From Rhodoligotrophos appendicifer (GTDB lineage: Bacteria > Pseudomonadota > Alphaproteobacteria > Rhizobiales > Im1), in contig NZ_VHKL01000005.1 of assembly GCF_007474605.1 (NCBI RefSeq), positions 124,001 to 188,000 of the forward strand: a stretch of DNA of 64,000 bases. The letters run 5' to 3'. The notes beneath the pieces were generated by a model. The model did no database searches and was not told where the DNA came from. It saw only the letters and a list, made by a program, of their open reading frames with translations. Shown here in pieces: positions 1-64,000 of the stretch. Position 1 is the stretch's first letter; every line of letters begins with the position of its first letter. The translations under genes were made by a program, and so were the position numbers.

Positions 1-268
1 CCTGGAACAGGATTTCACCGCCGGTGATGGCCCCGTTGCGGCCCATGTAATTCATGATGGCCAGCGCCACCGTGGACTTTCCGCAGCCGGATTCCCCGAC
101 GATGCCGACGGCCTCACCCGGCATGACCTGCAGGTTGAAGTCGATCACGGCGGGGATCTGCCCGGCGCGGGTGGTGTAGGAAATGGAAACGTCGCGGCAG
201 TCGAGGACGGGAACGATCTCGGGGCTGGGCGGGGCCGAAAGCCTGGGTTCGATTGCCGTGACTGCCAT
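1..268 (-). CDS. Oligopeptide/dipeptide ABC transporter ATP-binding protein, partial
   Basis: Only the first 89 codons lie in the window; the rest runs off the left edge. The translation begins at the ATG on the complement of 266-268 and contains a complete Walker A motif, GESGCGKST, preceded by VMPGEAVGIV and followed by VALAIMNYMGRNG, as is typical of the DppD/OppD class of peptide importer ATPases that power the paired permeases. It lies 35 bases downstream of the second permease gene on the same strand, so the order permease B, permease C, ATPase matches dpp/opp operons. The Walker B, signature motif and C-terminal oligopeptide domain are outside the window, so the peptide or nickel specificity cannot be judged. 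Confidence 0.88.
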   Translation of the reverse strand, partial: MAVTAIEPRLSAPPSPEIVPVLDCRDVSISYTTRAGQIPAVIDFNLQVMPGEAVGIVGESGCGKSTVALAIMNYMGRNGAITGGEILFQ

Positions 269-303
269 GCCTGTCTTTCCTGATTCAGCCGGCCGAGCCG
301 GGA

Positions 304-1248
304 TCAATCTCGCAGCGAAATTTCGCGCAAGCCGTCCGCCAGTAGATTGAGCCCGAGAATGAGCGAGGAGATCGCCAGCGCCGGCCAGATCATCGCATTG
401 GCGCCGAACTGGCCCATCGGCTGAGCCTCGCGGATCATCTTGCCCCAGTCGGGATCCGGCGGGGGCAGGCCGAGGCCGAGATAGCCCAGGAGGGCGATGG
501 TGATGGTCACATAGCCGAGACGCAGACAGCCATCGACGATCAGCGGCCCCCGGGCATTGGGCAGGAGCTCAACGAGCATGATGTAGGCGGCGGACTCCCC
601 GCGCACCTGGGCCGCGGCGACATAGTCGCGCGTCTTCAGGTCCAGGATGAGCCCGCGCACGATGCGCGCGACTTGCGGTGCCGTCCCGAAGGTGACGGCG
701 ACGACGATGATGATGCCGGAGACGGCCTTGGAATCGAGCCCGATCGTGTTGGCGAGAAAGGACCCCAGCGCCGAGGTGGCGCCGAAATTGGTGAGAATGA
801 CGAGATAGAGGACCATGAGCGGAAAGGACAGCAGGACATTGGCGAGGAACGAGATGATCTCGTCCCACCATCCGCCGAGATAGCCGGCGACGACGCCCAG
901 TCCCATGCCGACGGTATAGGCGACGATCGTGGCCAGGCTCGCCCAGAACAGCACCAGTCGTGAGCCCCAGATGACACGCGAGAGGATGTCGCGGCCGCGA
1001 TCATCGGTGCCGAGCCAGAAGGTCGAGCCATCGGGTGCCTGGGCCATCATCTTCTGCAAGGGGATGGAGATCTTCAAGGGGTCCGCGATGGGCAGATAGG
1101 GTGCAGCGATGGCCATCACGATCCAGAACAGCACCAGAAAAGCGCCCAGCATGCCGATCTTGCTTTCGCGCAACAGGAACAGGGCACGGAAGAAGCGGCG
1201 GATGACCCCGGGCGCTGAAGGAAACTGTCCGACCGTCTGGTCTACCAT
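304..1248 (-). CDS. Dipeptide/oligopeptide ABC transporter permease, DppC type
   Basis: 314-residue inner-membrane protein. It opens with a short cytoplasmic stretch (residues 1-30) followed by a first hydrophobic helix, the usual OppC_N arrangement, then an external segment containing FWLGTDDRGRDILSRVIWG, a hallmark of DppC/OppC/GsiD permeases. Several further membrane helices follow, and the EAA-like loop RGESAAYIMLVELLPNARGP marks the ATPase contact site. It should form the heterodimeric channel with the gene immediately upstream (15 bases between them) and be energised by the ATPase gene downstream. No substrate-binding protein gene is visible in this part of the operon, so the ligand is unknown. 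Confidence 0.93.
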   Translation of the reverse strand: MVDQTVGQFPSAPGVIRRFFRALFLLRESKIGMLGAFLVLFWIVMAIAAPYLPIADPLKISIPLQKMMAQAPDGSTFWLGTDDRGRDILSRVIWGSRLVLFWASLATIVAYTVGMGLGVVAGYLGGWWDEIISFLANVLLSFPLMVLYLVILTNFGATSALGSFLANTIGLDSKAVSGIIIVVAVTFGTAPQVARIVRGLILDLKTRDYVAAAQVRGESAAYIMLVELLPNARGPLIVDGCLRLGYVTITIALLGYLGLGLPPPDPDWGKMIREAQPMGQFGANAMIWPALAISSLILGLNLLADGLREISLRD

Positions 1249-1263
1249 TGAGATCCTCTACGG

Positions 1264-2196
1264 TTAGGCAAAACGGATGCGGGGATTGAGCAGGGTATAG
1301 CCGATATCGGAGATGAACTGAGAGCTGACGGCCACCATGACGGCGACCATGGTGCAGGCTTCGATGACATAGATGTCGTTGAACAGGGCGGCATCGTAGA
1401 GGAGTTTTCCGAAGCCGCGATAGGAGAAGAAGACTTCGGTGACGATGACCCCCGAGAGGAGGTAGTTCAGCTGCAGCACCATGACCGTGAAGGGCGCGAT
1501 CAGGGCGTTGCGCAGGGCATGCCGCATGACCACCCGCTTGCGCGGCAGGCCCTTGAGGACCGCGGTCCGCACATATTGCGAGGTCATGACCTCCGCCATG
1601 GAGGCCCGCGTCATGCGGGTGTAATAGCCGAAATTATAGAGGACCAGCACCGCGACCGGCAGCACCAGCTCCTGGAGCGCGATGCCGCTGTTGAAGGGTG
1701 AGGTGCCCGGCAGCCAGTTCAGCCAGAACACGAAGATCGCCACCAGCAGCGTGGCGGAGGCGAATTCCGGCACCGAGGTGGTGAGCACCGAGACCACGGT
1801 GATGGTGCGGTCCTGAATGCTCCCCTCGGCAATCCCCGACAGGATGCCGAGCGCCAGGGCAAGCGAGACCGTGATGATGAAGACGATGCCGCCGAGAAGC
1901 GCGGTATTGAGCAGTCGAGGCAGCAGCAGCTCGCTGACCGGCGCCTGGAACTGCAGGGAATTGCCCCAATTTCCGGTGATGAATTTCCACAGCCACTCGA
2001 AATACCGCTCCAGGAACGGTGCGTTATAGCCATTGTTCTCGAGCCAGAGGAGACGCTGTTCCATGGTGGAGAACGTCCCCAGCACCTTGGTGGCGACATT
2101 GACCTTGTCGGCCTCGAAGATCAGGAACAGCAGAAACGAGATGACCAGCATGATCAGGATCATGGAGGTCAGACGTTTGCCAAGCAGAGCCAGCAT
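1264..2196 (-). CDS. Dipeptide/oligopeptide ABC transporter permease, DppB type
   Basis: 310-residue inner-membrane permease. The N-terminal helix (residues 8-30) and the long periplasmic segment with LRFF-like spacing replaced by WLENNGYNAPFLERYFEWLWKF are typical of DppB/OppB proteins. A cluster of transmembrane helices (about residues 100-300) surrounds the EAA-loop segment RTAVLKGLPRKRVVMRHALRNA, which contacts the ATPase. An AGAGGGG ribosome-binding site lies about 7 bases before the ATG. It is the first gene of the visible operon. The region between 2197 and 2547 upstream holds no substrate-binding protein gene, which is unusual since the binding protein is commonly the first gene. Confidence 0.93.
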   Translation of the reverse strand: MLALLGKRLTSMILIMLVISFLLFLIFEADKVNVATKVLGTFSTMEQRLLWLENNGYNAPFLERYFEWLWKFITGNWGNSLQFQAPVSELLLPRLLNTALLGGIVFIITVSLALALGILSGIAEGSIQDRTITVVSVLTTSVPEFASATLLVAIFVFWLNWLPGTSPFNSGIALQELVLPVAVLVLYNFGYYTRMTRASMAEVMTSQYVRTAVLKGLPRKRVVMRHALRNALIAPFTVMVLQLNYLLSGVIVTEVFFSYRGFGKLLYDAALFNDIYVIEACTMVAVMVAVSSQFISDIGYTLLNPRIRFA

Positions 2197-2547
2197 CAGA
2201 CGACCCCTCTGTCAGCCGGGCTGAGAAGGGAGCGCGAGGCTCCGAAGGATCCTTCGTCCCGCTGCCGCGAGCCGTGACCTATAGCCGTCCCTGACGTCCG
2301 AGGCGTTGGTCTCCGGACGGTGTTTGATCCCCTCATGACCCCCCATGCGTTCGATCGCGACGATCGAGCACTATCGGTTGCTCGTCCTGCGGGCTCTGCG
2401 GCCACTTGTTTAGAACGATGATAGCCTGCTTGGGCTCAAACGCAAGACAAGGGAAGGTGTTAGCGTCTCTTCCGGGAGGCGGGCGAGGCGGGGGGACGAC
2501 CTCACAGCGCGTCTCTGTCCCGCCTGCAGAACCCGTAATTCCACCGC
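2197..2547. other. Intergenic region without a recognisable gene
   Basis: This 351-base stretch separates the peptide-transporter operon from the desaturase gene, both on the minus strand. I see no open frame with family features. It probably contains the transporter promoter. The only local structure I noticed is CGATCGCGACGATCG at 2352-2366, two copies of the palindrome CGATCG three bases apart, which could be an operator but has no independent support. Confidence 0.5.
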
Positions 2548-3465
2548 TTAGCCGCCCTTCAGCGGGTGCGGGACGCTTTCCTTGGGTGTGAACAGAAATC
2601 GCTGTGCCAGCCTGAGGTAACCGACCATGTGATAACGGCCGTTCTGCTCCAGCAGCCGTTCCCGGCTGCTCTGGTAGAAGGCCGGCAACTGGTACCAGGC
2701 AAGCCGCGGATTGTCGTGATGGGCCGCATGGAGATTGTTGTTGAGGAACAACAGACCGAGGATGGGATTGGTCTCGATCACGGCACTGCGCGCCTTGGCG
2801 TGGTGATCGGCGCGATGCTCGGCAAAGGAGCGCAGGAGGGAGAGCGAGGTACCGGGATAGGCGAAGATCAGCACATAGGTCCAGAAGCTCATCCCGCACA
2901 CGCCCATGACCCAGAACAGGGTGACCGAGACTGACCCCGCATGCAGCACCCATGCCCCGAGGATGCCGCGATCATTGGCAAAGCCCCGGCGGATCTCGTG
3001 CCAGACGAACAGCGACAGGGCGACCAGGGGCCCGATGGTCAGCCGGCCGGCCAGGCTGTTGTTGATCTTGAGAACATTCTTCACCGCGGCGGGCAGCGCG
3101 GCCCAGGTCGCAGGCTCCAGATACCAGGATTCGGGATCGTCGATGGGATCGGTGAGGTAATCATCGTTGTGATGCATGAGATGGGTGCGGCGGTAGCGAC
3201 GAAACGGCACCCAGAGGCTGAGCGAGGGAAAGACGAGGGCTTCGTTGAGGATTGCGTGCCGTGTCGGATGCCCGTGAATGACCTCGTGCTGCAGTGAGCC
3301 GTAAAGGCAGACCACGCAGGCGCCCGCCGGAATCAGCAGCCAGAGGGGCAGGGCATCGCCAAAATAGGTGAGCGCACCGAAGGCCAGGTAGCAGGCGACG
3401 AGCAGCGAGGCCGTGGGCCATTCGACGGCGTGCAGCCGCGCGCCGCGCAGACGATGCGCAGTCAT
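2548..3465 (-). CDS. Fatty acid desaturase family protein (membrane di-iron)
   Basis: 305-residue integral membrane protein of the fatty acid desaturase/hydroxylase superfamily, which uses O2 and a di-iron centre to act on acyl chains or related lipids. The three histidine boxes are visible: HEVIHGH (residues 60-66), HLMHH (95-99) and NLHAAHH in the C-terminal third. Hydrophobic helices occur before the first box (about residues 18-55) and between boxes two and three. The gene is divergent from the XRE regulator at 3596, with about 130 bases between them, so a shared regulatory region is possible. The substrate cannot be read from sequence; acyl-lipid desaturase and carotenoid- or sterol-modifying hydroxylases share these motifs. 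Confidence 0.85.
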   Translation of the reverse strand: MTAHRLRGARLHAVEWPTASLLVACYLAFGALTYFGDALPLWLLIPAGACVVCLYGSLQHEVIHGHPTRHAILNEALVFPSLSLWVPFRRYRRTHLMHHNDDYLTDPIDDPESWYLEPATWAALPAAVKNVLKINNSLAGRLTIGPLVALSLFVWHEIRRGFANDRGILGAWVLHAGSVSVTLFWVMGVCGMSFWTYVLIFAYPGTSLSLLRSFAEHRADHHAKARSAVIETNPILGLLFLNNNLHAAHHDNPRLAWYQLPAFYQSSRERLLEQNGRYHMVGYLRLAQRFLFTPKESVPHPLKGG

Positions 3466-3570
3466 TCAAAATCCTATCCATGTGATTCTCCTGCACAGAG
3501 CTTAAGCGCTGGGTGCGCGACGCCACAGTTGATACAGCGAGGCTTTTGCTGATAGTTTGCGGCGGATCCG

Positions 3571-3576
3571 TATAAT
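3571..3576 (+). promoter_or_regulatory. Perfect -10 box (TATAAT) before the XRE regulator
   Basis: TATAAT lies 19 bases before the ATG at 3596. A TTGCTG about 19 bases upstream is a weak -35 candidate. A transcript starting just downstream of this box would exclude the in-frame TTG at 3557 as a start, which supports the ATG at 3596 and implies a very short leader. Confidence 0.5.
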
Positions 3577-3595
3577 TGATGATGATTGTCACCAA

Positions 3596-4450
3596 ATGCC
3601 GAAAACGCGTAAGCGCGAAACCGTTGAGGTCTTTCGCCATAGGCTGGCCGAACTCATCTCCCGATCCGGGCTGACCCGGGCGAAATTTGCCGAGAAGGCA
3701 GGCTTGGATCGCTCGACGCTGTCGCTGCTCCTGGGTCAGTCGGCGGTCCGGTTGCCCCGCACCGAAACCATCGCGAAGATCGCAGCCCAGCATAACAGCT
3801 CCGTCGACTGGCTGCTCGGGCTCGCCCAGCAGGACAAGGTCGCCACCGACATCGTCCCCCAGCTCGAGATCGAGACGGCGGCCGGCAGCCCCGTCGATAT
3901 TCGGCTGCAGCGCTGGCGCGAGGAGGCGACCGGGTTCAAGATCCGCTATGTCCCGACGACCTTGCCGGATCTGCTGAAGAGCGACGAAGTCATCGATTAC
4001 GAATACGCCGCCCGCACCGGACCGCGTCCGGCCCTGCGGCAGGAGGCGGCGCAGTCCAGCCTCGAATATACCCGCAAGCCCGAGACCGACATGGAGGTCT
4101 GCAGCTCGTTCCAGTCGATCGTCGGCTTCGCCCGCGGCGAGGGCGTCTGGAGCGACCTCGACCGTCGCGCCCGCATCGCCCAGATCGACCGCATGGCGCG
4201 GCTGACGGAGGAGCTCTATCCGACCTTCCGCTGGTTCCTCTTCGACGGTCTGGAGCAATATTCCAGCTCCTACACCGTCTTCGGACCGAAACGTGCCGCC
4301 ATCTACATCGGCGAGATGTACTTCGTCTTCACCTCCACCCAGCATATTCGCGAGCTGACCCGGCATTTTGACGATTTGATCCGCCATGCCAGGATCCAGC
4401 CCCATGACTGTGCGCGCTATCTGAGAGAGCTCCGGGGTGAAGTGCGATGA
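3596..4450 (+). CDS. XRE-family transcriptional regulator with C-terminal sensor-like domain
   Basis: 284-residue protein. Residues about 10-70 form a helix-turn-helix of the Cro/C1 (XRE) class: the segment FAEKAGLDRSTLSLLL is the recognition unit, followed by the usual VDWLLGLA. The remaining 210 residues are a soluble domain that I cannot assign to a named family; it contains a region rich in aromatic residues (RWFLFDGLEQYSSSYTVFG) near 200-225 and may sense a ligand or bind a partner. I chose the ATG at 3596 because a perfect -10 box lies just upstream and a longer TTG start would sit upstream of that box. Its last codons overlap the start of the PhnD-like gene by four bases (ATGA), so the two are translationally coupled. 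Confidence 0.8.
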   Translation: MPKTRKRETVEVFRHRLAELISRSGLTRAKFAEKAGLDRSTLSLLLGQSAVRLPRTETIAKIAAQHNSSVDWLLGLAQQDKVATDIVPQLEIETAAGSPVDIRLQRWREEATGFKIRYVPTTLPDLLKSDEVIDYEYAARTGPRPALRQEAAQSSLEYTRKPETDMEVCSSFQSIVGFARGEGVWSDLDRRARIAQIDRMARLTEELYPTFRWFLFDGLEQYSSSYTVFGPKRAAIYIGEMYFVFTSTQHIRELTRHFDDLIRHARIQPHDCARYLRELRGEVR

Positions 4451-5241
4451 TTGCCAGCCTGCCCATGTATGACTGGCCCGAGATGCGGGCCGCAACCGAT
4501 GCCTGGTGGGCGGGTCTGTCTCGCAGCCTAGGACGCGAGGGTGTCACCGACCGCCCCGATGCCCTGCTGCGGGAGGGGGATTTCAAGCAGCCGTGGAGCC
4601 GCCCGGATCTCCTGCTGAGCCAGACCTGCGGCTTTCCGCTCGTCGAGAGCTTCGCCCCCAATCTCTCGATCCTGGGCTCGCCCGCTTATGCCGCCAAGGG
4701 CTGCGACGGACCCACCTATTGCAGCATGATCATTGCCTGCAATTCGGTGGCGCCCGTATCCTTCAGGGGCAAGGTGGCAGCCATCAACGGCACCGACTCC
4801 CTCTCCGGCTACCTCGCCTTGGGGGCGTTTTTCAGTGGCGTGGCCGAAGCCGGTGAAGTGTTCTTCGGACGCGTCGAGGTCACGGGCGGACATGTGGCCT
4901 CCATGGCCGCCGTGAGAGCAGGGCGTGCCGATGTGGCAGCGATCGACTGTGTGAGCTTCGCGCTTGCACAGCGTTATCGGCCGGATCTGGTCGACGGTTT
5001 GACGATCATCGGTGAGAGCCCATCGGCGCCGAGCCTGCCCTATGTCACCGCCTCGGCTCATGATCGGGACGTGCGGGCGCGGATCGAAGCCGGAGTGCGA
5101 AGGGCCTTTGACGATGTCGACCTCGGCGCCGTTCGCGAGGCGCTGTTGTTGGACAAGATCTGTCTCCTGCCGCCTGACAGCTACGATCGGGAGGTTCAGC
5201 GGCTGAAGGCGGCCGCCGAAAAAATCAAATGGCCCTCTTGA
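4447..5241 (+). CDS. Cytosolic PhnD/SsuA/transferrin-type binding-fold protein
   Basis: 264 residues, matching the family annotated as PhnD-like phosphate/phosphonate substrate-binding proteins (type II periplasmic-binding fold). The N-terminus MIASLPMYDWPEMRAA has no signal peptide, so the protein probably stays in the cytoplasm. The binding-fold landmarks are SRPDLLLSQTCGFPL, the hinge segment FRGKVAAINGTDSLSGY, and the second-lobe region VRAGRADVAAIDCVSFAL. The start overlaps the stop of the XRE regulator by four bases, so it is likely a ligand-binding partner of that regulator and not a transporter component; no permease or ATPase gene is adjacent. The ligand is unknown. Confidence 0.78.
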   Translation: MIASLPMYDWPEMRAATDAWWAGLSRSLGREGVTDRPDALLREGDFKQPWSRPDLLLSQTCGFPLVESFAPNLSILGSPAYAAKGCDGPTYCSMIIACNSVAPVSFRGKVAAINGTDSLSGYLALGAFFSGVAEAGEVFFGRVEVTGGHVASMAAVRAGRADVAAIDCVSFALAQRYRPDLVDGLTIIGESPSAPSLPYVTASAHDRDVRARIEAGVRRAFDDVDLGAVREALLLDKICLLPPDSYDREVQRLKAAAEKIKWPS

Positions 5242-5264
5242 ACGGCTGTGTATAAGATTGTACA

Positions 5265-5286
5265 TTCAGTCCGAATTTGGACTGGA
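5265..5286. promoter_or_regulatory. Palindromic operator upstream of the Xre/RES toxin-antitoxin genes
   Basis: CAGTCCGAATTTGGACTG at 5267-5284 is an inverted repeat with perfect six-base arms around an AATT core. A TATAAG (-10-like) lies about 15 bases upstream at 5250-5255. Antitoxins of this family commonly repress their own operon through such sites. It ends 9 bases before the antitoxin ATG at 5293. Confidence 0.55.
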
Positions 5287-5292
5287 TGGATC

Positions 5293-5730
5293 ATGATGCA
5301 CGCAGAGGCGACGAGTTCCGCCCTCAATTTCGTCGACGGTCCCGATCTTGGATCGCGCCGTCAACGGGAAGCCCTGTCGGGTCCGGCCGTACGGCTGTTC
5401 CTGCGCCTCGCCGACGTCTGGCAATTGCCGGTGAATGACAGGCTCATCCTCCTCGGCGGCATCGCGCGCCAGACCTATCACAATTGGCAGGGCGGCAAGG
5501 CCTCGGCGCTGTCGCGCGACCAGCTGGAGCGCATCTCGCTCATTCTCGGAATTCACAAGGGGCTGAAGCTGGTTTTCGTCGAGGACGCCGGGGCGATGCG
5601 CTGGCTGAAGAGCGCCAATCGTGACATGCCCTTCGGCGGCCGCTCACCGCTTGCCCACATGCTCAATGGCGCCATGGATGATCTCTATGCGGTGCGCCGC
5701 TATCTCGATGCATGGCGCGGTGTGAAATGA
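5293..5730 (+). CDS. Antitoxin of the Xre/MbcA/ParS family
   Basis: 145-residue protein starting at the ATG at 5293; a longer GTG start at 5248 would run through the palindromic operator and is unlikely. The protein has the two-part layout of this family: an N-terminal helix-turn-helix-like region (about residues 30-85, with LPVNDRLILLGGIARQTYHNW) and a C-terminal MbcA/ParS toxin-binding region with LERISLILGIHKGLKLVF and the final NGAMDDLYAVRRYLDAWRG. It is followed by a RES-domain gene overlapping by four bases (ATGA), the standard antitoxin-toxin order. It should bind and neutralise the RES toxin and repress the operon. Confidence 0.88.
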   Translation: MMHAEATSSALNFVDGPDLGSRRQREALSGPAVRLFLRLADVWQLPVNDRLILLGGIARQTYHNWQGGKASALSRDQLERISLILGIHKGLKLVFVEDAGAMRWLKSANRDMPFGGRSPLAHMLNGAMDDLYAVRRYLDAWRGVK

Positions 5731-6446
5731 GCAGTGAGGCTTCTGACGCGAGGGTGACTGGCCGCAGCCATCGCCTGATCGCCAGCCGCTTCCCGACGGT
5801 CGGCGTCTTCGACGATATCGCCACGGATGCGGAAGAGCTGAAGGCGGCCTTCCTGCTGGAGGCGGCAACGAACGACCGGATGACGACTTTGGTCCGCCGC
5901 ATCACGCTGTTTTCCCCCGGTGACATCCCCCACGGACCGACGGCCAGCCTGGTCATGGCGGCCTTCCTCCACGCCGATGAGAGGGGCGGCCGCTTCACCG
6001 ACGGCCGGCTCGGCGGCTGGTATGCCGCCCTGGAGCTCGAAACGGCTTTGGCGGAGACAATCCACCACGCCACCCGCCGGCTGAGCCTGTCCGACGGTGG
6101 CTTTCCCAACACGATCGAGATGCGGGAGCTGATCGCCGACATCGATGCCGATCTCATCGACCTCAGAGGTCAGCGGGAGACGCGACGGGATCTCTACGAC
6201 CCCGACCATTACCAAGCCTCCCAGGCCTTTGCAGCCCTCAGCCGCTGGCCGGCGAGCGGGCGCGGCGCGAACGGGATCGTCTATGACAGCGTCCGCCGCG
6301 AGGAAGGCACCTGCGTCTGCCTCTTCCGGCCGTCCCTGGTGCCCTTGCCTGTGATCCAGGGAGATCATTTCCGCTACAGCTGGGATGCCGCGGGTGAGAT
6401 CCGCGTGTCCAAGATCAGCAGTGTGGACTTCGCCTTCAGCGCTTGA
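5727..6446 (+). CDS. RES-domain toxin (NAD+ phosphorylase/hydrolase family)
   Basis: 239 residues. The RES domain spans most of the protein: the region with [27 protein letters not shown] (about residues 90-120) carries conserved Arg and Glu, and the tail [21 protein letters not shown] carries the conserved Ser. Characterised members (for example MbcT) deplete NAD+ in the cell. I chose ATG 5727, which overlaps the antitoxin stop by four bases; an in-frame ATG at 5712 would extend it by five residues. The gene's stop lies 11 bases inside the 3' end of gltX on the opposite strand, so the two transcripts are convergent and overlapping. Upstream partner and size both fit a type II toxin-antitoxin module. 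Confidence 0.9.
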
Positions 6447-7770
6447 CGTGGAGCCGCTCGAGCACGCGCTCACGGCCGATCAGGGGCAGGAGGCCGGCAA
6501 GCTCCGGCCCATGCTCGAGCCCCGTCAGCGCCTGGCGCAGGGGCATGAACAAGGCCTTGCCCTTGCGCCCCGTGGCCTCCTTCACGGCCCCTGTCCATTC
6601 CCGCCAGGTCTCGACCGTCCACGGCTCGCTGGGCAGGGACCGCACGGCTGCGGCCACGAAATCTTGGTCCTCGATTACCGCCGTTACGGGACCGGTGACC
6701 ACGTCCCACCAAAGGCGGACATCGGCCAATGTCTCGACGTTTCCGCGCACCGCCTCCCAGAACTCGGGTCCCCCGGAGACGCCCATCTCTGCAAGCCGAG
6801 CCGCCACCGCCTCGAAGGGCAGGCTATGCAGCAGCTTGGCATTCAGCGCCCGCAGCTCGCGCTCGTCGAAGCGCACCGGCGCACGCGAGAGTTTCTCCAA
6901 ATCGAACGCCTCGATCAGCTCGCCCATCTCGCCATGGACGGCCACCATGTCGGACGTCCCCAGAGTGGCGGCAAGGCTGACGATCGCCATCGCCTCGATC
7001 CCGGCCTCGCGTAAGCCGGCAATCGAGAGGGCCCCGCTGCGTTTCGACAGACCCTGGCCATCGGCGCCGAGCAACAGGCTGTGATGGGCGAAGGTGGGGA
7101 CGTGGTCCCCCAGGGCTTCGAAGATCTGGATCTGCACGGCGGTGTTGGTGACGTGGTCCTCGCCCCGGATCACGTGGCTTATGCCCTCCTCGACGTCATC
7201 GACGACGCTGGTGAAGGTGTAGAGATAGGTGCCGTCTCCGCGGATCAGAACCGGATCGGACAGGCTGTCGCCGCGGACGCTCTGGGGACCGCGGATGAGG
7301 TCGTGCCAGGTGACCGGCCGGTCCTCCAGAAGGAAACGCCAATGCGGCAGCCGGCCTTCGGCTTCGTATCGTGATCGGTCTTCCGCCGTCAGGGTGAGGG
7401 CGGCGCGGTCATAGACCGGCGGCATGCCGCGCGCCATCTGTCGCTTACGCTTGCGGTCGAGTTCCTCGGGCGTCTCGTAGCAGGCATAGAGCCTTTCGGA
7501 AGCCTTCAGGCGCTCGACCACCGCGTCATAGCTGGCGAGGCGATCGGACTGCCGGAAGGAGTGGTCCGGTGCAAGGCCGAGCCAGTCCAGATCCTCGCGG
7601 ATGCCCAGGGCATATTCTTCGGTTGAGCGGGCGACGTCGGTATCGTCGAGACGCAGGATGAAGCGGCCCCCATGCTTGCGGGCAAACAGCCAGTTCAGCA
7701 CCGCGGTGCGGGCGTTGCCGATATGGATCCGCCCCGTCGGGCTGGGGGCGAAACGCACCTTTACGGTCAT
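6436..7770 (-). CDS. gltX: Glutamyl-tRNA synthetase
   Basis: 444 residues, class I aminoacyl-tRNA synthetase that charges tRNA with glutamate. The HIGH-type motif appears as [10 protein letters not shown] near residue 10 and the KMSKS-type motif as GLSKRSG at about 240. The segment LILRLDDTD equivalent, [17 protein letters not shown], is also typical of the catalytic domain. The GLSKR form and the length of about 445 residues match the second, shorter GluRS seen in alphaproteobacteria, which often have two copies. The gene lies directly downstream of nadE on the same strand (6 bases apart), so it is probably co-transcribed with it. Confidence 0.94.
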
Positions 7771-7776
7771 GATATC

Positions 7777-9438
7777 TCAGCCTCGGTCGCGAAAATGATT
7801 GGTGATGGGATAGCGCCGATCACGGCCGAAATTCCGACGTGTGATCTTGACCCCCGGAGCGGCCTGCCTGCGCTTATACTCCGCCCTATAGAGCAGGCCT
7901 TCGATTTTCTCCACCACTTCCCGGTCGAAGCCCCGGGCGATGATCTCGGCCGTCGCGGCCTCCTCCTCGACGAGGCCGCGCAGGATCTCGTCCAGGATGT
8001 CATAGGGCGGCAGGCTGTCCTCGTCCGTCTGGTCGGGCCGCAGCTCGGCACTGGGAGCCTTGCTCAGGATCCGCTCCGGGATGACCCGTCCCACCGGACC
8101 CTTGCAGCCCTTCGGCCGCTGCTGGTTGCGCAGCCTCGCAAGCGCATTGACCTCGGTTTTATAGAGGTCCTTGATGGGATTGAAGCCGCCATTCATGTCG
8201 CCATAGAGGGTCGCATAGCCGACCGAGACTTCGGATTTGTTGCCGGTGGTGACGAGCATGGGGCCGAGCTTGTTGGAGACGGCCATGAGCAGAAGGCCGC
8301 GCAACCGCGACTGGAGGTTCTCTTCCGCCAAGCCGGGTGCGGCGCCGTTGAAGACCGGCGCCAAGGTCTCGGTGACCGCCTCGACCGCGCCTGAAAGGGG
8401 TAGGCTGACATGTGCAATGCCGAGAGCCTGGGCGCAGGCCTCGGCATCGGCGAGGCTGTCATCGCTGGTATAGAGATGCGGCAGCATCAGGCTCTGGACC
8501 CTCTCGGCCCCCAGAGCATCGACGGCGATCGCCGCGCACAGGGCGCTGTCGATGCCGCCGGAGAGCCCCAGCACGACGCCGGGAAAGCCGTTCTTGTCCA
8601 CATAGTCGCCCAGGCCCAGAACGCAGGCGCGATAGACGGCTTCGAGACCGTCCTCGATCACGGCCCGCTCGCCGCCTTCACAGCGCCAGCGATCTCCGTC
8701 GCGCAGCCAGTGCGTAACGACGATCGAGCTCTCCCACGCCGGCAGCTGCACGGCGAGACTGCAATCGGCATTCAGCACGAAAGAGGCGCCGTCGAAGACG
8801 AGCTCGTCCTGGCCCCCCAATTGGTTGAGATAGGCGAGAGGGAGGCCGGTTTCGGTCACCCGGGAGACCGCATGATTCATGCGTCGGTCGAGTTTGCCGT
8901 GTTCGAAGGGCGACCCATTGGCCACCAGGAGGAACTCGGCCCCCGATTCGGCGAGGCATTCGCAGACCTCTTCGGTCCAGATGTCTTCGCAGATCGGGAT
9001 GCCGATGCGGATGCCGCGAAAATTCACCGGCCCTGGCAGCGGGCCCATGGAGAAAACGCGCTTTTCGTCGAAGACCCCGTAATTTGGCAGCTCGTATTTG
9101 TAGCGTAGGGTCTGCACCGCGCCCTGATCGAGAACCGCGATCGCATTGTAGACATGGCCACCCTCCGCCCATGGTGTGCCCATGATGACCCCGGGCCCGC
9201 CATCGCCGGTTTCCGCCGCCAGCGCCTCCACGGCCCGCCGGCAAGCCGCCACGAAGGCGCTCTTCAGCACCAGATCTTCCGGTGGGTAGCCGCAGATGAA
9301 CAGCTCGCTGAACAGGATGAGATCGGCGCCCGCCGCAGCGGCCCTGCAGCGCGCCTCCCGCGCCAGCTCTCGATTGGCCTCGATCGCGCCCATGACGGGA
9401 TTGAGCTGTGCGAGGGCGATGGCGAGACGGTCGGTCAT
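7777..9438 (-). CDS. nadE: Glutamine-dependent NAD+ synthetase
   Basis: 553 residues with the two-domain layout of glutamine-dependent NadE. The N-terminal nitrilase-type glutaminase domain carries the Glu-Lys-Cys triad at E45 (LILFSELFICG), K114 (LRYKYELPNYG) and C150 (GIPICEDIW). The C-terminal synthetase domain begins near residue 265 with the ATP-binding P-loop GLSGGIDSAL and contains TTGNKSEVSVGYATLYGD. It makes NAD+ from nicotinate adenine dinucleotide using ammonia released from glutamine. I chose the ATG at 9438 over an upstream in-frame start at 9507 because TDRLAIALAQLNPVMG is the normal N-terminus of the family. It is followed by gltX. Confidence 0.95.
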   Translation of the reverse strand: MTDRLAIALAQLNPVMGAIEANRELAREARCRAAAAGADLILFSELFICGYPPEDLVLKSAFVAACRRAVEALAAETGDGGPGVIMGTPWAEGGHVYNAIAVLDQGAVQTLRYKYELPNYGVFDEKRVFSMGPLPGPVNFRGIRIGIPICEDIWTEEVCECLAESGAEFLLVANGSPFEHGKLDRRMNHAVSRVTETGLPLAYLNQLGGQDELVFDGASFVLNADCSLAVQLPAWESSIVVTHWLRDGDRWRCEGGERAVIEDGLEAVYRACVLGLGDYVDKNGFPGVVLGLSGGIDSALCAAIAVDALGAERVQSLMLPHLYTSDDSLADAEACAQALGIAHVSLPLSGAVEAVTETLAPVFNGAAPGLAEENLQSRLRGLLLMAVSNKLGPMLVTTGNKSEVSVGYATLYGDMNGGFNPIKDLYKTEVNALARLRNQQRPKGCKGPVGRVIPERILSKAPSAELRPDQTDEDSLPPYDILDEILRGLVEEEAATAEIIARGFDREVVEKIEGLLYRAEYKRRQAAPGVKITRRNFGRDRRYPITNHFRDRG

Positions 9439-9514
9439 GCTCTTCTCATAGCCCCCGCGGCGTGCATCGGCAACGCCATGCCCAAGGATCCACTCGGATA
9501 GGTGCAACCACCTC

Positions 9515-9523
9515 TGATATGAT
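9515..9523 (+). promoter_or_regulatory. Extended -10 promoter element before the zinc peptidase
   Basis: TGATATGAT combines a TGn extension with the -10-like hexamer TATGAT. It lies 31 bases before the ATG at 9555, and no good -35 box is seen, as is usual for extended -10 promoters. An AGAGGAG ribosome-binding site follows at 9541-9547. Confidence 0.4.
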
Positions 9524-9554
9524 AGCGTTTGAGACGCGGCAGAGGAGTGCGGTC

Positions 9555-10460
9555 ATGCGGTGGAGAGACTTGCGTCGGAGCGGCAATATCGACGACCAGC
9601 GGGGTGGCGGCTTCGGCGGCGGGCTCGGCGGTGGTGGCATGCGCGTTCCGGTGGGACGGGGAGGGATCGGCATTGTCGGCCTGATAGTGGTGCTCGGTGT
9701 CTCCTATTTCCTGGGCATCGACCCCCGCATCCTCTTGGACGGCGGGGGCGGCTCAATGCCGCCTTCGAGCCAGCAGCAGGCCCCGCGCACACCGGGCGCC
9801 GGACAGACCGCGACCAATGACGAGATGAAGGATTTCGTCTCCGCCGTCCTGGCCAGCACCGAGGACACCTGGAAGAAGGTCCTTCCGCAGCTGGGGGTGC
9901 AGTACCGAGATCCCACTCTGGTTCTGTTCTCGGGCGCGGTCCAATCGGCATGCGGCTTTGCCCAGGCGGCCATGGGCCCGTTCTATTGCCCCTCGGATCA
10001 GAAAGTTTACATCGACCTCTCCTTCTATAAGGAGATGCGGGACCGCCTGGGGGCTCCGGGAGATTTCGCCCAGGCCTATGTGATCGCCCATGAGATCGGC
10101 CATCACGTCCAGACGCTTCTCGGCATCAGTGACAAGGTCAATGCCGCCCGGTCGCGGCTGAGCGAAGCCGACCAGAACCAGCTTTCCGTGATGATGGAAT
10201 TGCAGGCGGATTGCTTTGCCGGCGTCTGGGGTCATGATGCCGATGCCGAGCACAAGATGATCGAGGAGGGCGACATCGAGGAAGGGTTGAACGCCGCCGC
10301 AGCCATTGGCGACGACCGTCTCCAGAAGCGCTCTCAAGGCTATGTGGTGCCGGAATCCTTCACCCACGGCTCATCCGCCCAGCGCGTGAAATGGTTCAAG
10401 ACCGGCCTTGCCAGCGGTAATCCGAAGGATTGCGACACGTTCAACGCGCCGAATTTGTAG
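9555..10460 (+). CDS. Neutral zinc metallopeptidase, YpfJ family
   Basis: 301 residues. The N-terminus MRWRDLRRSGNIDDQRG and the Gly-rich stretch that follows, then one membrane helix at about residues 36-53, are the standard YpfJ layout, so the catalytic domain is probably outside the cytoplasm. The metal-binding motif HEIGH is at residues 179-183, followed by ELQADCFAGVW, which supplies the third ligand. The ribosome-binding site AGAGGAG sits 7 bases before the chosen ATG. It is divergent from nadE, with 116 bases between the starts. Physiological substrates of the family are unknown. Confidence 0.9.
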   Translation: MRWRDLRRSGNIDDQRGGGFGGGLGGGGMRVPVGRGGIGIVGLIVVLGVSYFLGIDPRILLDGGGGSMPPSSQQQAPRTPGAGQTATNDEMKDFVSAVLASTEDTWKKVLPQLGVQYRDPTLVLFSGAVQSACGFAQAAMGPFYCPSDQKVYIDLSFYKEMRDRLGAPGDFAQAYVIAHEIGHHVQTLLGISDKVNAARSRLSEADQNQLSVMMELQADCFAGVWGHDADAEHKMIEEGDIEEGLNAAAAIGDDRLQKRSQGYVVPESFTHGSSAQRVKWFKTGLASGNPKDCDTFNAPNL

Positions 10461-10480
10461 GGCGGGGCAGAAGCAGGCGC

Positions 10481-11230
10481 CTAGGCTCCGATACCGCTCT
10501 CGACCAGAAACTGCTCCATCGACACGTTGAACGCATCCGGTTGCTCGAAGGGCAAGAGGTGCCCGGCCCCGGGCGCGAGCACGAAGCGGGCATTGCGGAC
10601 TTTCTGCGCCATCTTTTCCGACACGATGGGTGGAGCGGCCTTGTCGTGCTCGCCGACGATGACCAGCGTCGGGCAATCGATCGCAGCCAGGGTGGCGCGG
10701 GCATCGAAGGTCGTGAGAAGCTGCACATAGGCACGGAAAGTATCCGGCGGCGTCTGGGCCATGGCGGCTTCGATCCGTTGCAATCCCTCCCGGTCCGGAG
10801 TGTCACCGGCCATGCTGGCAGCGGCCGGCCCCGCCATTTCTGCCATGGCGATGTTGCGGTCGAGCGGGTCCAGCCGCTCGGCGAGGAAGCGCTTCTGGAA
10901 TTCCCCGGTCGGATCGCCGAAGGCGGGGCTGGTGGAGGCGAGGACCAGCGCTGAGACCCGCAGCGGAACTTGTGCAACGGCAGTTTGGGCGAGCATCCCC
11001 CCGAGCGAATGCCCCACCAGCACCACACGCTCGAAGCCGAGCGTATCGAGGTCCGCCCAGAGGAGGTCGCTCAGATGCTCGAAGGTGAGGGGATCGGCCA
11101 ATGCCCGCCCGCCATAGCCGGGAGCCTGCCAGGCGAAGGTCTGCCAATACGGGTCGAAATGCTGCCGTTGACGATCCCAGATCTCGACCGATCCGCCGAG
11201 TCCGTGAAGAAAGACGAGAATAGGCTTCAT
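10481..11230 (-). CDS. Alpha/beta hydrolase
   Basis: 249 residues, single alpha/beta-hydrolase domain. The oxyanion segment is FLHGLGGS (about residues 7-14). The nucleophile elbow is GHSLGG with Ser at residue 75, the acid lies in VIVGEHDKAAP and the histidine in APGAGHLLPFE near the C-terminus, so the catalytic triad appears intact. The length and lack of a signal peptide suggest a cytosolic esterase, enol-lactonase or C-C hydrolase; the 3-oxoadipate enol-lactonase-like arrangement is close but substrate cannot be assigned. An AGGAGAG ribosome-binding site precedes the ATG. The gene is divergent from folA and convergent with the YpfJ peptidase. Confidence 0.85.
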   Translation of the reverse strand: MKPILVFLHGLGGSVEIWDRQRQHFDPYWQTFAWQAPGYGGRALADPLTFEHLSDLLWADLDTLGFERVVLVGHSLGGMLAQTAVAQVPLRVSALVLASTSPAFGDPTGEFQKRFLAERLDPLDRNIAMAEMAGPAAASMAGDTPDREGLQRIEAAMAQTPPDTFRAYVQLLTTFDARATLAAIDCPTLVIVGEHDKAAPPIVSEKMAQKVRNARFVLAPGAGHLLPFEQPDAFNVSMEQFLVESGIGA

Positions 11231-11324
11231 GGACAGAACTCTCCTGGCAACTTACATCGTAGGGATCGGATGGTGCTAGAACCGACGCACCATACCGCAT
11301 GTCGTGAGAGAAGAGGCAAGTCTC

Positions 11325-11843
11325 ATGAGGATCAGCATTGTCGTCGCCGTGGCGGAAAACGGGGTCATCGGCGCGAGCGGGGGCCTGCCGTGGCGACTGC
11401 CATCGGACCTGAAGCGGTTCAAGGCTTTGACCATGGGCAAGCCGATCATTATGGGCCGCAAGACCTACGAGTCCATCGGTCGGCCGCTGCCGGGCCGGGA
11501 CAATATCGTCATTTCTGAATCGAACACATTTGCCCCGGAAGGTGTCTTCATTACCCGCTCTCTGGATTCCGCCCTTCGCCTGGGAGCCAGCATGGCACGC
11601 GACCGGCAGGTCGAGGAGATCGCCGTCATCGGCGGCTCCCGTGTCTTTCGCGAGGCCATGCTGCATGTGGATCGGCTCTATTTCACCCGCGTCCACGCCT
11701 CCCCGCCAGGTGATACCTTCTTTCCGGACTTGGCACGGGGAGACTGGCGGGAGGTGTCCCGCGAGGCGTATGCTGCGGAGGAGGGGGATGCGGCGGATGT
11801 GACGCTCATCGTCTTCGATCGTGTATCTCCGCTGCAACGTTGA
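11325..11843 (+). CDS. folA: Dihydrofolate reductase
   Basis: 172 residues, the normal size for chromosomal DHFR, which reduces dihydrofolate to tetrahydrofolate with NADPH. Family landmarks are VVAVAENGVIGASGGLPWRLPSDLKRFK at the N-terminus, including the substrate-binding LPW and the acidic Asp, the NADPH-binding MGRKTYESIGRPLPGR, and IAVIGGSRVFREAM. I chose ATG 11325, just before RISIVVAVAENGVIG, over an upstream in-frame ATG that would add seven residues; AAGAGG is at the right distance. Its stop overlaps the TTG start of the next gene by four bases (TTGA), so the flavin oxidoreductase and perhaps the transsulfuration genes are co-transcribed. Confidence 0.96.
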   Translation: MRISIVVAVAENGVIGASGGLPWRLPSDLKRFKALTMGKPIIMGRKTYESIGRPLPGRDNIVISESNTFAPEGVFITRSLDSALRLGASMARDRQVEEIAVIGGSRVFREAMLHVDRLYFTRVHASPPGDTFFPDLARGDWREVSREAYAAEEGDAADVTLIVFDRVSPLQR

Positions 11844-13156
11844 GCAACGTCATGACGCCATGGCCTTCGAATCCCGACGTCTTGGTGATCGGCGCCGGTG
11901 CAGCTGGGATCGGCGCCGGCTTGGCCCTGAAGCGTTTGGGGTTGACGGCCGCCATCATCGAGGCAAAGCCGCGCATCGGCGGCCGGGCGCATACTGATTG
12001 CGAAACGCTCGGCGTGACCTGGGACCGCGGCTGCCACTGGTTTCACACCGCTGATCGCAATCCGTTGCGGGTCCTCGCCGACCGGCTGGGTCATGGCTAT
12101 GACCACGACACGACACCGCCGATGATCGGCACCTACACGGACGGCCGATGGCAGTTCGGCGACGAGACACGCGCCTATGTCTGGGACCGCCTCGGCTATG
12201 TCTCCGATGAGGGAGCCAAGGGCCGGGACGTCTCCGCCGCCTCCCTTCTCGACCGTTCGCACCGGCTCTATCCGCTGCTGCATCACTGGTTCACTTTGAT
12301 GACCTCGCGGGAGCCGGAGGAGATCTCGGCGGCCGATTACGGCCGCTACGACGACAGCCACGTCAATCTACCCGTCAAGGATGGCTACGGCCGGCTCATG
12401 GAGAAAATCGCCCGCGGCTTGGCGATCGGTTGCGGCATCGAGGCGAGGCGGATCACCGTGGGCGCGAGCGGCGCGGTCGTTGACACATCGCACGGGACGA
12501 TTACGGCCAAGGCGGTCGTCATCGCGGTCCCGGCCCGGATTCTCCAGGAGCAGCGGATCGCGATCGATCCAGGCTATCCGGACTGGCTGACCGCAACTCT
12601 GGATGCGGTCCCCATGGGCCATTATGAGAAGGTCGCCTTGCTGTTCGATCGTCCCCTGGAGCCGCCGCAACCCTGCGTCTATGTGGACATCTTCGACCCC
12701 GTATCCACGGACACTGAGCCGCTCAACTTCGAGATCTCTCCCTTCGGTCGGCCGATAGCGGTCGCTCATCTGGCGGGCGATCACGCCAAGGCCATGGTGG
12801 AGGCAGGCGAGGCGGAAGCGGTGGCCTTCGTCACGGATACGTTAGTGCGCGCTTTCGGCAGCGACCTGCGCGGCCATATCCTTAAGGCTGCGATGACGGG
12901 CTGGACGGAGGATCCGTATACGCGCGGGGGCTATTCCTGTGCTTTGCCCGGTCATGGCCAGGCGCGCTTCGCCTTTGCCGAGCCGGTTCACGACCGGCTC
13001 TTTCTGGCGGGCGAGCATACCAGCCCGACGCGATTCGCCACCTGTCACGGCGCCTATCTGTCGGGGATCGATGCCGCCCATCGCGCCGCTGCGATGCTGG
13101 GATTGAAACCGCCTGCGCCGGACCCGCTCTGGCTGATCGAGCCCGAAATGGCGTGA
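11840..13156 (+). CDS. FAD-dependent amine-oxidase-like oxidoreductase
   Basis: 438 residues. The N-terminal dinucleotide-binding motif is VLVIGAGAAGIGAG, followed by EAKPRIGGRAHT, the second FAD contact of the flavin monoamine oxidase/phytoene desaturase superfamily. The C-terminal FAD motif is DRLFLAGEHTSPTRFATCHGAYLSG, which matches flavin amine oxidases with the HGA(Y) variant. A TTG start overlapping the folA stop is assumed; an ATG 12 bases downstream (11852) is possible. The substrate is unknown; polyamine- or amino-acid-type amines are usual for the family. The gene sits between folA and the transsulfuration genes, and its function in that company is not evident. Confidence 0.85.
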   Translation: MSNVMTPWPSNPDVLVIGAGAAGIGAGLALKRLGLTAAIIEAKPRIGGRAHTDCETLGVTWDRGCHWFHTADRNPLRVLADRLGHGYDHDTTPPMIGTYTDGRWQFGDETRAYVWDRLGYVSDEGAKGRDVSAASLLDRSHRLYPLLHHWFTLMTSREPEEISAADYGRYDDSHVNLPVKDGYGRLMEKIARGLAIGCGIEARRITVGASGAVVDTSHGTITAKAVVIAVPARILQEQRIAIDPGYPDWLTATLDAVPMGHYEKVALLFDRPLEPPQPCVYVDIFDPVSTDTEPLNFEISPFGRPIAVAHLAGDHAKAMVEAGEAEAVAFVTDTLVRAFGSDLRGHILKAAMTGWTEDPYTRGGYSCALPGHGQARFAFAEPVHDRLFLAGEHTSPTRFATCHGAYLSGIDAAHRAAAMLGLKPPAPDPLWLIEPEMA

Positions 13157-13172
13157 GGGACGGAGAGTGACC

Positions 13173-14567
13173 ATGAAGACTGCCGCAGTATCGCGATCGG
13201 TGCTGGATGAGATCGGCAACACGCCCATGCATGAGATCACCCGCATGGACACAGGCAAATGCCGGCTGTTCCTGAAGCTGGAAAACCAGAATCCGGGCGG
13301 CTCCATCAAGGACCGCATCGGCCGCTCCATGATCGAGGCCGCCGAGAGGGCCGGCACCCTGAAACCCGGCGGCACCATCATCGAGGCGACGGCGGGAAAT
13401 ACGGGTCTGGGACTGGCTCTGGTGGCGGCTCAGAAGGGCTATGCGCTGAAGCTGGTCGTCCCCGACAAGATGGCCCAGGAGAAGGTCTTCCATCTGCGCG
13501 CCATGGGGGCTGAGGTCATCAATACCCGCTCCGACATCGGCAAGGGTCACCCTGAATATTATCAGGATATGGCAGCCCGCCTCGCTGCGGAGAACGGCTG
13601 GCATTATATCAACCAGTTCGAGAACCCGGCCAATCCGGCGGCCCACGAGGCCACCACCGGCCCTGAGATCCTGGCCCAATGTCGCGACATCGGTGTCGGC
13701 CCCGATGCCATTGTCTGCGGCGTGGGCTCCGGCGGCACCGTGACCGGCTTGTCGCGATATTTCGCCGCCCAGAACCCTGAGACGAAGTTCGTCCTCGCCG
13801 ATCCCCAGGGGTCGATCCTCGCCCATTACGTGGAGACCGGTGAGGTGAGCGAGGAGGTCGGCTCCTGGCTGGTCGAGGGCATCGGTGAGGACTTCATCCC
13901 CGACATCGCCGATCTGTCCCGTGTCTCGAAGGCTTACTCGGTCTCCGATGCCGAAGCCTTCCGCACGGCACGTGAACTGCTGCGCGTGGAAGGCATCCTG
14001 GCGGGATCCTCGACCGGCACCTTGCTGGCGGCGGCCCTGCGCTATGCGCGCGAGCAGGTCGAGCCGAAATCGATCGTGACCTTTGTCTGCGACAGCGGCA
14101 ATAAGTACCTCTCCAAGATGTTCAATGATTTCTGGATGCTCGACAACGGTCTGCTCGATTTGCCGCAGACCGGCGATCTGACGGATCTGGTGGCGCGCAA
14201 ATACGCCGAACAGCAGACGGTGACGGTGAAGCCCTCGACCCCTCTGGCCCAAGCGTACCGCCAGATGAAGCTGCATGATATCTCTCAGCTGCCCGTCCTC
14301 GAGGATGGCGTGCTGGTGGGCATTCTCGATGAGGAGGATCTGCTCAATCAGGTCTGGCGGCAGCAGGGCCGGTTTACGGGTGCGGCGTCCGATGCCATGA
14401 CCACCGATGTGATCAAGCTCGAGGCCACGGATTCGATCGAGGACGTGCTGGGTCTCGTGGGCCGCGGCATGGTGGCCCCGGTGATGCGCCAAGGCCGCTT
14501 TCAAGGCGTGATCACCAAGATCGATCTCCTCAATCACCTGCGGCTCACAGCTCAGCGCAGCGCCTGA
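13173..14567 (+). CDS. Cystathionine beta-synthase
   Basis: 464 residues. The N-terminal pyridoxal-phosphate domain of the cysteine synthase/CBS family includes GGSIKDRIG with the PLP-binding Lys at residue 46, and the phosphate-binding loop GVGSGGTVTGL. The C-terminal 120 residues form two CBS domains (about 345-462, with DISQLPVLEDGVLVGILDEEDLL and GMVAPVMRQGRFQGVITKIDLL). Enzymes of this layout condense serine (or O-acetylserine) with homocysteine to cystathionine. The GGAG at 13162 is 7 bases before ATG 13173, better placed than for the in-frame GTG at 13167. The cystathionine gamma-lyase gene lies 34 bases downstream, completing reverse transsulfuration. Confidence 0.9.
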   Translation: MKTAAVSRSVLDEIGNTPMHEITRMDTGKCRLFLKLENQNPGGSIKDRIGRSMIEAAERAGTLKPGGTIIEATAGNTGLGLALVAAQKGYALKLVVPDKMAQEKVFHLRAMGAEVINTRSDIGKGHPEYYQDMAARLAAENGWHYINQFENPANPAAHEATTGPEILAQCRDIGVGPDAIVCGVGSGGTVTGLSRYFAAQNPETKFVLADPQGSILAHYVETGEVSEEVGSWLVEGIGEDFIPDIADLSRVSKAYSVSDAEAFRTARELLRVEGILAGSSTGTLLAAALRYAREQVEPKSIVTFVCDSGNKYLSKMFNDFWMLDNGLLDLPQTGDLTDLVARKYAEQQTVTVKPSTPLAQAYRQMKLHDISQLPVLEDGVLVGILDEEDLLNQVWRQQGRFTGAASDAMTTDVIKLEATDSIEDVLGLVGRGMVAPVMRQGRFQGVITKIDLLNHLRLTAQRSA

Positions 14568-14601
14568 CCGCGCTTCGCATTACTTCTGAAAGGTCTCTCC
14601 C

Positions 14602-15774
14602 GTGCCGACACGATCGAACCGACAGGGCTTTGCCACCCGTGCCATTCACGCGGGTCAGGTTCCCGACCCCTCGACGGGTGCCATCATGACCCCGATCTTC
14701 GCCAGCTCGACCTTCGTCCAGCAGAGCCCGGGCGTCCACCAGGGCTATGAATATTCCCGCTCTGGCAATCCGACGCGCAAGGCGCTGGAAGACTGCATGG
14801 CCGACCTCGAGAATGGCGCGGCGGGCTTCGCCTTCGCCTCCGGCCTTGCCGCCTCCGCGACGGTGATCGAACTCCTCGATGCCGGCGCCCATGTGATTGC
14901 CGGCGATGATCTCTATGGCGGCAGCTACCGCCTCTTCGAGAATGTGCGGAAACGCTCGGCCGGGCTCCGCATCAGCTTCGTCGATGTGTCCGATCCGGTG
15001 GCACTCGCCGCAGCCCTGACGCCGGACACGCGGATGATCTGGGTCGAGACCCCGACCAATCCGCTGCTGAAGGTGATCGACCTGACCCAGATCGCCGAAT
15101 TCGCCAAGGCGAACCGCCTGATCTCCGTCTGCGACAATACGTTTGCTTCGCCCTATCTCCAGCGCCCCATCGACCACGGCATCGACATTGTCGTCCATTC
15201 GGCGACAAAATATCTCAACGGCCATTCCGACGTTGTGGGTGGCATCGCGGTCGTCTCCCGCAATACCGTGCAGGAAGGCCTCGAGGCGCGACTGCGCTAT
15301 CTGCAGAACGCCGTGGGGGCCGTGATGGGGCCCTTCGACGCCTTCCTCGTCCTGCGCTCGCTGAAGACCCTGCCATTGCGCATGGAGCGTCATTCCGAAA
15401 ACGCGATGATCGTGGCCCACTACCTGGTGCGTCATCCGAAGATCGATCACGTCTATTATCCCGGCCTGAAGTCCCATGCCGGACATGACATCGCGACCCA
15501 CCAGATGAAGGCCTATGGCGGCATGGTCTCGGCGGTTCTGAAGGGGGGCCTGGAAGATGCGCGCAAATTCCTGGAGCGCACCCAGGTCTTCGCCCTGGCT
15601 GAAAGTCTCGGGGGCGTCGAGAGCCTGATCGAGCATCCAGCGATCATGACGCATGCCTCCATTCCCGCGGAGATCCGCCGCGAACTCGGCATCCTGGATG
15701 GCCTGGTGCGGCTGTCGGTCGGTGTGGAGGATGCAGACGACTTGATCCTCGATCTGGAACAGGCCCTCGGATAG
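14602..15774 (+). CDS. Cystathionine gamma-lyase / gamma-synthase family enzyme
   Basis: 390-residue enzyme of the Cys/Met metabolism PLP family. The PLP-binding Lys is in HSATKYLNGHSD at residue 203, and the N-terminus FATRAIHAGQVPDPSTGA and YEYSRSGNPTRKALE are family signatures. Sequence alone does not separate the lyase (cystathionine to cysteine, 2-oxobutyrate and ammonia) from the synthase, but its place directly after cystathionine beta-synthase argues for the lyase. The start is a GTG with AAAGG upstream. It ends the co-directional folA to transsulfuration run and converges with the polyamine transporter operon. Confidence 0.88.
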   Translation: MPTRSNRQGFATRAIHAGQVPDPSTGAIMTPIFASSTFVQQSPGVHQGYEYSRSGNPTRKALEDCMADLENGAAGFAFASGLAASATVIELLDAGAHVIAGDDLYGGSYRLFENVRKRSAGLRISFVDVSDPVALAAALTPDTRMIWVETPTNPLLKVIDLTQIAEFAKANRLISVCDNTFASPYLQRPIDHGIDIVVHSATKYLNGHSDVVGGIAVVSRNTVQEGLEARLRYLQNAVGAVMGPFDAFLVLRSLKTLPLRMERHSENAMIVAHYLVRHPKIDHVYYPGLKSHAGHDIATHQMKAYGGMVSAVLKGGLEDARKFLERTQVFALAESLGGVESLIEHPAIMTHASIPAEIRRELGILDGLVRLSVGVEDADDLILDLEQALG

Positions 15775-15826
15775 CGGCCATCTGTCCAATCCGCCCCAGT
15801 GGGTGAGGAGCGACAGGGGAAGACGG

Positions 15827-16882
15827 CTATCCGGCCTCGATCACCCCCGTATGGGCCGGTGACCAGGTCAGCTCCACTTGCGTGCCCGGCTCATGGATCT
15901 GTGCGTCGCGGTTCTGGTGGAAAACGGTGAGCTCCGTCGCCCCCGCCTTGACCCTGTAGGTGATGGACGCACCCATATAGATGGGTTGGATGATCTGGAC
16001 GGAAAGCCGGTTCTGGCCCTCGGCGTTGGGCGCATTGATCGTGAATTTCTCCGGCCGCACGGTCAGAGTCACAGGTTGACCCGTGGTGGGCAGTTGATCC
16101 TCCGTCGCGATCGTCTGGCCGTCCGCCAACGCGACCATGCCCGTGCCCGCCACCTGGCCTGGAAGGAAGTTTGCAGCGCCGAGGAAGTCGGCGGCGAACC
16201 GGCTTCGCGGGCGCTCATAGACCGCATCCGGCTTGCCGGTCTGCACGACCTGGCCCTCGCGGAAGATGGCGATCCGGTCTGACAATGTAAGCGCTTCCTC
16301 CTGGTCATGTGTGACCAGGACCGTCGTGATCCCGACCTCTTTCTGGATCTGCCGGAGCTCGACCTGCATCTGCTGCCGGAGGTTCTTGTCGAGTGCGCCC
16401 AGTGGCTCGTCGAGCAGCAACACGCGGGGCCGCGAGACCAGCGCCCGGGCCAGGGCGATGCGCTGCTGCTGGCCTCCGGAGAGCTGCCGCGGACGGCGCT
16501 CCTCATAGCCGGTGAGTTGCACCAAAGCGAGCATCTCGGCGACGCGTGCGCGCGTTTCCGCTTGGCTGACCCGCCGCACCGAAAGCGCGAAGGCCACATT
16601 GTCGAAGACCGACATATGCGGGAACAGCGCGTAGTTCTGGAACACCATGCCGATGTCCCGGCGATGGGTGGAGATCCGGCTCACATCCTGTCCGTCGATC
16701 AGGATTTGTCCGGCTTCGGGCTCCACGAAACCGGCGATCGAGCGCAGCAATGTTGTCTTGCCGCTGCCGCTTGGCCCGAGCAGGCCGAAGAACTCTCCGT
16801 CGGCGAGAGTGAGCGAAACGTCGTCCAGGGCGGCGACCGTGCCGTAATGCTTGGAGACGTGACGGATGTCGACTTCGCTCAA
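15827..16882 (-). CDS. potA: Polyamine-type ABC transporter ATP-binding protein
   Basis: 351 residues. Walker A is GLLGPSGSGKTT (about residues 31-42), the signature motif is LSGGQQQRIALARAL, Walker B is VLLLDEPLGALD, and the switch histidine is in VLVTHDQEEAL. The C-terminal TOBE-type domain (from about residue 245, with RPEKFTIN and VSYRGASI-like IYMGASITYRV) is typical of the PotA/Fbp class. I chose the TTG whose first bases overlap the stop of the permease gene (TTGA, 16879-16882); the open frame continues upstream through the permease and must be ignored there. It is the last gene of the potD-potB-potC-potA operon. Confidence 0.92.
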   Translation of the reverse strand: MSEVDIRHVSKHYGTVAALDDVSLTLADGEFFGLLGPSGSGKTTLLRSIAGFVEPEAGQILIDGQDVSRISTHRRDIGMVFQNYALFPHMSVFDNVAFALSVRRVSQAETRARVAEMLALVQLTGYEERRPRQLSGGQQQRIALARALVSRPRVLLLDEPLGALDKNLRQQMQVELRQIQKEVGITTVLVTHDQEEALTLSDRIAIFREGQVVQTGKPDAVYERPRSRFAADFLGAANFLPGQVAGTGMVALADGQTIATEDQLPTTGQPVTLTVRPEKFTINAPNAEGQNRLSVQIIQPIYMGASITYRVKAGATELTVFHQNRDAQIHEPGTQVELTWSPAHTGVIEAG

Positions 16883-17661
16883 TTTGTGCCTCCGAAGCGA
16901 TAGAAGCGCGACACCATGAGCAGGAGCAACATCGACACGATGATGATGATCGTCGAGATCGCATTGATCTCGGGCGTGAAGCCCTTGCGGATGGACGCGT
17001 AGATTTCGACCGGCAGCGTGGTGACGCCCGGTGGTGACAGGAAATAGGAGGTGACGAACTGATCGAAGGAGATGCCGAAGGCAAACAGCGCCGCCGCCGC
17101 CACGCCCGGCGCGATGACGGGAAGGGTGACGCGGAAGAAGGTTTGCCAAGCGCTGGCGCCCAGGGTGGAGGCGGCCTCTTCGAGCTCCGAGCCGAAGCTC
17201 TGCAACCGTGCCCCGATGACGACGATCACATAAGGCAGCGCCAGCGCCACATGGGCCAGCAGCATGGCATGCAGGCCGCGGCCGATGCCGGTGTAATAGA
17301 AGCAGATGAGCATGGCGGTGGCGAGGATCAGCCACGGCACGGCCATGGGCGGGAACAGCAGCAATTGCAGCACCACATGCCCGCGCACCTTGTAGCGGGA
17401 GAAGGCGATCGCCGCCATGGTCCCGATGACGGTCGCCACGATCGTCGTCGAGGCAGCCAGAAGCAGGCTGTTCCGGCCCGCCCGCCAGAGGATCTCGTTG
17501 CCGCTGAGCTGCTGATACCAGACAAGGCTGAAGCGGAACGGCAACTGGTAGTTGGGTGACTCGTTGAAGCCCATGGCCATCATCACCAGGATCGGCAGGT
17601 AGATGAAGACCAGCAGCGCAGCCAGATAGCCATAGGCGAGGAAGCGTTTGGGGGATCGCAT
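16879..17661 (-). CDS. potC: Polyamine-type ABC transporter permease, PotC type
   Basis: 260-residue inner-membrane permease with six predicted helices, beginning RFLAYGYLAALLVFIYLPI. The EAA loop is EEAASTLGASAWQTFFRVTLPVIAPG (about residues 165-190), which couples to the ATPase; the PotC-type ending PVEIYASIRKGFTPEINA is also present. Its stop overlaps the potA start by four bases, and its start lies 5 bases after potB. With potB it should form the membrane channel for the substrate delivered by the potD-like protein. Confidence 0.93.
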   Translation of the reverse strand: MRSPKRFLAYGYLAALLVFIYLPILVMMAMGFNESPNYQLPFRFSLVWYQQLSGNEILWRAGRNSLLLAASTTIVATVIGTMAAIAFSRYKVRGHVVLQLLLFPPMAVPWLILATAMLICFYYTGIGRGLHAMLLAHVALALPYVIVVIGARLQSFGSELEEAASTLGASAWQTFFRVTLPVIAPGVAAAALFAFGISFDQFVTSYFLSPPGVTTLPVEIYASIRKGFTPEINAISTIIIIVSMLLLLMVSRFYRFGGTN

Positions 17662-17666
17662 GAGGG

Positions 17667-18527
17667 TCAGGCCAGCTTGAGCCGGTTCCGCAGAAGCGGA
17701 TAGGCGGCGGCGAAGATGAGCATCACGATGGCCAGCAGGGTGAAGGACAACGCCGCCCCGAGCGGCCAGTTGAAGACCTCGGTGAACTGGTCCTCGATCA
17801 CCGTTCCGAGCATGATGCTCTGCGTCCCCCCCAGGATCCGGGGTTCCATGAAGGCGCCCACCGTGGGAACGAAGATCAGGATCACGCCCACCACCAGCCC
17901 CGGCAGGCTGAGCGGCAGGATGATGCGCCGGAAAATCGTGAAGTTGGACGCTCCTAGGCTGCGGGCCGCCTCGATCAGTGCCCCGTCGATCGCCTGCAGG
18001 GAGATGTAGCAGGTGAGGATCATATAGGGCACGAAGGAGTGCACGAGCCCGACGACGATTGCCGGATAGGAATAGAGGATGCCCAGGGACGGGGCCCAGG
18101 GGAAGATCGCATGCAGCGCCTGGTCGATCACCCCATCGGTGCGCAGCACCATGGTCCAGGCGAAGATGCGGATGAGTGCATTGCTCCAGAACGGCAGCAC
18201 CACCAGGAGCAGGATCGCCTCACGCCACCGCCCCTCGACGCTGCGCGCCAGAATGAGCGCGGCAGGATAGCCGATGAGCACGCAGAACACCGTCACATGC
18301 ACGCCCAGCATGATCGATCGCCAGGTCAGGAACCGGTAGAAGTCGCGTTCGAAGAAGAGTGCGTATTGCTTCAGCGTCAGAGCGGGTTCGGCCGCCCCGA
18401 ACGGCATCCGCGACAGGAAGCTGAAATAGAACATCATCATCAACGGCAGCAGCACGGTGATGGTCAGCCACAGATAGGAGGGAGCGGTCAGCCCATAGCC
18501 GACCCATGCGCGCTTCAATCGTGCCAA
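17667..18527 (-). CDS. potB: Polyamine-type ABC transporter permease, PotB type
   Basis: 286-residue permease. The first helix (about residues 14-36) is followed by a periplasmic region and five further helices, and the EAA loop is EAARSLGASNFTIFRRIILPLSLPG. The region MLGTVIEDQFTEVFNWPLGAALS is characteristic of PotB/PotH. A TTG start is used, with AGGA about 9 bases upstream. The gene follows the ADP-ribosylglycohydrolase gene by about 30 bases, so it is likely on the same transcript. Confidence 0.92.
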   Translation of the reverse strand: MARLKRAWVGYGLTAPSYLWLTITVLLPLMMMFYFSFLSRMPFGAAEPALTLKQYALFFERDFYRFLTWRSIMLGVHVTVFCVLIGYPAALILARSVEGRWREAILLLVVLPFWSNALIRIFAWTMVLRTDGVIDQALHAIFPWAPSLGILYSYPAIVVGLVHSFVPYMILTCYISLQAIDGALIEAARSLGASNFTIFRRIILPLSLPGLVVGVILIFVPTVGAFMEPRILGGTQSIMLGTVIEDQFTEVFNWPLGAALSFTLLAIVMLIFAAAYPLLRNRLKLA

Positions 18528-18557
18528 TGCTTGCGATCCTGCAACCGTCTGGTTCTC

Positions 18558-19607
18558 CTAAAGGCTGTTGGACAGCGCCCGCCGCTCGGCATCAGCCTTT
18601 GCGCGGCGCGCCTCGACCAGCGCCCGCGCCAGCCTCTCCTGATGCTCCAGGCAGGGCACCGAAAGCAGTCGCAGCTTCATCTCCGAAGCTTCGTCGAGGC
18701 CCCACACCGCGCCGCAGATCCCACCGACCATGCAGCCGATCGTATCGGCGTCGCGACCGAAATTGGCTGCCAGCATCACCGCCTGCCAGGGATCGCCCTT
18801 CGCCAGCCAGGCAAGCGCCAGCGTCGCCGGGATGGTCTCGCGGCTGTCGCACATGATGGGCCTGCGGAAACGCTGATGATACCCCGCTCGAAAGGCCTTG
18901 AAGTCTTTCGAATCCTGCGCCAGCGCCAGGGCATCCGTGATCAGCGTGCGCATCTCGGCGCCGCTCCAGGGCCGGATCTGGTCGAGGGCGGCAGCGATGG
19001 CACTGTCGATCGTGGCCCCGGGGCTGAGGGCTGCCGCAATGGCAGAGGCGACGGCGGCGGCCCCGTCCTGGCAAAAGGCGACATCGGTCACATGGATGAG
19101 GCTGGCGAGTTCCATCGCCTGGGCGGCCGCGGCGCGCGGATGGCCTGAATTCACGATGCCCACGGGCGCGATCGACATGGCCGAGGTCGAGCTCGGCATG
19201 GTGCCGACCGCGATCAGCCGTGGCGGGTAGTCACGGCGCAGCTTGTCGGTCGCATGCAGGATCGAGGAGAAGAACTTGTCCGCCTTCTCCCCGAAGATGA
19301 CGCTGGCCTGACGTTTCCATTCGCGCGCCCAGTCATCCGCCGTCGCATAGCCACCGGTGGAAATGACCGCGGTGGCGAGCAGGTCCCGCATGAGCGTGTC
19401 GTCAGTTCCATCGCCGGTGAAACTCGAAACCCACTCGTCGCGCGCCTCGACCGCGTCAAGCTCGAGAAACTCAGTGGCCGTGCCCATGGCGTCCCCGATG
19501 ACGCCGAAGCCGAGGCAGGCGAGCGCATGCCGCTCGAGCGCGGGAAGCTTCAGGAGGGGGGAGGGGGCATCTAGGATATCGGCGGCCATGGCGTCCGGGA
19601 CTTCCAT
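18558..19607 (-). CDS. ADP-ribosylglycohydrolase family protein
   Basis: 349 residues of the ADP-ribosylglycohydrolase (DraG/ARH) fold, which hydrolyses N- or O-glycosidic bonds to ADP-ribose or related pentosides using two metal ions. The metal-binding motifs are visible: GVIGDAMG (about residue 35), GDGTDDTL (about 65) and the C-terminal ANFGRDADTIGCMVGGICGA (about 285-305). It lies inside the transporter operon between the substrate-binding protein gene and the permeases, which suggests its substrate is the imported compound or a derivative and not a modified protein. No dinitrogenase-reductase gene is in the window. The family call is firm, the substrate is not. Confidence 0.88.
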   Translation of the reverse strand: MEVPDAMAADILDAPSPLLKLPALERHALACLGFGVIGDAMGTATEFLELDAVEARDEWVSSFTGDGTDDTLMRDLLATAVISTGGYATADDWAREWKRQASVIFGEKADKFFSSILHATDKLRRDYPPRLIAVGTMPSSTSAMSIAPVGIVNSGHPRAAAAQAMELASLIHVTDVAFCQDGAAAVASAIAAALSPGATIDSAIAAALDQIRPWSGAEMRTLITDALALAQDSKDFKAFRAGYHQRFRRPIMCDSRETIPATLALAWLAKGDPWQAVMLAANFGRDADTIGCMVGGICGAVWGLDEASEMKLRLLSVPCLEHQERLARALVEARRAKADAERRALSNSL

Positions 19608-19654
19608 TCTTCAATAGGCTGGAGCGGCGGGCTCGGCTGTTTGCGCGCCGATGC

Positions 19655-19766
19655 CGGCCATCCCGTGTGGCGCCTTCGTCATGCTTGGGCTTGACCGGCC
19701 CATGAAGAGCGAAGGCGGGAATGCATTCCCTTGCGGCTGCTGCATCCTCGGGGCGGACCGCCCCGA
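19655..19766. repeat. Intergenic element with palindrome and GC hairpin between potD and the ADP-ribosylglycohydrolase gene
   Basis: The 181-base gap holds a 14-base perfect palindrome, GGGAATGCATTCCC at 19717-19730, and a hairpin with an eight-base perfect stem, TCGGGGCG/CGCCCCGA at 19748-19766 with a 3-base loop. The stretch around 19676-19706 (CGTCATGCTTGGGCTTGACC) resembles the dispersed CGTCATGGCCGGGCTTG-type intergenic repeats common in alphaproteobacteria. There is no T-run, so it is not a simple terminator; hairpins here often stabilise the binding-protein mRNA or attenuate downstream genes. Confidence 0.5.
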
Positions 19767-19788
19767 AGCTGCAGATCAGCTGGCGCGC

Positions 19789-20877
19789 CTATTGAGCGAA
19801 ATAGGCTTTCGTTTCCTGCCACAGGTCGAGATAGTCCTGCCGCTGTTCGTCCGAGATCGGACCTTTGAAGTTGATCCGCTTCAAATTCTCCGGTGTCGAC
19901 AGCACCTGGCGCGTCAGCGAACTCGCCGGCAACCCCTCGAGCGCTTTCGCATTGGCAGAGACAGGCGCACCGCCGGCCTTCACCCAGCCGGCATAGAATT
20001 CCGGGCTGATCAGATAGTTGATGAAGGCGTACGCACCTTTCTCGTTGGGTGCATCCTTGGGCACTACCAGGCCGTCGCGGAAGCCGATCGCACCCTCCTT
20101 GGCCACGATGTAGCTGACGGGCAGCTTGTCTTCGATCACGGCCTTCTCGGCGCTGCTCGTCCAGAAGATGGACAGATCGCATTCCTTGGCGGCCACGAGT
20201 TTGCGCCACTCGTCTTCCGACTTCCAGAACGACTTGATTTGGGCCTTCAGCGCCCGCAGCTTTTCGCGGATCGCATCCATGTCCGAGGGCTTGTCCGGGT
20301 TCTGTCCCAGGGCCAGCGCGGTGAAGCGCACGGAATCCTCAGGATCGTCACGCCAGCAGACGCGTCCGGCATGCTTCGGATCCCAGAGCACTTCCAGCGA
20401 CGTTGGCGGCGTCGTGAAGACGGTGGTGTCATAGGTCACCGACGTGCCGCCCCAGATCCAGGCGACGCCATAGACTTTGCCGTCGATATTCAGGGCCGGT
20501 GCATCGCGCATGTCCGGATAGAGGTCGGCAAAGTTCGAGAGTTTGCTGGTGTCGATCGGCTCGATCAGCCCCTCTTCCACCGCTTTGCCGACGAAGGCCG
20601 CATTCAGCACCACCACGTCGTAATAGCCTGGATTTGTCTGCAGCTTTGAAAACACTTCCGGGTAGGAGGTGATGTAGTCGTGCACGACTTTGGTGCCCGT
20701 CTGCTTCTCGAAGGCCTCCAATGCGAAAGCCTCGTCCGTCCCCCAGCCCTTCCAGTTCAGCACATGGATTTCATCCGCCTGCACCGCGACGCTGCCGCTG
20801 AGCCCCGTAAGGCCCAGCACGGCGAGCCCTAGGGCCATGCCTGCTAGACGTGATTGACAGTCCCTCCACCTCACCAT
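19789..20877 (-). CDS. potD: Polyamine-type ABC transporter substrate-binding protein
   Basis: 362 residues. A signal peptide is visible: positive start (MVRWRDCQSR), hydrophobic core AGMALGLAVLGLTGLSG and a probable cleavage after VQA near residue 34. The mature protein starts DEIHVLNWKGWGTDEAFALEAFEKQTG, which is typical of PotD/PotF extracellular binding proteins. The strong AAGGAG ribosome-binding site 8 bases before the ATG fits an abundant binding protein. It is the first gene of the operon, followed by an intergenic hairpin, the ADP-ribosylglycohydrolase gene and potB, potC, potA. Binding-pocket residues do not let me decide between putrescine, spermidine and another ligand. Confidence 0.9.
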   Translation of the reverse strand: MVRWRDCQSRLAGMALGLAVLGLTGLSGSVAVQADEIHVLNWKGWGTDEAFALEAFEKQTGTKVVHDYITSYPEVFSKLQTNPGYYDVVVLNAAFVGKAVEEGLIEPIDTSKLSNFADLYPDMRDAPALNIDGKVYGVAWIWGGTSVTYDTTVFTTPPTSLEVLWDPKHAGRVCWRDDPEDSVRFTALALGQNPDKPSDMDAIREKLRALKAQIKSFWKSEDEWRKLVAAKECDLSIFWTSSAEKAVIEDKLPVSYIVAKEGAIGFRDGLVVPKDAPNEKGAYAFINYLISPEFYAGWVKAGGAPVSANAKALEGLPASSLTRQVLSTPENLKRINFKGPISDEQRQDYLDLWQETKAYFAQ

Positions 20878-20975
20878 CGACCCTGCTCCTTGTTCTCAGC
20901 CTGCTAAGGTTCGATGCGCGCGCGCCGCAGTCAATCCATTATTCGAATCTGATGATCACCGGCCCGCGCGCCCTT

Positions 20976-21015
20976 TGTCAGCGCTTACATTATGGCGACC
21001 CTGATCGCCCGTCAA
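20976..21015 (-). promoter_or_regulatory. Promoter of the potD operon with overlapping LacI-type operator
   Basis: On the minus strand a -35 TTGACG (21015-21010) and a -10 CATAAT (20994-20989) are separated by 15 bases. The next 14 bases downstream, read on the plus strand as TGTCAGCGCTTACA (20976-20989), form a palindrome with one mismatch and match the LacI/GalR-type consensus with a CG centre at 13 of 14 informative or free positions. An operator over the start of transcription implies repression. The spacer is shorter than the usual 17 bases. Confidence 0.55.
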
Positions 21016-21250
21016 TCCGTTTGCGCGCTCCGCGGCGAATGCCGCTCTGAATGTTTCAAGTCACTGTATTAGAAGGATTTAATGGCCCTTATCGCTGTGG
21101 GGGACCCTGAATCTCCTCTGGAGAAGCGCTTTCTTCGCTGGCTTGACAGAAACGCCGTCGCGACGGAATGTGAGACTCAGAATTGCCTGTCTCACAAGGG
21201 CAGTGGCGCGGGATCGGCAGAACACCTGGATATCGGCAAAGGCTTCACAC

Positions 21251-22408
21251 GTGACGAAAATTGAGAGTGTAAACGCTTGCACGGTGCGCGTGCCCTTGAA
21301 TGTGCCCACCGCCTTCTCGACTCGGCGCGTTCTGGCGCGCGATTACGCCCTGGTGCGCGTGCGGGGCGATGACGGGGTCGAGGGCATCGGCTTCTGCTAT
21401 GGCGGCAACAATGCCGGAGGGCTTGTCACCAAGGCGGTCCTGGACCTCTTCGCACCGCTCTTGGTGGGCCAGGATGCCCATGCTGTGGAGCGCCATTGGG
21501 AGGTGATGTATCGCGAGGGTCTGCTGCAGGGTCGTGCGGGTGCCGTGATGCGGGCCCTGTCCATTCTCGACATCGCCATGTGGGACCGCAATGCGCGGGC
21601 TGCGAACCTGCCGCTCTACAAGTTTCTGGGCGCCCATCGGACGGAGACGGTGCCGGCCTATGCGAGCGGCGGCTATTACCTCGAAGGCAAGACCCCGGCC
21701 ATGCTGGGCGAAGAGATGGCGCGCTACGTGGCCATGGGCTTCAAGGCTGTGAAGATGAAGGTCGGCGGCCATGGTGAGCAGCTCGAGGAAGACCGCATCC
21801 GCGCCGCCCGCGAGGCGATCGGCCCCGATGTGCTGCTCACCCTCGATGCCAACAATGCCTGGAACGACCTGCCGACGGCCTTGCGCTTCGTGCGCCGTTA
21901 CGAGCCCTATGATCCCTATTGGGTCGAGGAGCCCTTCAGCCCGGACGATATCGACAATCACGCCCGTCTCGCGGCCGCCACCTCCATCAATGTGGCGACC
22001 GGTGAGATCGAGGTCGGCCGCTGGCGCTTCAAGCATCTGCTCGAATCGGGCGGGGCCGCGATCCTGCAGACGGATGCAGCGGTCTGTGGCGGCATCAGCG
22101 AATGGCGGCGCATCGCGGCGACGGCGGCCTCCTTCGGCGTCAACATGTGTCCGCACTGGTTCCATGACCTGCACATCCATCTGGTCGCCTCCGTGCCTAA
22201 TGGCGAAATGGTGGAGTTCTTCCCCGACAGCGAGGTGTTAAACTTCCGGCGCCTGGTCGACACGCAGCTCGAGATCCAGAATGGCGAGCTCGTTCTGCCG
22301 CAGACCCCGGGAATGGGCTTCGACTTCGATGAGGAGGTCGTCTCCTCCTTTGCCATGGATCCTTGGCAGCGCGTCGGTCTCGGCAACAGCTTCAAGGCGG
22401 GCGCATGA
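21251..22408 (+). CDS. Mandelate racemase/muconate lactonizing enzyme family protein (probable acid-sugar dehydratase)
   Basis: 385 residues, enolase superfamily, mandelate-racemase-type subgroup. The catalytic KxK is at K168 and K170 (VKMKVGG); metal ligands are D199 (LDANNAW), E226 (VEEP) and E252 (TGEIE); the His-Asp pair is D275 (LQTDAAVCGG) and H302 (CPHW). Enzymes with this set abstract the proton beside a carboxylate; most bacterial ones dehydrate aldonic acids to 2-keto-3-deoxy acids. I chose the GTG at 21251, preceded by AAAGG, since upstream residues do not look like the family N-terminus. It heads a tight run with a LacI regulator, a DapA-like lyase, an SMP-30 lactonase and a nucleoside hydrolase. 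Confidence 0.87.
   Translation: MTKIESVNACTVRVPLNVPTAFSTRRVLARDYALVRVRGDDGVEGIGFCYGGNNAGGLVTKAVLDLFAPLLVGQDAHAVERHWEVMYREGLLQGRAGAVMRALSILDIAMWDRNARAANLPLYKFLGAHRTETVPAYASGGYYLEGKTPAMLGEEMARYVAMGFKAVKMKVGGHGEQLEEDRIRAAREAIGPDVLLTLDANNAWNDLPTALRFVRRYEPYDPYWVEEPFSPDDIDNHARLAAATSINVATGEIEVGRWRFKHLLESGGAAILQTDAAVCGGISEWRRIAATAASFGVNMCPHWFHDLHIHLVASVPNGEMVEFFPDSEVLNFRRLVDTQLEIQNGELVLPQTPGMGFDFDEEVVSSFAMDPWQRVGLGNSFKAGA
21268..21281. promoter_or_regulatory. LacI-type operator inside the start of the dehydratase gene
   Basis: TGTAAACGCTTGCA matches the LacI/GalR half-site pattern TGNAANCGNTTNCA at every fixed position. It covers codons 6-11 of the gene starting at 21251, whose operon includes a LacI-family regulator gene. 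A related site overlies the divergent potD promoter about 290 bases away. Position downstream of the start codon would fit roadblock repression or looping between the two sites. Confidence 0.6.
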
Positions 22409-22427
22409 TCCTGGTGCCTCGGCTCGC

Positions 22428-23546
22428 ATGAACCCCGGTCCCCCGCTGCGCGACCGCAAGCGTGCCCAGCGCCGCACCTCGGATCGGGTGCGCGTCGAGG
22501 ATGTCGCCATGGCTGCGGGCGTCTCGGGCGCGACCGTCTCCCGGGCCCTCAATCGACCGACAACCGTGAGCCCCGCGATCAGGCGCAAGGTCGAGGATGC
22601 GGTGGCAAGTCTCGGTTATGTTCCCAATGGTGCGGCGCGGGCCCTGGCATCCCAGAAGACCCGAGTCATTGGCGCGATCGTCCCGACCCTGGAGAACATG
22701 AATTTCGCCATCAGCGTCGAGGCGGCGCAGACGCGGCTGGTCGGGGCGGGCTATAATTTTCTCGTGGCCAGCACCGGCTACAACCCGGCCCGCGAGATGG
22801 ACCACATCCAGGCCTTCCTGGCCCATGGCGTGGATGGCATCATCCTGGTCGGCGCCCAGCGCGACGCCGAAGTCGTGGAATTTCTGCGGCAGCGCCGCGT
22901 GCCCTATGTGGTGACCTGGACCATGACCGCCGATGGCACCCCCTGCGTCGGTTTCGACAATGCCGAGGCTGCCCGCCGGCTCACCAGCCATCTCCTCGAC
23001 CTCGGTCATCGCCAGATCGGCGTCGTCGCCGGCCTCACCCGCAACAATGACCGTGCCGCGGGACGGCTCGAGGGGATTCATCGCGCGCTGGAGCAGCGTG
23101 GGCTCGCTTTGCCGCGCGAATTGCTGATCGAGCGGCCCTACAAGATCGCCGAGGGCCAGCTCGCCTTGCGCGCCTTGATGGCGGGCACGCCGCGCCCCAC
23201 GGCCATCATCTGCGGCAACGACCAGCTGGCGTTTGGTGCGCTGATCGAGTGCGGGCGCCAGGGCATCGATGTTCCGGGCGACGTTTCGATCGCCGGCTTC
23301 GATGATCTGGAATTTGCCGGCCAGATCGTGCCTGCCTTGACCACCGTCCACGTTCCGGCAGAGGAAATCGGCTTGCGGGCCGCCGATTATCTCCTCGCCC
23401 ATATTGACGGTGAGCCTGCCGCCGCCGTAACCGAAGTAACCGTAAGCCTGATTATCCGGGCGAGCAGCGCCCCGCCCCGTGCGGTCGATGCTGTCCTTCC
23501 CGGTCCCGCCACTCCATACGCGAAGGCAAGTGCAGCAGCATCATGA
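22428..23546 (+). CDS. LacI-family transcriptional regulator
   Basis: 372 residues. The N-terminal helix-turn-helix is VRVEDVAMAAGVSGATVSRALN (about residues 22-43) with the hinge region AIRRKVEDAVASLGYVPNGAARALA, standard for LacI/GalR proteins. The rest is a periplasmic-binding-protein-like effector domain, with the typical VIGAIVPTLENMNFA opening and the PTAIICGNDQLAFGALIECGRQGIDVPGDVSIAGFDD block. The ATG at 22428 gives a normal short lead before the helix-turn-helix. Its stop overlaps the next start by four bases (ATGA). Likely targets are the operators at 20976-20989 and 21268-21281, so it would control both the transporter and this catabolic operon; the effector is unknown. Confidence 0.92.
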   Translation: MNPGPPLRDRKRAQRRTSDRVRVEDVAMAAGVSGATVSRALNRPTTVSPAIRRKVEDAVASLGYVPNGAARALASQKTRVIGAIVPTLENMNFAISVEAAQTRLVGAGYNFLVASTGYNPAREMDHIQAFLAHGVDGIILVGAQRDAEVVEFLRQRRVPYVVTWTMTADGTPCVGFDNAEAARRLTSHLLDLGHRQIGVVAGLTRNNDRAAGRLEGIHRALEQRGLALPRELLIERPYKIAEGQLALRALMAGTPRPTAIICGNDQLAFGALIECGRQGIDVPGDVSIAGFDDLEFAGQIVPALTTVHVPAEEIGLRAADYLLAHIDGEPAAAVTEVTVSLIIRASSAPPRAVDAVLPGPATPYAKASAAAS

Positions 23547-24460
23547 GCAATTCATCCCGCATCCAGGGCGTCCTGTCCCCCGTCGTCACCCCTTTCAAGA
23601 GCGACCTTTCCCCTGATCTTGGTCGTTTCGTCGCCCATTGTCGGTGGCTGCTGTCGCAAGGCTGCGGACTGGCGGTCTTTGGAACCAACAGTGAGGCGAA
23701 TTCCCAGTCCGTCGAGGAGCGCATGGGGCTGTTGGAGGCCATCGTCTCCGCCGGCCTCGATCCGGCACGGATGATGCCGGGCACCGGCTGCTGTGCCCTG
23801 ACCGACACGGTCAAGCTGTCGGCCCATGCGGCGAAGCTGGGCTGCGCCGGCGTCCTCATGCTGCCGCCTTTCTACTACAAGGGGGTCAGTGATGATGGGC
23901 TCTTCGCCTATTTCTCCGAGGTGGTTGAGCGGGTCGGTGATCCGAAGCTCAAGGTCTATCTCTATCACATTCCTCCGGTCGCCCAGGTCGGCATCTCCCT
24001 CGGCCTCATCGAGCGCTTGCTGAAGTCCTATCCAGACACGGTGGTCGGCATCAAGGACAGCTCCGGCGACTGGTCGAACACCCAAGCCATGCTCGAGGCC
24101 TTCCCGGGCTTCGACGTCTTTCCCGGCAGCGAGGCCTTCCTCTTGGCCGGGATGCGCGGGGGCGCCGTCGGCTGCATCAGTGCCACGGCGAATGTCAATC
24201 CGGCCGCCATCGTTGATCTGCATCGCAACTGGCAGGCCGCTGACGCCGATGCCCGTCAGGAGGCGCTGACCAAGACGCGCATGACGGTCCAGGCCTATCC
24301 CATGATCCCGGCCTTGAAGGCGATCGTCGGAGAATATTCGGGTGACGCCGAGTGGGGCACCGTGCGGCCGCCATTGGTGGCGCTCACGGGTGAACAACGC
24401 CGCACGCTCAAAACGGAGCTTGACGCACTCGGCTTCACCATGCCGGGCTTGAGCGGCTGA
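23543..24460 (+). CDS. Dihydrodipicolinate synthase family lyase/aldolase
   Basis: 305 residues, DapA/NanA superfamily. The Schiff-base Lys is K171 (GIKDSSGD) and the catalytic Tyr is Y141 (YLYHIPP). The usual GTTGE substrate motif is replaced by GTNSE at about 47-51. Members of the family besides true DapA include N-acetylneuraminate lyase, 2-keto-3-deoxy-gluconate aldolase and 2-keto-3-deoxy-arabonate/xylonate dehydratase. The dehydratase and lactonase neighbours suggest it acts on a 2-keto-3-deoxy sugar acid and not in lysine synthesis; this is inference. The gene overlaps both neighbours (ATGA upstream, TGATG downstream), so it is translationally coupled. Confidence 0.85.
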   Translation: MSNSSRIQGVLSPVVTPFKSDLSPDLGRFVAHCRWLLSQGCGLAVFGTNSEANSQSVEERMGLLEAIVSAGLDPARMMPGTGCCALTDTVKLSAHAAKLGCAGVLMLPPFYYKGVSDDGLFAYFSEVVERVGDPKLKVYLYHIPPVAQVGISLGLIERLLKSYPDTVVGIKDSSGDWSNTQAMLEAFPGFDVFPGSEAFLLAGMRGGAVGCISATANVNPAAIVDLHRNWQAADADARQEALTKTRMTVQAYPMIPALKAIVGEYSGDAEWGTVRPPLVALTGEQRRTLKTELDALGFTMPGLSG

Positions 24461-25389
24461 TGTTTGCAGCGCCCCCCGACATCGCGACGACGGTTTATGC
24501 GCGCATCCCCGATCGCTATCGCGTCAGGGGGCGAGCCTCCGCCTGGGTGGCGGCTCAGCGCGGCGCTGCGCTGGTCACGGAGTGCTTTCTGGAAGGCCCG
24601 GCTTTCGATCGCGCGGGAAATCTCTATGTCGTCGACGTGCCTTGGGGGCGGGTGTTTCGGATTTCACCAGAGGGCTCGGTCGACCTCGTCGCCGAGTATG
24701 ACGGCGAGCCCAATGGGCTGAAGATCCATCGTGACGGGCGCATCTTCCTTGCCGACTTCCGGCACGGGATCATGCAGCTTGATCCGGCGACCGGTGCGGT
24801 GACGCCGGTCGTGGAACGGATTGGCGTCGAGCGCTTCAAAGGGGTGAACGACATCACCTTCGCTGCCAATGGGGATCTCTATTTCACCGACCAGGGTCAT
24901 ACCGGGCTGCACGATCCCTCGGGTCGACTGTTCCGCATCACGGCGGCGGGAAATGTGGAGCGGGTCCTGGCCGGCATCCCGAGTCCCAATGGTCTGGTCT
25001 TTGCACCGGATGAAACCATGCTCTACCTGGCGGTGACCCGAGACAACGCGGTGTGGCGTGTGCCGCTCTTGCCCTCTGGCGACCCCTACAAGGTCGGCGC
25101 CTTCATCCGTCTCTCCGGCGGGACGGGTCCCGACGGTCTTGCGGTCGATGAGCAGGGCGGCTTGGCGGTCGCCCATATCGGTCTGGGCTGCGTTTGGCTG
25201 TTCGACCCCTTCGGCGAGCCGGTGGCACGGGTGAGATCCTGTGCGGGCAGGGCCGTGACCAATGTCGCGTTTGGGGGGGCGGATCGGCGAAAGCTGTTCA
25301 TGACGGAAGCCGACAGCGGGCAGGTCCTGGTGGCGGACGTCCCCGTTCCCGGCCGTCCGATGTTCTCTCATGCCGAGGCGGCAGTGTGA
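24460..25389 (+). CDS. SMP-30/gluconolactonase family protein
   Basis: 309 residues, six-bladed beta-propeller of the SMP-30/gluconolactonase/LRE family, which hydrolyse sugar lactones with a divalent metal. Conserved features are the metal-binding Glu E45 (ECFLEGPAFD), FKGVNDITF with Asn at about 130, NGDLYFTDQ, and GPDGLAVDEQGGLAVA with the second Asp. It overlaps the DapA-like gene by one base (TGATG) and the nucleoside hydrolase by one base. Together with the dehydratase and lyase it suggests lactone to aldonate to 2-keto-3-deoxy-aldonate conversion. No aldose dehydrogenase that would make the lactone is in the window. Confidence 0.86.
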   Translation: MFAAPPDIATTVYARIPDRYRVRGRASAWVAAQRGAALVTECFLEGPAFDRAGNLYVVDVPWGRVFRISPEGSVDLVAEYDGEPNGLKIHRDGRIFLADFRHGIMQLDPATGAVTPVVERIGVERFKGVNDITFAANGDLYFTDQGHTGLHDPSGRLFRITAAGNVERVLAGIPSPNGLVFAPDETMLYLAVTRDNAVWRVPLLPSGDPYKVGAFIRLSGGTGPDGLAVDEQGGLAVAHIGLGCVWLFDPFGEPVARVRSCAGRAVTNVAFGGADRRKLFMTEADSGQVLVADVPVPGRPMFSHAEAAV

Positions 25390-26285
25390 TGCCGCCTCGC
25401 CCGCTGATCATCGACACCGATCCCGGCAAGGACGACGCGGTGGCCATCCTCCTGGCGCTGTCTTCGCCGGAAGATTTCGACGTGCTGATGATGAGTGCGG
25501 CAGCCGGCAATGTCGATCTTGCTTTGACGACGGCCAATCTGCGCCGGCTCTGCGATGCAGCCGGCCGGCCGGACCTTGCGCTGCATGCGGGCTGTCCCGG
25601 CCCCCTGCTGCAGCGTCTTGAGATGGTGCCGCATATCCACGGCGAGGACGGGCTTGCGGGCGCGGGGCTGCCACCGCCGGCGATGCCGCTCAATCCGCTT
25701 CATGCGGTGCCGGCGATCATTGAAGCCGTGCGCGCCTCCCCGGAAAAGGTGACGTTCTGCTGCATCGGGCCTCTCACCAATCTCGGCGTCGCCATCGTCA
25801 TGGCGCCCGATATTGTGGAGCGTTTGGCGGAGATCGTCGTCATGGGGGGCTCTTTCACCACCGGCAACATCACGCCTTACGCCAGCTTCAACATCTACAG
25901 CGATCCCCATGCGGCGCGCATCGTCTTCGACTGCGGAGCGTCCGTGACCATGGTCGGCCTGGACGTGACCCGGAAAACCATGCCGACGCCCGAATGGTGC
26001 GCAGCACTGAAAGCCAAGGACACGCCGGCTGCCCATGTCGTGGCCGGCCTCTGGGCGGAGCCGACGGCCTTCATGAACGATGCCTGCGTGATTGCCCATC
26101 TGTTGGATCCCAGCCTGTTCCGGACCGAGCTGTGCCGCGTCGAGATCGATATCACCGATCCCGTCGAGCTGGGCCGCACGCGGCGCCTCGAGGGAGGTGC
26201 CCCGAATGTCAAAGCGGCCATGGACATCGACGTTGACGGCTTTTTTTCCCTGCTCATGGACCGTCTTTCGCGGGCGCCGTCATGA
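25389..26285 (+). CDS. Inosine-uridine preferring nucleoside N-ribohydrolase family protein
   Basis: 298 residues, IunH/RihA-type nucleoside hydrolase that cleaves the N-glycosidic bond of a ribonucleoside to ribose and free base. The calcium-binding signature is DTDPGKDDA at residues 9-17. Further markers are HGEDGLAGAGLP, CIGPLTNLGVAI, VVMGGSF and FNIYSDPHAARIVF. The final ligand region ATAFMNDACVIAHLLDP is typical with a His-Asp-like ND. It starts at ATG 25389, overlapping the preceding stop. It is the last gene of the LacI-linked operon, 92 bases before the hydantoinase operon. The likely role here is releasing a base for the ring-degrading genes downstream. Confidence 0.9.
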   Translation: MPPRPLIIDTDPGKDDAVAILLALSSPEDFDVLMMSAAAGNVDLALTTANLRRLCDAAGRPDLALHAGCPGPLLQRLEMVPHIHGEDGLAGAGLPPPAMPLNPLHAVPAIIEAVRASPEKVTFCCIGPLTNLGVAIVMAPDIVERLAEIVVMGGSFTTGNITPYASFNIYSDPHAARIVFDCGASVTMVGLDVTRKTMPTPEWCAALKAKDTPAAHVVAGLWAEPTAFMNDACVIAHLLDPSLFRTELCRVEIDITDPVELGRTRRLEGGAPNVKAAMDIDVDGFFSLLMDRLSRAPS

Positions 26286-26320
26286 TGCGGGTCACGGCTG
26301 GGATGATTGTGGGGAGATCG

Positions 26321-26336
26321 TATGTATACTAACATA
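26321..26336. promoter_or_regulatory. Palindrome and -10 box upstream of the hydantoinase operon
   Basis: TATGTATACTAACATA has perfect five-base inverted arms (TATGT/ACATA). A -10-like TATACT at 26325-26330 lies inside it. A 16-base AT-rich palindrome is a normal size for a MarR operator, and a MarR-family gene is in the operon it precedes. GTGCAC at 26338-26343 is a second short palindrome. The TTG start follows at 26378, with a GGAGGA ribosome-binding site at 26364-26369. Confidence 0.5.
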
Positions 26337-26377
26337 GGTGCACATATGACCTGTGTGTTCGGCGGAGGAATTGCGTC

Positions 26378-28453
26378 TTGACGGCGGCCGCGCCTCTGGA
26401 GAGTGAGTCTCGGCGCGTCCGACGCGTCGCCGGGATTGATGTCGGCGGCACTTATACGGATCTGGTGCTTTATGAGACGGGGTCCGGCGGCAGTTTCGTC
26501 CGCCTGGCCAAGGTGCCGACCACCTTGCCGAACCAGGCCGTAGGCGTTCTGCGCGCGATCGAGGCAGCCGGTGCGACGCCGGCCCAGCTCGACCTCATCA
26601 TCCATGGCACGACCGCGACCACCAATGCGATCCTCGAACGCAAGATCGCCGCCGTCGGCCTCATCACCACCCGCGGCTTCCGCGACGTGCTCGAACTGGG
26701 TCGACGCACCCGGCCGAACGCCTATGGCATGGTGGGTGCCTTTGAGGCCCTGGTGCCGCGCGAACGTCGCTTCGAGGTGACGGAGCGGATGCGCGTCGAC
26801 GGCACGGTGGTCGATCCGCTCGACGAAGGTCAGGTCGCGGCCGCCGCCGAACGGCTGTTGGCGCTCGGCTGCGAGAGCATCGTCGTGCATTTTCTCCATT
26901 CCTATGCGAACCCGGCCCATGAGCTGCGCGCCGGCGAGATCGTGCGCGCGCTCTGGCACAATGCCTATGTGACGCTGGGCCACGAGCTTCTGTCCGAGTT
27001 TCGCGAATATGAGCGTGGCACCACCGCCTCCGTGAACGCGGCGGTCCAGCCCATTCTCGACCGCTATATCCGGCGCCTGGCGGACGATCTGGCGGCGGGG
27101 GGCTTCACCCGTGATCTCCTGGTCATGAATGGCAATGGCGGGACCGTCACGGCCCGCCATGTGGGCCGTGAGGCTGTGAAGACGATCATGTCGGGACCGG
27201 CCTCCGGCGTCATGGCGGCGGCGGCCACCTTGCAGCAGTCGGGCCTGGCCAATGCCATCACCTATGACATGGGCGGCACCTCCACGGATGTGGCACTGAT
27301 CCATGGCGGCATCCCCGAGGTCTCCTCCGAACTTGCGATCGACTACGGCCTGCCGATTCACGTGCCGCTCGTCGATGTCCGCACCGTCGGCGCGGGAGGC
27401 GGCTCGATCGCTGCGATCAATGCCGCCGGCATGTTGCAGGTTGGCCCTGAATCGGCCGGCTCCTCGCCGGGCCCCATCGGCTATGGCCGCGGCGGCACCC
27501 GACCGACCATCACCGACGCCAATCTTCTGCTCGGCCGCCTCGATCCTGCAGCGCTCACCGCCGTCGATGCATCGACCGGGCTGGATCCGCTGCGTGAGGC
27601 CATCGACCGCGAGATCGCACGACCCCTGGGGCTTTCGCCGGAGGATGCGGCCGCCGCCATCATCCATCTCGCGAACACCCACATGGCGGGTGCGATCCGC
27701 GTGGTCTCTCTCTCCAGAGGCTTCGACCCCCGCGATTTCGTGCTGTTTGCCTTTGGCGGGGCGGGGCCCCTGCACGCGGTCGCGATCGCCCGCGAGCTCG
27801 GCCTCCCCGAGGTCCTGGTGCCGGCGCGGCCAGGACTGACCAACGCCTTGGGATGTCTTGCCGCCGATCTGCGCCAGGATTTCGTCAACACCGTCAATAT
27901 CGGCCTCGATGCGATCGACATGACGCTCGTGGCAGAGCTTCTCGGCCAGCAGCGCCGTGAGGGCGAGGCAGTGAACGGGGCCGAGCAGGACGAGATCGTC
28001 GAGACCATCGTCATCCATGGCGCGGACATGCAGTTCCGCGGTCAGACCCATCTGATCCGTGTCGCCATACCCTCACCCGACATCAGCCGCGAGGCCCTGC
28101 AGAGTGCCTTCGAGGAGGCCTATTTCGCCCGCTTCCAGGTGCGGTTGCCCGAAGTCAGGGCGGTGGTCGTAAACCTCGTGACATCGGTGATCGGCCGTCG
28201 CCGAAGCTTCCCCGTGAAGTCGCTCATCGATATCAGGAGCCGGTCGACCGCAGCGATCACGCGGCCCCTCTACGCGAGCGGCCGCTGGCATGAGGCGCGC
28301 ATCCTTGACCGCGACCAGCTCCAGCCGAGCGAGGTGATCGAGGGCCCCGCCGTCATTCAGCAATTTGACGCGACCACGGTCGTCGAGCCGGGCTCCGTCG
28401 CCACGGTCGATGCAATCGGCAATCTGCGCATCAAGGTGGGAGCATGGGCATGA
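26378..28453 (+). CDS. Hydantoinase/oxoprolinase family protein, A subunit (HyuA type)
   Basis: 691 residues, ATP-dependent hydantoinase/oxoprolinase A subunit with an actin-like fold. The N-terminus GIDVGGTYTDLVL is the phosphate-1 motif, and the segments IIHGTTATTNAILERK, TYDMGGTSTDVALI and FAFGGAGPLHAV are signature blocks. With the B subunit it opens lactam rings such as N-methylhydantoin or 5-oxoproline using ATP. The start is a TTG preceded by a perfect GGAGGA at 8 bases. The gene is coupled to the B subunit by ATGA (28450-28453). Its neighbours, a molybdenum hydroxylase and a pyridine-type reductase, suggest a cyclic lactam formed by ring reduction as substrate. Confidence 0.93.
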   Translation: MTAAAPLESESRRVRRVAGIDVGGTYTDLVLYETGSGGSFVRLAKVPTTLPNQAVGVLRAIEAAGATPAQLDLIIHGTTATTNAILERKIAAVGLITTRGFRDVLELGRRTRPNAYGMVGAFEALVPRERRFEVTERMRVDGTVVDPLDEGQVAAAAERLLALGCESIVVHFLHSYANPAHELRAGEIVRALWHNAYVTLGHELLSEFREYERGTTASVNAAVQPILDRYIRRLADDLAAGGFTRDLLVMNGNGGTVTARHVGREAVKTIMSGPASGVMAAAATLQQSGLANAITYDMGGTSTDVALIHGGIPEVSSELAIDYGLPIHVPLVDVRTVGAGGGSIAAINAAGMLQVGPESAGSSPGPIGYGRGGTRPTITDANLLLGRLDPAALTAVDASTGLDPLREAIDREIARPLGLSPEDAAAAIIHLANTHMAGAIRVVSLSRGFDPRDFVLFAFGGAGPLHAVAIARELGLPEVLVPARPGLTNALGCLAADLRQDFVNTVNIGLDAIDMTLVAELLGQQRREGEAVNGAEQDEIVETIVIHGADMQFRGQTHLIRVAIPSPDISREALQSAFEEAYFARFQVRLPEVRAVVVNLVTSVIGRRRSFPVKSLIDIRSRSTAAITRPLYASGRWHEARILDRDQLQPSEVIEGPAVIQQFDATTVVEPGSVATVDAIGNLRIKVGAWA

Positions 28454-30204
28454 GCGGCGTCGATCCTCTGACCCTGGCGGTGATCCAGGCAGGCCTCCAG
28501 CAGGTTTGCAACGAGATGGACATTGCCTTCAGCCGGTCGGCCTTCTCCCCCGTGATCGCCGAAGCGGACGACCGCTCCTCCGGCATCTATGCCCTCGAGA
28601 CCGGCGATCTGATCTCCCAGGGGGAACTGGGCCTGCCCGTCTTCGTCGGCACGATGCAGTACTCCGCTCGCGAGCTCAGCCGCAGGATTGCCGACGGCGT
28701 GACGGCAGCGCCGGAGCCGGGTGATCTCTACATCGTCAACGATCCCTATCTCGGCGGCACCCATCTGATGGATGTGCGCTTCGCCAAGCCGTTCTATTAC
28801 AAGGGCGAACTGTTCTGTTGGCTCCAGAACACCGGTCATTGGCCGGATGTCGGCGGCATGGTTCCGGGCGGCTTCTCCGCCAAGGCGACGGAGGTTGAGC
28901 AGGAGGGCTTGCGGCTGCCGCCGGTGAAGCTGTTCAAGCGCGGCGAGATGGATCGGGAGATCTATCAGATCATTTGCTCCAACATCCGCATCGCCGATCA
29001 GCGGATCGGCGATATCCGCGCTCAGGCGTCGGCTCTGGCGGTGGGCGAGACGCGGTTGACAGAGCTCTTCGACCGCTATGGTCTTGCCACCGTGACGGCC
29101 GCCATTGCCGAGATCCGAGCACGGGCGGCCCAGCTGATGCGCACCTATCTGGAGAGCATTGCCGACGGGGTCTATCATTCGGAAGCCTTCGTTGATTCCG
29201 ACGGTGTGGTGAACGAGCCGCTGCGCATCGCGCTGCGTATGACCAAGGCTGATGGCCAACTCCATTTTGATTTCGCCGGATCCTCGCCGCCCTGCCGCGG
29301 CCCGATGAACTCCGTCGTCTCCACCACTTATTCTTCCGTCTATCTGGCCATGCGCCATGTCTTTCCCGACATTCCGCTGAATGCCGGCGCCTTCGAGCCC
29401 TTGGTGATCGAGCGCCCCGAGGGGACGTTCCTGGATGCCCGCTACCCCCGTCCGGTCTCCGGCTGTGCGGCGGAAGTCTCCCAGCGCATCGCCGAAGCGG
29501 TGTTCCTGGCGCTGGTCCAGGCCATTCCGACCAAGGTGACGGCAGCACCTGCGGGCACGTCGGGCAATTTCGCGCTGGGCGGCTATGATCCCGAGCGCGG
29601 CCGCGGCTATGTCATGTACCAATTGTCGGGCGGCGGCTATGGCGGCAATGCGGACCAGGACGGCCTGACCAATGGCTGCTCCACCATCGGCATCTCCAAG
29701 ATGCCGCCGGTGGAGGTGATGGAGCAATATTACCCGGTGCTCTTCCGGCGCTTCGCCTTGCGGGAAGGGTCCGGCGGGGCAGGAGAGCACCGCGGCGGCT
29801 TCGGCGTCCATTATGAGGTTGAGCTCCTGCGGGGGGAGGCGACGGCCTCCTTCGTCATGGACCATGGCCGCTTCGGTCCCCCCGGTGTCTTGGGCGGGGA
29901 GGAGGGCGGACGCAACGAGGTGCATGTGCATCGCGAGGGCACCGTCTTCATCCCCGAGCATCTCTCCAAGGATCAGGGCATCCCCTTGCAGGCGGGCGAC
30001 CGGGTGGAGGTCAAGACCCCCGGCGGTGGCGGCTATGGCGATCCCTTGCGACGCGAATTCGGCTTGATCGAGCGCGACTTTCGCCGTGGCTACTACACGG
30101 CTGAGGAACTGCAATCCTTGTTTTCGGTGGTGATGGGCCCGGACGGCGAGGTCGACGCGCTGTCCACCGATCGCCTTCGTGGCGGCTTGAGGCAAGCGGG
30201 GTAG
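28450..30204 (+). CDS. Hydantoinase/oxoprolinase family protein, B subunit (HyuB type)
   Basis: 584 residues, HyuB. The start of the family, DPLTLAVIQAGLQQVCNEMDIAFSRSAFSPV, is present, as are PGDLYIVNDPYLGGTHLMDV, and the C-terminal GDRVEVKTPGGGGYGDPLRR, which is diagnostic of the B subunit. I chose ATG 28450, which overlaps the A-subunit stop and has GGTGGGAG 7 bases upstream; an in-frame ATG at 28444 is closer to the ribosome-binding site than is usual. It completes an ATP-dependent lactamase with HyuA. The stop is 3 bases before the molybdenum-hydroxylase FAD subunit gene. Confidence 0.94.
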   Translation: MSGVDPLTLAVIQAGLQQVCNEMDIAFSRSAFSPVIAEADDRSSGIYALETGDLISQGELGLPVFVGTMQYSARELSRRIADGVTAAPEPGDLYIVNDPYLGGTHLMDVRFAKPFYYKGELFCWLQNTGHWPDVGGMVPGGFSAKATEVEQEGLRLPPVKLFKRGEMDREIYQIICSNIRIADQRIGDIRAQASALAVGETRLTELFDRYGLATVTAAIAEIRARAAQLMRTYLESIADGVYHSEAFVDSDGVVNEPLRIALRMTKADGQLHFDFAGSSPPCRGPMNSVVSTTYSSVYLAMRHVFPDIPLNAGAFEPLVIERPEGTFLDARYPRPVSGCAAEVSQRIAEAVFLALVQAIPTKVTAAPAGTSGNFALGGYDPERGRGYVMYQLSGGGYGGNADQDGLTNGCSTIGISKMPPVEVMEQYYPVLFRRFALREGSGGAGEHRGGFGVHYEVELLRGEATASFVMDHGRFGPPGVLGGEEGGRNEVHVHREGTVFIPEHLSKDQGIPLQAGDRVEVKTPGGGGYGDPLRREFGLIERDFRRGYYTAEELQSLFSVVMGPDGEVDALSTDRLRGGLRQAG

Positions 30205-30207
30205 TCC

Positions 30208-31071
30208 ATGTTCTATGCGCGACCGAGCTCCCTGGAGGAAGCCTTGGCGATCAGGGCCGATAGGGACGTCACGGTGCTCGCCGGCGGCACCGATGTTTAT
30301 CCTGCCAAGGCAGGCCGCAATGGCTGGGGTGACATGCGTGAGGAGGGAATCCTCGACATCACGGCCGTGGACGAACTGCGCGGCATCGACGACTCTGGCG
30401 ACCATGTCCGTCTCGGCGCCTTGACCACCTGGACGCAGCTCCGCCGGCATTCACTGCCGCCAGCCTTTGCCGGGATCCAGTCGGCCGCTCGCGAGGTGGG
30501 GGGCGCCCAGATCCAGAACCGCGGCACCCTGGCCGGCAATCTCTGCACCGCATCGCCGGCGGGCGACGGCATTCCTTGCCTCCTGGCATTGGACGCCGAG
30601 ATCGAGCTGGTCTCCCGCCGCGGCACGAGGCGGGTGCCGGTCGCCGATTTCGTGACGGGTTACCGCCAGACGGCATGCGCCGCCGACGAGCTCGTGACTG
30701 CCATCCTGGTTCCGAAGCCCGAGCCTGCCGCAAGGGCGCGCTTTCTGAAGCTCGGGGCCCGGCGGTATCTGGTGATTTCCATCGTCATGGCGTCAGCGGT
30801 GATCGCGCCGGACGGCCACGGTGTGATTTCGAACGCGCGCATTGCCATCGGCGCCTGTTCTGCCATGGCAAAACGCCTGCCGGATCTGGAAGCCGCTCTT
30901 CGCGGCTGTCATGTGTCGGAGGCGGCGGAGATCGCTGCAGCCTCCCACCTGCAGGTCCTGTCGCCCATCGACGACATCCGTGCCAGTGGCGCCTTCCGCA
31001 GCCATGCGGCGCTAATAGTGCTGCGCGATCTGCTGGGCTCTCTGGCCCCCACCGAGGCGAGGGCGGCATGA
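30208..31071 (+). CDS. Molybdenum hydroxylase (xanthine dehydrogenase family) FAD-binding subunit
   Basis: 287-residue medium subunit, CoxM/XdhB type. The FAD-binding motifs are VLAGGTDVYPAK (about residues 24-35) and QNRGTLAGNLCTASPAGD (about 102-120), followed by the CO-dehydrogenase flavoprotein C-terminal domain. It transfers electrons from the iron-sulfur centres to an acceptor. It is coupled by ATGA (31068-31071) to a gene in which the iron-sulfur and molybdenum subunits are fused, so the enzyme would be a two-polypeptide complex. The substrate (an aromatic N-heterocycle or aldehyde) is not determined by this subunit. Confidence 0.93.
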   Translation: MFYARPSSLEEALAIRADRDVTVLAGGTDVYPAKAGRNGWGDMREEGILDITAVDELRGIDDSGDHVRLGALTTWTQLRRHSLPPAFAGIQSAAREVGGAQIQNRGTLAGNLCTASPAGDGIPCLLALDAEIELVSRRGTRRVPVADFVTGYRQTACAADELVTAILVPKPEPAARARFLKLGARRYLVISIVMASAVIAPDGHGVISNARIAIGACSAMAKRLPDLEAALRGCHVSEAAEIAAASHLQVLSPIDDIRASGAFRSHAALIVLRDLLGSLAPTEARAA

Positions 31072-33833
31072 GACACGAGACCCTGGCGAAAACCGACGAG
31101 AGGGTTGTCAGCTTCTCCGTCAATGGCCAGCGCCGGGAGGTGAGCGCACGGCCCTTCACCACGCTCGCCTCGACTTTGCGTGATGGACTTGGGCTGACCG
31201 GCACGAAGATCGGCTGTGACGCCGGCGATTGCGGGGCCTGTACGGTGATCGTGAATGGCGAGCAGGCCTGTGCCTGCCTCATTCCCATAGCCCAGCTCGA
31301 AGGCGCCGAGATCCACACGGTGGAGGGCGAAGGCCCGGGCGGCCTGACGGAAACGCTGCGTCAGGCGTTTCTCAGCCACGGCGCCGCCCAATGCGGGATC
31401 TGCACCCCGGGAATGCTGATGGCGGCAGCCGACTGCCTGTCGCACGAGCCCAAGGCGAGTCGTGAGCGGATCGAGGATGCCCTCGGTGGCGTTCTGTGCC
31501 GCTGTACGGGTTATGTGAAAATAATCGAGGCAGTCGAAGAGGTTGCGAGCGGAACCTGCAATCGCTCCTTGCCGAATGACGGCGGCGTGGGGTCACGTCT
31601 GGTGCGCCGGGATGGACATGCCAAGGTCACGGGTGCGGATCTCTTCGGCGCCGATGCGGCTCCCGACGGCGCCTTGTGGATGCGCGTCATCCGCTCTCCC
31701 CATGCCCGGGCCGGCTTCCGCTTCGGCGACCTCGATGCCGTCGTGGCGGCGACCCCCGGTCTGGAGGTGATCCTGACGGCGGCGAACGTGCCGGGCGAGA
31801 ACGCCTTCGGCATCTTTCCCAATCTCAAGGACCAGCCCGTCTTCGCCGAGACCCATGTCCGCTTCCGCGGCGAGGCCGTGGCGGCGTTGGTCGGCGAACG
31901 GCGGGTGATCGAGGCGATCTCGGATCGCGACATACCCATCGAATGGCTGCCTCTGCCGCCGACCAGCGGCGTGGCGGCGGCACTCAGCCCGGGCGCTCCG
32001 GTCCTGCATGAGCGCTTTCCCGATAATGTGCTGGCGCGTGGCCACCTGCGCACAGGTGATGTTGCGCACGGCCATGGCCAGGCCGCAGCAACGGTCGAAG
32101 GTCGCTTTGCCACGGGCTTCGTCGAGCACGCCTATATTGAGCCGGAGGCGGGATTTGCCGTGGCGACGGGCGATCGGGTGGAGGTGACCGCCTGTACCCA
32201 GGCCCCTTACATGGATCTGGACGAGACGGCCCGCGTCCTCGGCGTCGATCATTCCAAGGTCCGGATCATTCCGACGGCCTGCGGCGGAGGCTTTGGCGGC
32301 AAGCTCGACGTCTCGGTGCAGCCGCTGCTGGCGGTGGCGGCCCGCGTCACCGGCCGGCCGGTCCGCATCGTCTACAGCCGCACTGAATCCATGGCCTCGA
32401 CCACAAAGCGGCATCCGTCGCAGATCTGGGCCAAGGCTTCCGCCGATGCCCAGGGCCGGTTGACGGCATACGAGCTCGACGGCGACTTCAACACCGGCGC
32501 CTATGCCTCCTGGGGGTCGACGGTCGCCAACCGCGTGCCGGTCCACGGCACCGGTCCCTATGTCGTGCCGAATGTCTGGAACCGGACCCGCGCGGTCTAC
32601 ACCAATGACACGCCTGCGGGCGCCTTCCGGGGCTTCGGCGTGCCCCAGGCGGCGATCGCCAACGAGACGCTGATGGATGATCTGGCGGGCGCGCTCGACA
32701 TTGATCGCTGGCACATCCGCCGGATCAATGCGATCGGCCATGGCGACGTCACGCCGTCGGGCCAGCGTCTCGATCATTCCGCCGGCCTGCCTGAATGCCT
32801 CGATGCCCTGAAGCCTGACTGGGATGCAGCGCTGGTGCAGACCGCAGCGTTCAACGAGACCGCCACGCGCCGCAAGCGCGGTGTCGGCATCGCCTGCATG
32901 TGGTATGGCTGCGGCAACACCTCGGTGTCGAACCCGTCATCCATGCGCATCACGCTTTCACGCGAGGGGCGGCTGATCTTCTATAACGGGGCCGTCGATA
33001 TCGGCCAGGGCTCGACGACGATCCTGCTCCAGATTGCCTCGGAGGCATTAGGCCTGCGTCCGGAATGCTTCGAGATGGTGATCGGTGATACCGACCGCAC
33101 CCTGGACGCGGGCAAGACCTCGGCCTCGCGCCAGACTTTCGTGTCCGGCAACGCGACCCGCCTGGCCGCCGAGGATCTAAGGCGCAAGATCTTGGGGCTG
33201 GCCAATGCCGGTCCTGAGGCGCGCCTCACGCTGCAGGGGAGGGAACTCTCGGTCCTCGACGGGGAAGCCTCACGCCGCATCGATCTCGCGAGCCTCGTCG
33301 CGGATGCCTCAGGCATCGTCCTGGAGGGCTTCGGCGCTTATGACCCGCCGACCAGCCCGCTGGACGCGGACGGCCAGGGAGTGCCCTATGCGACCTATGG
33401 CTTTGCGGCCCAGATGGCGGAGGTCGAGGTCGACACCGCCCTCGCGACGGTGAAGGTGCTGCGCATCGTCGCCGCTCATGATGTCGGCCGCGCCATCAAT
33501 CCGACCTTGGTCGAAGGTCAGATCCATGGCGGCATCGCGCAAGGACTGGGCCTTGCCTTGATGGAGGAATATATCCCCGGCCGCACCGAGAACCTGCATG
33601 ATTACCTGATCCCGACGGTGGGCGACATGCCGGCCATCAAGACCATCCTGGTGGAGGATGCCGATCCCGAGGGCCCCTATGGCGCCAAGGGGGTCGGCGA
33701 GCCGGCCCTGGTGGCGACGGCCCCGGCGATTCTGGGTGCGATCCGCCATGCCACGGGCGTTCGGATGACGCGCGTGCCGGTGCTGCCGCATCGGCTCTGG
33801 GAAGCATTGCAGCAAGGCGAGGTGACATCATGA
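31068..33833 (+). CDS. Molybdenum hydroxylase, fused [2Fe-2S] and molybdopterin-binding subunit
   Basis: 921 residues. The N-terminal part (about 1-165) is the [2Fe-2S] subunit with ligands C50, C55, C58, C70 for the plant-ferredoxin-type cluster and C109, C112, C144, C146 for the second cluster. A short linker leads to the molybdenum subunit (about 175-921), including GGGFGGKLD, GAFRGFGVPQ, and the active-site Glu at E878 (GVGEPAL). Most relatives have these as separate genes; fusion occurs in some lineages. It should hydroxylate an N-heterocycle next to the ring nitrogen, for example nicotinate to 6-hydroxynicotinate. An open frame continues upstream into the FAD-subunit gene; I chose ATG 31068 because it gives the normal N-terminus. 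Confidence 0.92.
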   Translation: MRHETLAKTDERVVSFSVNGQRREVSARPFTTLASTLRDGLGLTGTKIGCDAGDCGACTVIVNGEQACACLIPIAQLEGAEIHTVEGEGPGGLTETLRQAFLSHGAAQCGICTPGMLMAAADCLSHEPKASRERIEDALGGVLCRCTGYVKIIEAVEEVASGTCNRSLPNDGGVGSRLVRRDGHAKVTGADLFGADAAPDGALWMRVIRSPHARAGFRFGDLDAVVAATPGLEVILTAANVPGENAFGIFPNLKDQPVFAETHVRFRGEAVAALVGERRVIEAISDRDIPIEWLPLPPTSGVAAALSPGAPVLHERFPDNVLARGHLRTGDVAHGHGQAAATVEGRFATGFVEHAYIEPEAGFAVATGDRVEVTACTQAPYMDLDETARVLGVDHSKVRIIPTACGGGFGGKLDVSVQPLLAVAARVTGRPVRIVYSRTESMASTTKRHPSQIWAKASADAQGRLTAYELDGDFNTGAYASWGSTVANRVPVHGTGPYVVPNVWNRTRAVYTNDTPAGAFRGFGVPQAAIANETLMDDLAGALDIDRWHIRRINAIGHGDVTPSGQRLDHSAGLPECLDALKPDWDAALVQTAAFNETATRRKRGVGIACMWYGCGNTSVSNPSSMRITLSREGRLIFYNGAVDIGQGSTTILLQIASEALGLRPECFEMVIGDTDRTLDAGKTSASRQTFVSGNATRLAAEDLRRKILGLANAGPEARLTLQGRELSVLDGEASRRIDLASLVADASGIVLEGFGAYDPPTSPLDADGQGVPYATYGFAAQMAEVEVDTALATVKVLRIVAAHDVGRAINPTLVEGQIHGGIAQGLGLALMEEYIPGRTENLHDYLIPTVGDMPAIKTILVEDADPEGPYGAKGVGEPALVATAPAILGAIRHATGVRMTRVPVLPHRLWEALQQGEVTS

Positions 33834-35338
33834 GCATCGCCGATCAACTCTCGATCGAGGCGCGGTCGCGGAAGTTCGGGGCCTCCGAAGGCGACGGCAT
33901 CGTTCGCTGTGACGCATGCCCGATCCTCTGTCGAATCCGTCCCGGCCGCCAGGGCGCCTGCGCCCGCTATGCCAATGAAGGCGGCCATCTCATCCGGGTC
34001 GATCCGGTGGTCCTGATGGAACGCACTTTGGAAGGCGAGGGCAAGCTTGTCGCCTTTGCCGGCGGCACCTGGGATGGGCATCCGCTGGATCCCTCGCGCA
34101 CCTTCGTCACCGGCATCGGCGCCGGCACCACCTATCCCGACTATAAGCCCGCCCCCTTCATCGTCTCATCCGAACATGAGGGGGTGGACACCGTGACCGT
34201 CGTTACCGAAGGGATCTTCAGCTATTGCGGCGTCAAGGTGAAGATCGATACCGACCGCCATCTCGGTCCCGAGACGGCGGCGATCCGCGTCGACGGCGAA
34301 CAGGTGGGCCATGTCACCACGGCCGAATACGGCTCCCAGATGCTGTCCATCGGCGGTGTCCGCCATTTGACGGGTGGCTCGAAGAAGGAGGGCCGCGTCA
34401 CCTGCGAGACCATGCTCCAGCTCTGCGCCGGTGCCCCTGTGACCATGACCATCGATGGCGGCCATGAGGTGGTCGTCGAAGCCGGCCGCCCGCCTGTGGT
34501 GGACGGCAAGCCCGAGCAGCGGATGCGCGTCGGCTGCGGCTCGGCGACCGTGGGCATCTTCGCCCAGCAATGGTTCGGCCATGTGGACGAGGTGATCGTG
34601 CTCGATGACCACATTACCGGCGTGTTGACGGAGCACCAGGCCGGTCGGGTGCTGGAAATGCCCCATGCGGGCATCGGCGTGCGCGGGCGGAGATCGACCC
34701 CGGGACGGTATTTTCAGGTCGCCAATCCAGGTCTCGGCTGGGGCGGTACCGACATCACCGACCCCCTGTCGGTCATCCAGAAGATCGACCCCAAATATGC
34801 CTGGCCTGGCCTGCGCTTGCTCCTGACCTCGACCACCGGTGAGGACGCGCTCTATTGTGTGCTCGACGAAAATCTCGTGCCGGTGCCCGCCGAAATTCCG
34901 GAGCCGGTGCGCAAGGTGGTCGACCGCATCGGCGAGAACTGTGAGCCTTCGCTGTCCACGGTCCTGTTCATGGCGGGGGCGGGAGGTTCCCTCCGTGCCG
35001 GCGTCACGGAGGATCCCGTGCGCCTCACCCGTTCGGTCGCCAAGGGCGAGACGAAGGTCTCCATGGGCGGTGCCCCGGTCTATGTCTGGCCGGGCGGCGG
35101 CATCACGGTCATGGTCGACGTGACCCGCATGCCGAAGGGCTCCTTCGGCTATGTTCCGACCCCGGCCCTCGTGGCGCCGATCGAATTCACCTTGCCGCGG
35201 AGCCTCTATCTGGCACTGGGCGGACACGGAGGCGACATCGTCTCAGCCAGTGATCTCCTGGCGGCACTTCCGCCCGAGACGCGGATCGACCCCTGGCCGG
35301 AGCGCAATCCCTGGCCGTTCGGGCGCTCCGCCTCATGA
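33830..35338 (+). CDS. 6-hydroxynicotinate reductase-like iron-sulfur protein
   Basis: 502 residues. Four cysteines near the N-terminus, C27, C30, C34 and C44, in a CxxCxxxCx9C arrangement, suit an Fe-S cluster. The remainder matches, to my recognition, proteins annotated as 6-hydroxynicotinate reductase, the ferredoxin-type enzyme of nicotinate fermentation that reduces 6-hydroxynicotinate to 1,4,5,6-tetrahydro-6-oxonicotinate. Conserved blocks include SSEHEGVDTVTVVTEG, MRVGCGSATVGIFAQQW and VYVWPGGGITVMVDV. The gene overlaps the hydroxylase gene and the MarR gene by four bases each. The family assignment comes from recollection, not a search; other roles for this poorly studied family are possible. 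Confidence 0.68.
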   Translation: MSIADQLSIEARSRKFGASEGDGIVRCDACPILCRIRPGRQGACARYANEGGHLIRVDPVVLMERTLEGEGKLVAFAGGTWDGHPLDPSRTFVTGIGAGTTYPDYKPAPFIVSSEHEGVDTVTVVTEGIFSYCGVKVKIDTDRHLGPETAAIRVDGEQVGHVTTAEYGSQMLSIGGVRHLTGGSKKEGRVTCETMLQLCAGAPVTMTIDGGHEVVVEAGRPPVVDGKPEQRMRVGCGSATVGIFAQQWFGHVDEVIVLDDHITGVLTEHQAGRVLEMPHAGIGVRGRRSTPGRYFQVANPGLGWGGTDITDPLSVIQKIDPKYAWPGLRLLLTSTTGEDALYCVLDENLVPVPAEIPEPVRKVVDRIGENCEPSLSTVLFMAGAGGSLRAGVTEDPVRLTRSVAKGETKVSMGGAPVYVWPGGGITVMVDVTRMPKGSFGYVPTPALVAPIEFTLPRSLYLALGGHGGDIVSASDLLAALPPETRIDPWPERNPWPFGRSAS

Positions 35339-35793
35339 ACCGCCCGGCACAGGCGCGCAAGCCGGAGCTTTCACCGGCCGATGCCTACCGGCTGGAGGAT
35401 CAGGTGGGCTTCGTCATCCGCCGCGTGCACCAGCGGGCGACCGGCATCTTCAACGAGGTGATGGCCGAGTTCGGGGTGACGCCGACGCAGCTTGCTGCCC
35501 TCGCCAAGCTTCATGACGTCGGCAGCGTGTCGCAAAACGAGCTGGGCCGCCTGACGGCCATGGATCCCGCGACCATTGCCGGGGTGGTGAGCCGCCTCGT
35601 CAAGCGGGGCTTCGTGGTCGCCTCCGCCGATGCCAGCGACGGCCGGCTTCTGATTCTGGAGCTCACGCCGGAGGGGCACCAGGCGATACTGGCCATGAAG
35701 GCGGTGGGCGCAGACGTCTCGCTGAGGACGCTCGAGCCCTTGACCGCTACAGAGTCGCAGATGTTGCTGACCCTCCTGCGCAAGCTGGAATAG
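35335..35793 (+). CDS. MarR-family transcriptional regulator
   Basis: 152 residues, winged helix-turn-helix of the MarR family. The recognition region is SQNELGRLTAMDPATIAGVVSRLVKRGFV (about residues 65-95) with the wing VASADASDGRLLILELTPEGHQ. The flanking helices form the dimer interface. The gene is inside the operon, coupled to the reductase gene by ATGA and followed 3 bases later by the UPF0280 gene. MarR proteins usually bind small aromatic ligands, which fits control by a pyridine-type intermediate; a candidate operator is the palindrome at 26321-26336. Confidence 0.92.
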   Translation: MNRPAQARKPELSPADAYRLEDQVGFVIRRVHQRATGIFNEVMAEFGVTPTQLAALAKLHDVGSVSQNELGRLTAMDPATIAGVVSRLVKRGFVVASADASDGRLLILELTPEGHQAILAMKAVGADVSLRTLEPLTATESQMLLTLLRKLE

Positions 35794-35796
35794 GAG

Positions 35797-36666
35797 ATGG
35801 TCTTTCCGCCCCCGACGATCCAGGGCCTCTCCGGTGACCGCCTGCATCTGTCGCAAGGACCCATCGATGTCGTGCTGAAGGCCGAGGGCGAGAGGGAGGC
35901 CGTGCAATGCGCCTATGCCGCCGGGGTGGATCGGTTTTCCACGATCCTGGCCGAACTCTGTGCCGAGTTGCCAGTCTTGCGACGGGCTCACGGTACAGGT
36001 CCCCGCCCGCAGAGCCCCGTGGGGCGCCGGATGGCGGCGGCGTGCGATCCCTTTGCCGATGTCTTTCTCACGCCCATGGCGGCGGTGGCCGGTGCGGTGG
36101 CCGATGAAGTGTTGGAGGTCATGCGGGCAGCGGCCCCTCTCACCCGTGCCTATGTGAACGATGGCGGCGACATCGCGCTCTTCTGCGCACCCGGTGAGAG
36201 CGTGCGCCTCGGCATTGCCGGCGATTTCAGCCGATCCGGCATCCCTTCGATCAACGGTGCTCTCGACCTTCGCCACGAATATGGCATCGGCGGTGTCGCG
36301 ACCTCCGGCGCCAGGGGACGGTCCCTGTCTTTGGGCATTGCCGACAGCGTGACCGTGCTCGCAGCAGACGCCGCCACAGCCGATGTGGCAGCGACCCTGA
36401 TTGCCAACGCCGTCGATCTGGATCACGCGGAAATCGAGCGCCGGCCGGCGGTGGAGCTCGATCCTGACAGCGATCTTGGCACGCGGCTGGTGACGGTCCA
36501 TGTCCCGCCGCTGGATCGGCATCTCGTCAAACGGGCCTTGGAGTGCGGAGTTGAGCGAGCGCACGAGCTCGAGCGTCGCGGCCTGATCCTCGCTGCAGCA
36601 ATGATGTTGCAGGGCGAGGTCGCGAGCCTTGGACCTTTGCCCGCCCTCCGGCAGATGGCCTCGTAA
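35797..36666 (+). CDS. UPF0280 (ApbE-like fold) protein
   Basis: 289 residues matching the UPF0280 family, related in fold to ApbE, the FAD:protein FMN transferase. Landmarks are SPVGRRMAAACDPFADVFLTPMAAVAGAVADEV (about 75-105), AYVNDGGDIALF (about 120), GVATSGARGRSLSLGIADSVTVLA (about 175-200) and DLGTRLVTVHV. Biochemical function of the family is not established. It ends the operon, immediately after the MarR gene, so it may help mature or assist the Fe-S or flavin enzymes of the pathway; this is inference. The adjacent gene, pncA, is convergent. Confidence 0.8.
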   Translation: MVFPPPTIQGLSGDRLHLSQGPIDVVLKAEGEREAVQCAYAAGVDRFSTILAELCAELPVLRRAHGTGPRPQSPVGRRMAAACDPFADVFLTPMAAVAGAVADEVLEVMRAAAPLTRAYVNDGGDIALFCAPGESVRLGIAGDFSRSGIPSINGALDLRHEYGIGGVATSGARGRSLSLGIADSVTVLAADAATADVAATLIANAVDLDHAEIERRPAVELDPDSDLGTRLVTVHVPPLDRHLVKRALECGVERAHELERRGLILAAAMMLQGEVASLGPLPALRQMAS

Positions 36667-36686
36667 GGCAGGCTTGTCGACCGACC

Positions 36687-37316
36687 TTAGACGGTCGAGA
36701 TATCGACCAGCGCGACCCCGGCATCGCGCATCTGGCGCTCGGCCTCCGAAAGCGATCCGTTGAGATCGATATGCCGGCAGGCATTCATCGCAACCGTCGT
36801 CTTGAACCCGAGCCGGGCAGCATCCAGCGCCGAATAGGCGACGCAGAAATCCGTGGCGAGGCCGGTCAACAGGAGCTCCGTCAAGCCCCGCTCATGCAGA
36901 TAGCCTGCTAGCCCGGTGGTCGTCTTGTGGTCGTTCTCGAAAAAGGCCGAATAGCTGTCCACGTGCTTGCGCGAGCCCTTGCGGATGATGACTTGCGCCT
37001 CCTGATGCAGGAGTTCCTCGTGGAACTCGGCGCCTGGGGTGCCTTGCACGCAATGGTCCGGCCACAGGGTCTGCGGGCCGTAATGCATCTCATGGGTGGA
37101 GAAGGGATCCGCCCCCGGCTGGGTCGATGCAAAGCTCGAATGATCCGCCGGATGCCAATCTTGTGTGAGCACCACATTGTCGAAGTTGCGAATCAGCCGG
37201 TTGATCGGATCGATCACCTCGTGGCCGGCCGGAACGGCGAGTGCGCCGCCGGGGCAGAAATCATTCTGCACATCGATGACGATCAGGGCCGTGGTCTCGG
37301 GAGTGAAGCGTCTCAT
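36687..37316 (-). CDS. pncA: Nicotinamidase
   Basis: 209 residues, isochorismatase-like fold, deaminating nicotinamide to nicotinate. Catalytic residues are D15 (VIDVQNDF), K113 (IRKGSRKHVDSYS) and C158 (TDFCVAYS). The metal site D53, H55, H59 is in DWHPADHSSF. Length and motifs match bacterial PncA. It lies convergent to the UPF0280 gene, with 20 bases between the stops. It may serve NAD salvage generally, but its position beside a nicotinate-ring-type degradation operon makes it a possible feeder for that pathway. Confidence 0.94.
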   Translation of the reverse strand: MRRFTPETTALIVIDVQNDFCPGGALAVPAGHEVIDPINRLIRNFDNVVLTQDWHPADHSSFASTQPGADPFSTHEMHYGPQTLWPDHCVQGTPGAEFHEELLHQEAQVIIRKGSRKHVDSYSAFFENDHKTTTGLAGYLHERGLTELLLTGLATDFCVAYSALDAARLGFKTTVAMNACRHIDLNGSLSEAERQMRDAGVALVDISTV

Positions 37317-37441
37317 GGCTGCTCGCGCTTTGCAGTGATGGGCCGGAACTATAGCGGCCGACCGTGCCGCACGCCACGGTGATCGGCATTTCCCGCGACC
37401 CTGCTATGACGTGATTGCCTCTAGCCCCGGCTGCTGGACAG

Positions 37442-38746
37442 ATGATACCAAACGTCATTGCGTTGCAGCATACACATGTCTGGATCAGTGCGACCGTGAC
37501 GGATTTGTTGAGATCGACCGCCATCACGGGGCAGGAGCGCCGGGCGAGTGGAGTGGTCATCGCCTTGGCGGGGGCGACTTCGCTGGCCGTATCAGTGGGC
37601 ATCGGCCGCTTTGCCTTCACCCCCATCCTGCCGATGATGCTGCATGAAGGATCCCTCGACCTCACTTTCGCCAGTTGGCTGGCGACCGTCAATTACGTGG
37701 GATATCTGATCGGCGCCCTTCTCTGCATGGTTGTCCCGCGGAGGTGGCCCTCTGTCCGGATGATCAAGGGCGGCCTGATCGTGACCATCCTCTGCACCGC
37801 CGGAATGGCGCTGCATCTGCCCCAGCTCTGGCTGGTCCTGCGGTTCTTCGCCGGGATTACCAGCGCCATCGTGTTTGTGTACACATCCGGCTGGTGTCTC
37901 GCTCGGCTGTCACGTCTCGGCCGCGTTCATGTGGGCGCCATTATCTATACGGGGCCTGGCATGGGCATCGCATTGCCCGGCTTGGCGGCCATGGCCATGG
38001 TGGCCTATGGGGTTTCGGCCTCCCATGCGTGGATCAGCTTTTCCAGTCTGGCGGTCCTTCTGAGCGCCGGCATCTGGCAGGTCTTCACGGGTCCGGATTT
38101 CGTCGTCGCCCCGGCCGCACAGCCCCTCGATCCTGCGCCGGGCCAGCAGCAGCAGCCGGATGCCGGCGGCTCGGCCGAGATGTCGATGTTTTCGTTCACC
38201 TATGGTCTGGCGGGCTTTGGCTACATCATCACGGCGACGTTCCTGCCGGTGATCGCGCGTGAGGCGCTGCCCGAATCCCTGTGGCTCGATTTTTTCTGGC
38301 CCGTCCTCGGACTGGGTGTCATTACCGGCGCCTTGCTCAGCGGCAAGATCCCGCCGCGCGCCGATCCGCGCCACGTGCTGGCGGGCTGGTATCTGGTGCA
38401 GGCCTCAGGCGTGATGATCAGCCTGCTGTTCCCCACCGTCCCTGGTTTCATCATCGGCAGCTTCATGGTCGGGATGCCGTTGACGGCCGTCGGCTTCGTG
38501 GCCATGCAGGATGTACGCCGTCTGCGGCCGCATCATGCCGCGCGCTTCATGGCGCTGCTGACGGCGACCTTTGGGATTGGCCAGATCATCGGGCCGCCCA
38601 TCGCGGCCTTTCTGCTCTCCCATTCGGCCAGCCATGCCGAGGGATTCGCCTGGGCCCTCGGCCTGGCGGCAGGATCGCTGTTTCTCGGCATCCTTTTATA
38701 CATCGCCATGAGCCTGCTCTGGCCCATCCGACGTCCCGCGCATTAG
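37442..38746 (+). CDS. YbfB/YjiJ-family MFS transporter
   Basis: 434 residues, 12-helix major facilitator of the YbfB/YjiJ group. The first helix begins near GVVIALAGATSLAVSVGIGRFAFTPILPMML, whose GIGRFAFTPILPMM is the family signature; YTGPGMGIALPG and GPPIAAFLL lie in later helices. A charged cytoplasmic loop with GQQQQPDAGG occurs in the middle. The start is uncertain: ATG 37442 is used here, but the GTG at 37496 and an upstream start at 37415 are in frame. No regulator or catabolic gene is coupled to it, and substrates of this family are not well known. Confidence 0.84.
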   Translation: MIPNVIALQHTHVWISATVTDLLRSTAITGQERRASGVVIALAGATSLAVSVGIGRFAFTPILPMMLHEGSLDLTFASWLATVNYVGYLIGALLCMVVPRRWPSVRMIKGGLIVTILCTAGMALHLPQLWLVLRFFAGITSAIVFVYTSGWCLARLSRLGRVHVGAIIYTGPGMGIALPGLAAMAMVAYGVSASHAWISFSSLAVLLSAGIWQVFTGPDFVVAPAAQPLDPAPGQQQQPDAGGSAEMSMFSFTYGLAGFGYIITATFLPVIAREALPESLWLDFFWPVLGLGVITGALLSGKIPPRADPRHVLAGWYLVQASGVMISLLFPTVPGFIIGSFMVGMPLTAVGFVAMQDVRRLRPHHAARFMALLTATFGIGQIIGPPIAAFLLSHSASHAEGFAWALGLAAGSLFLGILLYIAMSLLWPIRRPAH

Positions 38747-38771
38747 AAACGCGCCGGCAAACAGCGCATTC

Positions 38772-39758
38772 TCACACCGCAACGGCGACCACGGCGAGAC
38801 AGTCTCCGGTCTTCACCAGGCCCGGATAATGCCGCCCGGCGAGGATGCCGGTCAGGGAGGACAGATAAGGCGTGGAAACAACGCCGGTCCGCGCCGTGGA
38901 GTGGATCCGGGCGATCATCTGGCCGGCCTGGATGGGATCGCCGAGATCGACGCAGAACTCCACCATGCCGTCATCCTGGGCGAAGGTGAAGCAGCCGTCG
39001 GGCATGTCGAGGAGGACCGTGTCTGAGCGCTCGATCTCGCCCGTCAGGATGCCGGCATGGATAAGCAGGTTGCGCACCCCGCGCTTGGCGACCCCGGCGG
39101 AACGCGCCGTCGACGTACCACCGCCACGCAACTCCGTGGTGACGAAGGTCTTGCCCATCTCTTCGGCCGCCGTGTCATACATCCCCACTGCATCGATTTC
39201 GACCATGCGCATGCTGTAGGGCGCGTTGAACGCGGTCATGGCAGCCATGCAGGCCGCCTCCTGGTCTTTGTCGGGCAGGATATGGGCGGCTGCGAAGGGT
39301 ACGAAATCGAGCGTCTTGCCGCCTGAATGGAAGTCGAGGACGATGTCGGCCATGGGCAGGAGGTAGCGCTGGAAATAATCCGCGATCTTCTCCGTGACCG
39401 TCCCGTCCGGCCGCCCCGGAAAGGAGCGGTTCATGTTGCCCTTGTCGATGGGCGATGTCCGCGTTCCCGCCTGGAAGGCCGGATAGTTGAAGGCGGGCAC
39501 GATGATGATGCGCCCCGAGACCTGCTCCGGCGTCACGCTGGCTGCCAGGTCGTAGAGGGCGATCGGTCCCTCATATTCGTCCCCGTGATTGGCGCCGGTG
39601 AGCAGGGCCGTTGGCCCTGCCCCCCGCTTGATCACGCAGATCGGGATCATCACCGAGCCCCAGGCCGAATCGTCGCGGGAATAGGGCAGGCGCAGATGGC
39701 CATGCTGAATGCCATCGGCCTCGAAATCGACGCCCGCGGCGATCGGATTGGCTTTCAT
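38772..39758 (-). CDS. doeB: N-acetyl-diaminobutyrate deacetylase of ectoine degradation
   Basis: 328 residues of the succinylglutamate desuccinylase/aspartoacylase (M14) group. Zinc ligands H58 and E61 are in GANHGDEYEGP and a later His is in DFHSGG. The start HLRLPYSRDDSAWGSVMIP and the family length match DoeB, which deacetylates N-acetyl-L-2,4-diaminobutyrate made from ectoine. It follows doeA by 10 bases, the standard pair. I chose ATG 39758, 7 bases after a GAGGA. Without doeA, sequence alone would give only an aspartoacylase-type deacylase. Confidence 0.87.
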   Translation of the reverse strand: MKANPIAAGVDFEADGIQHGHLRLPYSRDDSAWGSVMIPICVIKRGAGPTALLTGANHGDEYEGPIALYDLAASVTPEQVSGRIIIVPAFNYPAFQAGTRTSPIDKGNMNRSFPGRPDGTVTEKIADYFQRYLLPMADIVLDFHSGGKTLDFVPFAAAHILPDKDQEAACMAAMTAFNAPYSMRMVEIDAVGMYDTAAEEMGKTFVTTELRGGGTSTARSAGVAKRGVRNLLIHAGILTGEIERSDTVLLDMPDGCFTFAQDDGMVEFCVDLGDPIQAGQMIARIHSTARTGVVSTPYLSSLTGILAGRHYPGLVKTGDCLAVVAVAV

Positions 39759-39768
39759 GGAGCTGTCC

Positions 39769-40950
39769 TCAGGCCTTGACGAAGAGCTTGCGCGGCGTCT
39801 TGCACAGGGTTTCGCAGCCGGTCTCGGTAATGAGGAACGGCTCGGTGATCTCGATCCCCCCGTCATCGAGCCAGAGGGCCGGCATGAAATGGAAGATCAT
39901 GCCCGGCTTCAGCTCGGACATGTCGCCCGGACGCAGGCTCATGGTGCGCTCGCCCCAGTCCGGCGGATAGGACAGACCGATGGAGTAGCCCACGCGGCTC
40001 TCCTTGTCGAAGCCGTGCCGTCTCAGCGTGTCATAAAAGGCCTTGGCGATGTCCTCGCAGCGATTGCCCGGCTTGGCGGCGCCCAGCCCGGCTTCGGTCG
40101 CCTCCAGCACGGCGGCCTCGGCATCGAGATATTTCTGTGGCGCCTTGCCGAGGAACACCGTGCGCGACTGCGGGCACTGGTAGCGCTTATAAGCCCCGGC
40201 GATCTCGAAGAAGGTCCCTTCGCCGGACTTCATCGGCTTGTCGTTCCAGGTCAGATGCGGTGCGGTCGCCTCCATGCCCGACGGCAGCATCGGCACGATG
40301 GCCGGATAATCGCCGCCATGGCCGTCGGCGCCGATGATCCCGGTCTTGTAGATCTCGGCCACCAGCTCGTTCTTTTTCATGCCGGGCTCGATCACCTCGA
40401 CGATGCGGGCATGCATCGTCTCCACGATCCGGGCGGCGCGGCGCATATACTCGATTTCGCGCGGGCTCTTGATGGAGCGCTGCCAGTTGACCAGGCCGTT
40501 GGCATCCTTGAAGGTCGCGCCCTTCAGATGCTGCGTGAGCGAAGCATAGGCAGCGGCGGTGAAATAATAATTGTCCATCTCCACGCCGATGGTGCCTTTG
40601 GCCCAGCCGCGTTCCTCGATCAGTCCCGACAGGTGGTCCATCGGATGCCGCTCGGTGGATTGCACATAGATGTCGGGATAGCCGACGATGTTGGCATGAT
40701 CCAGGAACACCGTGAGCTTGGCGCCGAAGGAATCCATGAAGCGGCCCCACCAGACCGGCTCGCCCTCGCGGCTGAGCAGCACGGCCTGATGGACGTAGAA
40801 GGACCAGCCGTCATAGCCGGTCAGCCAGCTCATGTTGGAGGGATCGGTGACGATCATCAGATCGATGCCGGCCTTCTCCATGGCCGCACGCGTCTTGGCG
40901 ATCCGAGCCTCATACTCGGATCTGTCGAAATTGAGTTCAACCACGCCCAT
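39769..40950 (-). CDS. doeA: Ectoine hydrolase (M24 fold)
   Basis: 393-residue pita-bread protein related to creatinase and prolidase. The N-terminal domain contains MSWLTGYDGWSFYVHQAVLL, characteristic of DoeA, and the C-terminal M24 domain from about residue 165 includes GADGHGGDYPAI and GYSIGLSYPPDWGE. Several metal ligands of typical M24 peptidases are replaced (for example FEIAGAYKRY where an Asp is expected), as in creatinase and ectoine hydrolase. It hydrolyses ectoine to acetyl-diaminobutyrate. The GGGGAG is 8 bases before ATG 40950; a longer start at 40995 is less likely. The Rid-family gene upstream ends 45 bases away. Confidence 0.88.
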   Translation of the reverse strand: MGVVELNFDRSEYEARIAKTRAAMEKAGIDLMIVTDPSNMSWLTGYDGWSFYVHQAVLLSREGEPVWWGRFMDSFGAKLTVFLDHANIVGYPDIYVQSTERHPMDHLSGLIEERGWAKGTIGVEMDNYYFTAAAYASLTQHLKGATFKDANGLVNWQRSIKSPREIEYMRRAARIVETMHARIVEVIEPGMKKNELVAEIYKTGIIGADGHGGDYPAIVPMLPSGMEATAPHLTWNDKPMKSGEGTFFEIAGAYKRYQCPQSRTVFLGKAPQKYLDAEAAVLEATEAGLGAAKPGNRCEDIAKAFYDTLRRHGFDKESRVGYSIGLSYPPDWGERTMSLRPGDMSELKPGMIFHFMPALWLDDGGIEITEPFLITETGCETLCKTPRKLFVKA

Positions 40951-40995
40951 TCTTGTACTCCCCTTGATGAATCGCGAGTCGGGACTGGAGGCCAT

Positions 40996-41481
40996 TCAGC
41001 GGACGGCAACCGTCATCCAGGTCTCGAAACAGTAATTATCCGCAAGTGACATGACCCCGATCGTGGCGCGCGGTCCGACACCGATCTCGTCACCGAACAC
41101 GTCTGCAAAGAGGTCGGTGAGCCCGCTCGCGACCTTGTGCGGTTCGATGAAGCCTGGTGCCGAGGCGACGAAGCAGAGCGACCGCACGAGCCCGGTCACC
41201 CGGTCGAGATCGCCGATGGCATCCTTGATGCCGGCAAGGCAGTGCAGGCCGGTGAGGCGGGCCGCCTGATACCCCTCCTCGATGCTGACATCCTGGCCGA
41301 GCACGCCCGGATACAGGACTTTGCCGTCTCGCATCCCGGCCGTGTGCCCCGACAGGAACAGGATGTCGCCGGAGCGGTAATAGGGTTTCATCTTCCCGTA
41401 TTTCTGCCCGTAATAGTCCTTTTGGTCGGCCGTCTGCATGGGCAGCTCGATGCCGAGCTCTTTTAGTCTCTCTTCGATCAC
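40996..41481 (-). CDS. RidA/YjgF-family protein of the ectoine cluster
   Basis: 161 residues. The YjgF/Rid fold signature is YRSGDILFLSGHTAG, followed by YQAARLTGLHCLAGIKDAIGDLDRVTGLVRSLCFVAS, and the C-terminus RATIGVMSLADNYCFETWMTVAVR carries the usual Glu. Rid proteins hydrolyse reactive imines or enamines; the N-terminal extension of about 30 residues makes it longer than the 130-residue RidA archetype. It starts at a GTG with AAGGA 7 bases upstream and lies upstream of doeA on the same strand, suggesting use in the same pathway. Confidence 0.84.
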   Translation of the reverse strand: MIEERLKELGIELPMQTADQKDYYGQKYGKMKPYYRSGDILFLSGHTAGMRDGKVLYPGVLGQDVSIEEGYQAARLTGLHCLAGIKDAIGDLDRVTGLVRSLCFVASAPGFIEPHKVASGLTDLFADVFGDEIGVGPRATIGVMSLADNYCFETWMTVAVR

Positions 41482-41702
41482 GAATTGGTCCTTCGATGCG
41501 GCCGGGGCTTAACGGAGCGTGGGAAACCATGCATAGAGTGCGGCCTCCTGACAAGCGCCAGTCGTATAGGGACGGTCGATTGCGTCGGCACTGCCGCATG
41601 AGCGGCGCAGGCCCCTGCATCGGCAGGCAGGGCTCACATTCGACATGATGCAGTGTCAAGACGGGCAGCTGCAGGGCGAGCAGGGTTGAGGGAGAAGGGT
41701 TT

Positions 41703-43016
41703 TTGTTGGTTCAACTCGGTTCGACGGCAGCGGGTCACAAGCTGCGGCTCCTGGTCTTGTGTATGATGATCGGGCCTTTGGCAGCCTGCGCGGGACGCAC
41801 CACCGGCTCTCTGCAACCAGTCGCGGCGGCACCGGGAGCGTCCACGGTGGATATTCTCGTCGCAACGACACGCGCGGCGTCGGCCTTGCCGGGGGAGCTC
41901 TATTCCGGCGAGCGCGGCTCCAAGCTGTCCCTCACGGACATCACCGTCTCCATTCCTCCGCCCGGGGTCCATCGGGTGGGTCAGGTGGAATGGCCGAGCC
42001 GCGTACCCCCCAATCCTGCGCGCGAATTTGCCGCCCTCAAGATCGTGCCGCTCACCCAGCCGGGGTCCGGCGGGAAATGGGTCAAGGAGCACACCCCGCG
42101 CAATCGGCGGGTGCTGATCTTCGTCCACGGCTTCAACAACCGATTCGAGGACGCCGTCTTTCGGTTCGCCCAGATCGTCCACGACAGCCGCGCCGATGTG
42201 GCACCGATCCTGTTCACCTGGCCTTCGAGCGCCAGCGTCTTCGGCTATAATTACGATCGCGAGAGCACGAATTATTCCCGCGATGCCCTGGAGGAGATCC
42301 TGCAGACGGCAGCCCGCGACAGCGATGTGGGCGAGGTGACGATCCTGGCCCACTCCATGGGCACCTGGCTCGTCATGGAGGCTTTGCGCCAGATGGCCAT
42401 TCGTGACGGCCGGGTTGCGGGCAAGATCCGCAATGTCGTCCTCGCCTCTCCCGACATCGACGTCGACGTCTTCGCCCGCCAATGGGCCGAGTTCGGCACG
42501 GACAAGCCGAAGCTCACCGTCTTCGTGTCCCAGGACGACCGGGCCTTGAGCCTGTCGCGTCGCATCGCCGGCAATGTCGACCGTCTGGGTCAGATCAATC
42601 CCAATGTCGAACCCTACAAATCGGCCTTGGAACGCTCCGGCATCGACGTGATCGACCTCACCGTGCTGAAGACCAGCGGCGATCAGCTGAACCACGGCAA
42701 ATTTGCCGAAAGCCCCGAAGTGGTGAGGGCGATCGGGACCCGGCTCGTATCGGGCCAGGCCATCACCGATTCCGAGATCGGGATTGGCGAGCATATAGGC
42801 TCGGTCGTCACCACGGCGGCTCAGACCGTCGGCACCGGCGCGGCCCTTGCGATCAGTGCGCCCCTGGCCATCGTGGATCCGGTCACGCGCCGGAATTATC
42901 CCGCCCAGATGGACCGCTTCGGCAAATCCGTGACGAACACCATCGGCTCCGTTGGCGACACCGTGGGAACGACGGTGGAGACGGTCGGCAAGCCCATTCA
43001 GGAGCTGGGCGAATAG
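41703..43016 (+). CDS. Lipoprotein alpha/beta hydrolase (DUF900-type)
   Basis: 437 residues. A lipoprotein signal is visible: hydrophobic core LLVLCMMIGPLAAC with lipobox L26-A27-A28-C29. The catalytic domain begins around residue 60 and has FVHGFNNRFEDAVFRFAQ, the DUF900 alpha/beta hydrolase signature, and the nucleophile elbow LAHSMGTW. The C-terminal 85 residues are a low-complexity amphipathic region with repeated TVG/GTG segments and Ile/Val heptad-like spacing, which could bind membrane or a partner. The start is a TTG (41703) preceded by GAAGGG; the adjacent TTG at 41706 is an alternative. Its function is unknown; it is followed by the ferredoxin-NADP reductase gene. Confidence 0.82.
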   Translation: MLVQLGSTAAGHKLRLLVLCMMIGPLAACAGRTTGSLQPVAAAPGASTVDILVATTRAASALPGELYSGERGSKLSLTDITVSIPPPGVHRVGQVEWPSRVPPNPAREFAALKIVPLTQPGSGGKWVKEHTPRNRRVLIFVHGFNNRFEDAVFRFAQIVHDSRADVAPILFTWPSSASVFGYNYDRESTNYSRDALEEILQTAARDSDVGEVTILAHSMGTWLVMEALRQMAIRDGRVAGKIRNVVLASPDIDVDVFARQWAEFGTDKPKLTVFVSQDDRALSLSRRIAGNVDRLGQINPNVEPYKSALERSGIDVIDLTVLKTSGDQLNHGKFAESPEVVRAIGTRLVSGQAITDSEIGIGEHIGSVVTTAAQTVGTGAALAISAPLAIVDPVTRRNYPAQMDRFGKSVTNTIGSVGDTVGTTVETVGKPIQELGE

Positions 43017-43123
43017 CCACAGCAGGCGATTTTCCCGCACTGCGGCAAGACGATGAGTTGACGGGACAGCTATGCTGACCTATTCGGGTTTTTGCAACTG
43101 CGAAGACGACGAAAAGGTTTGCC

Positions 43124-43897
43124 ATGGCAGCACTTGCCCCGCAGACGGTACTTGACGTCCGGCACTGGACCGACCGGCTGTTCAGCTTCAAGACCACCCG
43201 CGATGCGAGCTTTCGCTTCGAGAATGGTCAGTTTGTGATGATCGGCCTTGCGGTCAATGGCAAGCCCTTGCTCCGCGCCTACAGCATGGCCAGCGCCAAT
43301 CACGAGGAGAGCCTCGAATTCTTCTCGATCAAGGTGCCGAATGGGCCACTGACCTCGCAGCTGAGCAAGATCAGCAAGGGCGATGAGATCCTGGTTGGGG
43401 CCAAGCCGACGGGAACATTGGTGCAGGCGAGCCTGCTGCCTGGCAAGCGGCTCTATCTGGTGGCGACCGGCACCGGTGTCGCGCCGTTTACCAGCGTGAT
43501 CAAGGATCCCGAGATCTATGAGCGGTTCGACGTCGTGGTTCTGATTCACGGCTGCCGCTTCATCGAAGAGTTGAGCTTCGGCCGGGAGGTGGTCGAGAGC
43601 TTGAAGGATGACGAGTACCTGAGCGAGATCATCGGCGACCGCCTGATCTATTATCCGACCGTCACGCGTGAGGACTACCTCCACCGTGGCCGGGTGACGG
43701 AACTCCTGGACACGGGCATCGTCGCCCGCGACACGGGTCTTCCCGCCCTGGATGCTGCCGAGGACCGGGTCATGATCTGCGGCGGCCCCGCCGTGCTCGC
43801 CGATATGTGCGGCCTTCTCGACGCCCGCGGATTTGAAGAGGGGGCGCTGTCGAAGCCGGGGACCTATGTCATCGAAAAGGCCTTTGTCGAGCGGTGA
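43124..43897 (+). CDS. fpr: Ferredoxin-NADP+ reductase
   Basis: 257 residues, flavoprotein of the bacterial FPR subclass. FAD binding: RAYSMAS at residues 51-57, and the second motif LLRAYSMASANHEE. NADP binding: LVATGTGVAPFTSVI and the CGGPAVL region. The C-terminal ending AFVER is typical of subclass II enzymes. It exchanges electrons between NADPH and ferredoxin or flavodoxin. A hairpin with a six-base stem (GAGCCC/GGGCTC at 43896-43917) follows the stop, a possible but T-poor terminator. It could feed electrons to ferredoxin-dependent enzymes such as the reductase at 33830, but that is not shown. Confidence 0.93.
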   Translation: MAALAPQTVLDVRHWTDRLFSFKTTRDASFRFENGQFVMIGLAVNGKPLLRAYSMASANHEESLEFFSIKVPNGPLTSQLSKISKGDEILVGAKPTGTLVQASLLPGKRLYLVATGTGVAPFTSVIKDPEIYERFDVVVLIHGCRFIEELSFGREVVESLKDDEYLSEIIGDRLIYYPTVTREDYLHRGRVTELLDTGIVARDTGLPALDAAEDRVMICGGPAVLADMCGLLDARGFEEGALSKPGTYVIEKAFVER

Positions 43898-43975
43898 GCC
43901 CGCTGCAGTTTGGGCTCGACCATAATCGTTTGACGGCTTAATCACGTCTGCAAAAGTCGTGGAGTGATGTCTTCT

Positions 43976-44419
43976 ATGCCCGATACGATCTTCGATCCCG
44001 CCGCAGAGGGGTGGCACACCTCGACGGATGCAGAGTTCATCGGCCTGGTGGGACCGATCTGGCGCAAGCTGGAGGGAGAGCGGCTCTTGTTTGGTTTGCT
44101 GGCAGAGGAGCGTCATGGCAACCGCAATGGTGCTGTCCACGGCGGCATGCTCATGACCCTTATGGATCATGCGATCGCCATGAACTCGTGGGAAACCACC
44201 GGTCGGCGACGCCAGGCGACGATCCAGCTCGATGTGCAGTTTGTCTCCGCCGTGATGAAGGGCGATTTCCTGATAGTCCGCTCCGAGGTTGTGAGGGCCA
44301 CGCGCTCGGTGAATTTCATGCGCGGTACCGCCACCATTGGCGATCGGATCGCCGTGACGGCGAATGGCATCTGGAAGATGCTGGAACAGCCGGGGCCATC
44401 CGCCGGGCCAGGCGCATAA
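43976..44419 (+). CDS. PaaI-type hotdog thioesterase
   Basis: 147 residues, single hotdog domain. The helix region RHGNRNGAVHGGMLMTLMDHAIAM contains the conserved HGG and Asp of acyl-CoA thioesterases of the PaaI/YbgC group. The start is uncertain: ATG 43976 has GGAG 11 bases upstream, while a GTG at 43964 and ATG at 43967 are in frame. It precedes a CoA-transferase gene by 37 bases and may be co-transcribed with it. The acyl-CoA substrate is not known. Confidence 0.88.
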   Translation: MPDTIFDPAAEGWHTSTDAEFIGLVGPIWRKLEGERLLFGLLAEERHGNRNGAVHGGMLMTLMDHAIAMNSWETTGRRRQATIQLDVQFVSAVMKGDFLIVRSEVVRATRSVNFMRGTATIGDRIAVTANGIWKMLEQPGPSAGPGA

Positions 44420-44456
44420 TCCGAATCTTGATGCGACACGTCAGCGAGAGGAAGCG

Positions 44457-45650
44457 ATGCAGGCATTGGAAGGTCTGAAGGTTCTGGACCTGTCGCGGGT
44501 GCTGGCGGGGCCGTGGTGTACGCAAACCTTGGCCGATCTCGGCGCCGACGTCTGGAAGGTCGAAAGCCCGCAAGGCGGCGACGACACGCGCACTTGGATG
44601 CCACCGGAGGTCAATGGCGAGAGCACCTATTTCCTCTGCTGCAACCGCTCCAAGCGGTCGATCGCGGTCAATTTCCGCGATCCCGAGGGTCAACAGCTCA
44701 TCCGTGATATGGCGGCCAAGGCTGACGTCGTGGTGGAGAATTTCCGCAAAGGCGCACTCGAGCGCTTCGGCCTCGGCTATGAGGATTTGTCCGCCATCAA
44801 TCCGCGGCTCGTCTACTGCTCGATCTCGGGCTATGGCCGCGCCGGCATCCGGTCCGAGGAGGCCGGCTATGATTTTGCCATACAGGCCGAAAGCGGCCTG
44901 ATGTCGATCACCGGCGAGGTCGATGGCGAGCCGATGAAGCTCGGAGTGGCGATCAGTGACATCGTCGCCGGGATGAACGCGGTTCAGGCCATTCTGGCCG
45001 CCCTGCTGGCCAGGGAGAAGACGGGCAAGGGTCAGCTGATCGACATCGCGTTGCTGGATGGATCCGTCAGTCTACTCGCCAATGTGGCGACCGGCTATTT
45101 GGCCACGGGCAATGCCCCACGCCGCTACGGCAACGCTCATGGCTCCATTTCTCCCTATCAGGTCTTTTCCTCCAGCGATGGCAGCTTCGCGGTCGCCGTC
45201 GGCAATGATTCGCAGTTCCGGGCCATGTGCAGCCAGGTGATCGGCAAGCCGGAGCTGGCGGATGATCCACGCTTCTCCACGAGCCGGGCGCGCGCCACTC
45301 ATCGTGAGGACCTGGTTCCCCTTCTCGACGCCGTGTTCCGCACCAGGACCAAGGCGGACTGGATCGAGGCGTTCAAGAGGGCCGGGGTGCCCGCCGGGCT
45401 GATCCGCACCGTCCCGGAGGTCTTCTCAGCCCCGGAGGTCGCCGAGCGCAATCTTTTCGTCGAGATCGAGGATGATCGCATGGGCTCCCTGCGGCTTCCG
45501 GCCTCGCCCCTGGCCCTGCGCGGCACGCCGCCGCGCCCACCATCCATGCCGCCCCGTCTCGGCGAGCATACCGATGAACTCCTGGAGGAAGTCCTGGGCC
45601 TCGATGGCGAGAGATGTGCAGCGCTTCGCCGAAAGGGCAGCGTCGCCTAG
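44457..45650 (+). CDS. CaiB/BaiF (class III) CoA-transferase
   Basis: 397 residues. The family opening ALEGLKVLDLSRVLAGPWCTQTLADLGADVWKVE is present, and the nucleophile Asp is D168 (LGVAISDIVAGMNAVQAIL). It moves CoA between two carboxylates through an aspartyl-CoA intermediate. The GAGGAA ribosome-binding site is 5-6 bases before ATG 44457; the open frame continues upstream in another gene and is ignored there. Its stop shares the tetranucleotide CTAG with the convergent M20 peptidase gene stop (45647-45650). The thioesterase gene upstream suggests a shared acyl-CoA pathway. Confidence 0.92.
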   Translation: MQALEGLKVLDLSRVLAGPWCTQTLADLGADVWKVESPQGGDDTRTWMPPEVNGESTYFLCCNRSKRSIAVNFRDPEGQQLIRDMAAKADVVVENFRKGALERFGLGYEDLSAINPRLVYCSISGYGRAGIRSEEAGYDFAIQAESGLMSITGEVDGEPMKLGVAISDIVAGMNAVQAILAALLAREKTGKGQLIDIALLDGSVSLLANVATGYLATGNAPRRYGNAHGSISPYQVFSSSDGSFAVAVGNDSQFRAMCSQVIGKPELADDPRFSTSRARATHREDLVPLLDAVFRTRTKADWIEAFKRAGVPAGLIRTVPEVFSAPEVAERNLFVEIEDDRMGSLRLPASPLALRGTPPRPPSMPPRLGEHTDELLEEVLGLDGERCAALRRKGSVA

Positions 45651-46939
45651 CGATCGGTGTTTGCGACCCCGCACCAGCCGGCGATGAACAGCGCGATGGT
45701 CTTCGTCACCCGGCGCAGGGAGGACAAGCTGACGCGCTCATCGATGCCGTGAACGCGCTCTGCGACGGGTCCATAGGTGATCGCCGGCATTCCCGCATGC
45801 AATGCGAACACGGCGGCATCGAGATAGGCCGGCATCACATAGGCGGGGAGGGGACGATCATTGGTGATGCCATGGGCCCAGCCGAGCATGCTTTCGGCCT
45901 CGCCGCCGGGGGCGAGCTCATAGCCGCCATGCACGTGGCCCACCCACTCGACCCGCGGTTCGGCGCGCGACAGGGCTGGATCTTCGAGCGCGCATGCCGC
46001 GACGAAGCTCTCGAACTCGCGGACGCGAAGGGTGGGATCATCCCCCGGATAGATCCCGATGCGCCCCTCCATCCGGCACTCGGTCGAAACCGAAGCTGAC
46101 CATTCGCCCCCGTTGAACTTGCCGATGGTGAGCGCGACGGGGTTTCTCAAAGCGGCGAAATGAGGATGCTTCGCCTTCTCAGCGATCCAATGCGCTTCCA
46201 GATCCTTCAGTCGGGCGACCATGGCGAAGCCCGCTTCAATGGCGCTGGTGCCGGCGCCGATCTCCCGCGGATGGGCCGGCACGCCGCGCAGCGTGATGGC
46301 GAATTTGATGACGCCCACATTGGCCCTCACCAGCTGCTCGTCGGTGGGCTCGGGAATGAGAATCGCATCGGCCACATGGCCGCGGGCCAGGGCCATGGCG
46401 GCGCCGTTCCCGGTGATCTCCTCCTCGATGACCGACTGGATGTGCACGTCTCCCAGCAGCGTGATGCCCGCCATATCGAGTGCGGCCAGCGCGAAGAGAT
46501 TGGCGGTGACCCCGGCCTTCATGTCGCCGGCACCGCGCCCATACATCCAGTCGCCCTCGACGACGGCCGAATAGGGGCCGTGGCTCCAGAGGGCAGGGTT
46601 CGCCGTCGGCACCACATCCACATGCCCGTTCAGCGCCAGAGACCGCCCTCCATCGCGCCCGGAGCGCCGGTAGCCCGCGAGGTTCCAGGCATTCGTATAA
46701 TCGACGGTGGCGGGAGAAAAGCCGGGCTGGCCGGCCGCCGCCTCGAGATCGATTCGAAACCGGTCGATCTCCAATCCGAGCCGGCCCATCTCGCGTTCGA
46801 CCACGGCCTGGACGCCCGCCTCATGGCCGCGCAGCGAGGCCTGTCCGACCAGTTCGGCGAGTAGGGCGATCTGCCGGTCGAAGCCGCCATCCACTGCGGC
46901 GATGATGTCGTCGATCTGCCGCAGACTGAGCTCGGACAC
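45647..46939 (-). CDS. M20-family metallopeptidase/deacylase (ArgE/DapE type)
   Basis: 430 residues. Metal ligands are visible: the His-Asp pair in NGHVDVVP, the bridging Asp in GRGAGDMKAG, and the Glu-Glu in VIEEEITGNG; GHVHGGYEL and the final GPVAERVHGIDERVSLSSL carry the C-terminal His. This is the di-zinc M20 family of aminoacylases, succinyl-diaminopimelate desuccinylases and deacetylases. It is the last gene of a minus-strand group with a YdcF-type gene 11 bases upstream. The specific amide substrate is not determined. Confidence 0.9.
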   Translation of the reverse strand: MSELSLRQIDDIIAAVDGGFDRQIALLAELVGQASLRGHEAGVQAVVEREMGRLGLEIDRFRIDLEAAAGQPGFSPATVDYTNAWNLAGYRRSGRDGGRSLALNGHVDVVPTANPALWSHGPYSAVVEGDWMYGRGAGDMKAGVTANLFALAALDMAGITLLGDVHIQSVIEEEITGNGAAMALARGHVADAILIPEPTDEQLVRANVGVIKFAITLRGVPAHPREIGAGTSAIEAGFAMVARLKDLEAHWIAEKAKHPHFAALRNPVALTIGKFNGGEWSASVSTECRMEGRIGIYPGDDPTLRVREFESFVAACALEDPALSRAEPRVEWVGHVHGGYELAPGGEAESMLGWAHGITNDRPLPAYVMPAYLDAAVFALHAGMPAITYGPVAERVHGIDERVSLSSLRRVTKTIALFIAGWCGVANTDR

Positions 46940-46950
46940 AGTCTACCTCC

Positions 46951-47733
46951 TCAAGGCTTGGGAAACAGCGCGCTGGTTTTGTCCGTGAGATAATAGGCCA
47001 GCAGGCCGATCCATTCCTTCTCGCCTGTCGCCAGCCGCGACAGCAGGTGATCCAGATGACGCCGATGCTCGGCGGGAGTTCTGAAATCGACGGGATAGGG
47101 GACGACGTCAAACCCCACTTTGCGGAAGGCACCGACCGCCCTCGGCATCTGATAGGCGGAGGTGACCAGAAGCCAGATCTCGCCCGGCTTGGGATCGGCG
47201 ACCCTCTTGGCCTCCACGGCGTTTTCGTAAGTGTTGCGCGACTTGTCATCCAGAAGGATGCGCTCGGGATTGACACCCAGATCGACCATCACCTCGCGCA
47301 TCAGGACGGCTTCCGGACTGCCTTCGGGATCGATTTCGCCGCTCCCGCCGGCAATGACGATCTTGGCGGCCGGATATTCGTTGGCGAGCTGTGTCGCCTT
47401 CGTCAGCCGTTCCGCCCCCAGCTGGAGTTGCGGCGTGCCGCGGGCGGCGGAGACGTCGTTGCGGGTGACGCCTCCCAGGACGACGATGCCGTCCACCCTC
47501 TCCGGCAGTCGCGGGACGGGAAAGCGATTCTCCAGCGGCGCGAGCAGCCAGAGGCCGATGGGCAGCAGAAAGACCAGCACCATGCCGACAGCGCCGAGGC
47601 CTGTCACAACGACCCCGGCCGTCCGGACCCGGGGCACGAACTGCAGCAGCAATCCCAAGACGATGAGCAGGACCAGGAAGTTGCCGGGATCGGCGAGGAT
47701 CCAGAACAGTTTTGAAACAGAGAAGAAATCCAC
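46951..47733 (-). CDS. YdcF/ElyC-family membrane protein (DUF218)
   Basis: 260 residues. Two hydrophobic segments at the N-terminus (about residues 13-30 and 40-60) anchor a DUF218 domain beginning DGIVVLGG, which includes GAERLTKATQLA, IVIAGGSG, the EARSRNTYEN-like DDKSRNTYENA and LLVTSAYQMPRAVGAF. DUF218 proteins include ElyC and SanA, linked to envelope maintenance. The start is a GTG at 47733; a longer open frame extends upstream into the DUF2332 gene and is not used. It sits between the DUF2332 gene and the M20 gene, all on the minus strand. Confidence 0.86.
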   Translation of the reverse strand: MDFFSVSKLFWILADPGNFLVLLIVLGLLLQFVPRVRTAGVVVTGLGAVGMVLVFLLPIGLWLLAPLENRFPVPRLPERVDGIVVLGGVTRNDVSAARGTPQLQLGAERLTKATQLANEYPAAKIVIAGGSGEIDPEGSPEAVLMREVMVDLGVNPERILLDDKSRNTYENAVEAKRVADPKPGEIWLLVTSAYQMPRAVGAFRKVGFDVVPYPVDFRTPAEHRRHLDHLLSRLATGEKEWIGLLAYYLTDKTSALFPKP

Positions 47734-47747
47734 TGGGAGCCCGCGTC

Positions 47748-48890
47748 TTACGGGGCGCCTTGCCCCAACCATTCGACCCAGCGGCCGTGATAATCGGCCC
47801 GGGCAAGCTTGGTTGTCGTCGCTCCCGGCCAATAGGTCAATGCCAGAAGACCACCATCTCCCGTATCCGACTCGAAGCGCAGCCAGGCCAGGGGATTGTC
47901 TGCCGTCGCTTTGGCCCCGGCAGCGGCCATCGCCGCGCTGATCCGCTCCCGTGTGGCCTGCGGCAGGTACTGCCACACGATGGTATGATAGACGACATGC
48001 ACGCTGCCGGCGGTGTTCCGATCGAGGCGTGCCTCGATCCAGTCCGCTGCATCGGCGCGGTCGAGCTGCAATTCGGCATCGGCGGCGATGTCGAGTGCCG
48101 CGTTGAGGCGCTCGAGGCGCAGGCCCTGGTCCGGCCAGACATAGGAGAGCAGCCGGCGACGATCGGCAGGGTTGCGCGCATCCAGGGGATTGCGATCACA
48201 CCCCGCCCGCTCCAGGACGGCGACGTCGAGGCCGAGATCGGGAACCTCGCCGCGCCACTCCGGGGCGATTTCGAGGGCCCGGCTCGGAGCCCCCCAGCTC
48301 TTGCCGCCAATGCGGTAGCGGAGCTGGTCCCAGCAGAGGTTGAGTCCGCAGCTGGCCCCGATCTCGGACAGCCGCAGGGGCAGCCTGGCCCGGCGTGCGA
48401 TCTCGAGGAAGCCGCCCAACAGAATGCCCGACCGGGCGATCTCGTTGGTTTGCGGCGGGCTCTGCAGAATGTCCAATAGTGCCGTCGCATGTCGGTCGAG
48501 GACTTCGGTGACGGCCGTCCACAGCCGGTCTGCATCAGGCATCGGAGCGGGTGGATAGAGCGCAGCAAGCGCGTGAGCCTCTCGCGACAGGACCAGGGCG
48601 TGCAGGGCCCCGGCGAAGCGCAGCGCCAGCGCATCGCGTCCGGCACCGCCCTTCCAGCTCAGCAGGGCACGCCCCACCAGCGTCTCGTCCGTGAGCCGGT
48701 CCGCTGCAACGGACAGGAGCCGCGCCGTGAAGGGCGAGCCGAGCACCTCGCAGGCATGGGCTTGATCCCGGAAGCTCTGGCGGATGCGGCGGCCGGGCAG
48801 CAGCCCGTCATAGACTTTGAGCGTGCCGTCCTTCACGGCCGCGGTGGCGCGGGTGCGGATCGACTTCAGGCCATAAGCGGAATGTAGCAT
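47748..48890 (-). CDS. DUF2332 family protein
   Basis: 380 residues belonging to the DUF2332 family, whose function is unknown. Recognisable segments are QAHACEVLGSPFTARLLS, ARSGILLGGFLEIARRARLPLRLSEIGASCGLNLCWD (a GASxGLN-type motif recalling a nucleotide- or SAM-binding loop), and the ending VVYHTIVWQYLPQATRERI. I chose ATG 48890; an in-frame TTG five codons upstream is possible. It leads a minus-strand group with the YdcF-type and M20 genes. No signal peptide is seen. Confidence 0.85.
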   Translation of the reverse strand: MLHSAYGLKSIRTRATAAVKDGTLKVYDGLLPGRRIRQSFRDQAHACEVLGSPFTARLLSVAADRLTDETLVGRALLSWKGGAGRDALALRFAGALHALVLSREAHALAALYPPAPMPDADRLWTAVTEVLDRHATALLDILQSPPQTNEIARSGILLGGFLEIARRARLPLRLSEIGASCGLNLCWDQLRYRIGGKSWGAPSRALEIAPEWRGEVPDLGLDVAVLERAGCDRNPLDARNPADRRRLLSYVWPDQGLRLERLNAALDIAADAELQLDRADAADWIEARLDRNTAGSVHVVYHTIVWQYLPQATRERISAAMAAAGAKATADNPLAWLRFESDTGDGGLLALTYWPGATTTKLARADYHGRWVEWLGQGAP

Positions 48891-48993
48891 GGCGACGTGC
48901 CCCAATTCGGATCTCCGCTGCCCTCTGATGCAACCTGCGTGCCTGCCTCTCGCGCGGGCTGCGCGTCAGTCCTCCTCGGCGACGGTGGCGGCC

Positions 48994-50685
48994 TCAGTCG
49001 CCCTCGGCGACGGTAGCGGCGCTGACCGGCTGCAAAGCGTCATCCGTGAGGCGGCTCGGCCGCAACAGCCCGTGCTGTTCCAGAACTGGATAGGCCGCGG
49101 CTGCAATATGAGATTCGATCCGCTTGAGGTCGCGAATGAGATCGAGATGTAGACCGCTGCTCTCGATGCTCTCCTTGACCCCCTCCCGCACCCGCTGGAA
49201 ATGGCTGTCATTGGCGATGCGCTCCAGGTCGCGGAAATGCTCTTTCTCGGCAAACAGCGCCTTGGCCGCATCGAGATCGGCGGTGAGGAAGACCGCGATC
49301 GAAAGCTGGAGGTCCTTGAGCACGCGGGCATACATGTCGTCGATTTCCGTGAGCCCCTGTGGTGACAGCACCATCCCCCTTTTGATTTTCTTCGAGGTGA
49401 GCTCCATCAGGTTCTTGTCGACGATATCCCCGATATGTTCGAGATTGATGGAGAAGCTCAGGATCTCCGCCAGCCTTTGATGCTCCGCATCCCCCAGCAT
49501 CTCGCGGCTCACATCCGTCAGATACTGCTGTATGGCGTTGTGCAGTTCGTCGAGCGTGTCGTCCATCTTGCAGATTTCGGAGACTTTTCGGCGCTCGTTC
49601 GAATGCAGCAGATGTTGCGAGCCGGCCAACATCACCTGGACAACATCGGCCATATGCATGGCTTCCCTGGCGGCATTGGCGAGCGCGACCGATGGCGTAT
49701 TGAGCGCAGTCCGGTCGAGATGGCGCGGCGCTGAGGGGTCGATGGGCTTTTGCCGTGGCGGGAAGATCGTCTCGAGCAATTTGGCATAGGCGGGCAGGGG
49801 CAGGATGAAGAGCAGCGCCAGGACGACGTTGAAAATGGTGTGGAAATTGGCAACCAGCCGTGCCGGGTTGGGATCCAGTCCGATCATGAGCTCGGAGATC
49901 GGGTGGATCAGCGGAATGACGATGAAGCAGCCGATCAGGCGGTTGATGAGGTTTCCGACCGGCAGCCTGAGCTTGACCGTGTCGAGGCCCGCGCCTTCGA
50001 GCACCGGGTTGATGGCGCTGCCGACATTGGCGCCGAGCACCATGGCGATGGAGGCTTCCGCGGTGATGACGCCGGCGCCGGCAAGCGACATGATCACGAG
50101 AACGGTGGCGACGCTTGAATGCGCTGCCCAGGTGAAGGCGGCCGCGATGAACAGGTTAAGCACCGCGTCATTGGTCACGGCCTTCAGCAATTCGCGCACT
50201 GCGGGCGTGGTGGCGGCGGGCTCGATGGTCTGCAGCATGAGATGCAGGGCGAGCAGAATGAGGCCGAGGCCGATCCCGACCCGCCCCAGATCCTTCACGC
50301 GCGATTGCCCGTGCTGAAAGCAGACGAAGCCGATGAAGATGAGCACCGGATAGACGAGGGAGATGTCGAAGGAGAGAACCTGCACGATCAGCGTGGTGCC
50401 GACATTCGCCCCGAGCATGATCGCCAGGGCTGGCACCAGGGCGACCATCCCGTCCGCCGCAAACGAGGTCGCCATCAGTCCGGTCGCGGTGCTGCTCTGG
50501 AGGATGGTGGTGACGCCGAGGCCGGCTGCGAACGCAGCGATACGGTTGTGCAATGCCCGCCCGAGCACCAATCGGAGTTCTCCGCCAAACGCCCGCAGCA
50601 CGCCGCTATGCACCATGTGGATCCCCCACAGGAGCAGTGTGATCTCGCCGACCAGATGGATGATGGTGGTGGTCAGAAGTGACAT
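48994..50685 (-). CDS. Na/Pi cotransporter family protein with C-terminal PhoU-like domain
   Basis: 563 residues. The membrane part (about 1-320) has the repeated Na/Pi signature QSSTATG (GVTTILQSSTATGLMATSF) and GANVGTTLIV, with the second repeat AAHSSVATVLVIM and GANVGSAINP. The C-terminal 190 residues form a helical PhoU-like domain with RLAEILSFSINLEHIGDIVDKNLMEL. This architecture fits a sodium-dependent phosphate importer regulated by its own tail. I chose ATG 50685 because an upstream open frame carries no family sequence and MSLLTTTIIHLVGEITLLLWG is a normal start. The gene is alone on its strand here. Confidence 0.92.
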   Translation of the reverse strand: MSLLTTTIIHLVGEITLLLWGIHMVHSGVLRAFGGELRLVLGRALHNRIAAFAAGLGVTTILQSSTATGLMATSFAADGMVALVPALAIMLGANVGTTLIVQVLSFDISLVYPVLIFIGFVCFQHGQSRVKDLGRVGIGLGLILLALHLMLQTIEPAATTPAVRELLKAVTNDAVLNLFIAAAFTWAAHSSVATVLVIMSLAGAGVITAEASIAMVLGANVGSAINPVLEGAGLDTVKLRLPVGNLINRLIGCFIVIPLIHPISELMIGLDPNPARLVANFHTIFNVVLALLFILPLPAYAKLLETIFPPRQKPIDPSAPRHLDRTALNTPSVALANAAREAMHMADVVQVMLAGSQHLLHSNERRKVSEICKMDDTLDELHNAIQQYLTDVSREMLGDAEHQRLAEILSFSINLEHIGDIVDKNLMELTSKKIKRGMVLSPQGLTEIDDMYARVLKDLQLSIAVFLTADLDAAKALFAEKEHFRDLERIANDSHFQRVREGVKESIESSGLHLDLIRDLKRIESHIAAAAYPVLEQHGLLRPSRLTDDALQPVSAATVAEGD

Positions 50686-50803
50686 TGCGTTGCGGGTTCT
50701 CGTTTGTTGGGTTCTTGTAGGGTGTAGACGCTGGCGAAGACTGTTGCCAAACTGACATAGTACAGCGTGACGCTGCAGGCCATCGCCAACATGCGTCCAA
50801 TCT

Positions 50804-51652
50804 GTGGTTGAGGACGCCGTGGCCGCTTTTCTGTGCACAGCCTGCGGAATGCAATTCGAGCCGACCCCGGCGCCACCGCCCTCCTGTCCCATCTGCGAGG
50901 AGGAGCGTCAGTTCGTTCCCGAGACCGGCCAGGGCTGGATTACGATGGCCGAGCTCCGCCGACGCCACATCAACGCGTTCCGGCAATATGAACCCGGCCT
51001 GCTCGGGATCGGGACGGTGCCCCATTTCGCCATCGGTCAGCGGGCGCTGCTGCTGGTGACCGATGTGGGGAACATCCTTTGGGACTGCATCTCTCTCGTC
51101 GATGATGCAACCATCAGCGTCATCAGGGCCATGGGCGGACTGGCGGCCATTGCCGTGTCCCATCCCCATTATTACAGCTCCATCATCGAGTGGAGCCGCG
51201 CCTTTGGGGATGTGCCCATCTTCTTGCATGAGGCCGACCGGCGGTGGGTCATGCGCCCTGATCCCGCCATTGAATTCTGGGCCGGCGAACATCTGCTGCT
51301 GGCGGATGGCATCACGTTGATCCGCTGCGGAGGTCATTTCGCCGGCGGGACGGTGCTGCATTGGGAAGAGGCGGCGGCGGGCAGGGGGGCCTTGCTCTCG
51401 GGCGATGTCATTCAAGTCGTCGCCGACAATCGTCATGTCAGCTTCATGCGCAGCTTTCCGAACTACATTCCCTTGTCCGAAGCGGCCGTGCGACGCATCG
51501 AAGCGGCCGTGAACCCCTTTCCCTTTGACAAGATCTACGGCGCGTTCTGGGATCGGCTGATCGAAACCGATGGCAAGTCGGCTTTGCAGCGATCGGCGGA
51601 ACGATATGTCCTGTCCATCACGGGTCACGGTGCCGCCGATGACGAACAGTGA
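50804..51652 (+). CDS. MBL-fold protein with N-terminal zinc ribbon
   Basis: 282 residues. Four cysteines C11, C14, C28 and C31 (CTACG and CPIC) form a zinc-ribbon-like knuckle. The rest is a metallo-beta-lactamase fold, but the expected HxHxDH is replaced by HPHYYSS and no canonical third-ligand Asp-His follows; a His (GGHFAGGT) and an Asp (LSGDVIQVV) are kept. The start is a GTG at 50804 and is uncertain. Many such proteins are annotated as hydrolases, but the degenerate metal site leaves function open. It is divergent from the Na/Pi gene, about 120 bases apart. Confidence 0.82.
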   Translation: MVEDAVAAFLCTACGMQFEPTPAPPPSCPICEEERQFVPETGQGWITMAELRRRHINAFRQYEPGLLGIGTVPHFAIGQRALLLVTDVGNILWDCISLVDDATISVIRAMGGLAAIAVSHPHYYSSIIEWSRAFGDVPIFLHEADRRWVMRPDPAIEFWAGEHLLLADGITLIRCGGHFAGGTVLHWEEAAAGRGALLSGDVIQVVADNRHVSFMRSFPNYIPLSEAAVRRIEAAVNPFPFDKIYGAFWDRLIETDGKSALQRSAERYVLSITGHGAADDEQ

Positions 51653-51909
51653 GGCGAGCCCCGCGCCGATCGCCCTAGTGACGCCACGGTTCTGATTCTC
51701 TATCCGCTTGGCGAAACTGTGGAACAGCTGTCACCATCGCGAGTTAAGCAGATTTATGAATGCAAAGCCGAAACTGCACAGATTTCGCTTGCGCAGTCAT
51801 CGAATGTTCATGTGATTTGTGTCGGGATTTCCAGATGACGCCTGCGGCTGCGTCAGGACCTGCCGGCAAGTGACTGCCCGGTAAGTGATAACGATCAGGG
51901 ACGACAAGA

Positions 51910-52434
51910 ATGACGAGATCTTCAGAACAGCATTTTTCTTCCTGCCGCACCATTTTGCGCGGCTGTCTGGCTGCCGTGCTGTTGGGAGCGACCCTGTCGG
52001 GTCCGGTGACGGCGCAGACGGCTGCCCCGCCCGCCGCCACAACGACACCTGCCCCCGTCCAGGCACCGAATACCACCATCATCGACCTGACCGTCGACGG
52101 GCTGCAGTCGGACGATGGAATGCTGCTGTGGACATTGTTCCAGGGGGAGGAGAATTTCGAATCCTTCGATCCCGAGAAGTCGATCGCCAAGGGCAAATGT
52201 CAGATCGTGAACAAGGTTTGCACGGTTCAGATCCCCGCCGTGCCCTTTGGAGAATACGCGCTGATCGTCGCCCATGACGTCGATGGGAACGGCGAAATCG
52301 ACCGCAATCCGCTGTCGGACGAGCTCAAGGGCATTTCCAACTACACCAGCAAGCTGTGGTGGAAGCCGAATTGGGATGATGCGAAATTTACCGCCAGCCA
52401 GCCCCAGATGCCGATGACGATCACCGTCTATTGA
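51910..52434 (+). CDS. DUF2141 domain secreted protein
   Basis: 174 residues. A signal peptide is visible (RGCLAAVLLGATLSGPVTAQ, cleavage near residue 36), then a Pro/Ala-rich linker, then a DUF2141 domain with LTVDGLQSDDGMLLWTLFQ and the ending YALIVAHDVDGNGEIDRN, in which DVDGNGEID looks like a calcium-binding loop. DUF2141 proteins are periplasmic or exported and of unknown role. It is followed by a GC-rich hairpin. Confidence 0.85.
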   Translation: MTRSSEQHFSSCRTILRGCLAAVLLGATLSGPVTAQTAAPPAATTTPAPVQAPNTTIIDLTVDGLQSDDGMLLWTLFQGEENFESFDPEKSIAKGKCQIVNKVCTVQIPAVPFGEYALIVAHDVDGNGEIDRNPLSDELKGISNYTSKLWWKPNWDDAKFTASQPQMPMTITVY

Positions 52435-52437
52435 AAC

Positions 52438-52463
52438 GAAAAGGGCGCGCCATGAGCGCGCCC
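52438..52463 (-). terminator. Rho-independent terminator between two convergent genes
   Basis: GGGCGCGC (52443-52450) and GCGCGCCC (52456-52463) form a perfect eight-base stem with a five-base loop. On the minus strand a TTTTCGTTT run follows the stem, so it terminates the small proline-rich gene; the plus strand lacks a good T-run but the stem also follows the DUF2141 stop. Confidence 0.72.
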
Positions 52464-52501
52464 GAAGATCCTATGGGCCCGCTCCCGAGGCGGGCCGTAT
52501 T

Positions 52502-52789
52502 CTACCGGTAATAGCCGCGACGCCAATAGGGTGCGGGTCCATAGACGGGCCGGTAACCGCCCCAGTACCGTGGCGGCCGCGGCGCGACATAAACCGGCGG
52601 TGGCGCGTAGTAGACCGGTGGCGGTGGCGCATAATAGACCGGCGGCGGCGGATAGTAGACGGGTGGCGGCGCGAAATAGGGGGCGCCGATGACCACATCC
52701 ACGCGGGCTTGCGCAGGCGACGAGGCGGTCACCGCCCCGAGGGCTGCGAGGCCCAATAGTCCGGCTGAAGCGAAAGCTTTACTCAACAT
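52502..52789 (-). CDS. Small exported proline/tyrosine-rich protein
   Basis: 95 residues. A signal peptide (LLGLAALGAVTASSPAQA, cleavage near residue 29) is followed by a short segment DVVIGAPYF and then about 30 residues made of repeated PPPVYY units (for example APPPVYYPPPP), ending with an Arg/Tyr-rich tail. This resembles the PXXP/YXPPP exported proteins of alphaproteobacteria whose function is unknown; it may be a cell-envelope component. The ATG at 52789 is the only start that leaves a good signal peptide. Confidence 0.8.
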   Translation of the reverse strand: MLSKAFASAGLLGLAALGAVTASSPAQARVDVVIGAPYFAPPPVYYPPPPVYYAPPPPVYYAPPPVYVAPRPPRYWGGYRPVYGPAPYWRRGYYR

Positions 52790-52961
52790 GGCACCTTGCT
52801 CCTCGATGATCCGGGCTACGGCTTCAACGCCCGGATCGTCTAAAAATATCAACAAAAGATGAACTGGGGATGTACGGAATCTGATCCTGGCGCGGCCGGC
52901 CGTTGCTCGCGGCGCCGGGTTTCGATATGACTGCCGCCATATCCCGAAAATCGGAAGCACC

Positions 52962-54617
52962 ATGGCTGCCCAGTACATCTATCATATGCACGAATTGTCG
53001 AAGGCCTATCCCGGCGGCAAGAAGGTCCTCGATAACGTAAATCTCTCCTTCTACCCGGGGGCGAAGATCGGCGTCTTGGGCCCGAACGGGTCCGGGAAAT
53101 CCACCCTGCTGAAGATCATGGGGGGCTTGGATAAGGAGTTCTCGGGCGAAGCCTGGGCGGCCGAGGGCGTCAAGGTCGGATATCTGCCCCAGGAACCTCA
53201 GCTCGACACGAGCAAGAGCGTCCGTGAAAACGTGATGGAAGGCGTCGCTGAGAAGCAGGCGATTCTCGATCGTTATAACGAGCTCATGATGAACTACTCC
53301 GACGAGACGGCCGACGAGGGGGCCAAGCTTCAGGATGTCATCGACAGCCAGAATCTCTGGGATCTCGAATCGCAGGTCGAGCAGGCCATGGATGCCTTGC
53401 GCTGTCCCTCCGACGACGCTGACATCCAAAAGCTCTCAGGCGGCGAGAAGCGTCGGGTCGCTCTGACCAAGCTTCTGCTGTCCAAGCCGGACCTCCTGCT
53501 GCTCGACGAACCGACCAACCATCTTGATGCCGAATCCGTCGCCTGGCTGGAGCATTTCCTGAAGGCTTACGGCGGGACCGTGGTCCTCGTGACCCATGAC
53601 CGCTATTTCCTCGACAATGTGACCGGCTGGATCCTGGAGCTCGATCGCGGCCGTGGCATTCCCTATGAGGGCAACTACTCCGCCTGGCTGGAACAGAAGC
53701 AGAAGCGCCTGATCCAGGAGGGCCGGGAGGAGGAGGCACGCCAGCGCAATCTGAAGGAAGAGCTGGAATGGGTGCGTCAGAGCCCGCGCGCCCGTCAGGC
53801 CAAGTCCAAGGCGCGCCTGAATGCCTATGAGGAGTTGCTGAACCAGGATGTAGGCGACAAGGTCAATCAGCAGCAGATCACCATCCCACCGGGACCGCGC
53901 TTGGGCAATGTCGTCATCGAAGCCGAGGGTCTGAACAAGGCCTATGGCGACAAGCTCCTGATCGAGGGTCTGGATTTCCGTCTGCCGCCGGGCGGCATCG
54001 TCGGCGTCGTCGGCCCCAATGGTGCGGGCAAGACCACTTTGTTCCGGATGATCACCGGCCAGGACAAGCCCGATGGCGGCGCTCTGCGCGTCGGCGAGAC
54101 CGTCGTTCTCGGTTATGTCGATCAGTCCCGGGATTCACTGGCGCCCAATAAGAATGTCTGGGAGGAGATCTCTGACGGCAATGACATTATCGTGCTGGGC
54201 AAGCGGGAAGTGCCGTCGCGCGCTTATGTGAGCTGGTTCAACTTCCGCGGCGGCGATCAGCAGAAGAAGGTCGGTCAGCTGTCCGGCGGCGAGCGTAACC
54301 GCGTCCACATCGCCAAGATGCTCAAATCAGGCGCCAACGTCATCCTCCTCGACGAACCGACCAATGATCTGGACGTTGACACGCTGCGGGCGCTCGAGGA
54401 TGCGTTGCTGGATTTTGGCGGCTGCGCGGTTGTGATCAGCCACGATCGCTGGTTCCTCGACCGGACCGCGACCCATATCCTCGCCTTCGAGGGCGACAGC
54501 CATGTGGAATGGTTCGAGGGTAATTTCGAGGCCTATGAGGAAGACAAGAAGCGCCGCCTTGGCGACGAGGCGGTGCAGCCTCACCGGGTCAAGTACAAGC
54601 GCTTCGAGCGGAATTGA
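52962..54617 (+). CDS. ettA: Energy-dependent translational throttle protein (ABC-F)
   Basis: 551 residues with two ABC ATPase domains and no membrane segments. First Walker [10 protein letters not shown] is at residues 40-48, with signature LSGGEKRR and Walker [15 protein letters not shown]; the second Walker A is GPNGAGKTT with LSGGERNR and [13 protein letters not shown]. The EttA-type arm and interdomain linker (about 245-320, Arg/Lys/Glu-rich, with [22 protein letters not shown]) are present. It binds the ribosomal E site and gates translation in response to the ADP/ATP ratio. The YchJ-type gene starts right after its stop. Confidence 0.96.
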
Positions 54618-54622
54618 GGACC

Positions 54623-55138
54623 ATGATGATCACTGCTGGCGATCCCTGCCCCTGCAGCTCCGGTGAAAGCTTCGCCGCCTGCTGTGGTCCCTATATCGCG
54701 AAGGAGCGGGCAGCGCCGACGGCGGAGGCTTTGATGCGCTCCCGCTATTCCGCCTTCGCAGCCGACGCGATCGACTATCTCGAGGACACTCTGCTGCCCA
54801 GCACGCGCGGCGATTTCGACCGCCAGTCGGTGGTCGATTGGGCCCGCAACAGTGAATGGACCGGCTTGGAGATCGTCGCCACGAAGGACGGCGGGGAGAC
54901 TGACCGTGAGGGTCAGGTCGAGTTCATCGCCCACTTCACCATGGACGGCGAGAAGCGGACCCACCACGAGACCTCCCGCTTTTCCAAGAAGGAGGGCCGT
55001 TGGTATTACGTTGACGGCCGCGTCGGCAAGCGTCAGGAGACGGTGGTCCGCTCGACGCCGAAGCTCGGCCGAAACGATCCCTGCAGCTGCGGGAGCGGCA
55101 AGAAGTACAAGAAATGTTGTGGTGCCGCGGCCGCGTGA
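54623..55138 (+). CDS. YchJ-family protein with two SEC-C zinc motifs
   Basis: 171 residues. The N-terminal SEC-C motif is [15 protein letters not shown] (about residues 7-21) and the C-terminal one [16 protein letters not shown], near the end; between them is the YchJ domain with [22 protein letters not shown] and [13 protein letters not shown] motifs bind zinc. The start is a run of two ATGs (54623, 54626) after GAGGA; the former is used. Its function is unknown. It is closely downstream of ettA and may share its transcript. Confidence 0.88.
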
Positions 55139-55198
55139 CGAGATTGGGCACCGCCGGCCTGGACGCTGGCCGTGCCCTGGACGCTGCGATCGACCGCG

Positions 55199-55846
55199 TT
55201 AGCGGTTGACCTTGATCTCTGTGTTCCGCCGGCTGCCCGCGGGTTCGAGATAGATGAAGGCCGCATCGATGCTCTGGCCTCCATTCTGGATGGCCGAGGT
55301 GACCGATGACCGGAGCAGCTGGCCAAGCCAGACATTGGTGACGTTCACATCGAGAACCTTGCAGTCATTGCCGGCAGCGGAGACTTTCCAGATCACCTTC
55401 TGCGAAGGGCGGCCGCCCAGGAATTTGAGGGACGTCTCCACATTGACGGCATTGCCCTGCGCCTTCGTGGAAGTCACCACCACGCTGCTGGCACGAAACT
55501 TCCGATAATTATCGGCGAGGGTCTTGGCGATGAACTGCTTCACCAGGGCCGTATAGTCGCCAATGCGATCCGGTGGCAGGAGCTTGCGATACTGGCCCAG
55601 CGACAAGAGCGCGATGGTTTGATTGTCCGCATGCCGGTCGATGACCCCGTAGAATGCCTGGGGCGTACCCTTCTGGGCCGCATTGATCATGTCGGCGCCG
55701 ATGCCGTCCACGCACGCGCCGACGTCCTGAGCCTGCGACGCTGACCCGGCAGCAGAGGCTGCCAGTGCGGAGATAATGACCAGCGCTCGACACGAGCGAC
55801 GGCCGAACCAACGGAATCCCACCGCCGAAAATCCTTTGGGACGCAT
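55199..55846 (-). CDS. MlaC-family phospholipid-binding protein (second copy)
   Basis: 215 residues with a signal peptide (ALVIISALAASAAGSASQAQ, cleavage near residue 40). The mature protein has the MlaC/Ttg2D fold landmarks: LSLGQYRKLLPPDRIGDYTALVKQFIAKTLADNYRKF and VIWKVSAAGNDCKVLDVNVTNVWLGQLLRSSV. MlaC carries phospholipids across the periplasm between MlaA and MlaD. I chose ATG 55846, as the upstream extension lacks signal-peptide features. It follows another mlaC-like gene, past a strong terminator, and so is probably from its own promoter or a read-through transcript. Confidence 0.84.
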   Translation of the reverse strand: MRPKGFSAVGFRWFGRRSCRALVIISALAASAAGSASQAQDVGACVDGIGADMINAAQKGTPQAFYGVIDRHADNQTIALLSLGQYRKLLPPDRIGDYTALVKQFIAKTLADNYRKFRASSVVVTSTKAQGNAVNVETSLKFLGGRPSQKVIWKVSAAGNDCKVLDVNVTNVWLGQLLRSSVTSAIQNGGQSIDAAFIYLEPAGSRRNTEIKVNR

Positions 55847-55950
55847 CAACCCACCTTCTGTTTCGAGCCGCGACACTTCCAACAGCACGCCGACGCTCAC
55901 GATGATCTGGCCCCGTCTCCCAGGCGGCGACCTTTATCGGATTCCGACAG

Positions 55951-55982
55951 GAAAAAAAAGAGCGACCGCAAAGGGTCGCTCT
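55951..55982 (-). terminator. Rho-independent terminator after the first mlaC gene
   Basis: AGAGCGACC (55959-55967) and GGTCGCTCT (55974-55982) form a nine-base stem with a six-base loop. On the minus strand eight T residues follow directly (complement of 55952-55959). This is a canonical strong terminator for the gene ending at 56012. Confidence 0.88.
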
Positions 55983-56011
55983 ACATTTGCCTCAATTTTT
56001 CGAGGGAATGT

Positions 56012-56614
56012 CTATTTCTGCAGGAAGGCCATCAGCGAACCGACGTCGCCATTGTTCTGGCTGATCACCGAGACGAAGCTCTGCTGGGTGAGGCCGGCAA
56101 GCCAAACCCCTTGCACGTTGATGTCGAAAATCTTGTAGCCGCCGCCAGCCTTCACCAGCCGCCAGATGACGGGCATCGCCGGCCGGCCGTCGGAGAACTG
56201 CACTTCGCTTGAGACGATGACGCTATCCGAGCGAGCCTGTGATCCGTTGATCTTCAGAGAAGAGCCGCTGATCTTGCTGGCGTTCGAGACGAACACATTC
56301 GTGATGTAGGTCTCGAAGAGCTTGTAATATTCCTTCTTCTGCGCGGCTGGCAGCTTGGCGCGATAGCGGCCTAGGCTGTAATTCGCGATGGTCTGGATAT
56401 CGGCGCTCTTGCGGAGAATGGCGCCGAATTGTCCAGCCGACTGGGCACGCGCGGCCGCCAGCACGTTCTGTCCGATGGACTGAACGAATTTTTCGGCGCC
56501 GGTGTCGGCCAGAGCGATAACGGGATTGTGCAGGAGGACGGTCGCGGAGAGCAATCCTGTCCCCAACACGCTCAAGAAGGCCCTACGGGAAACAGACCCC
56601 GAGCAGGTTTTCAT
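56012..56614 (-). CDS. mlaC: MlaC-family phospholipid-binding protein (first copy)
   Basis: 200 residues. The N-terminus MKTCSGSVSRRAFLSVLGTGLLSATVLL is a signal peptide of the twin-arginine-like type (SRRAFL), with cleavage near ALAD at about 37. The mature MlaC domain includes GRYRAKLPAAQKKEYYKLFETYITNVFVSNA and VIWRLVKAGGGYKIFDINVQGVWLAGLTQQSF. It ends in a strong terminator. The mlaA gene is 51 bases upstream on the same strand, so mlaA and mlaC are likely co-transcribed; mlaD, mlaE and mlaF are not in the window. Confidence 0.9.
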   Translation of the reverse strand: MKTCSGSVSRRAFLSVLGTGLLSATVLLHNPVIALADTGAEKFVQSIGQNVLAAARAQSAGQFGAILRKSADIQTIANYSLGRYRAKLPAAQKKEYYKLFETYITNVFVSNASKISGSSLKINGSQARSDSVIVSSEVQFSDGRPAMPVIWRLVKAGGGYKIFDINVQGVWLAGLTQQSFVSVISQNNGDVGSLMAFLQK

Positions 56615-56665
56615 ATGGCATCCTTTCAGGCATGCAGAGTTGCGAGAGGTTAACTGGTAAATGCG

Positions 56666-57643
56666 TCATTCCGAAACGTCCGGAATATCCGAGAGTTCCT
56701 CGACGTCGATCCGCCCATTTCGAATCTCGGCCTCACGGTACTGGAAGTAAAGATCTCGGACTGCCGCGTAATAATCTGGCGAGGTCTGGCGCAGACTGTC
56801 GATTTGGTCAAGAGCCGATTCGCGTGACACCATGGTTTGCGCCATCGTCGGCGACATGCTTTCGACGACAGCCGCATCCATGAGCAGCCACGTGGTCGGT
56901 GTCGTCACGGCGTCGGCGACCCGTCCGACCGCGTGTCGCAATGTGGAGGGGCCGAACAGAGGCAGGACGATATAGGGGCCGGATTTGATGCCATAGACCG
57001 CCATGGTCTGGTCGAAATCTTCCGAATGCTGGGCAAATCCGTTCTGGGCCGCCACATCGAGAAATCCACCGACGCCGACGGTCGAGTTCATCGCAAAGCG
57101 AACCAGCGTGGTCTGCGCCCGGTCGCCTTCGCCCTGCAGCAGGTCGTTGATCAGCGTCACCGGAGAGGCGGCATTGGCAAGGATGTTTGCCACCCCCTGT
57201 CGTAAGACGGAGGGCACCAGAAAGCGGTACGCTGTGGCTGCGGGCTTGAGGATGGCCACATCCAGCGTATCGTTGACGGTGAACATCACTCGATTGAAGC
57301 GCTCCAGCGGATCGGCCCGATCGCTGGGGTCGACCCTCAGATCGTCACCGGCTCCGTCCGTAGGCTCCAGATCTTCGATCGAACCGAGAGTGCCGGCCGG
57401 CGAGGCCAGCACGTTTGCGCTCGGTGGCACTTCGGGCTGGGTAAAGGCCTGCACGGCGGCGATCAGCTCGGCATCGTAATAGGGCGCCGAGACGATCGCC
57501 TCCTGCGCGACCAGCTTCTGTCCGAGGCCGGCCGTGACCGCGATACAGACGGCACCCGCCAGCAGCGCGCGCGACCCCCGCCGGAGCATCCCGTCATGCT
57601 GGTCACTCTTCACTCTGCCGCGCAGGCCCATGCAGGCGATCAT
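56666..57643 (-). CDS. mlaA: MlaA/VacJ-family outer-membrane lipid-transport protein
   Basis: 325 residues. The MlaA domain (about 110-300) contains DPLERFNRVMFTVNDTLDVAILKPAATAYRFLVP, FAMNSTVGVGGFLDVAAQNGF and the key YGIKSGPYIVLPLFGPSTLR. The N-terminus has a hydrophobic stretch ALLAGAVCIAVTAG, but the Cys is preceded by AGAV and does not fit a normal lipobox, so membrane attachment by lipidation is doubtful; residues 50-105 are an extra acidic Pro-rich linker. The start is ATG 57643, but ATG at codon 19 is also plausible. MlaA removes mislocalised phospholipids from the outer leaflet. Confidence 0.88.
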   Translation of the reverse strand: MIACMGLRGRVKSDQHDGMLRRGSRALLAGAVCIAVTAGLGQKLVAQEAIVSAPYYDAELIAAVQAFTQPEVPPSANVLASPAGTLGSIEDLEPTDGAGDDLRVDPSDRADPLERFNRVMFTVNDTLDVAILKPAATAYRFLVPSVLRQGVANILANAASPVTLINDLLQGEGDRAQTTLVRFAMNSTVGVGGFLDVAAQNGFAQHSEDFDQTMAVYGIKSGPYIVLPLFGPSTLRHAVGRVADAVTTPTTWLLMDAAVVESMSPTMAQTMVSRESALDQIDSLRQTSPDYYAAVRDLYFQYREAEIRNGRIDVEELSDIPDVSE

Positions 57644-57827
57644 CGAGCTATCCCGTTCACTAGAGTAAGATGCGCTGGGAGCACATTCCCAAATTTATGA
57701 AATTACGCACTTCTCTATCGCGCAAACCCTAAAACAAACTTTGCGGCGTCAATCTGGCGGAAGCGGCGGAGATCGTCCCGCATTGCAGATTTAGCCATCA
57801 TTCTCGCTCAATTCTTCGTTGGCATAG

Positions 57828-57847
57828 ATATAAAGATATGTTTATGT
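57828..57847. promoter_or_regulatory. Palindrome upstream of the ArsR-methyltransferase gene
   Basis: ATATAAAGATATGTTTATGT is an imperfect inverted repeat centred between 57837 and 57838, with paired TAAA/TTTA arms and a central ATAT. It overlaps -10-like TATAAA and ends 20 bases before the ATG. AT-rich sites of this form are known for ArsR-type regulators of methionine and SAM-cycle genes, so autoregulation plus control of metF is likely. Confidence 0.55.
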
Positions 57848-57867
57848 AGGCACATGAGGAGTGGCTA

Positions 57868-58878
57868 ATGGTGGATGAGAATCGATCCGAGCAATTGCTG
57901 ACGGCGCTGCGGGCCATTGCTGAGCCGAGCCGGCTGCGCTTGCTCTTCATCATTTCCCACGGCGAGTTCAACGTGACGGAGCTCACCCAGATCCTGGGTC
58001 AGAGCCAGCCGCGCATCAGTAGGCATCTGAAGCTTCTTGTCGATGCCCAAGTGATCGAGCGTCATCGTGAGGGCAGCTGGGTCCTGTTCCGCATGGCTGA
58101 GCGCGAGACCGGGGGGGCCTTGGCGCGCCTGATCGCAGACCTCCTCTCTGCGGATGATCCCTTCCACGCCCGTGATCTGGCGCGCATCGAGACGATTCGC
58201 GCTGAGCGGGCCAATGCGGCGATGAACTTCTTCCGCTCCAATGCAGGCAATTGGGATCGCATCAGATCCCTGCATATCGCCGAGGATCAGGTCGAGGAGG
58301 CCGTCAAGCGGGTCGTGGGCTCCGACCCCGTCGACACGCTGCTCGACGTGGGAACTGGCACCGGACGCATTCTGGAGCTTCTGGGTCCGCGCGTGCGACA
58401 GGGCATCGGGCTCGACATGAGCCGCGAGATGCTGGCGGTCGCCCGGGCCAGGCTCGACGCCGCAGCCCTGCGCCACTGCCAGATCCGGCAGGGTGACATC
58501 TATCACTTGCCCTATGCCAGCCAGAGCATTGATCTTGTCACCATCCATCAGGTCCTGCACTTCTTGGATGAGCCCGAGCGGGCCATTGCGGAGGCGACAC
58601 GGGTGCTGCGCCCGGGCGGACGCCTGCTGGTTGTCGATTTTGCCCCTCACGAGTTTGAATTCCTGCGTGAGAACCAGGCGCATCGTCGTCTGGGCATCTC
58701 CGCTCCGCAATTTTCCGCCTGGGCTGAGCGCGCCGGTCTGGCCAGCGAACTTGTGGAAACGCTGCCGCCGCCGGCCGGTGTGGAGGAAGGCCTGACGGTC
58801 TCTTTGTGGCTGGCGCAGAAGGGCGACACCGAAACCAGACGTGTCCCGGAACTATCCCATATTCTTCAGGTTGAGTGA
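57868..58878 (+). CDS. ArsR-family regulator fused to SAM-dependent methyltransferase domain
   Basis: 336 residues. Residues about 5-80 form a winged helix-turn-helix of the ArsR family (NVTELTQILGQSQPRISRHLKLLVDAQVIERHREGS); the Cys pair of metal-sensing ArsR proteins is absent. Residues about 130-310 are a class I methyltransferase with the SAM motif LDVGTGTGR at D160. This fusion is common next to metF in alphaproteobacteria, and I infer that it senses SAM or S-adenosylhomocysteine, as described for the SahR regulator. An AGGAG precedes the ATG. metF starts 13 bases downstream. Confidence 0.9.
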   Translation: MVDENRSEQLLTALRAIAEPSRLRLLFIISHGEFNVTELTQILGQSQPRISRHLKLLVDAQVIERHREGSWVLFRMAERETGGALARLIADLLSADDPFHARDLARIETIRAERANAAMNFFRSNAGNWDRIRSLHIAEDQVEEAVKRVVGSDPVDTLLDVGTGTGRILELLGPRVRQGIGLDMSREMLAVARARLDAAALRHCQIRQGDIYHLPYASQSIDLVTIHQVLHFLDEPERAIAEATRVLRPGGRLLVVDFAPHEFEFLRENQAHRRLGISAPQFSAWAERAGLASELVETLPPPAGVEEGLTVSLWLAQKGDTETRRVPELSHILQVE

Positions 58879-58890
58879 CGCGAGGGGCCA

Positions 58891-59811
58891 ATGACGATGC
58901 ATCCGACCACACCGATCAGACCTCTCGAGGAGTTTGACTCCAACCGCATCGAGGTGTCGTTCGAACTGTTTCCTGCCAAGACGCCCGGCGCGGGCAAGAC
59001 TTTGGAGGAGACGGTGAGGCGGCTCGCCAGCCTGGAGCCGCGATTCTTTTCTGTCACCTATGGCGCCGGCGGCTCGACCCAGACGGAGACGTCCTCGACA
59101 CTGGACATGATCCGCAACGAGGTGGCGGTGCCCGCTGCCGGCCACCTCACCTGCGTCGGAGCCTCTCGCGCCGACACCGCGGCCATGGTGGAGCGGTATC
59201 GATCCATGGGCATCAAGCACATCGTGGCACTTCGTGGCGATCCCTCAGGGGGTCTCGATAACGCCTATTGCCCTCATCCTGAGGGTTACGCCAATGCCGC
59301 GGCCCTGGTCGCCGGCATTCGCAGTCTGGGCGACTTCGAGATCTCGGTGGCGGCCTATCCAGAAAAGCATCCGGAATCCTCCAGCGTCGAGGCCGATCTC
59401 GCCATGCTGGGCGCCAAGGTGGAAAATGGGGCGACTCGGGCCATCACCCAGTTCTTCTTCGATAACGCCGCCTATTACCGCTATGTCGACCGGGTGCGGG
59501 CGCGCGGCATCGATGTGCCCATCGTTCCCGGCATCGTGCCCATCACCAATTTCGAGCGCGTCTGCGCCTTCGCCCGGAAATGCGGCGCCACGATCCCTCG
59601 CACTCTCGTCGATCGGTTCGCGGGTCTTGAGGGTGATCCCGAGACCATGAAGCTCGTGGCCGCCGCGGTGGCTGCCGAGCAGGTCGCAGCGCTTCGCGAC
59701 CAAGGGGTGCGGCATTTTCATTTCTACACCCTCAACCGGGCTGATCTCGCTTACGCCATCTGCCGCCTTCTCGGTGTCGGACCAAAGAGCGTCGTGCGCC
59801 AGGCGGCCTGA
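58891..59811 (+). CDS. metF: 5,10-methylenetetrahydrofolate reductase
   Basis: 306 residues, FAD-dependent TIM-barrel enzyme that makes 5-methyltetrahydrofolate for methionine synthesis. The N-terminal VSFELFPAKTPGAGKTLEETVRRL carries the catalytic Glu; GAGGSTQTETSS and HIVALRGDPSGG are conserved; ISVAAYPEKHPESSSVEADL and ITQFFFDNAAYYRYVDRVRARGIDVPIVPGIVPI complete the pattern. It is transcribed with the ArsR-methyltransferase gene. A weak five-base hairpin (GGCCT/AGGCC at 59815-59831) follows the stop. Confidence 0.96.
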   Translation: MTMHPTTPIRPLEEFDSNRIEVSFELFPAKTPGAGKTLEETVRRLASLEPRFFSVTYGAGGSTQTETSSTLDMIRNEVAVPAAGHLTCVGASRADTAAMVERYRSMGIKHIVALRGDPSGGLDNAYCPHPEGYANAAALVAGIRSLGDFEISVAAYPEKHPESSSVEADLAMLGAKVENGATRAITQFFFDNAAYYRYVDRVRARGIDVPIVPGIVPITNFERVCAFARKCGATIPRTLVDRFAGLEGDPETMKLVAAAVAAEQVAALRDQGVRHFHFYTLNRADLAYAICRLLGVGPKSVVRQAA

Positions 59812-59978
59812 CGCGGCCTGAAAACAAGGCCTTACGAGAGTGTCCTGAGGAATTGAATCCGGCTCTGCGGGCGCCTGAAGGGATCGAGGCGAGCCGGTTA
59901 AGAGAATGAATCAAGTTTGCCTTGCTGCTCCCATGGCTATATCTCGAAGCGCGGGTCAGAGGCAGGGCAATCATTCTG

Positions 59979-60731
59979 GTGAGCGGTAAGAAAAGTGAAT
60001 CATCTGAATCCCTTGGCGGCTATGATTGGAGTGCAATCTTAGCGGGCGCGCGGAGCGCCTTCGGTGTGCCGTGGCTGGTGATGGCGGCCTCTTTTCTGGG
60101 CTTTGGTGCGTTGGTGAAAAGCCTCGGCGTCACCCTCGAGACGGCGCTCTTCTCCATCGCCTTCATCTGGGCTCTGCCGGGTCAGGTCGTCTTCGTCACC
60201 ATGCTCGCCCAGGGTGCCGGATTCTTCGCCATTGCTCTGGCCGTCACCCTCACGGCCATAAGGCTTCTGCCCATGGTGCTCCTGGTCCTCGCCAAGTCGC
60301 GCCAGCAAGGTGAGCCGCGGTGGCCGGAATTTTTACTGGCCCATCTCACCGCGGTGACCCTGTGGGTCATTGCCAACCAGCACATGGACACGATGCCGCG
60401 AGAGCAGCGGCTGCCCTGGTCGATCGGCATGGGCCTGACCCTGGCCACCTCCATGATCGCAGTGACGACCCTGGGCTATGTCCTGTCGGATGCCCTGCCG
60501 CCTCTGGTGGCGGCAGCCATGGTCTTCCTGACGCCGAGCTTCTTCTTCATCTCGCTGCTGGCCAGCGCCTATTATCGCTTCGATTACGCCGCGATCCTGC
60601 TGGGCTCTGCACTGACGCCGGTCGGCATGTATTACGTCCCGCAATTCGACCTGCTATTCGCCGGCTTGCTGGGCGGGACCCTGGCCTTTCTCGCGCTCCA
60701 TCCCAGACTGCGAAGGCGCAGCCGCTCATGA
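59979..60731 (+). CDS. azlC: AzlC-family branched-chain amino acid exporter large subunit
   Basis: 250 residues, integral membrane protein of the AzlC/YgaZ family. The segment GARSAFGVPWLVMAASFLGFGALVKSLGVTLETALFSIAFIWALPGQVVFV gives the first helices, and the GQ motif of the family is in ALPGQVVF. Further helices include ALAVTLTAIRLLPMVLLVL and AMVFLTPSFFFISLLASAYY. It works with AzlD to export branched-chain amino acids such as azaleucine. The GTG start at 59979 is uncertain; an earlier TTG at 59922 is in frame. It overlaps azlD by four bases (ATGA). Confidence 0.87.
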   Translation: MSGKKSESSESLGGYDWSAILAGARSAFGVPWLVMAASFLGFGALVKSLGVTLETALFSIAFIWALPGQVVFVTMLAQGAGFFAIALAVTLTAIRLLPMVLLVLAKSRQQGEPRWPEFLLAHLTAVTLWVIANQHMDTMPREQRLPWSIGMGLTLATSMIAVTTLGYVLSDALPPLVAAAMVFLTPSFFFISLLASAYYRFDYAAILLGSALTPVGMYYVPQFDLLFAGLLGGTLAFLALHPRLRRRSRS

Positions 60732-61075
60732 CCATGAGTGATTGGCCGATCTGGCTGATCGTGCTGCTCGTCGGCGGCCTCTCGACCTATGTCTGGCGCT
60801 TCTTGGGGGCCGTCTTGGTCAGCCAGGTCAACCCGCAAGGCGAGTTTCTCCTGTGGGTCAGGGCCGTCGCGACCGCTTTGGTCGCAGCTCTGGTCTGGAA
60901 GCTGATGCTCACGCCCTCCGGAGTTCTGGCGGAAACTGCCCTGTCCAATCGGGTAATCGCTCTGGCGGCGGGCGTCGCGATGTTCTTTCTCGCAAAGCGG
61001 AACCTGCCGCTCTCGATCGCGGTCTCCCTCGGGACCCTCATGGCGGCCGAAGCGCTTCATCTTCGCCTGCTGTGA
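60728..61075 (+). CDS. azlD: AzlD-family branched-chain amino acid exporter small subunit
   Basis: 115 residues, small integral membrane protein of the AzlD/YgaH family. Helices are WLIVLLVGGLSTYVWRFLGAVLV (about 7-30), LLWVRAVATALVAALVWKLML and VIALAAGVAMFFLAKRNL, followed by LSIAVSLGTLMAAEAL. It overlaps azlC by four bases (ATGA), the standard pairing. It is not evident as a separate frame from codon bias alone, but the overlap and helices make it clear. It converges with the HIT gene, 9 bases apart. Confidence 0.88.
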   Translation: MTMSDWPIWLIVLLVGGLSTYVWRFLGAVLVSQVNPQGEFLLWVRAVATALVAALVWKLMLTPSGVLAETALSNRVIALAAGVAMFFLAKRNLPLSIAVSLGTLMAAEALHLRLL

Positions 61076-61084
61076 GGGGAGCCC

Positions 61085-61510
61085 TCAGCTCTCCAACGCG
61101 GCGCGCAGGATATCGGCATGTCGGGCGAGGATCTCATTGGCGGCCATCTGAGAGGTCGGCGGGCGCAGGGAAACCCCCTCATGGCGGGGGAGGATATGGA
61201 CATGGGTGTGAAAGACGACTTGTCCGCCGGCGGCCTCGTTGAACTGCTGGATCGTGATCCCCTGGGCGTTGAAGGCCTTCATCGCGGCGCGGGCGACAAT
61301 CTGCACCGTCGCCATCACGGCGGCCAGATCCGAAGGGTCAATCTCCAGCAGGTTGCGCGAGGGGTTCTTTGGGATGACCAGAGCATGGCCATCGGCCCGG
61401 GGCATGATGTCCATGAAGGCGAAGGTGAGGTCATCCTCATAGAGCTTATGGCAGGGGAGTTCGCCGCGCAGGATCTTGGCGAAGACATTGTCGGGATCAT
61501 AAGCAGGCAT
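61085..61510 (-). CDS. HIT-family nucleotide-binding hydrolase
   Basis: 141 residues, histidine-triad fold. The N-terminus VFAKILRGELPCHKLYEDDLTFAFMDIMPRADGHALVIPKNP is typical of bacterial HIT proteins of the HinT/Hit branch, and the HxHxH motif is in VVFHTHVHILPR near residue 100. HIT proteins hydrolyse purine nucleotide phosphoramidates. I chose ATG 61510 because the preceding residues lack family similarity. It is the last gene of the operon with the GNAT-like, glycerophosphodiesterase and Rid genes. Confidence 0.92.
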   Translation of the reverse strand: MPAYDPDNVFAKILRGELPCHKLYEDDLTFAFMDIMPRADGHALVIPKNPSRNLLEIDPSDLAAVMATVQIVARAAMKAFNAQGITIQQFNEAAGGQVVFHTHVHILPRHEGVSLRPPTSQMAANEILARHADILRAALES

Positions 61511-61563
61511 AGGCACTCCTCTGGCGATGCTAGAGCTGTAACAGCCAAAAGACGCTTTCCGCG

Positions 61564-62745
61564 TCAAGTCTCGTGGCGGAATGGCGAATGGTCGCTGAGC
61601 TCGCTGTTGGCCTCATCCACATAGGCCCGTTCCTGCCGAAGGTAGTGCTCGACGGCGCGCGCCAGTCCCCGGTCATGGATGAAATGGGCGGAATGGGTGA
61701 TGTGCGGCAGATAACCCCGGGCAAGCTTGTGCTCGCCCTGGGCCCCGGCCTCCACGCGGCTCAAGCGATGGGCGATGGCGAAGTCGATCGCCTGATAATA
61801 GCAGGTCTCGAAATGCAGGAACGGCCAGTGCTCCGTCGCCCCCCAATAGCGGCCATAGAGGGTGTCGGATCCGATGAAGTTCAGGGCCCCGGCGATATAG
61901 GCGCCATTTCGCTTGCATAAGATGAGCAGGATACGGTCTGCCATGGCCGCCGACACGAGGCTGAAGAATCTGCGGTTGAGATAGGGTTGTCCCCATTTCC
62001 GCGCCCCGGTGTCCATGTAGAATTCGAAAAACGCGTCCCAGTGATGTTCCTTGAGGTCGCCTCCTGTGACCCACTCGACGCTGATCCCGCCACTCAGCGC
62101 CTCCTCCCGCTCGCGCCGCAAGGTCTTTCGCTTGCGCGACTGCAGGCTCGCAAGGAAATCGTCGAAACTGTCGTAGCCGTCATTCTGCCAGTGGAACTGC
62201 TGATCCTTCCGGCCGAGAAATCCGAGCCCCTCCAGGACCGTTCGATCCTCCTCCGTCAGGAAGGTGAAATGCACCGACGAGGCTTTCATCCGGCGCATCA
62301 GTTCGACCGAGCCTGAGGCCAGGAGGGCCTGCCGCTGCAGCCTGTCGGGACTGTCCGGCACCAGCAGGCGCGGGCCCGTGACGGGGGTGAAGGGAACGCT
62401 CACCTGAAGTTTCGGATAATACTGGCCGCCGGCCCGCTCATAAGCGTCCGCCCAGCCTTGATCGAAGACATATTCGCCCTGGCTGTGGCTCTTGAGATAG
62501 CAGGGCATGCATCCGTCGACGCTGCCGCAGGGGCCGGCGAGCACGAGATGCTGTGGCAGCCATCCGGCGCGGGGCCCGACCGAGCCCGACTCCTCGAGCG
62601 CCTTCAGGAAGGCATGCGATACGAAAGGATTGTAACTGCGGCCGACCGGATTGGCGCAAGCATCCCAATCCGCCGCAGCGATGCTGGCGATTGTGCTTTC
62701 GACAGTGATAATCGCTTCTGGCCGATCATCCATGATGGTCTTCAC
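61564..62745 (-). CDS. GNAT-like acyltransferase (peptidoglycan-linked DUF482/FemAB-type)
   Basis: 393 residues. Recognisable segments are NPFVSHAFLKALEESGSVG, YVFDQGWADAYERAGGQYYPKLQVSVPFTPVTGPRLLV, and the second-half QSRKRKTLRREREEA, FYMDTGARKWGQPYLN and GAQGEHKLARGYLPHITHSAHFIHD, which match the COG3146/DUF482 acyltransferase family related to FemAB proteins. The specific reaction is unknown; some are thought to act in envelope or peptidoglycan modification. The start is a GTG at 62745 or ATG at 62733, inside the glycerophosphodiesterase gene end (about 20 bases of overlap). Confidence 0.85.
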   Translation of the reverse strand: MKTIMDDRPEAIITVESTIASIAAADWDACANPVGRSYNPFVSHAFLKALEESGSVGPRAGWLPQHLVLAGPCGSVDGCMPCYLKSHSQGEYVFDQGWADAYERAGGQYYPKLQVSVPFTPVTGPRLLVPDSPDRLQRQALLASGSVELMRRMKASSVHFTFLTEEDRTVLEGLGFLGRKDQQFHWQNDGYDSFDDFLASLQSRKRKTLRREREEALSGGISVEWVTGGDLKEHHWDAFFEFYMDTGARKWGQPYLNRRFFSLVSAAMADRILLILCKRNGAYIAGALNFIGSDTLYGRYWGATEHWPFLHFETCYYQAIDFAIAHRLSRVEAGAQGEHKLARGYLPHITHSAHFIHDRGLARAVEHYLRQERAYVDEANSELSDHSPFRHET

Positions 62746-63559
62746 GCCCGCTCACATCCGCCAACATTTGCGGTCGGTCGGGCTTGCGCAAGGGCACGGA
62801 TGGCCGCAGGCCTTCGAAGATGATCTGGTCGGCGAATTGCGAGGCCCGTTCCCGGTCGGCCTCGGTGCGCACGGTCCAGGCGAGGACCGGCCGTCCAAGG
62901 CTGCGATAGACGCGCGTCAGGGCGGAGGGGAGCCCGCGCACATGGTGGGCAAGGAAGTCCGGCTGCAGCCGGCTCAGAATGGAGAGACTGCGAACGTCGC
63001 GCCGACGCGCGATGGAAAGATGCTCGCCATCCGTCACATCTCCATTGGCCGCGCAGGTAAAGCCGATCACCGCCCAAGGCGCATAATGCCTCAAGGCCTC
63101 GACGCTGTCGGGATCGAAGGACATGAGCGCCGCCGGCCCGTCATAGCCGGCCAGGACCTCTGCGACCCGGCCCTCGAGCGGGCCGCAGCCGTCCCACTGG
63201 CTCTTGATTTCGATGAGGAGGGGGACGCGTCCATCGACCTGCCGGAGCAGTTCATCGAATGTCTGAATCCGATCGGCTGAGTCTTTGATCGGGAATCGTT
63301 TTAGCGCATCGACGCTGTGAGATCGAACCGGTCCCGAACCATCGGTCAGCCGGCCCAGTTCCGGGTCGTGAAAGACGATTGCATCGCCATCGGCCGTCAG
63401 CTGTAGATCGACTTCGACGGCATATCCGGCCGCGATGGCGGCGTCGACCGCCGAAGGCGTGTTCTCGATCACGCCTTCTGCTTTGTTGTGCAGCCCGCGA
63501 TGGGCGACCGGCCGCTCGACCAGCCAGTGCAGCGACCTTTGTCCGGGCGCCCACCGCAT
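62726..63559 (-). CDS. ugpQ: Glycerophosphodiester phosphodiesterase
   Basis: 277 residues, GDPD TIM-barrel. Active-site markers are AHRGLHNKAEGVIENTPSAVDAAIAAGYAVEVDLQLTADGDAIVFHDPELGRLTDGSG, with the His, two Glu and Asp of the phosphodiesterase site, and ALMSFDPDSVEALR and VLAWTVRTEADRERASQFADQIIFEG. It releases glycerol-3-phosphate from deacylated phospholipids. No signal peptide is apparent. It is preceded 6 bases away by the Rid-family gene and overlaps the GNAT-like gene. The symbol is used by family resemblance. Confidence 0.9.
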   Translation of the reverse strand: MRWAPGQRSLHWLVERPVAHRGLHNKAEGVIENTPSAVDAAIAAGYAVEVDLQLTADGDAIVFHDPELGRLTDGSGPVRSHSVDALKRFPIKDSADRIQTFDELLRQVDGRVPLLIEIKSQWDGCGPLEGRVAEVLAGYDGPAALMSFDPDSVEALRHYAPWAVIGFTCAANGDVTDGEHLSIARRRDVRSLSILSRLQPDFLAHHVRGLPSALTRVYRSLGRPVLAWTVRTEADRERASQFADQIIFEGLRPSVPLRKPDRPQMLADVSGREDHHG

Positions 63560-63565
63560 GCGGCC

Positions 63566-64000
63566 TCAGGCGATCTCGAAGACGGCGTCGATTTCGCAGG
63601 CGACGTTCAGCGGCAGCGAGCCGGCCCCCAGCGCGAAGCGGGCGTGCTTGCCCTTGTCGCCGAGCACTTCGACGATCAGGTCCGAGGCACCGTTGATCAC
63701 TTTGGGATGATCGGTAAATTCGGGAACTGCGTTGACGAAGCCGCCCAGCTTCACGCAGCGCTGCACCCGCTCGAGGTCTCCACCCACCGCCGCCTTGAGC
63801 TGCGCCAGGATGTTGATCGCGCACAGCCGCGCCGCCTGGGCGCCTTCCTCGACGGAAAAGTCTTTGCCGACCTTGCCGATATACTCGAATTTTCCGTCTT
63901 TCAAGGTGACTTGCCCGGAGATGAACACGAGTTTCCCGGTCACGACATATCCGACGTAATTGGCCACTGGAGCCGCGGGCTCTGGCAGGGTGATGCCCAG
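63566..64000 (-). CDS. RidA-family protein, partial at the right edge
   Basis: The reading frame is open to the last base of the window; 144 codons are visible and the true start lies outside. The visible N-terminal part reads LGITLPEPAAPVANYVGYV, then VFISGQVTLKDGKFEYIGKVGKDFSVEEGAQAARLCAINILAQLKA, typical of the longer RidA paralogues of alphaproteobacteria. The expected Arg of the classic RidA active site (as in RidA R105) is not obvious in RFALGAGSLPLNVACEIDAVFEIA, where it appears to be replaced, so catalysis may differ. It heads the four-gene minus-strand operon. Confidence 0.9.
   Translation of the reverse strand: MGITLPEPAAPVANYVGYVVTGKLVFISGQVTLKDGKFEYIGKVGKDFSVEEGAQAARLCAINILAQLKAAVGGDLERVQRCVKLGGFVNAVPEFTDHPKVINGASDLIVEVLGDKGKHARFALGAGSLPLNVACEIDAVFEIA

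Follow-up and report, generated by a model that had tools for sequence, protein, structure and literature searches.

A UPF0280 protein of the ApbE fold as a possible maturation factor for a 6-hydroxynicotinate reductase-type enzyme

The window, a 64,000-nucleotide stretch of Rhodoligotrophos appendicifer DNA, carries a gene for a UPF0280 protein close behind one for a reductase of the 6-hydroxynicotinate reductase (Hnr) family. The two genes are constantly paired, and the UPF0280 protein has the fold of the ApbE flavin transferases and keeps a set of their residues. In our leading reading, held with nearly even but not quite even confidence, UPF0280 is dedicated to the maturation of Hnr, and its likeliest identity is that of a divergent flavin transferase.

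The locus and its reductase

The operon runs along the forward strand in the order HyuAB lactam hydrolase relatives, Mo hydroxylase, hnr, MarR and UPF0280. The HyuA-like (26378–28453) and HyuB-like (28444–30204) proteins are relatives of caprolactamase alpha and beta, respectively, each scoring below the family cut-off. The Mo hydroxylase (30208–33833), which adjoins hnr as expected for Hnr clusters, consists of an FAD subunit (30208–31071; Pfam) and a fused 2Fe-2S and molybdopterin subunit (31068–33833; ORF and Pfam), whose start was set at the ATG at 31068 where the ORF listing gives 30576. The reductase gene (33830–35338, 502 aa; identified from the ORF list and homologue names) shares its first 4 bases with the Mo-hydroxylase ORF, which stops at 33833, and its 3' end overlaps the MarR-family regulator ORF (35335–35793; Pfam) by a further 4; 3 bases then separate the latter from the UPF0280 gene (35797–36666, 289 aa). 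These ORF coordinates confirm the arrangement given in the preliminary description, in which the reductase, MarR and UPF0280 genes between 33830 and 36666 were overlapped or 3 bases apart. Convergent to the UPF0280 gene, on the reverse strand, is a nicotinamidase gene (36687–37316; NF008623, 223.2 bits against a cut-off of 174), which suggests nicotinate as substrate. In the pathway we envisage, the substrate of the Mo hydroxylase would be an N-heteroaromatic acid, with nicotinate the likeliest; after its hydroxylation Hnr would perform ring reduction, and the HyuAB relatives would here probably open the lactam produced by the Hnr step. The nicotinate clusters of Azorhizobium, Bradyrhizobium and SG-6C (PMC3511419) may include UPF0280 as well; the window differs from them in having HyuAB-type genes ahead of the Mo hydroxylase and Hnr, and a scan of 19 proteins neighbouring Hnr yielded no amidohydrolase.

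The window reductase has no Pfam or NCBIfam match at E 0.001. It is 60–80% identical to proteins on 26 plasmids, 20 of which have an annotated feature for the homologue, named 6-hydroxynicotinate reductase in 17 of the 20. In an alignment of 46 members, taken from 59 representatives, eight cysteines are invariant (27, 30, 34, 44, 133, 192, 236 and 371). The first four form a CxxCxxxCx9C motif (residues 27–44; 33908–33961, forward strand; 46/46) and are probable Fe-S ligands. Twelve invariant residues in a row, TTYPDYKPAPFI (residues 100–111; 34127–34162, forward strand), make a candidate cofactor or acceptor segment, T100 and T101 being the residues of interest; this stretch overlaps a low-confidence region (84–106) of the AF2 model. 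That model is middling (pLDDT 81.5, pTM 0.69), so that a fold may have been missed when none of 998 aligned PDB chains reached Z 5. The top structural rows showed a weak likeness to the GcvT C-terminal barrel (residues 134–220, Z 4.1), and the Pfam family GCV_T_C was matched by all 46 Hnr members, with a best E of 0.0002. The Hnr-family homologue 6-hydroxynicotinate reductase of Eubacterium barkeri, an anaerobic organism, reportedly contains Fe-S clusters and a flavin that is covalently attached, and the SG-6C and E. barkeri enzymes are 42% identical. By analogy with this one distant homologue, Hnr may carry a covalent flavin.

Constancy of the pair

Strong matches to Hnr and to UPF0280 fell in identical genomes, 44 of 289 in the class set and 21 of 299 in the phylum set, with neither protein alone; UPF0280 genes thus track reductase genes without exception in these samples, which the preliminary description had named as a check on its proposal. 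The Fisher co-occurrence p was 4e-53, a value that ignores relatedness. These counts leave out, for Hnr, genomes whose sole match was short and N-terminal (five in each set) and, for UPF0280, weak matches (four in the class set, one in the phylum set). Two of the 44 UPF0280 genomes, G067 and G090, have a match that spans a contig break and for that reason scores under the family cut-off, and for these the Hnr-adjacent piece was used for distance. In 43 of the 44 class-set pairs UPF0280 lay downstream on the same contig and strand, with match ends no more than 477 bp apart; the one remaining pair had its two matches on separate contigs. Distances among UPF0280 proteins correlated with those among Hnr proteins (r = 0.68, 96 pairs; equalled or exceeded in 0 of 1000 permutations), although common ancestry by itself also raises r.

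The set of named loci, the best 80 of 582 Hnr relatives, was nearly all labelled proteobacterial, the exceptions being one labelled Mesoflavibacter and one 'Bacterium HR40'. UPF0280 was present on the Hnr strand in 79 of these 80, some of them cut by contig ends, and in the remaining one the contig stops at most 70 bases from the Hnr ORF. Gaps between the pair, as estimated from tblastn ends, exceeded 200 bases in 15 of the 79 loci, with a maximum of 4,778. All other cluster genes were rarer than UPF0280 across these best 80: the fused Mo hydroxylase subunit was found in 74, HyuB in 24, an amidohydrolase in 16, and a MarR gene between hnr and UPF0280 in 12. MarR is therefore outside the conserved pair. 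UPF0280 was also present on all 26 Hnr plasmids. A 27th plasmid has UPF0280 with no Hnr match, and in the one copy inspected an Hnr C-terminus adjoins IS1071. Viral relatives of Hnr and UPF0280 were sought and none found.

The pairing is not chance. It is highly improbable that Hnr and UPF0280 are mere co-transcribed pathway neighbours with no direct functional tie: they do share one catabolic operon, but they also share identical genomes in both samples and identical plasmids while their other neighbours vary. A tie of another kind, in which UPF0280 is a pathway component, either an Hnr subunit or an enzyme acting on the Hnr product (e.g., nucleotide-activating or ring-opening), we judge distinctly unlikely. 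The constancy of UPF0280 equals that expected of a subunit, and the correlated distances fit as well, shared ancestry again contributing to them. However, the ring-opening candidates HyuB and amidohydrolase come and go among the best 80 loci while UPF0280 stays, so UPF0280 is independent of the product's fate. Further, the fold and kept residues described below indicate a transferase, and relatives of UPF0280 elsewhere serve a different enzyme.

Fold and active-site residues of UPF0280

The UPF0280 ORF matches NCBIfam NF003322 (PRK04334) with 365.8 bits against a cut-off of 290. The preliminary description held that UPF0280 shares a fold with ApbE, and this is borne out by the AF2 model (pLDDT 94.3), which aligned with ApbE, FmnB and Ftp structures (rows 2–20 of the structure search) at Z 14.0–16.4 over 201–221 residues with an rmsd of 3.1–3.6; the next-best fold after ApbE reached Z 7.8. 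A Pfam scan of the window protein gave no family up to E 10, and the Pfam ApbE family (PF02424) was matched by 32 of 57 scanned UPF0280 members, with a best E of 1.1e-5.

Three forward-strand segments correspond to the ApbE site in an alignment of 57 members, taken from 75 representatives. VNDGGD (residues 120–125; 36154–36171) matches the ApbE xxGG[D/E] strand, with N121 and D125 in 57/57. TSGARGRSLS (residues 169–178; 36301–36330) has the TS pair and, by counting, the ApbE Arg. DVAAT (residues 196–200; 36382–36396) is the counterpart of the ApbE Mg2+ ligands. N121, T/S169, S170, D196 and T/S200 are kept in all 57 sequences and R175 in 55. By hhalign and counting, N121, T169, S170, R175, D196 and T200 equate with FmnB Asn216, Thr256, Ser257, Arg262, Asp301 and Thr305. 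The ApbE profile for hhalign came from 7 of 19 loci, the motif filter being empty in the other 12, and a second ApbE profile from 1 of the 19. By these alignments, UPF0280 keeps the ApbE metal and diphosphate residues.

The two families differ in the remainder of the site. The His-bearing segment that comes next in ApbE after the TSGARGRSLS position is absent from UPF0280. ApbE H257 is essential for transfer and dispensable for FAD binding; this catalytic His, of which His273 is the FmnB equivalent, falls in a UPF0280 gap by hhalign, and there is no His column there in the 57 sequences. FmnB Asp184 and Lys190 contact ribose and flavin, and by hhalign and numbering UPF0280 has Thr and Ala, or nothing, at these positions. 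The partner differs as well: the ApbE acceptor motif D..[ST]G[AS][TS] was found in 0 of 46 Hnr sequences, and the looser [ST]GA[TS] in 1 of 46. Finally, no signal peptide or lipobox was seen by eye in UPF0280. The missing His, the changed flavin and ribose contacts and the lack of an Hnr acceptor motif argue against flavin transfer. The earlier proposal, that UPF0280 could add or alter a flavin in the reductase or in a partner protein, is thus partly supported, with the fold, the metal and diphosphate residues and the pairing on its side and the His gap and the acceptor motif against it.

Canonical ApbE bears on the same question. A match was absent from 21 of the 44 Hnr genomes, which counts for the UPF0280 reading; the other 23 compare with 59 of 245 genomes lacking the pair (p 0.0004, relatedness ignored), and with this excess canonical ApbE could itself be responsible in some Hnr genomes.

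Maturation of Hnr and the COG2122 family

If UPF0280 is a maturation factor, it would be required, through its kept metal and diphosphate site, for active Hnr. Its most likely act would be to move a flavin nucleotide, in a metal-dependent reaction, from FAD to a conserved Hnr Ser/Thr, perhaps T100 or T101 within the invariant stretch, with a residue other than ApbE's His as catalytic base.

COG2122, which we take to be the UPF0280 family, offers a different precedent. Members of COG2122 from Desulfovibrio and methanogens include DvMF_0044, MA1715 and DVU1097. The last, whose structure is 2o34, shares the UPF0280 family with the window protein (2o34 at Z 20.0 in the structure search; E 1.3e-12 by profile). 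The preliminary description spoke of a family of unknown role, which is not quite so: by genetic evidence, homocysteine synthesis that depends on DUF39 also requires COG2122, the fitness of the two genes correlates at r = 0.98 over 170 experiments, and MA1715 is labelled a sulfur trafficking protein. The partners of these proteins are DUF39 and NIL/ferredoxin proteins, whereas that of the window protein is Hnr. A structure has been solved for the family and a genetic phenotype is described, while the literature consulted reports no biochemical activity. DUF39 enzymes are not known as flavoproteins. By analogy, the service to DUF39 and the sulfur-trafficking label would speak against the flavin reading.

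This precedent supports the proposal that UPF0280 is a sulfur-handling Hnr maturation factor, acting in sulfur or persulfide delivery or in Fe-S cluster assembly, as has been suggested for COG2122 and DUF39 in methanogens. We consider that proposal unlikely. The eight invariant Hnr cysteines and the loss of the ApbE His suit it, but the 57 UPF0280 sequences have no invariant or near-invariant Cys, making a conserved persulfide unlikely, and the residues they do keep belong to a site for a metal-bound diphosphate. Further, none of 398 genomes from the window's phylum gave a DUF39 match, so UPF0280 does not serve DUF39 there; genuine DUF39 sequences were also sought among the plasmids and viral contigs, and none was found. 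We also considered whether Hnr, which has collinear-looking motifs, is itself homologous to DUF39. PF01837 was absent among the matches of the 46 Hnr sequences up to E 10, and a shallow Hnr profile scored 14.4 against a DUF39-like proxy, a single sequence, compared with a mean of 16.0 for 60 shuffles. Neither the Pfam scan nor the profile score supports such homology, which may nevertheless exist.

Returning to flavin transfer, a broader form of it, which we regard as rather improbable, would place UPF0280/COG2122 among the ApbE-fold cofactor transferases as a second branch, having a catalytic apparatus and an acceptor sequence of its own, with one clade that matures the ring reductase Hnr and another the DUF39 homocysteine synthase. 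If true, a family with two unrelated-looking roles would have a single one, cofactor attachment, and a covalent cofactor, so far unseen, would be predicted on DUF39 enzymes. Whichever the activity, the exceptionless tie to Hnr in the sampled genomes makes UPF0280 function a two-protein experiment, and the pair is a clean system in which to decide between flavin and sulfur. If UPF0280 attaches flavin, the ApbE rules (a His base and an S/TGAT acceptor) would not be the sole route to such bonds. If it acts otherwise, Hnr maturation would reveal how, and would offer a test of the sulfur-trafficking role suggested in methanogens and sulfate reducers. In either case, expression of Hnr for pyridine reduction may require the UPF0280 gene.

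The hnr gene cluster and its pathway

The genes around hnr, which encodes a 6-hydroxynicotinate reductase-type protein (Hnr), form a compact run on the plus strand of the window. A hyuA-like gene (26378-28453) and a hyuB-like gene (28444-30204) are followed by genes for a molybdenum hydroxylase, whose FAD subunit is encoded at 30208-31071 and whose 2Fe-2S and molybdopterin parts, fused in one subunit, are encoded at 31068-33833, and then by the genes for Hnr (33830-35338; 502 residues), a MarR regulator (35335-35793) and UPF0280 (35797-36666), the last matching NCBIfam NF003322 at 365.8 bits against a cut-off of 290. The tight spacing of the reductase, MarR and UPF0280 genes in the preliminary description was borne out, the genes overlapping or lying 3 bases apart. 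A convergent nicotinamidase gene adjoins the run (36687-37316), and in another locus, L092, a nicotinamidase gene sits between hnr and the UPF0280 gene; both placements point to nicotinate as the pathway substrate. Next come the ectoine degradation genes DoeB and DoeA on the minus strand (38772-40995).

Because the HyuAB relatives scored below the cut-off of 1000 against the caprolactamase subunit models (462.9 and 323.2 bits, good matches in themselves), we only infer that lactam opening here would be ATP-dependent and would replace the amidohydrolase (enamidase-like) route. At 26378-30204 the caprolactamase-like HyuA and HyuB accompany the molybdenum hydroxylase and Hnr, while other loci have amidohydrolase or PF06684 proteins instead, suggesting that ring-opening modules are exchangeable behind one reductase.

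Association of UPF0280 with Hnr

We know of no report of a link between Hnr and UPF0280 within the limited literature collection searched. To ask if UPF0280 genes track reductase genes, as the preliminary description had proposed, a class sample of 289 genomes was searched for both proteins. Strong matches (E below 1e-100 for Hnr, 1.1e-39 or lower for UPF0280) were found in 44 genomes each, and these were the identical 44 genomes, from 28 families; five genomes with only a short N-terminal Hnr match and four with weak UPF0280 matches were left out. The curated UPF0280 cut-off was reached by 42 of the 44; in the other two, genomes G067 and G090, the match is split across contigs. A phylum sample of 299 genomes, which overlaps the class sample (61 positive genomes in the union), likewise gave identical sets of 21 genomes, with five weak Hnr matches and one weak UPF0280 match left out. 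Among strong matches in these samples, the two genes track each other without exception.

In the class sample, 43 of the 44 pairs lie on one contig and one strand with Hnr upstream, and in genome G234 the two matches are on separate contigs. Match ends are at most 300 bases apart in 42 pairs; the window pair, with MarR between, is at 477. Among the best 80 of 582 Hnr relatives, 79 loci, some cut by a contig end, have a same-strand UPF0280, with an estimated gap of median 12 bases, at most 200 in 64 of the 79 and at the largest 4,778 (L097). In the locus without UPF0280, L131, the contig stops no more than 70 bases from the Hnr ORF. Neighbor counts for these best 80 of 582 are lower bounds, since flanks extended no further than 6 kb and each gene was sought with a single query: the fused molybdenum hydroxylase subunit was found in at least 74, PF06684 proteins in at least 51, HyuB in at least 24 and amidohydrolase in at least 16. 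UPF0280 is the most constant Hnr partner found. On two plasmids (L137:14272-14853 and L138:14290-15455), 'Amino acid synthesis family' proteins directly follow UPF0280, PF06684 being confirmed for L138:14290.

Among 72,556 plasmid records, Hnr was found in 26 and UPF0280 in 27, with all 26 in common. The extra plasmid, Hydrogenophaga pBPS33-1 (L136), has four UPF0280 matches. Two of these fall within the fetched stretch, in blocks that recur there and also carry Rieske oxygenase genes, transporter genes and IS1071. At the one junction read, the IS1071 transposase gene is followed by a frame with PPIEFSMTMADYLDFGGHSDQVFSVDAAL, which resembles the Hnr C-terminus, and then directly by UPF0280. 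Given this remnant between transposase gene and UPF0280, the copy appears to derive from a former Hnr pair severed by the insertion sequence.

Fold and active site of UPF0280

We take UPF0280 to be COG2122, the family including MA1715 and DvMF_0044; this fits with matches to the UPF0280 model, below cut-off, in M. jannaschii and M. acetivorans, and with the closest solved structure, 2o34 (DVU1097 of Desulfovibrio; Z 20.0). The AlphaFold2 model of UPF0280 (mean pLDDT 94.3) next matched ApbE, Ftp or FmnB flavin transferases in rows 2-20 (Z 14.0-16.4), whereas the next fold, urate oxidase, was at Z 7.8, confirming the ApbE-like fold noted earlier. When the UPF0280 profile was compared with one built from seven motif-selected ApbE sequences, the VN.GGD strand, TSG turn and ADxxAT helix aligned (E 5e-6, probability 86).

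FmnB residues Asp301, Thr305, Ser257, Thr256 and Asn216, as named in PMC8906456, have kept counterparts in UPF0280 D196, T200, S170, T169 and N121, present in 57/57 sequences (S/T allowed at 169 and 200); Arg262 (PMC8906456), whose position was counted off from that turn, the TSG, corresponds to R175 (55/57). In contrast, a gap stands at the place of the essential ApbE histidine, H257, which is needed for transfer and not for FAD binding (PMC5655446), and FmnB Asp184 and Lys190, which contact ribose and flavin (PMC8906456), align with Thr and with Ala or a gap, respectively (profile alignment, our numbering). With metal and diphosphate residues retained, the His missing and Asp184/Lys190 replaced, UPF0280 looks, on sequence grounds, to have kept the phosphate chemistry and changed the flavin pocket and base. 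These changes weigh substantively against UPF0280 simply carrying out the ApbE reaction, and Price et al. 2018 (PMC5764234), citing earlier work, made much the same point. In two genomes a diverged UPF0280 relative (L132:5982-6773 and L133:2855-3607; weak NF003322 matches, with the L133 copy aligning at E 2e-9 in hhalign) adjoins a class I methyltransferase. Because Lys and His replace the metal-site Asp and Thr in the L133 copy by alignment, this type may be non-catalytic, with a third kind of partner.

The main rival explanation is that UPF0280 does sulfur or Fe-S work for Hnr, which we consider rather unlikely. Homocysteine synthesis in D. vulgaris needs COG2122 together with DUF39 and NIL/ferredoxin (Price et al. 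2018, PMC5764234), the same paper reports a proposal by Rauch et al. that COG2122 may take part in persulfide modification, and MA1715 was termed a sulfur trafficking protein in a 2025 paper (PMC12068725). DUF39 had no match in 398 genomes of the Pseudomonadota, the window's phylum, so the UPF0280 partner there is a different one. A distant kinship of Hnr and DUF39 was suspected, and the tests run gave it no support.

Hnr and the predicted role of UPF0280

The Hnr of the window matched no family model at E 0.001, and its model aligned with 0/998 PDB chains at Z 5 or above. Homologues lie on 26 plasmids; a feature is annotated for 20, and 17 of these bear the name 6-hydroxynicotinate reductase. 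Eight cysteines are invariant, four forming an N-terminal CxxCxxxCx9C motif. In genome G031 (C1:2969781-2971264) the Hnr match is split in two frames (residues 12-253 and 248-500) by a frameshift or assembly error, and the following UPF0280 gives a full-length match.

The Hnr of SG-6C shares 42% identity with that of E. barkeri (PMC3511419). Canonical ApbE matches occur in 82/289 class-sample genomes, and in 23 of the 44 with Hnr; if Hnr is flavinylated in the other 21, a few of them incomplete, the agent is not ordinary ApbE, which had no match there. ApbE is commoner in Hnr genomes (23/44) than in others (59/245; p 0.0004, relatedness ignored). The purified E. barkeri Hnr reportedly carries covalently bound flavin and Fe-S clusters (Alhapel et al. 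2006, PNAS); a literature search on 6-hydroxynicotinate with covalently bound flavin returned other topics only.

The ApbE acceptor motif was found in 0/46 Hnr sequences. Residues 100-111 (TTYPDYKPAPFI) are invariant in all 46 and overlap a segment of the Hnr model, residues 84-106, below pLDDT 50, which is what a cofactor-ordered segment might look like. T100 and T101 would be candidate attachment sites, many further Ser/Thr being likewise invariant. In sum, UPF0280 is predicted, with good probability, to be a dedicated maturation enzyme of Hnr, and its likeliest act, at close to an even chance, would be the attachment of flavin to Hnr, putatively at T100 or T101.
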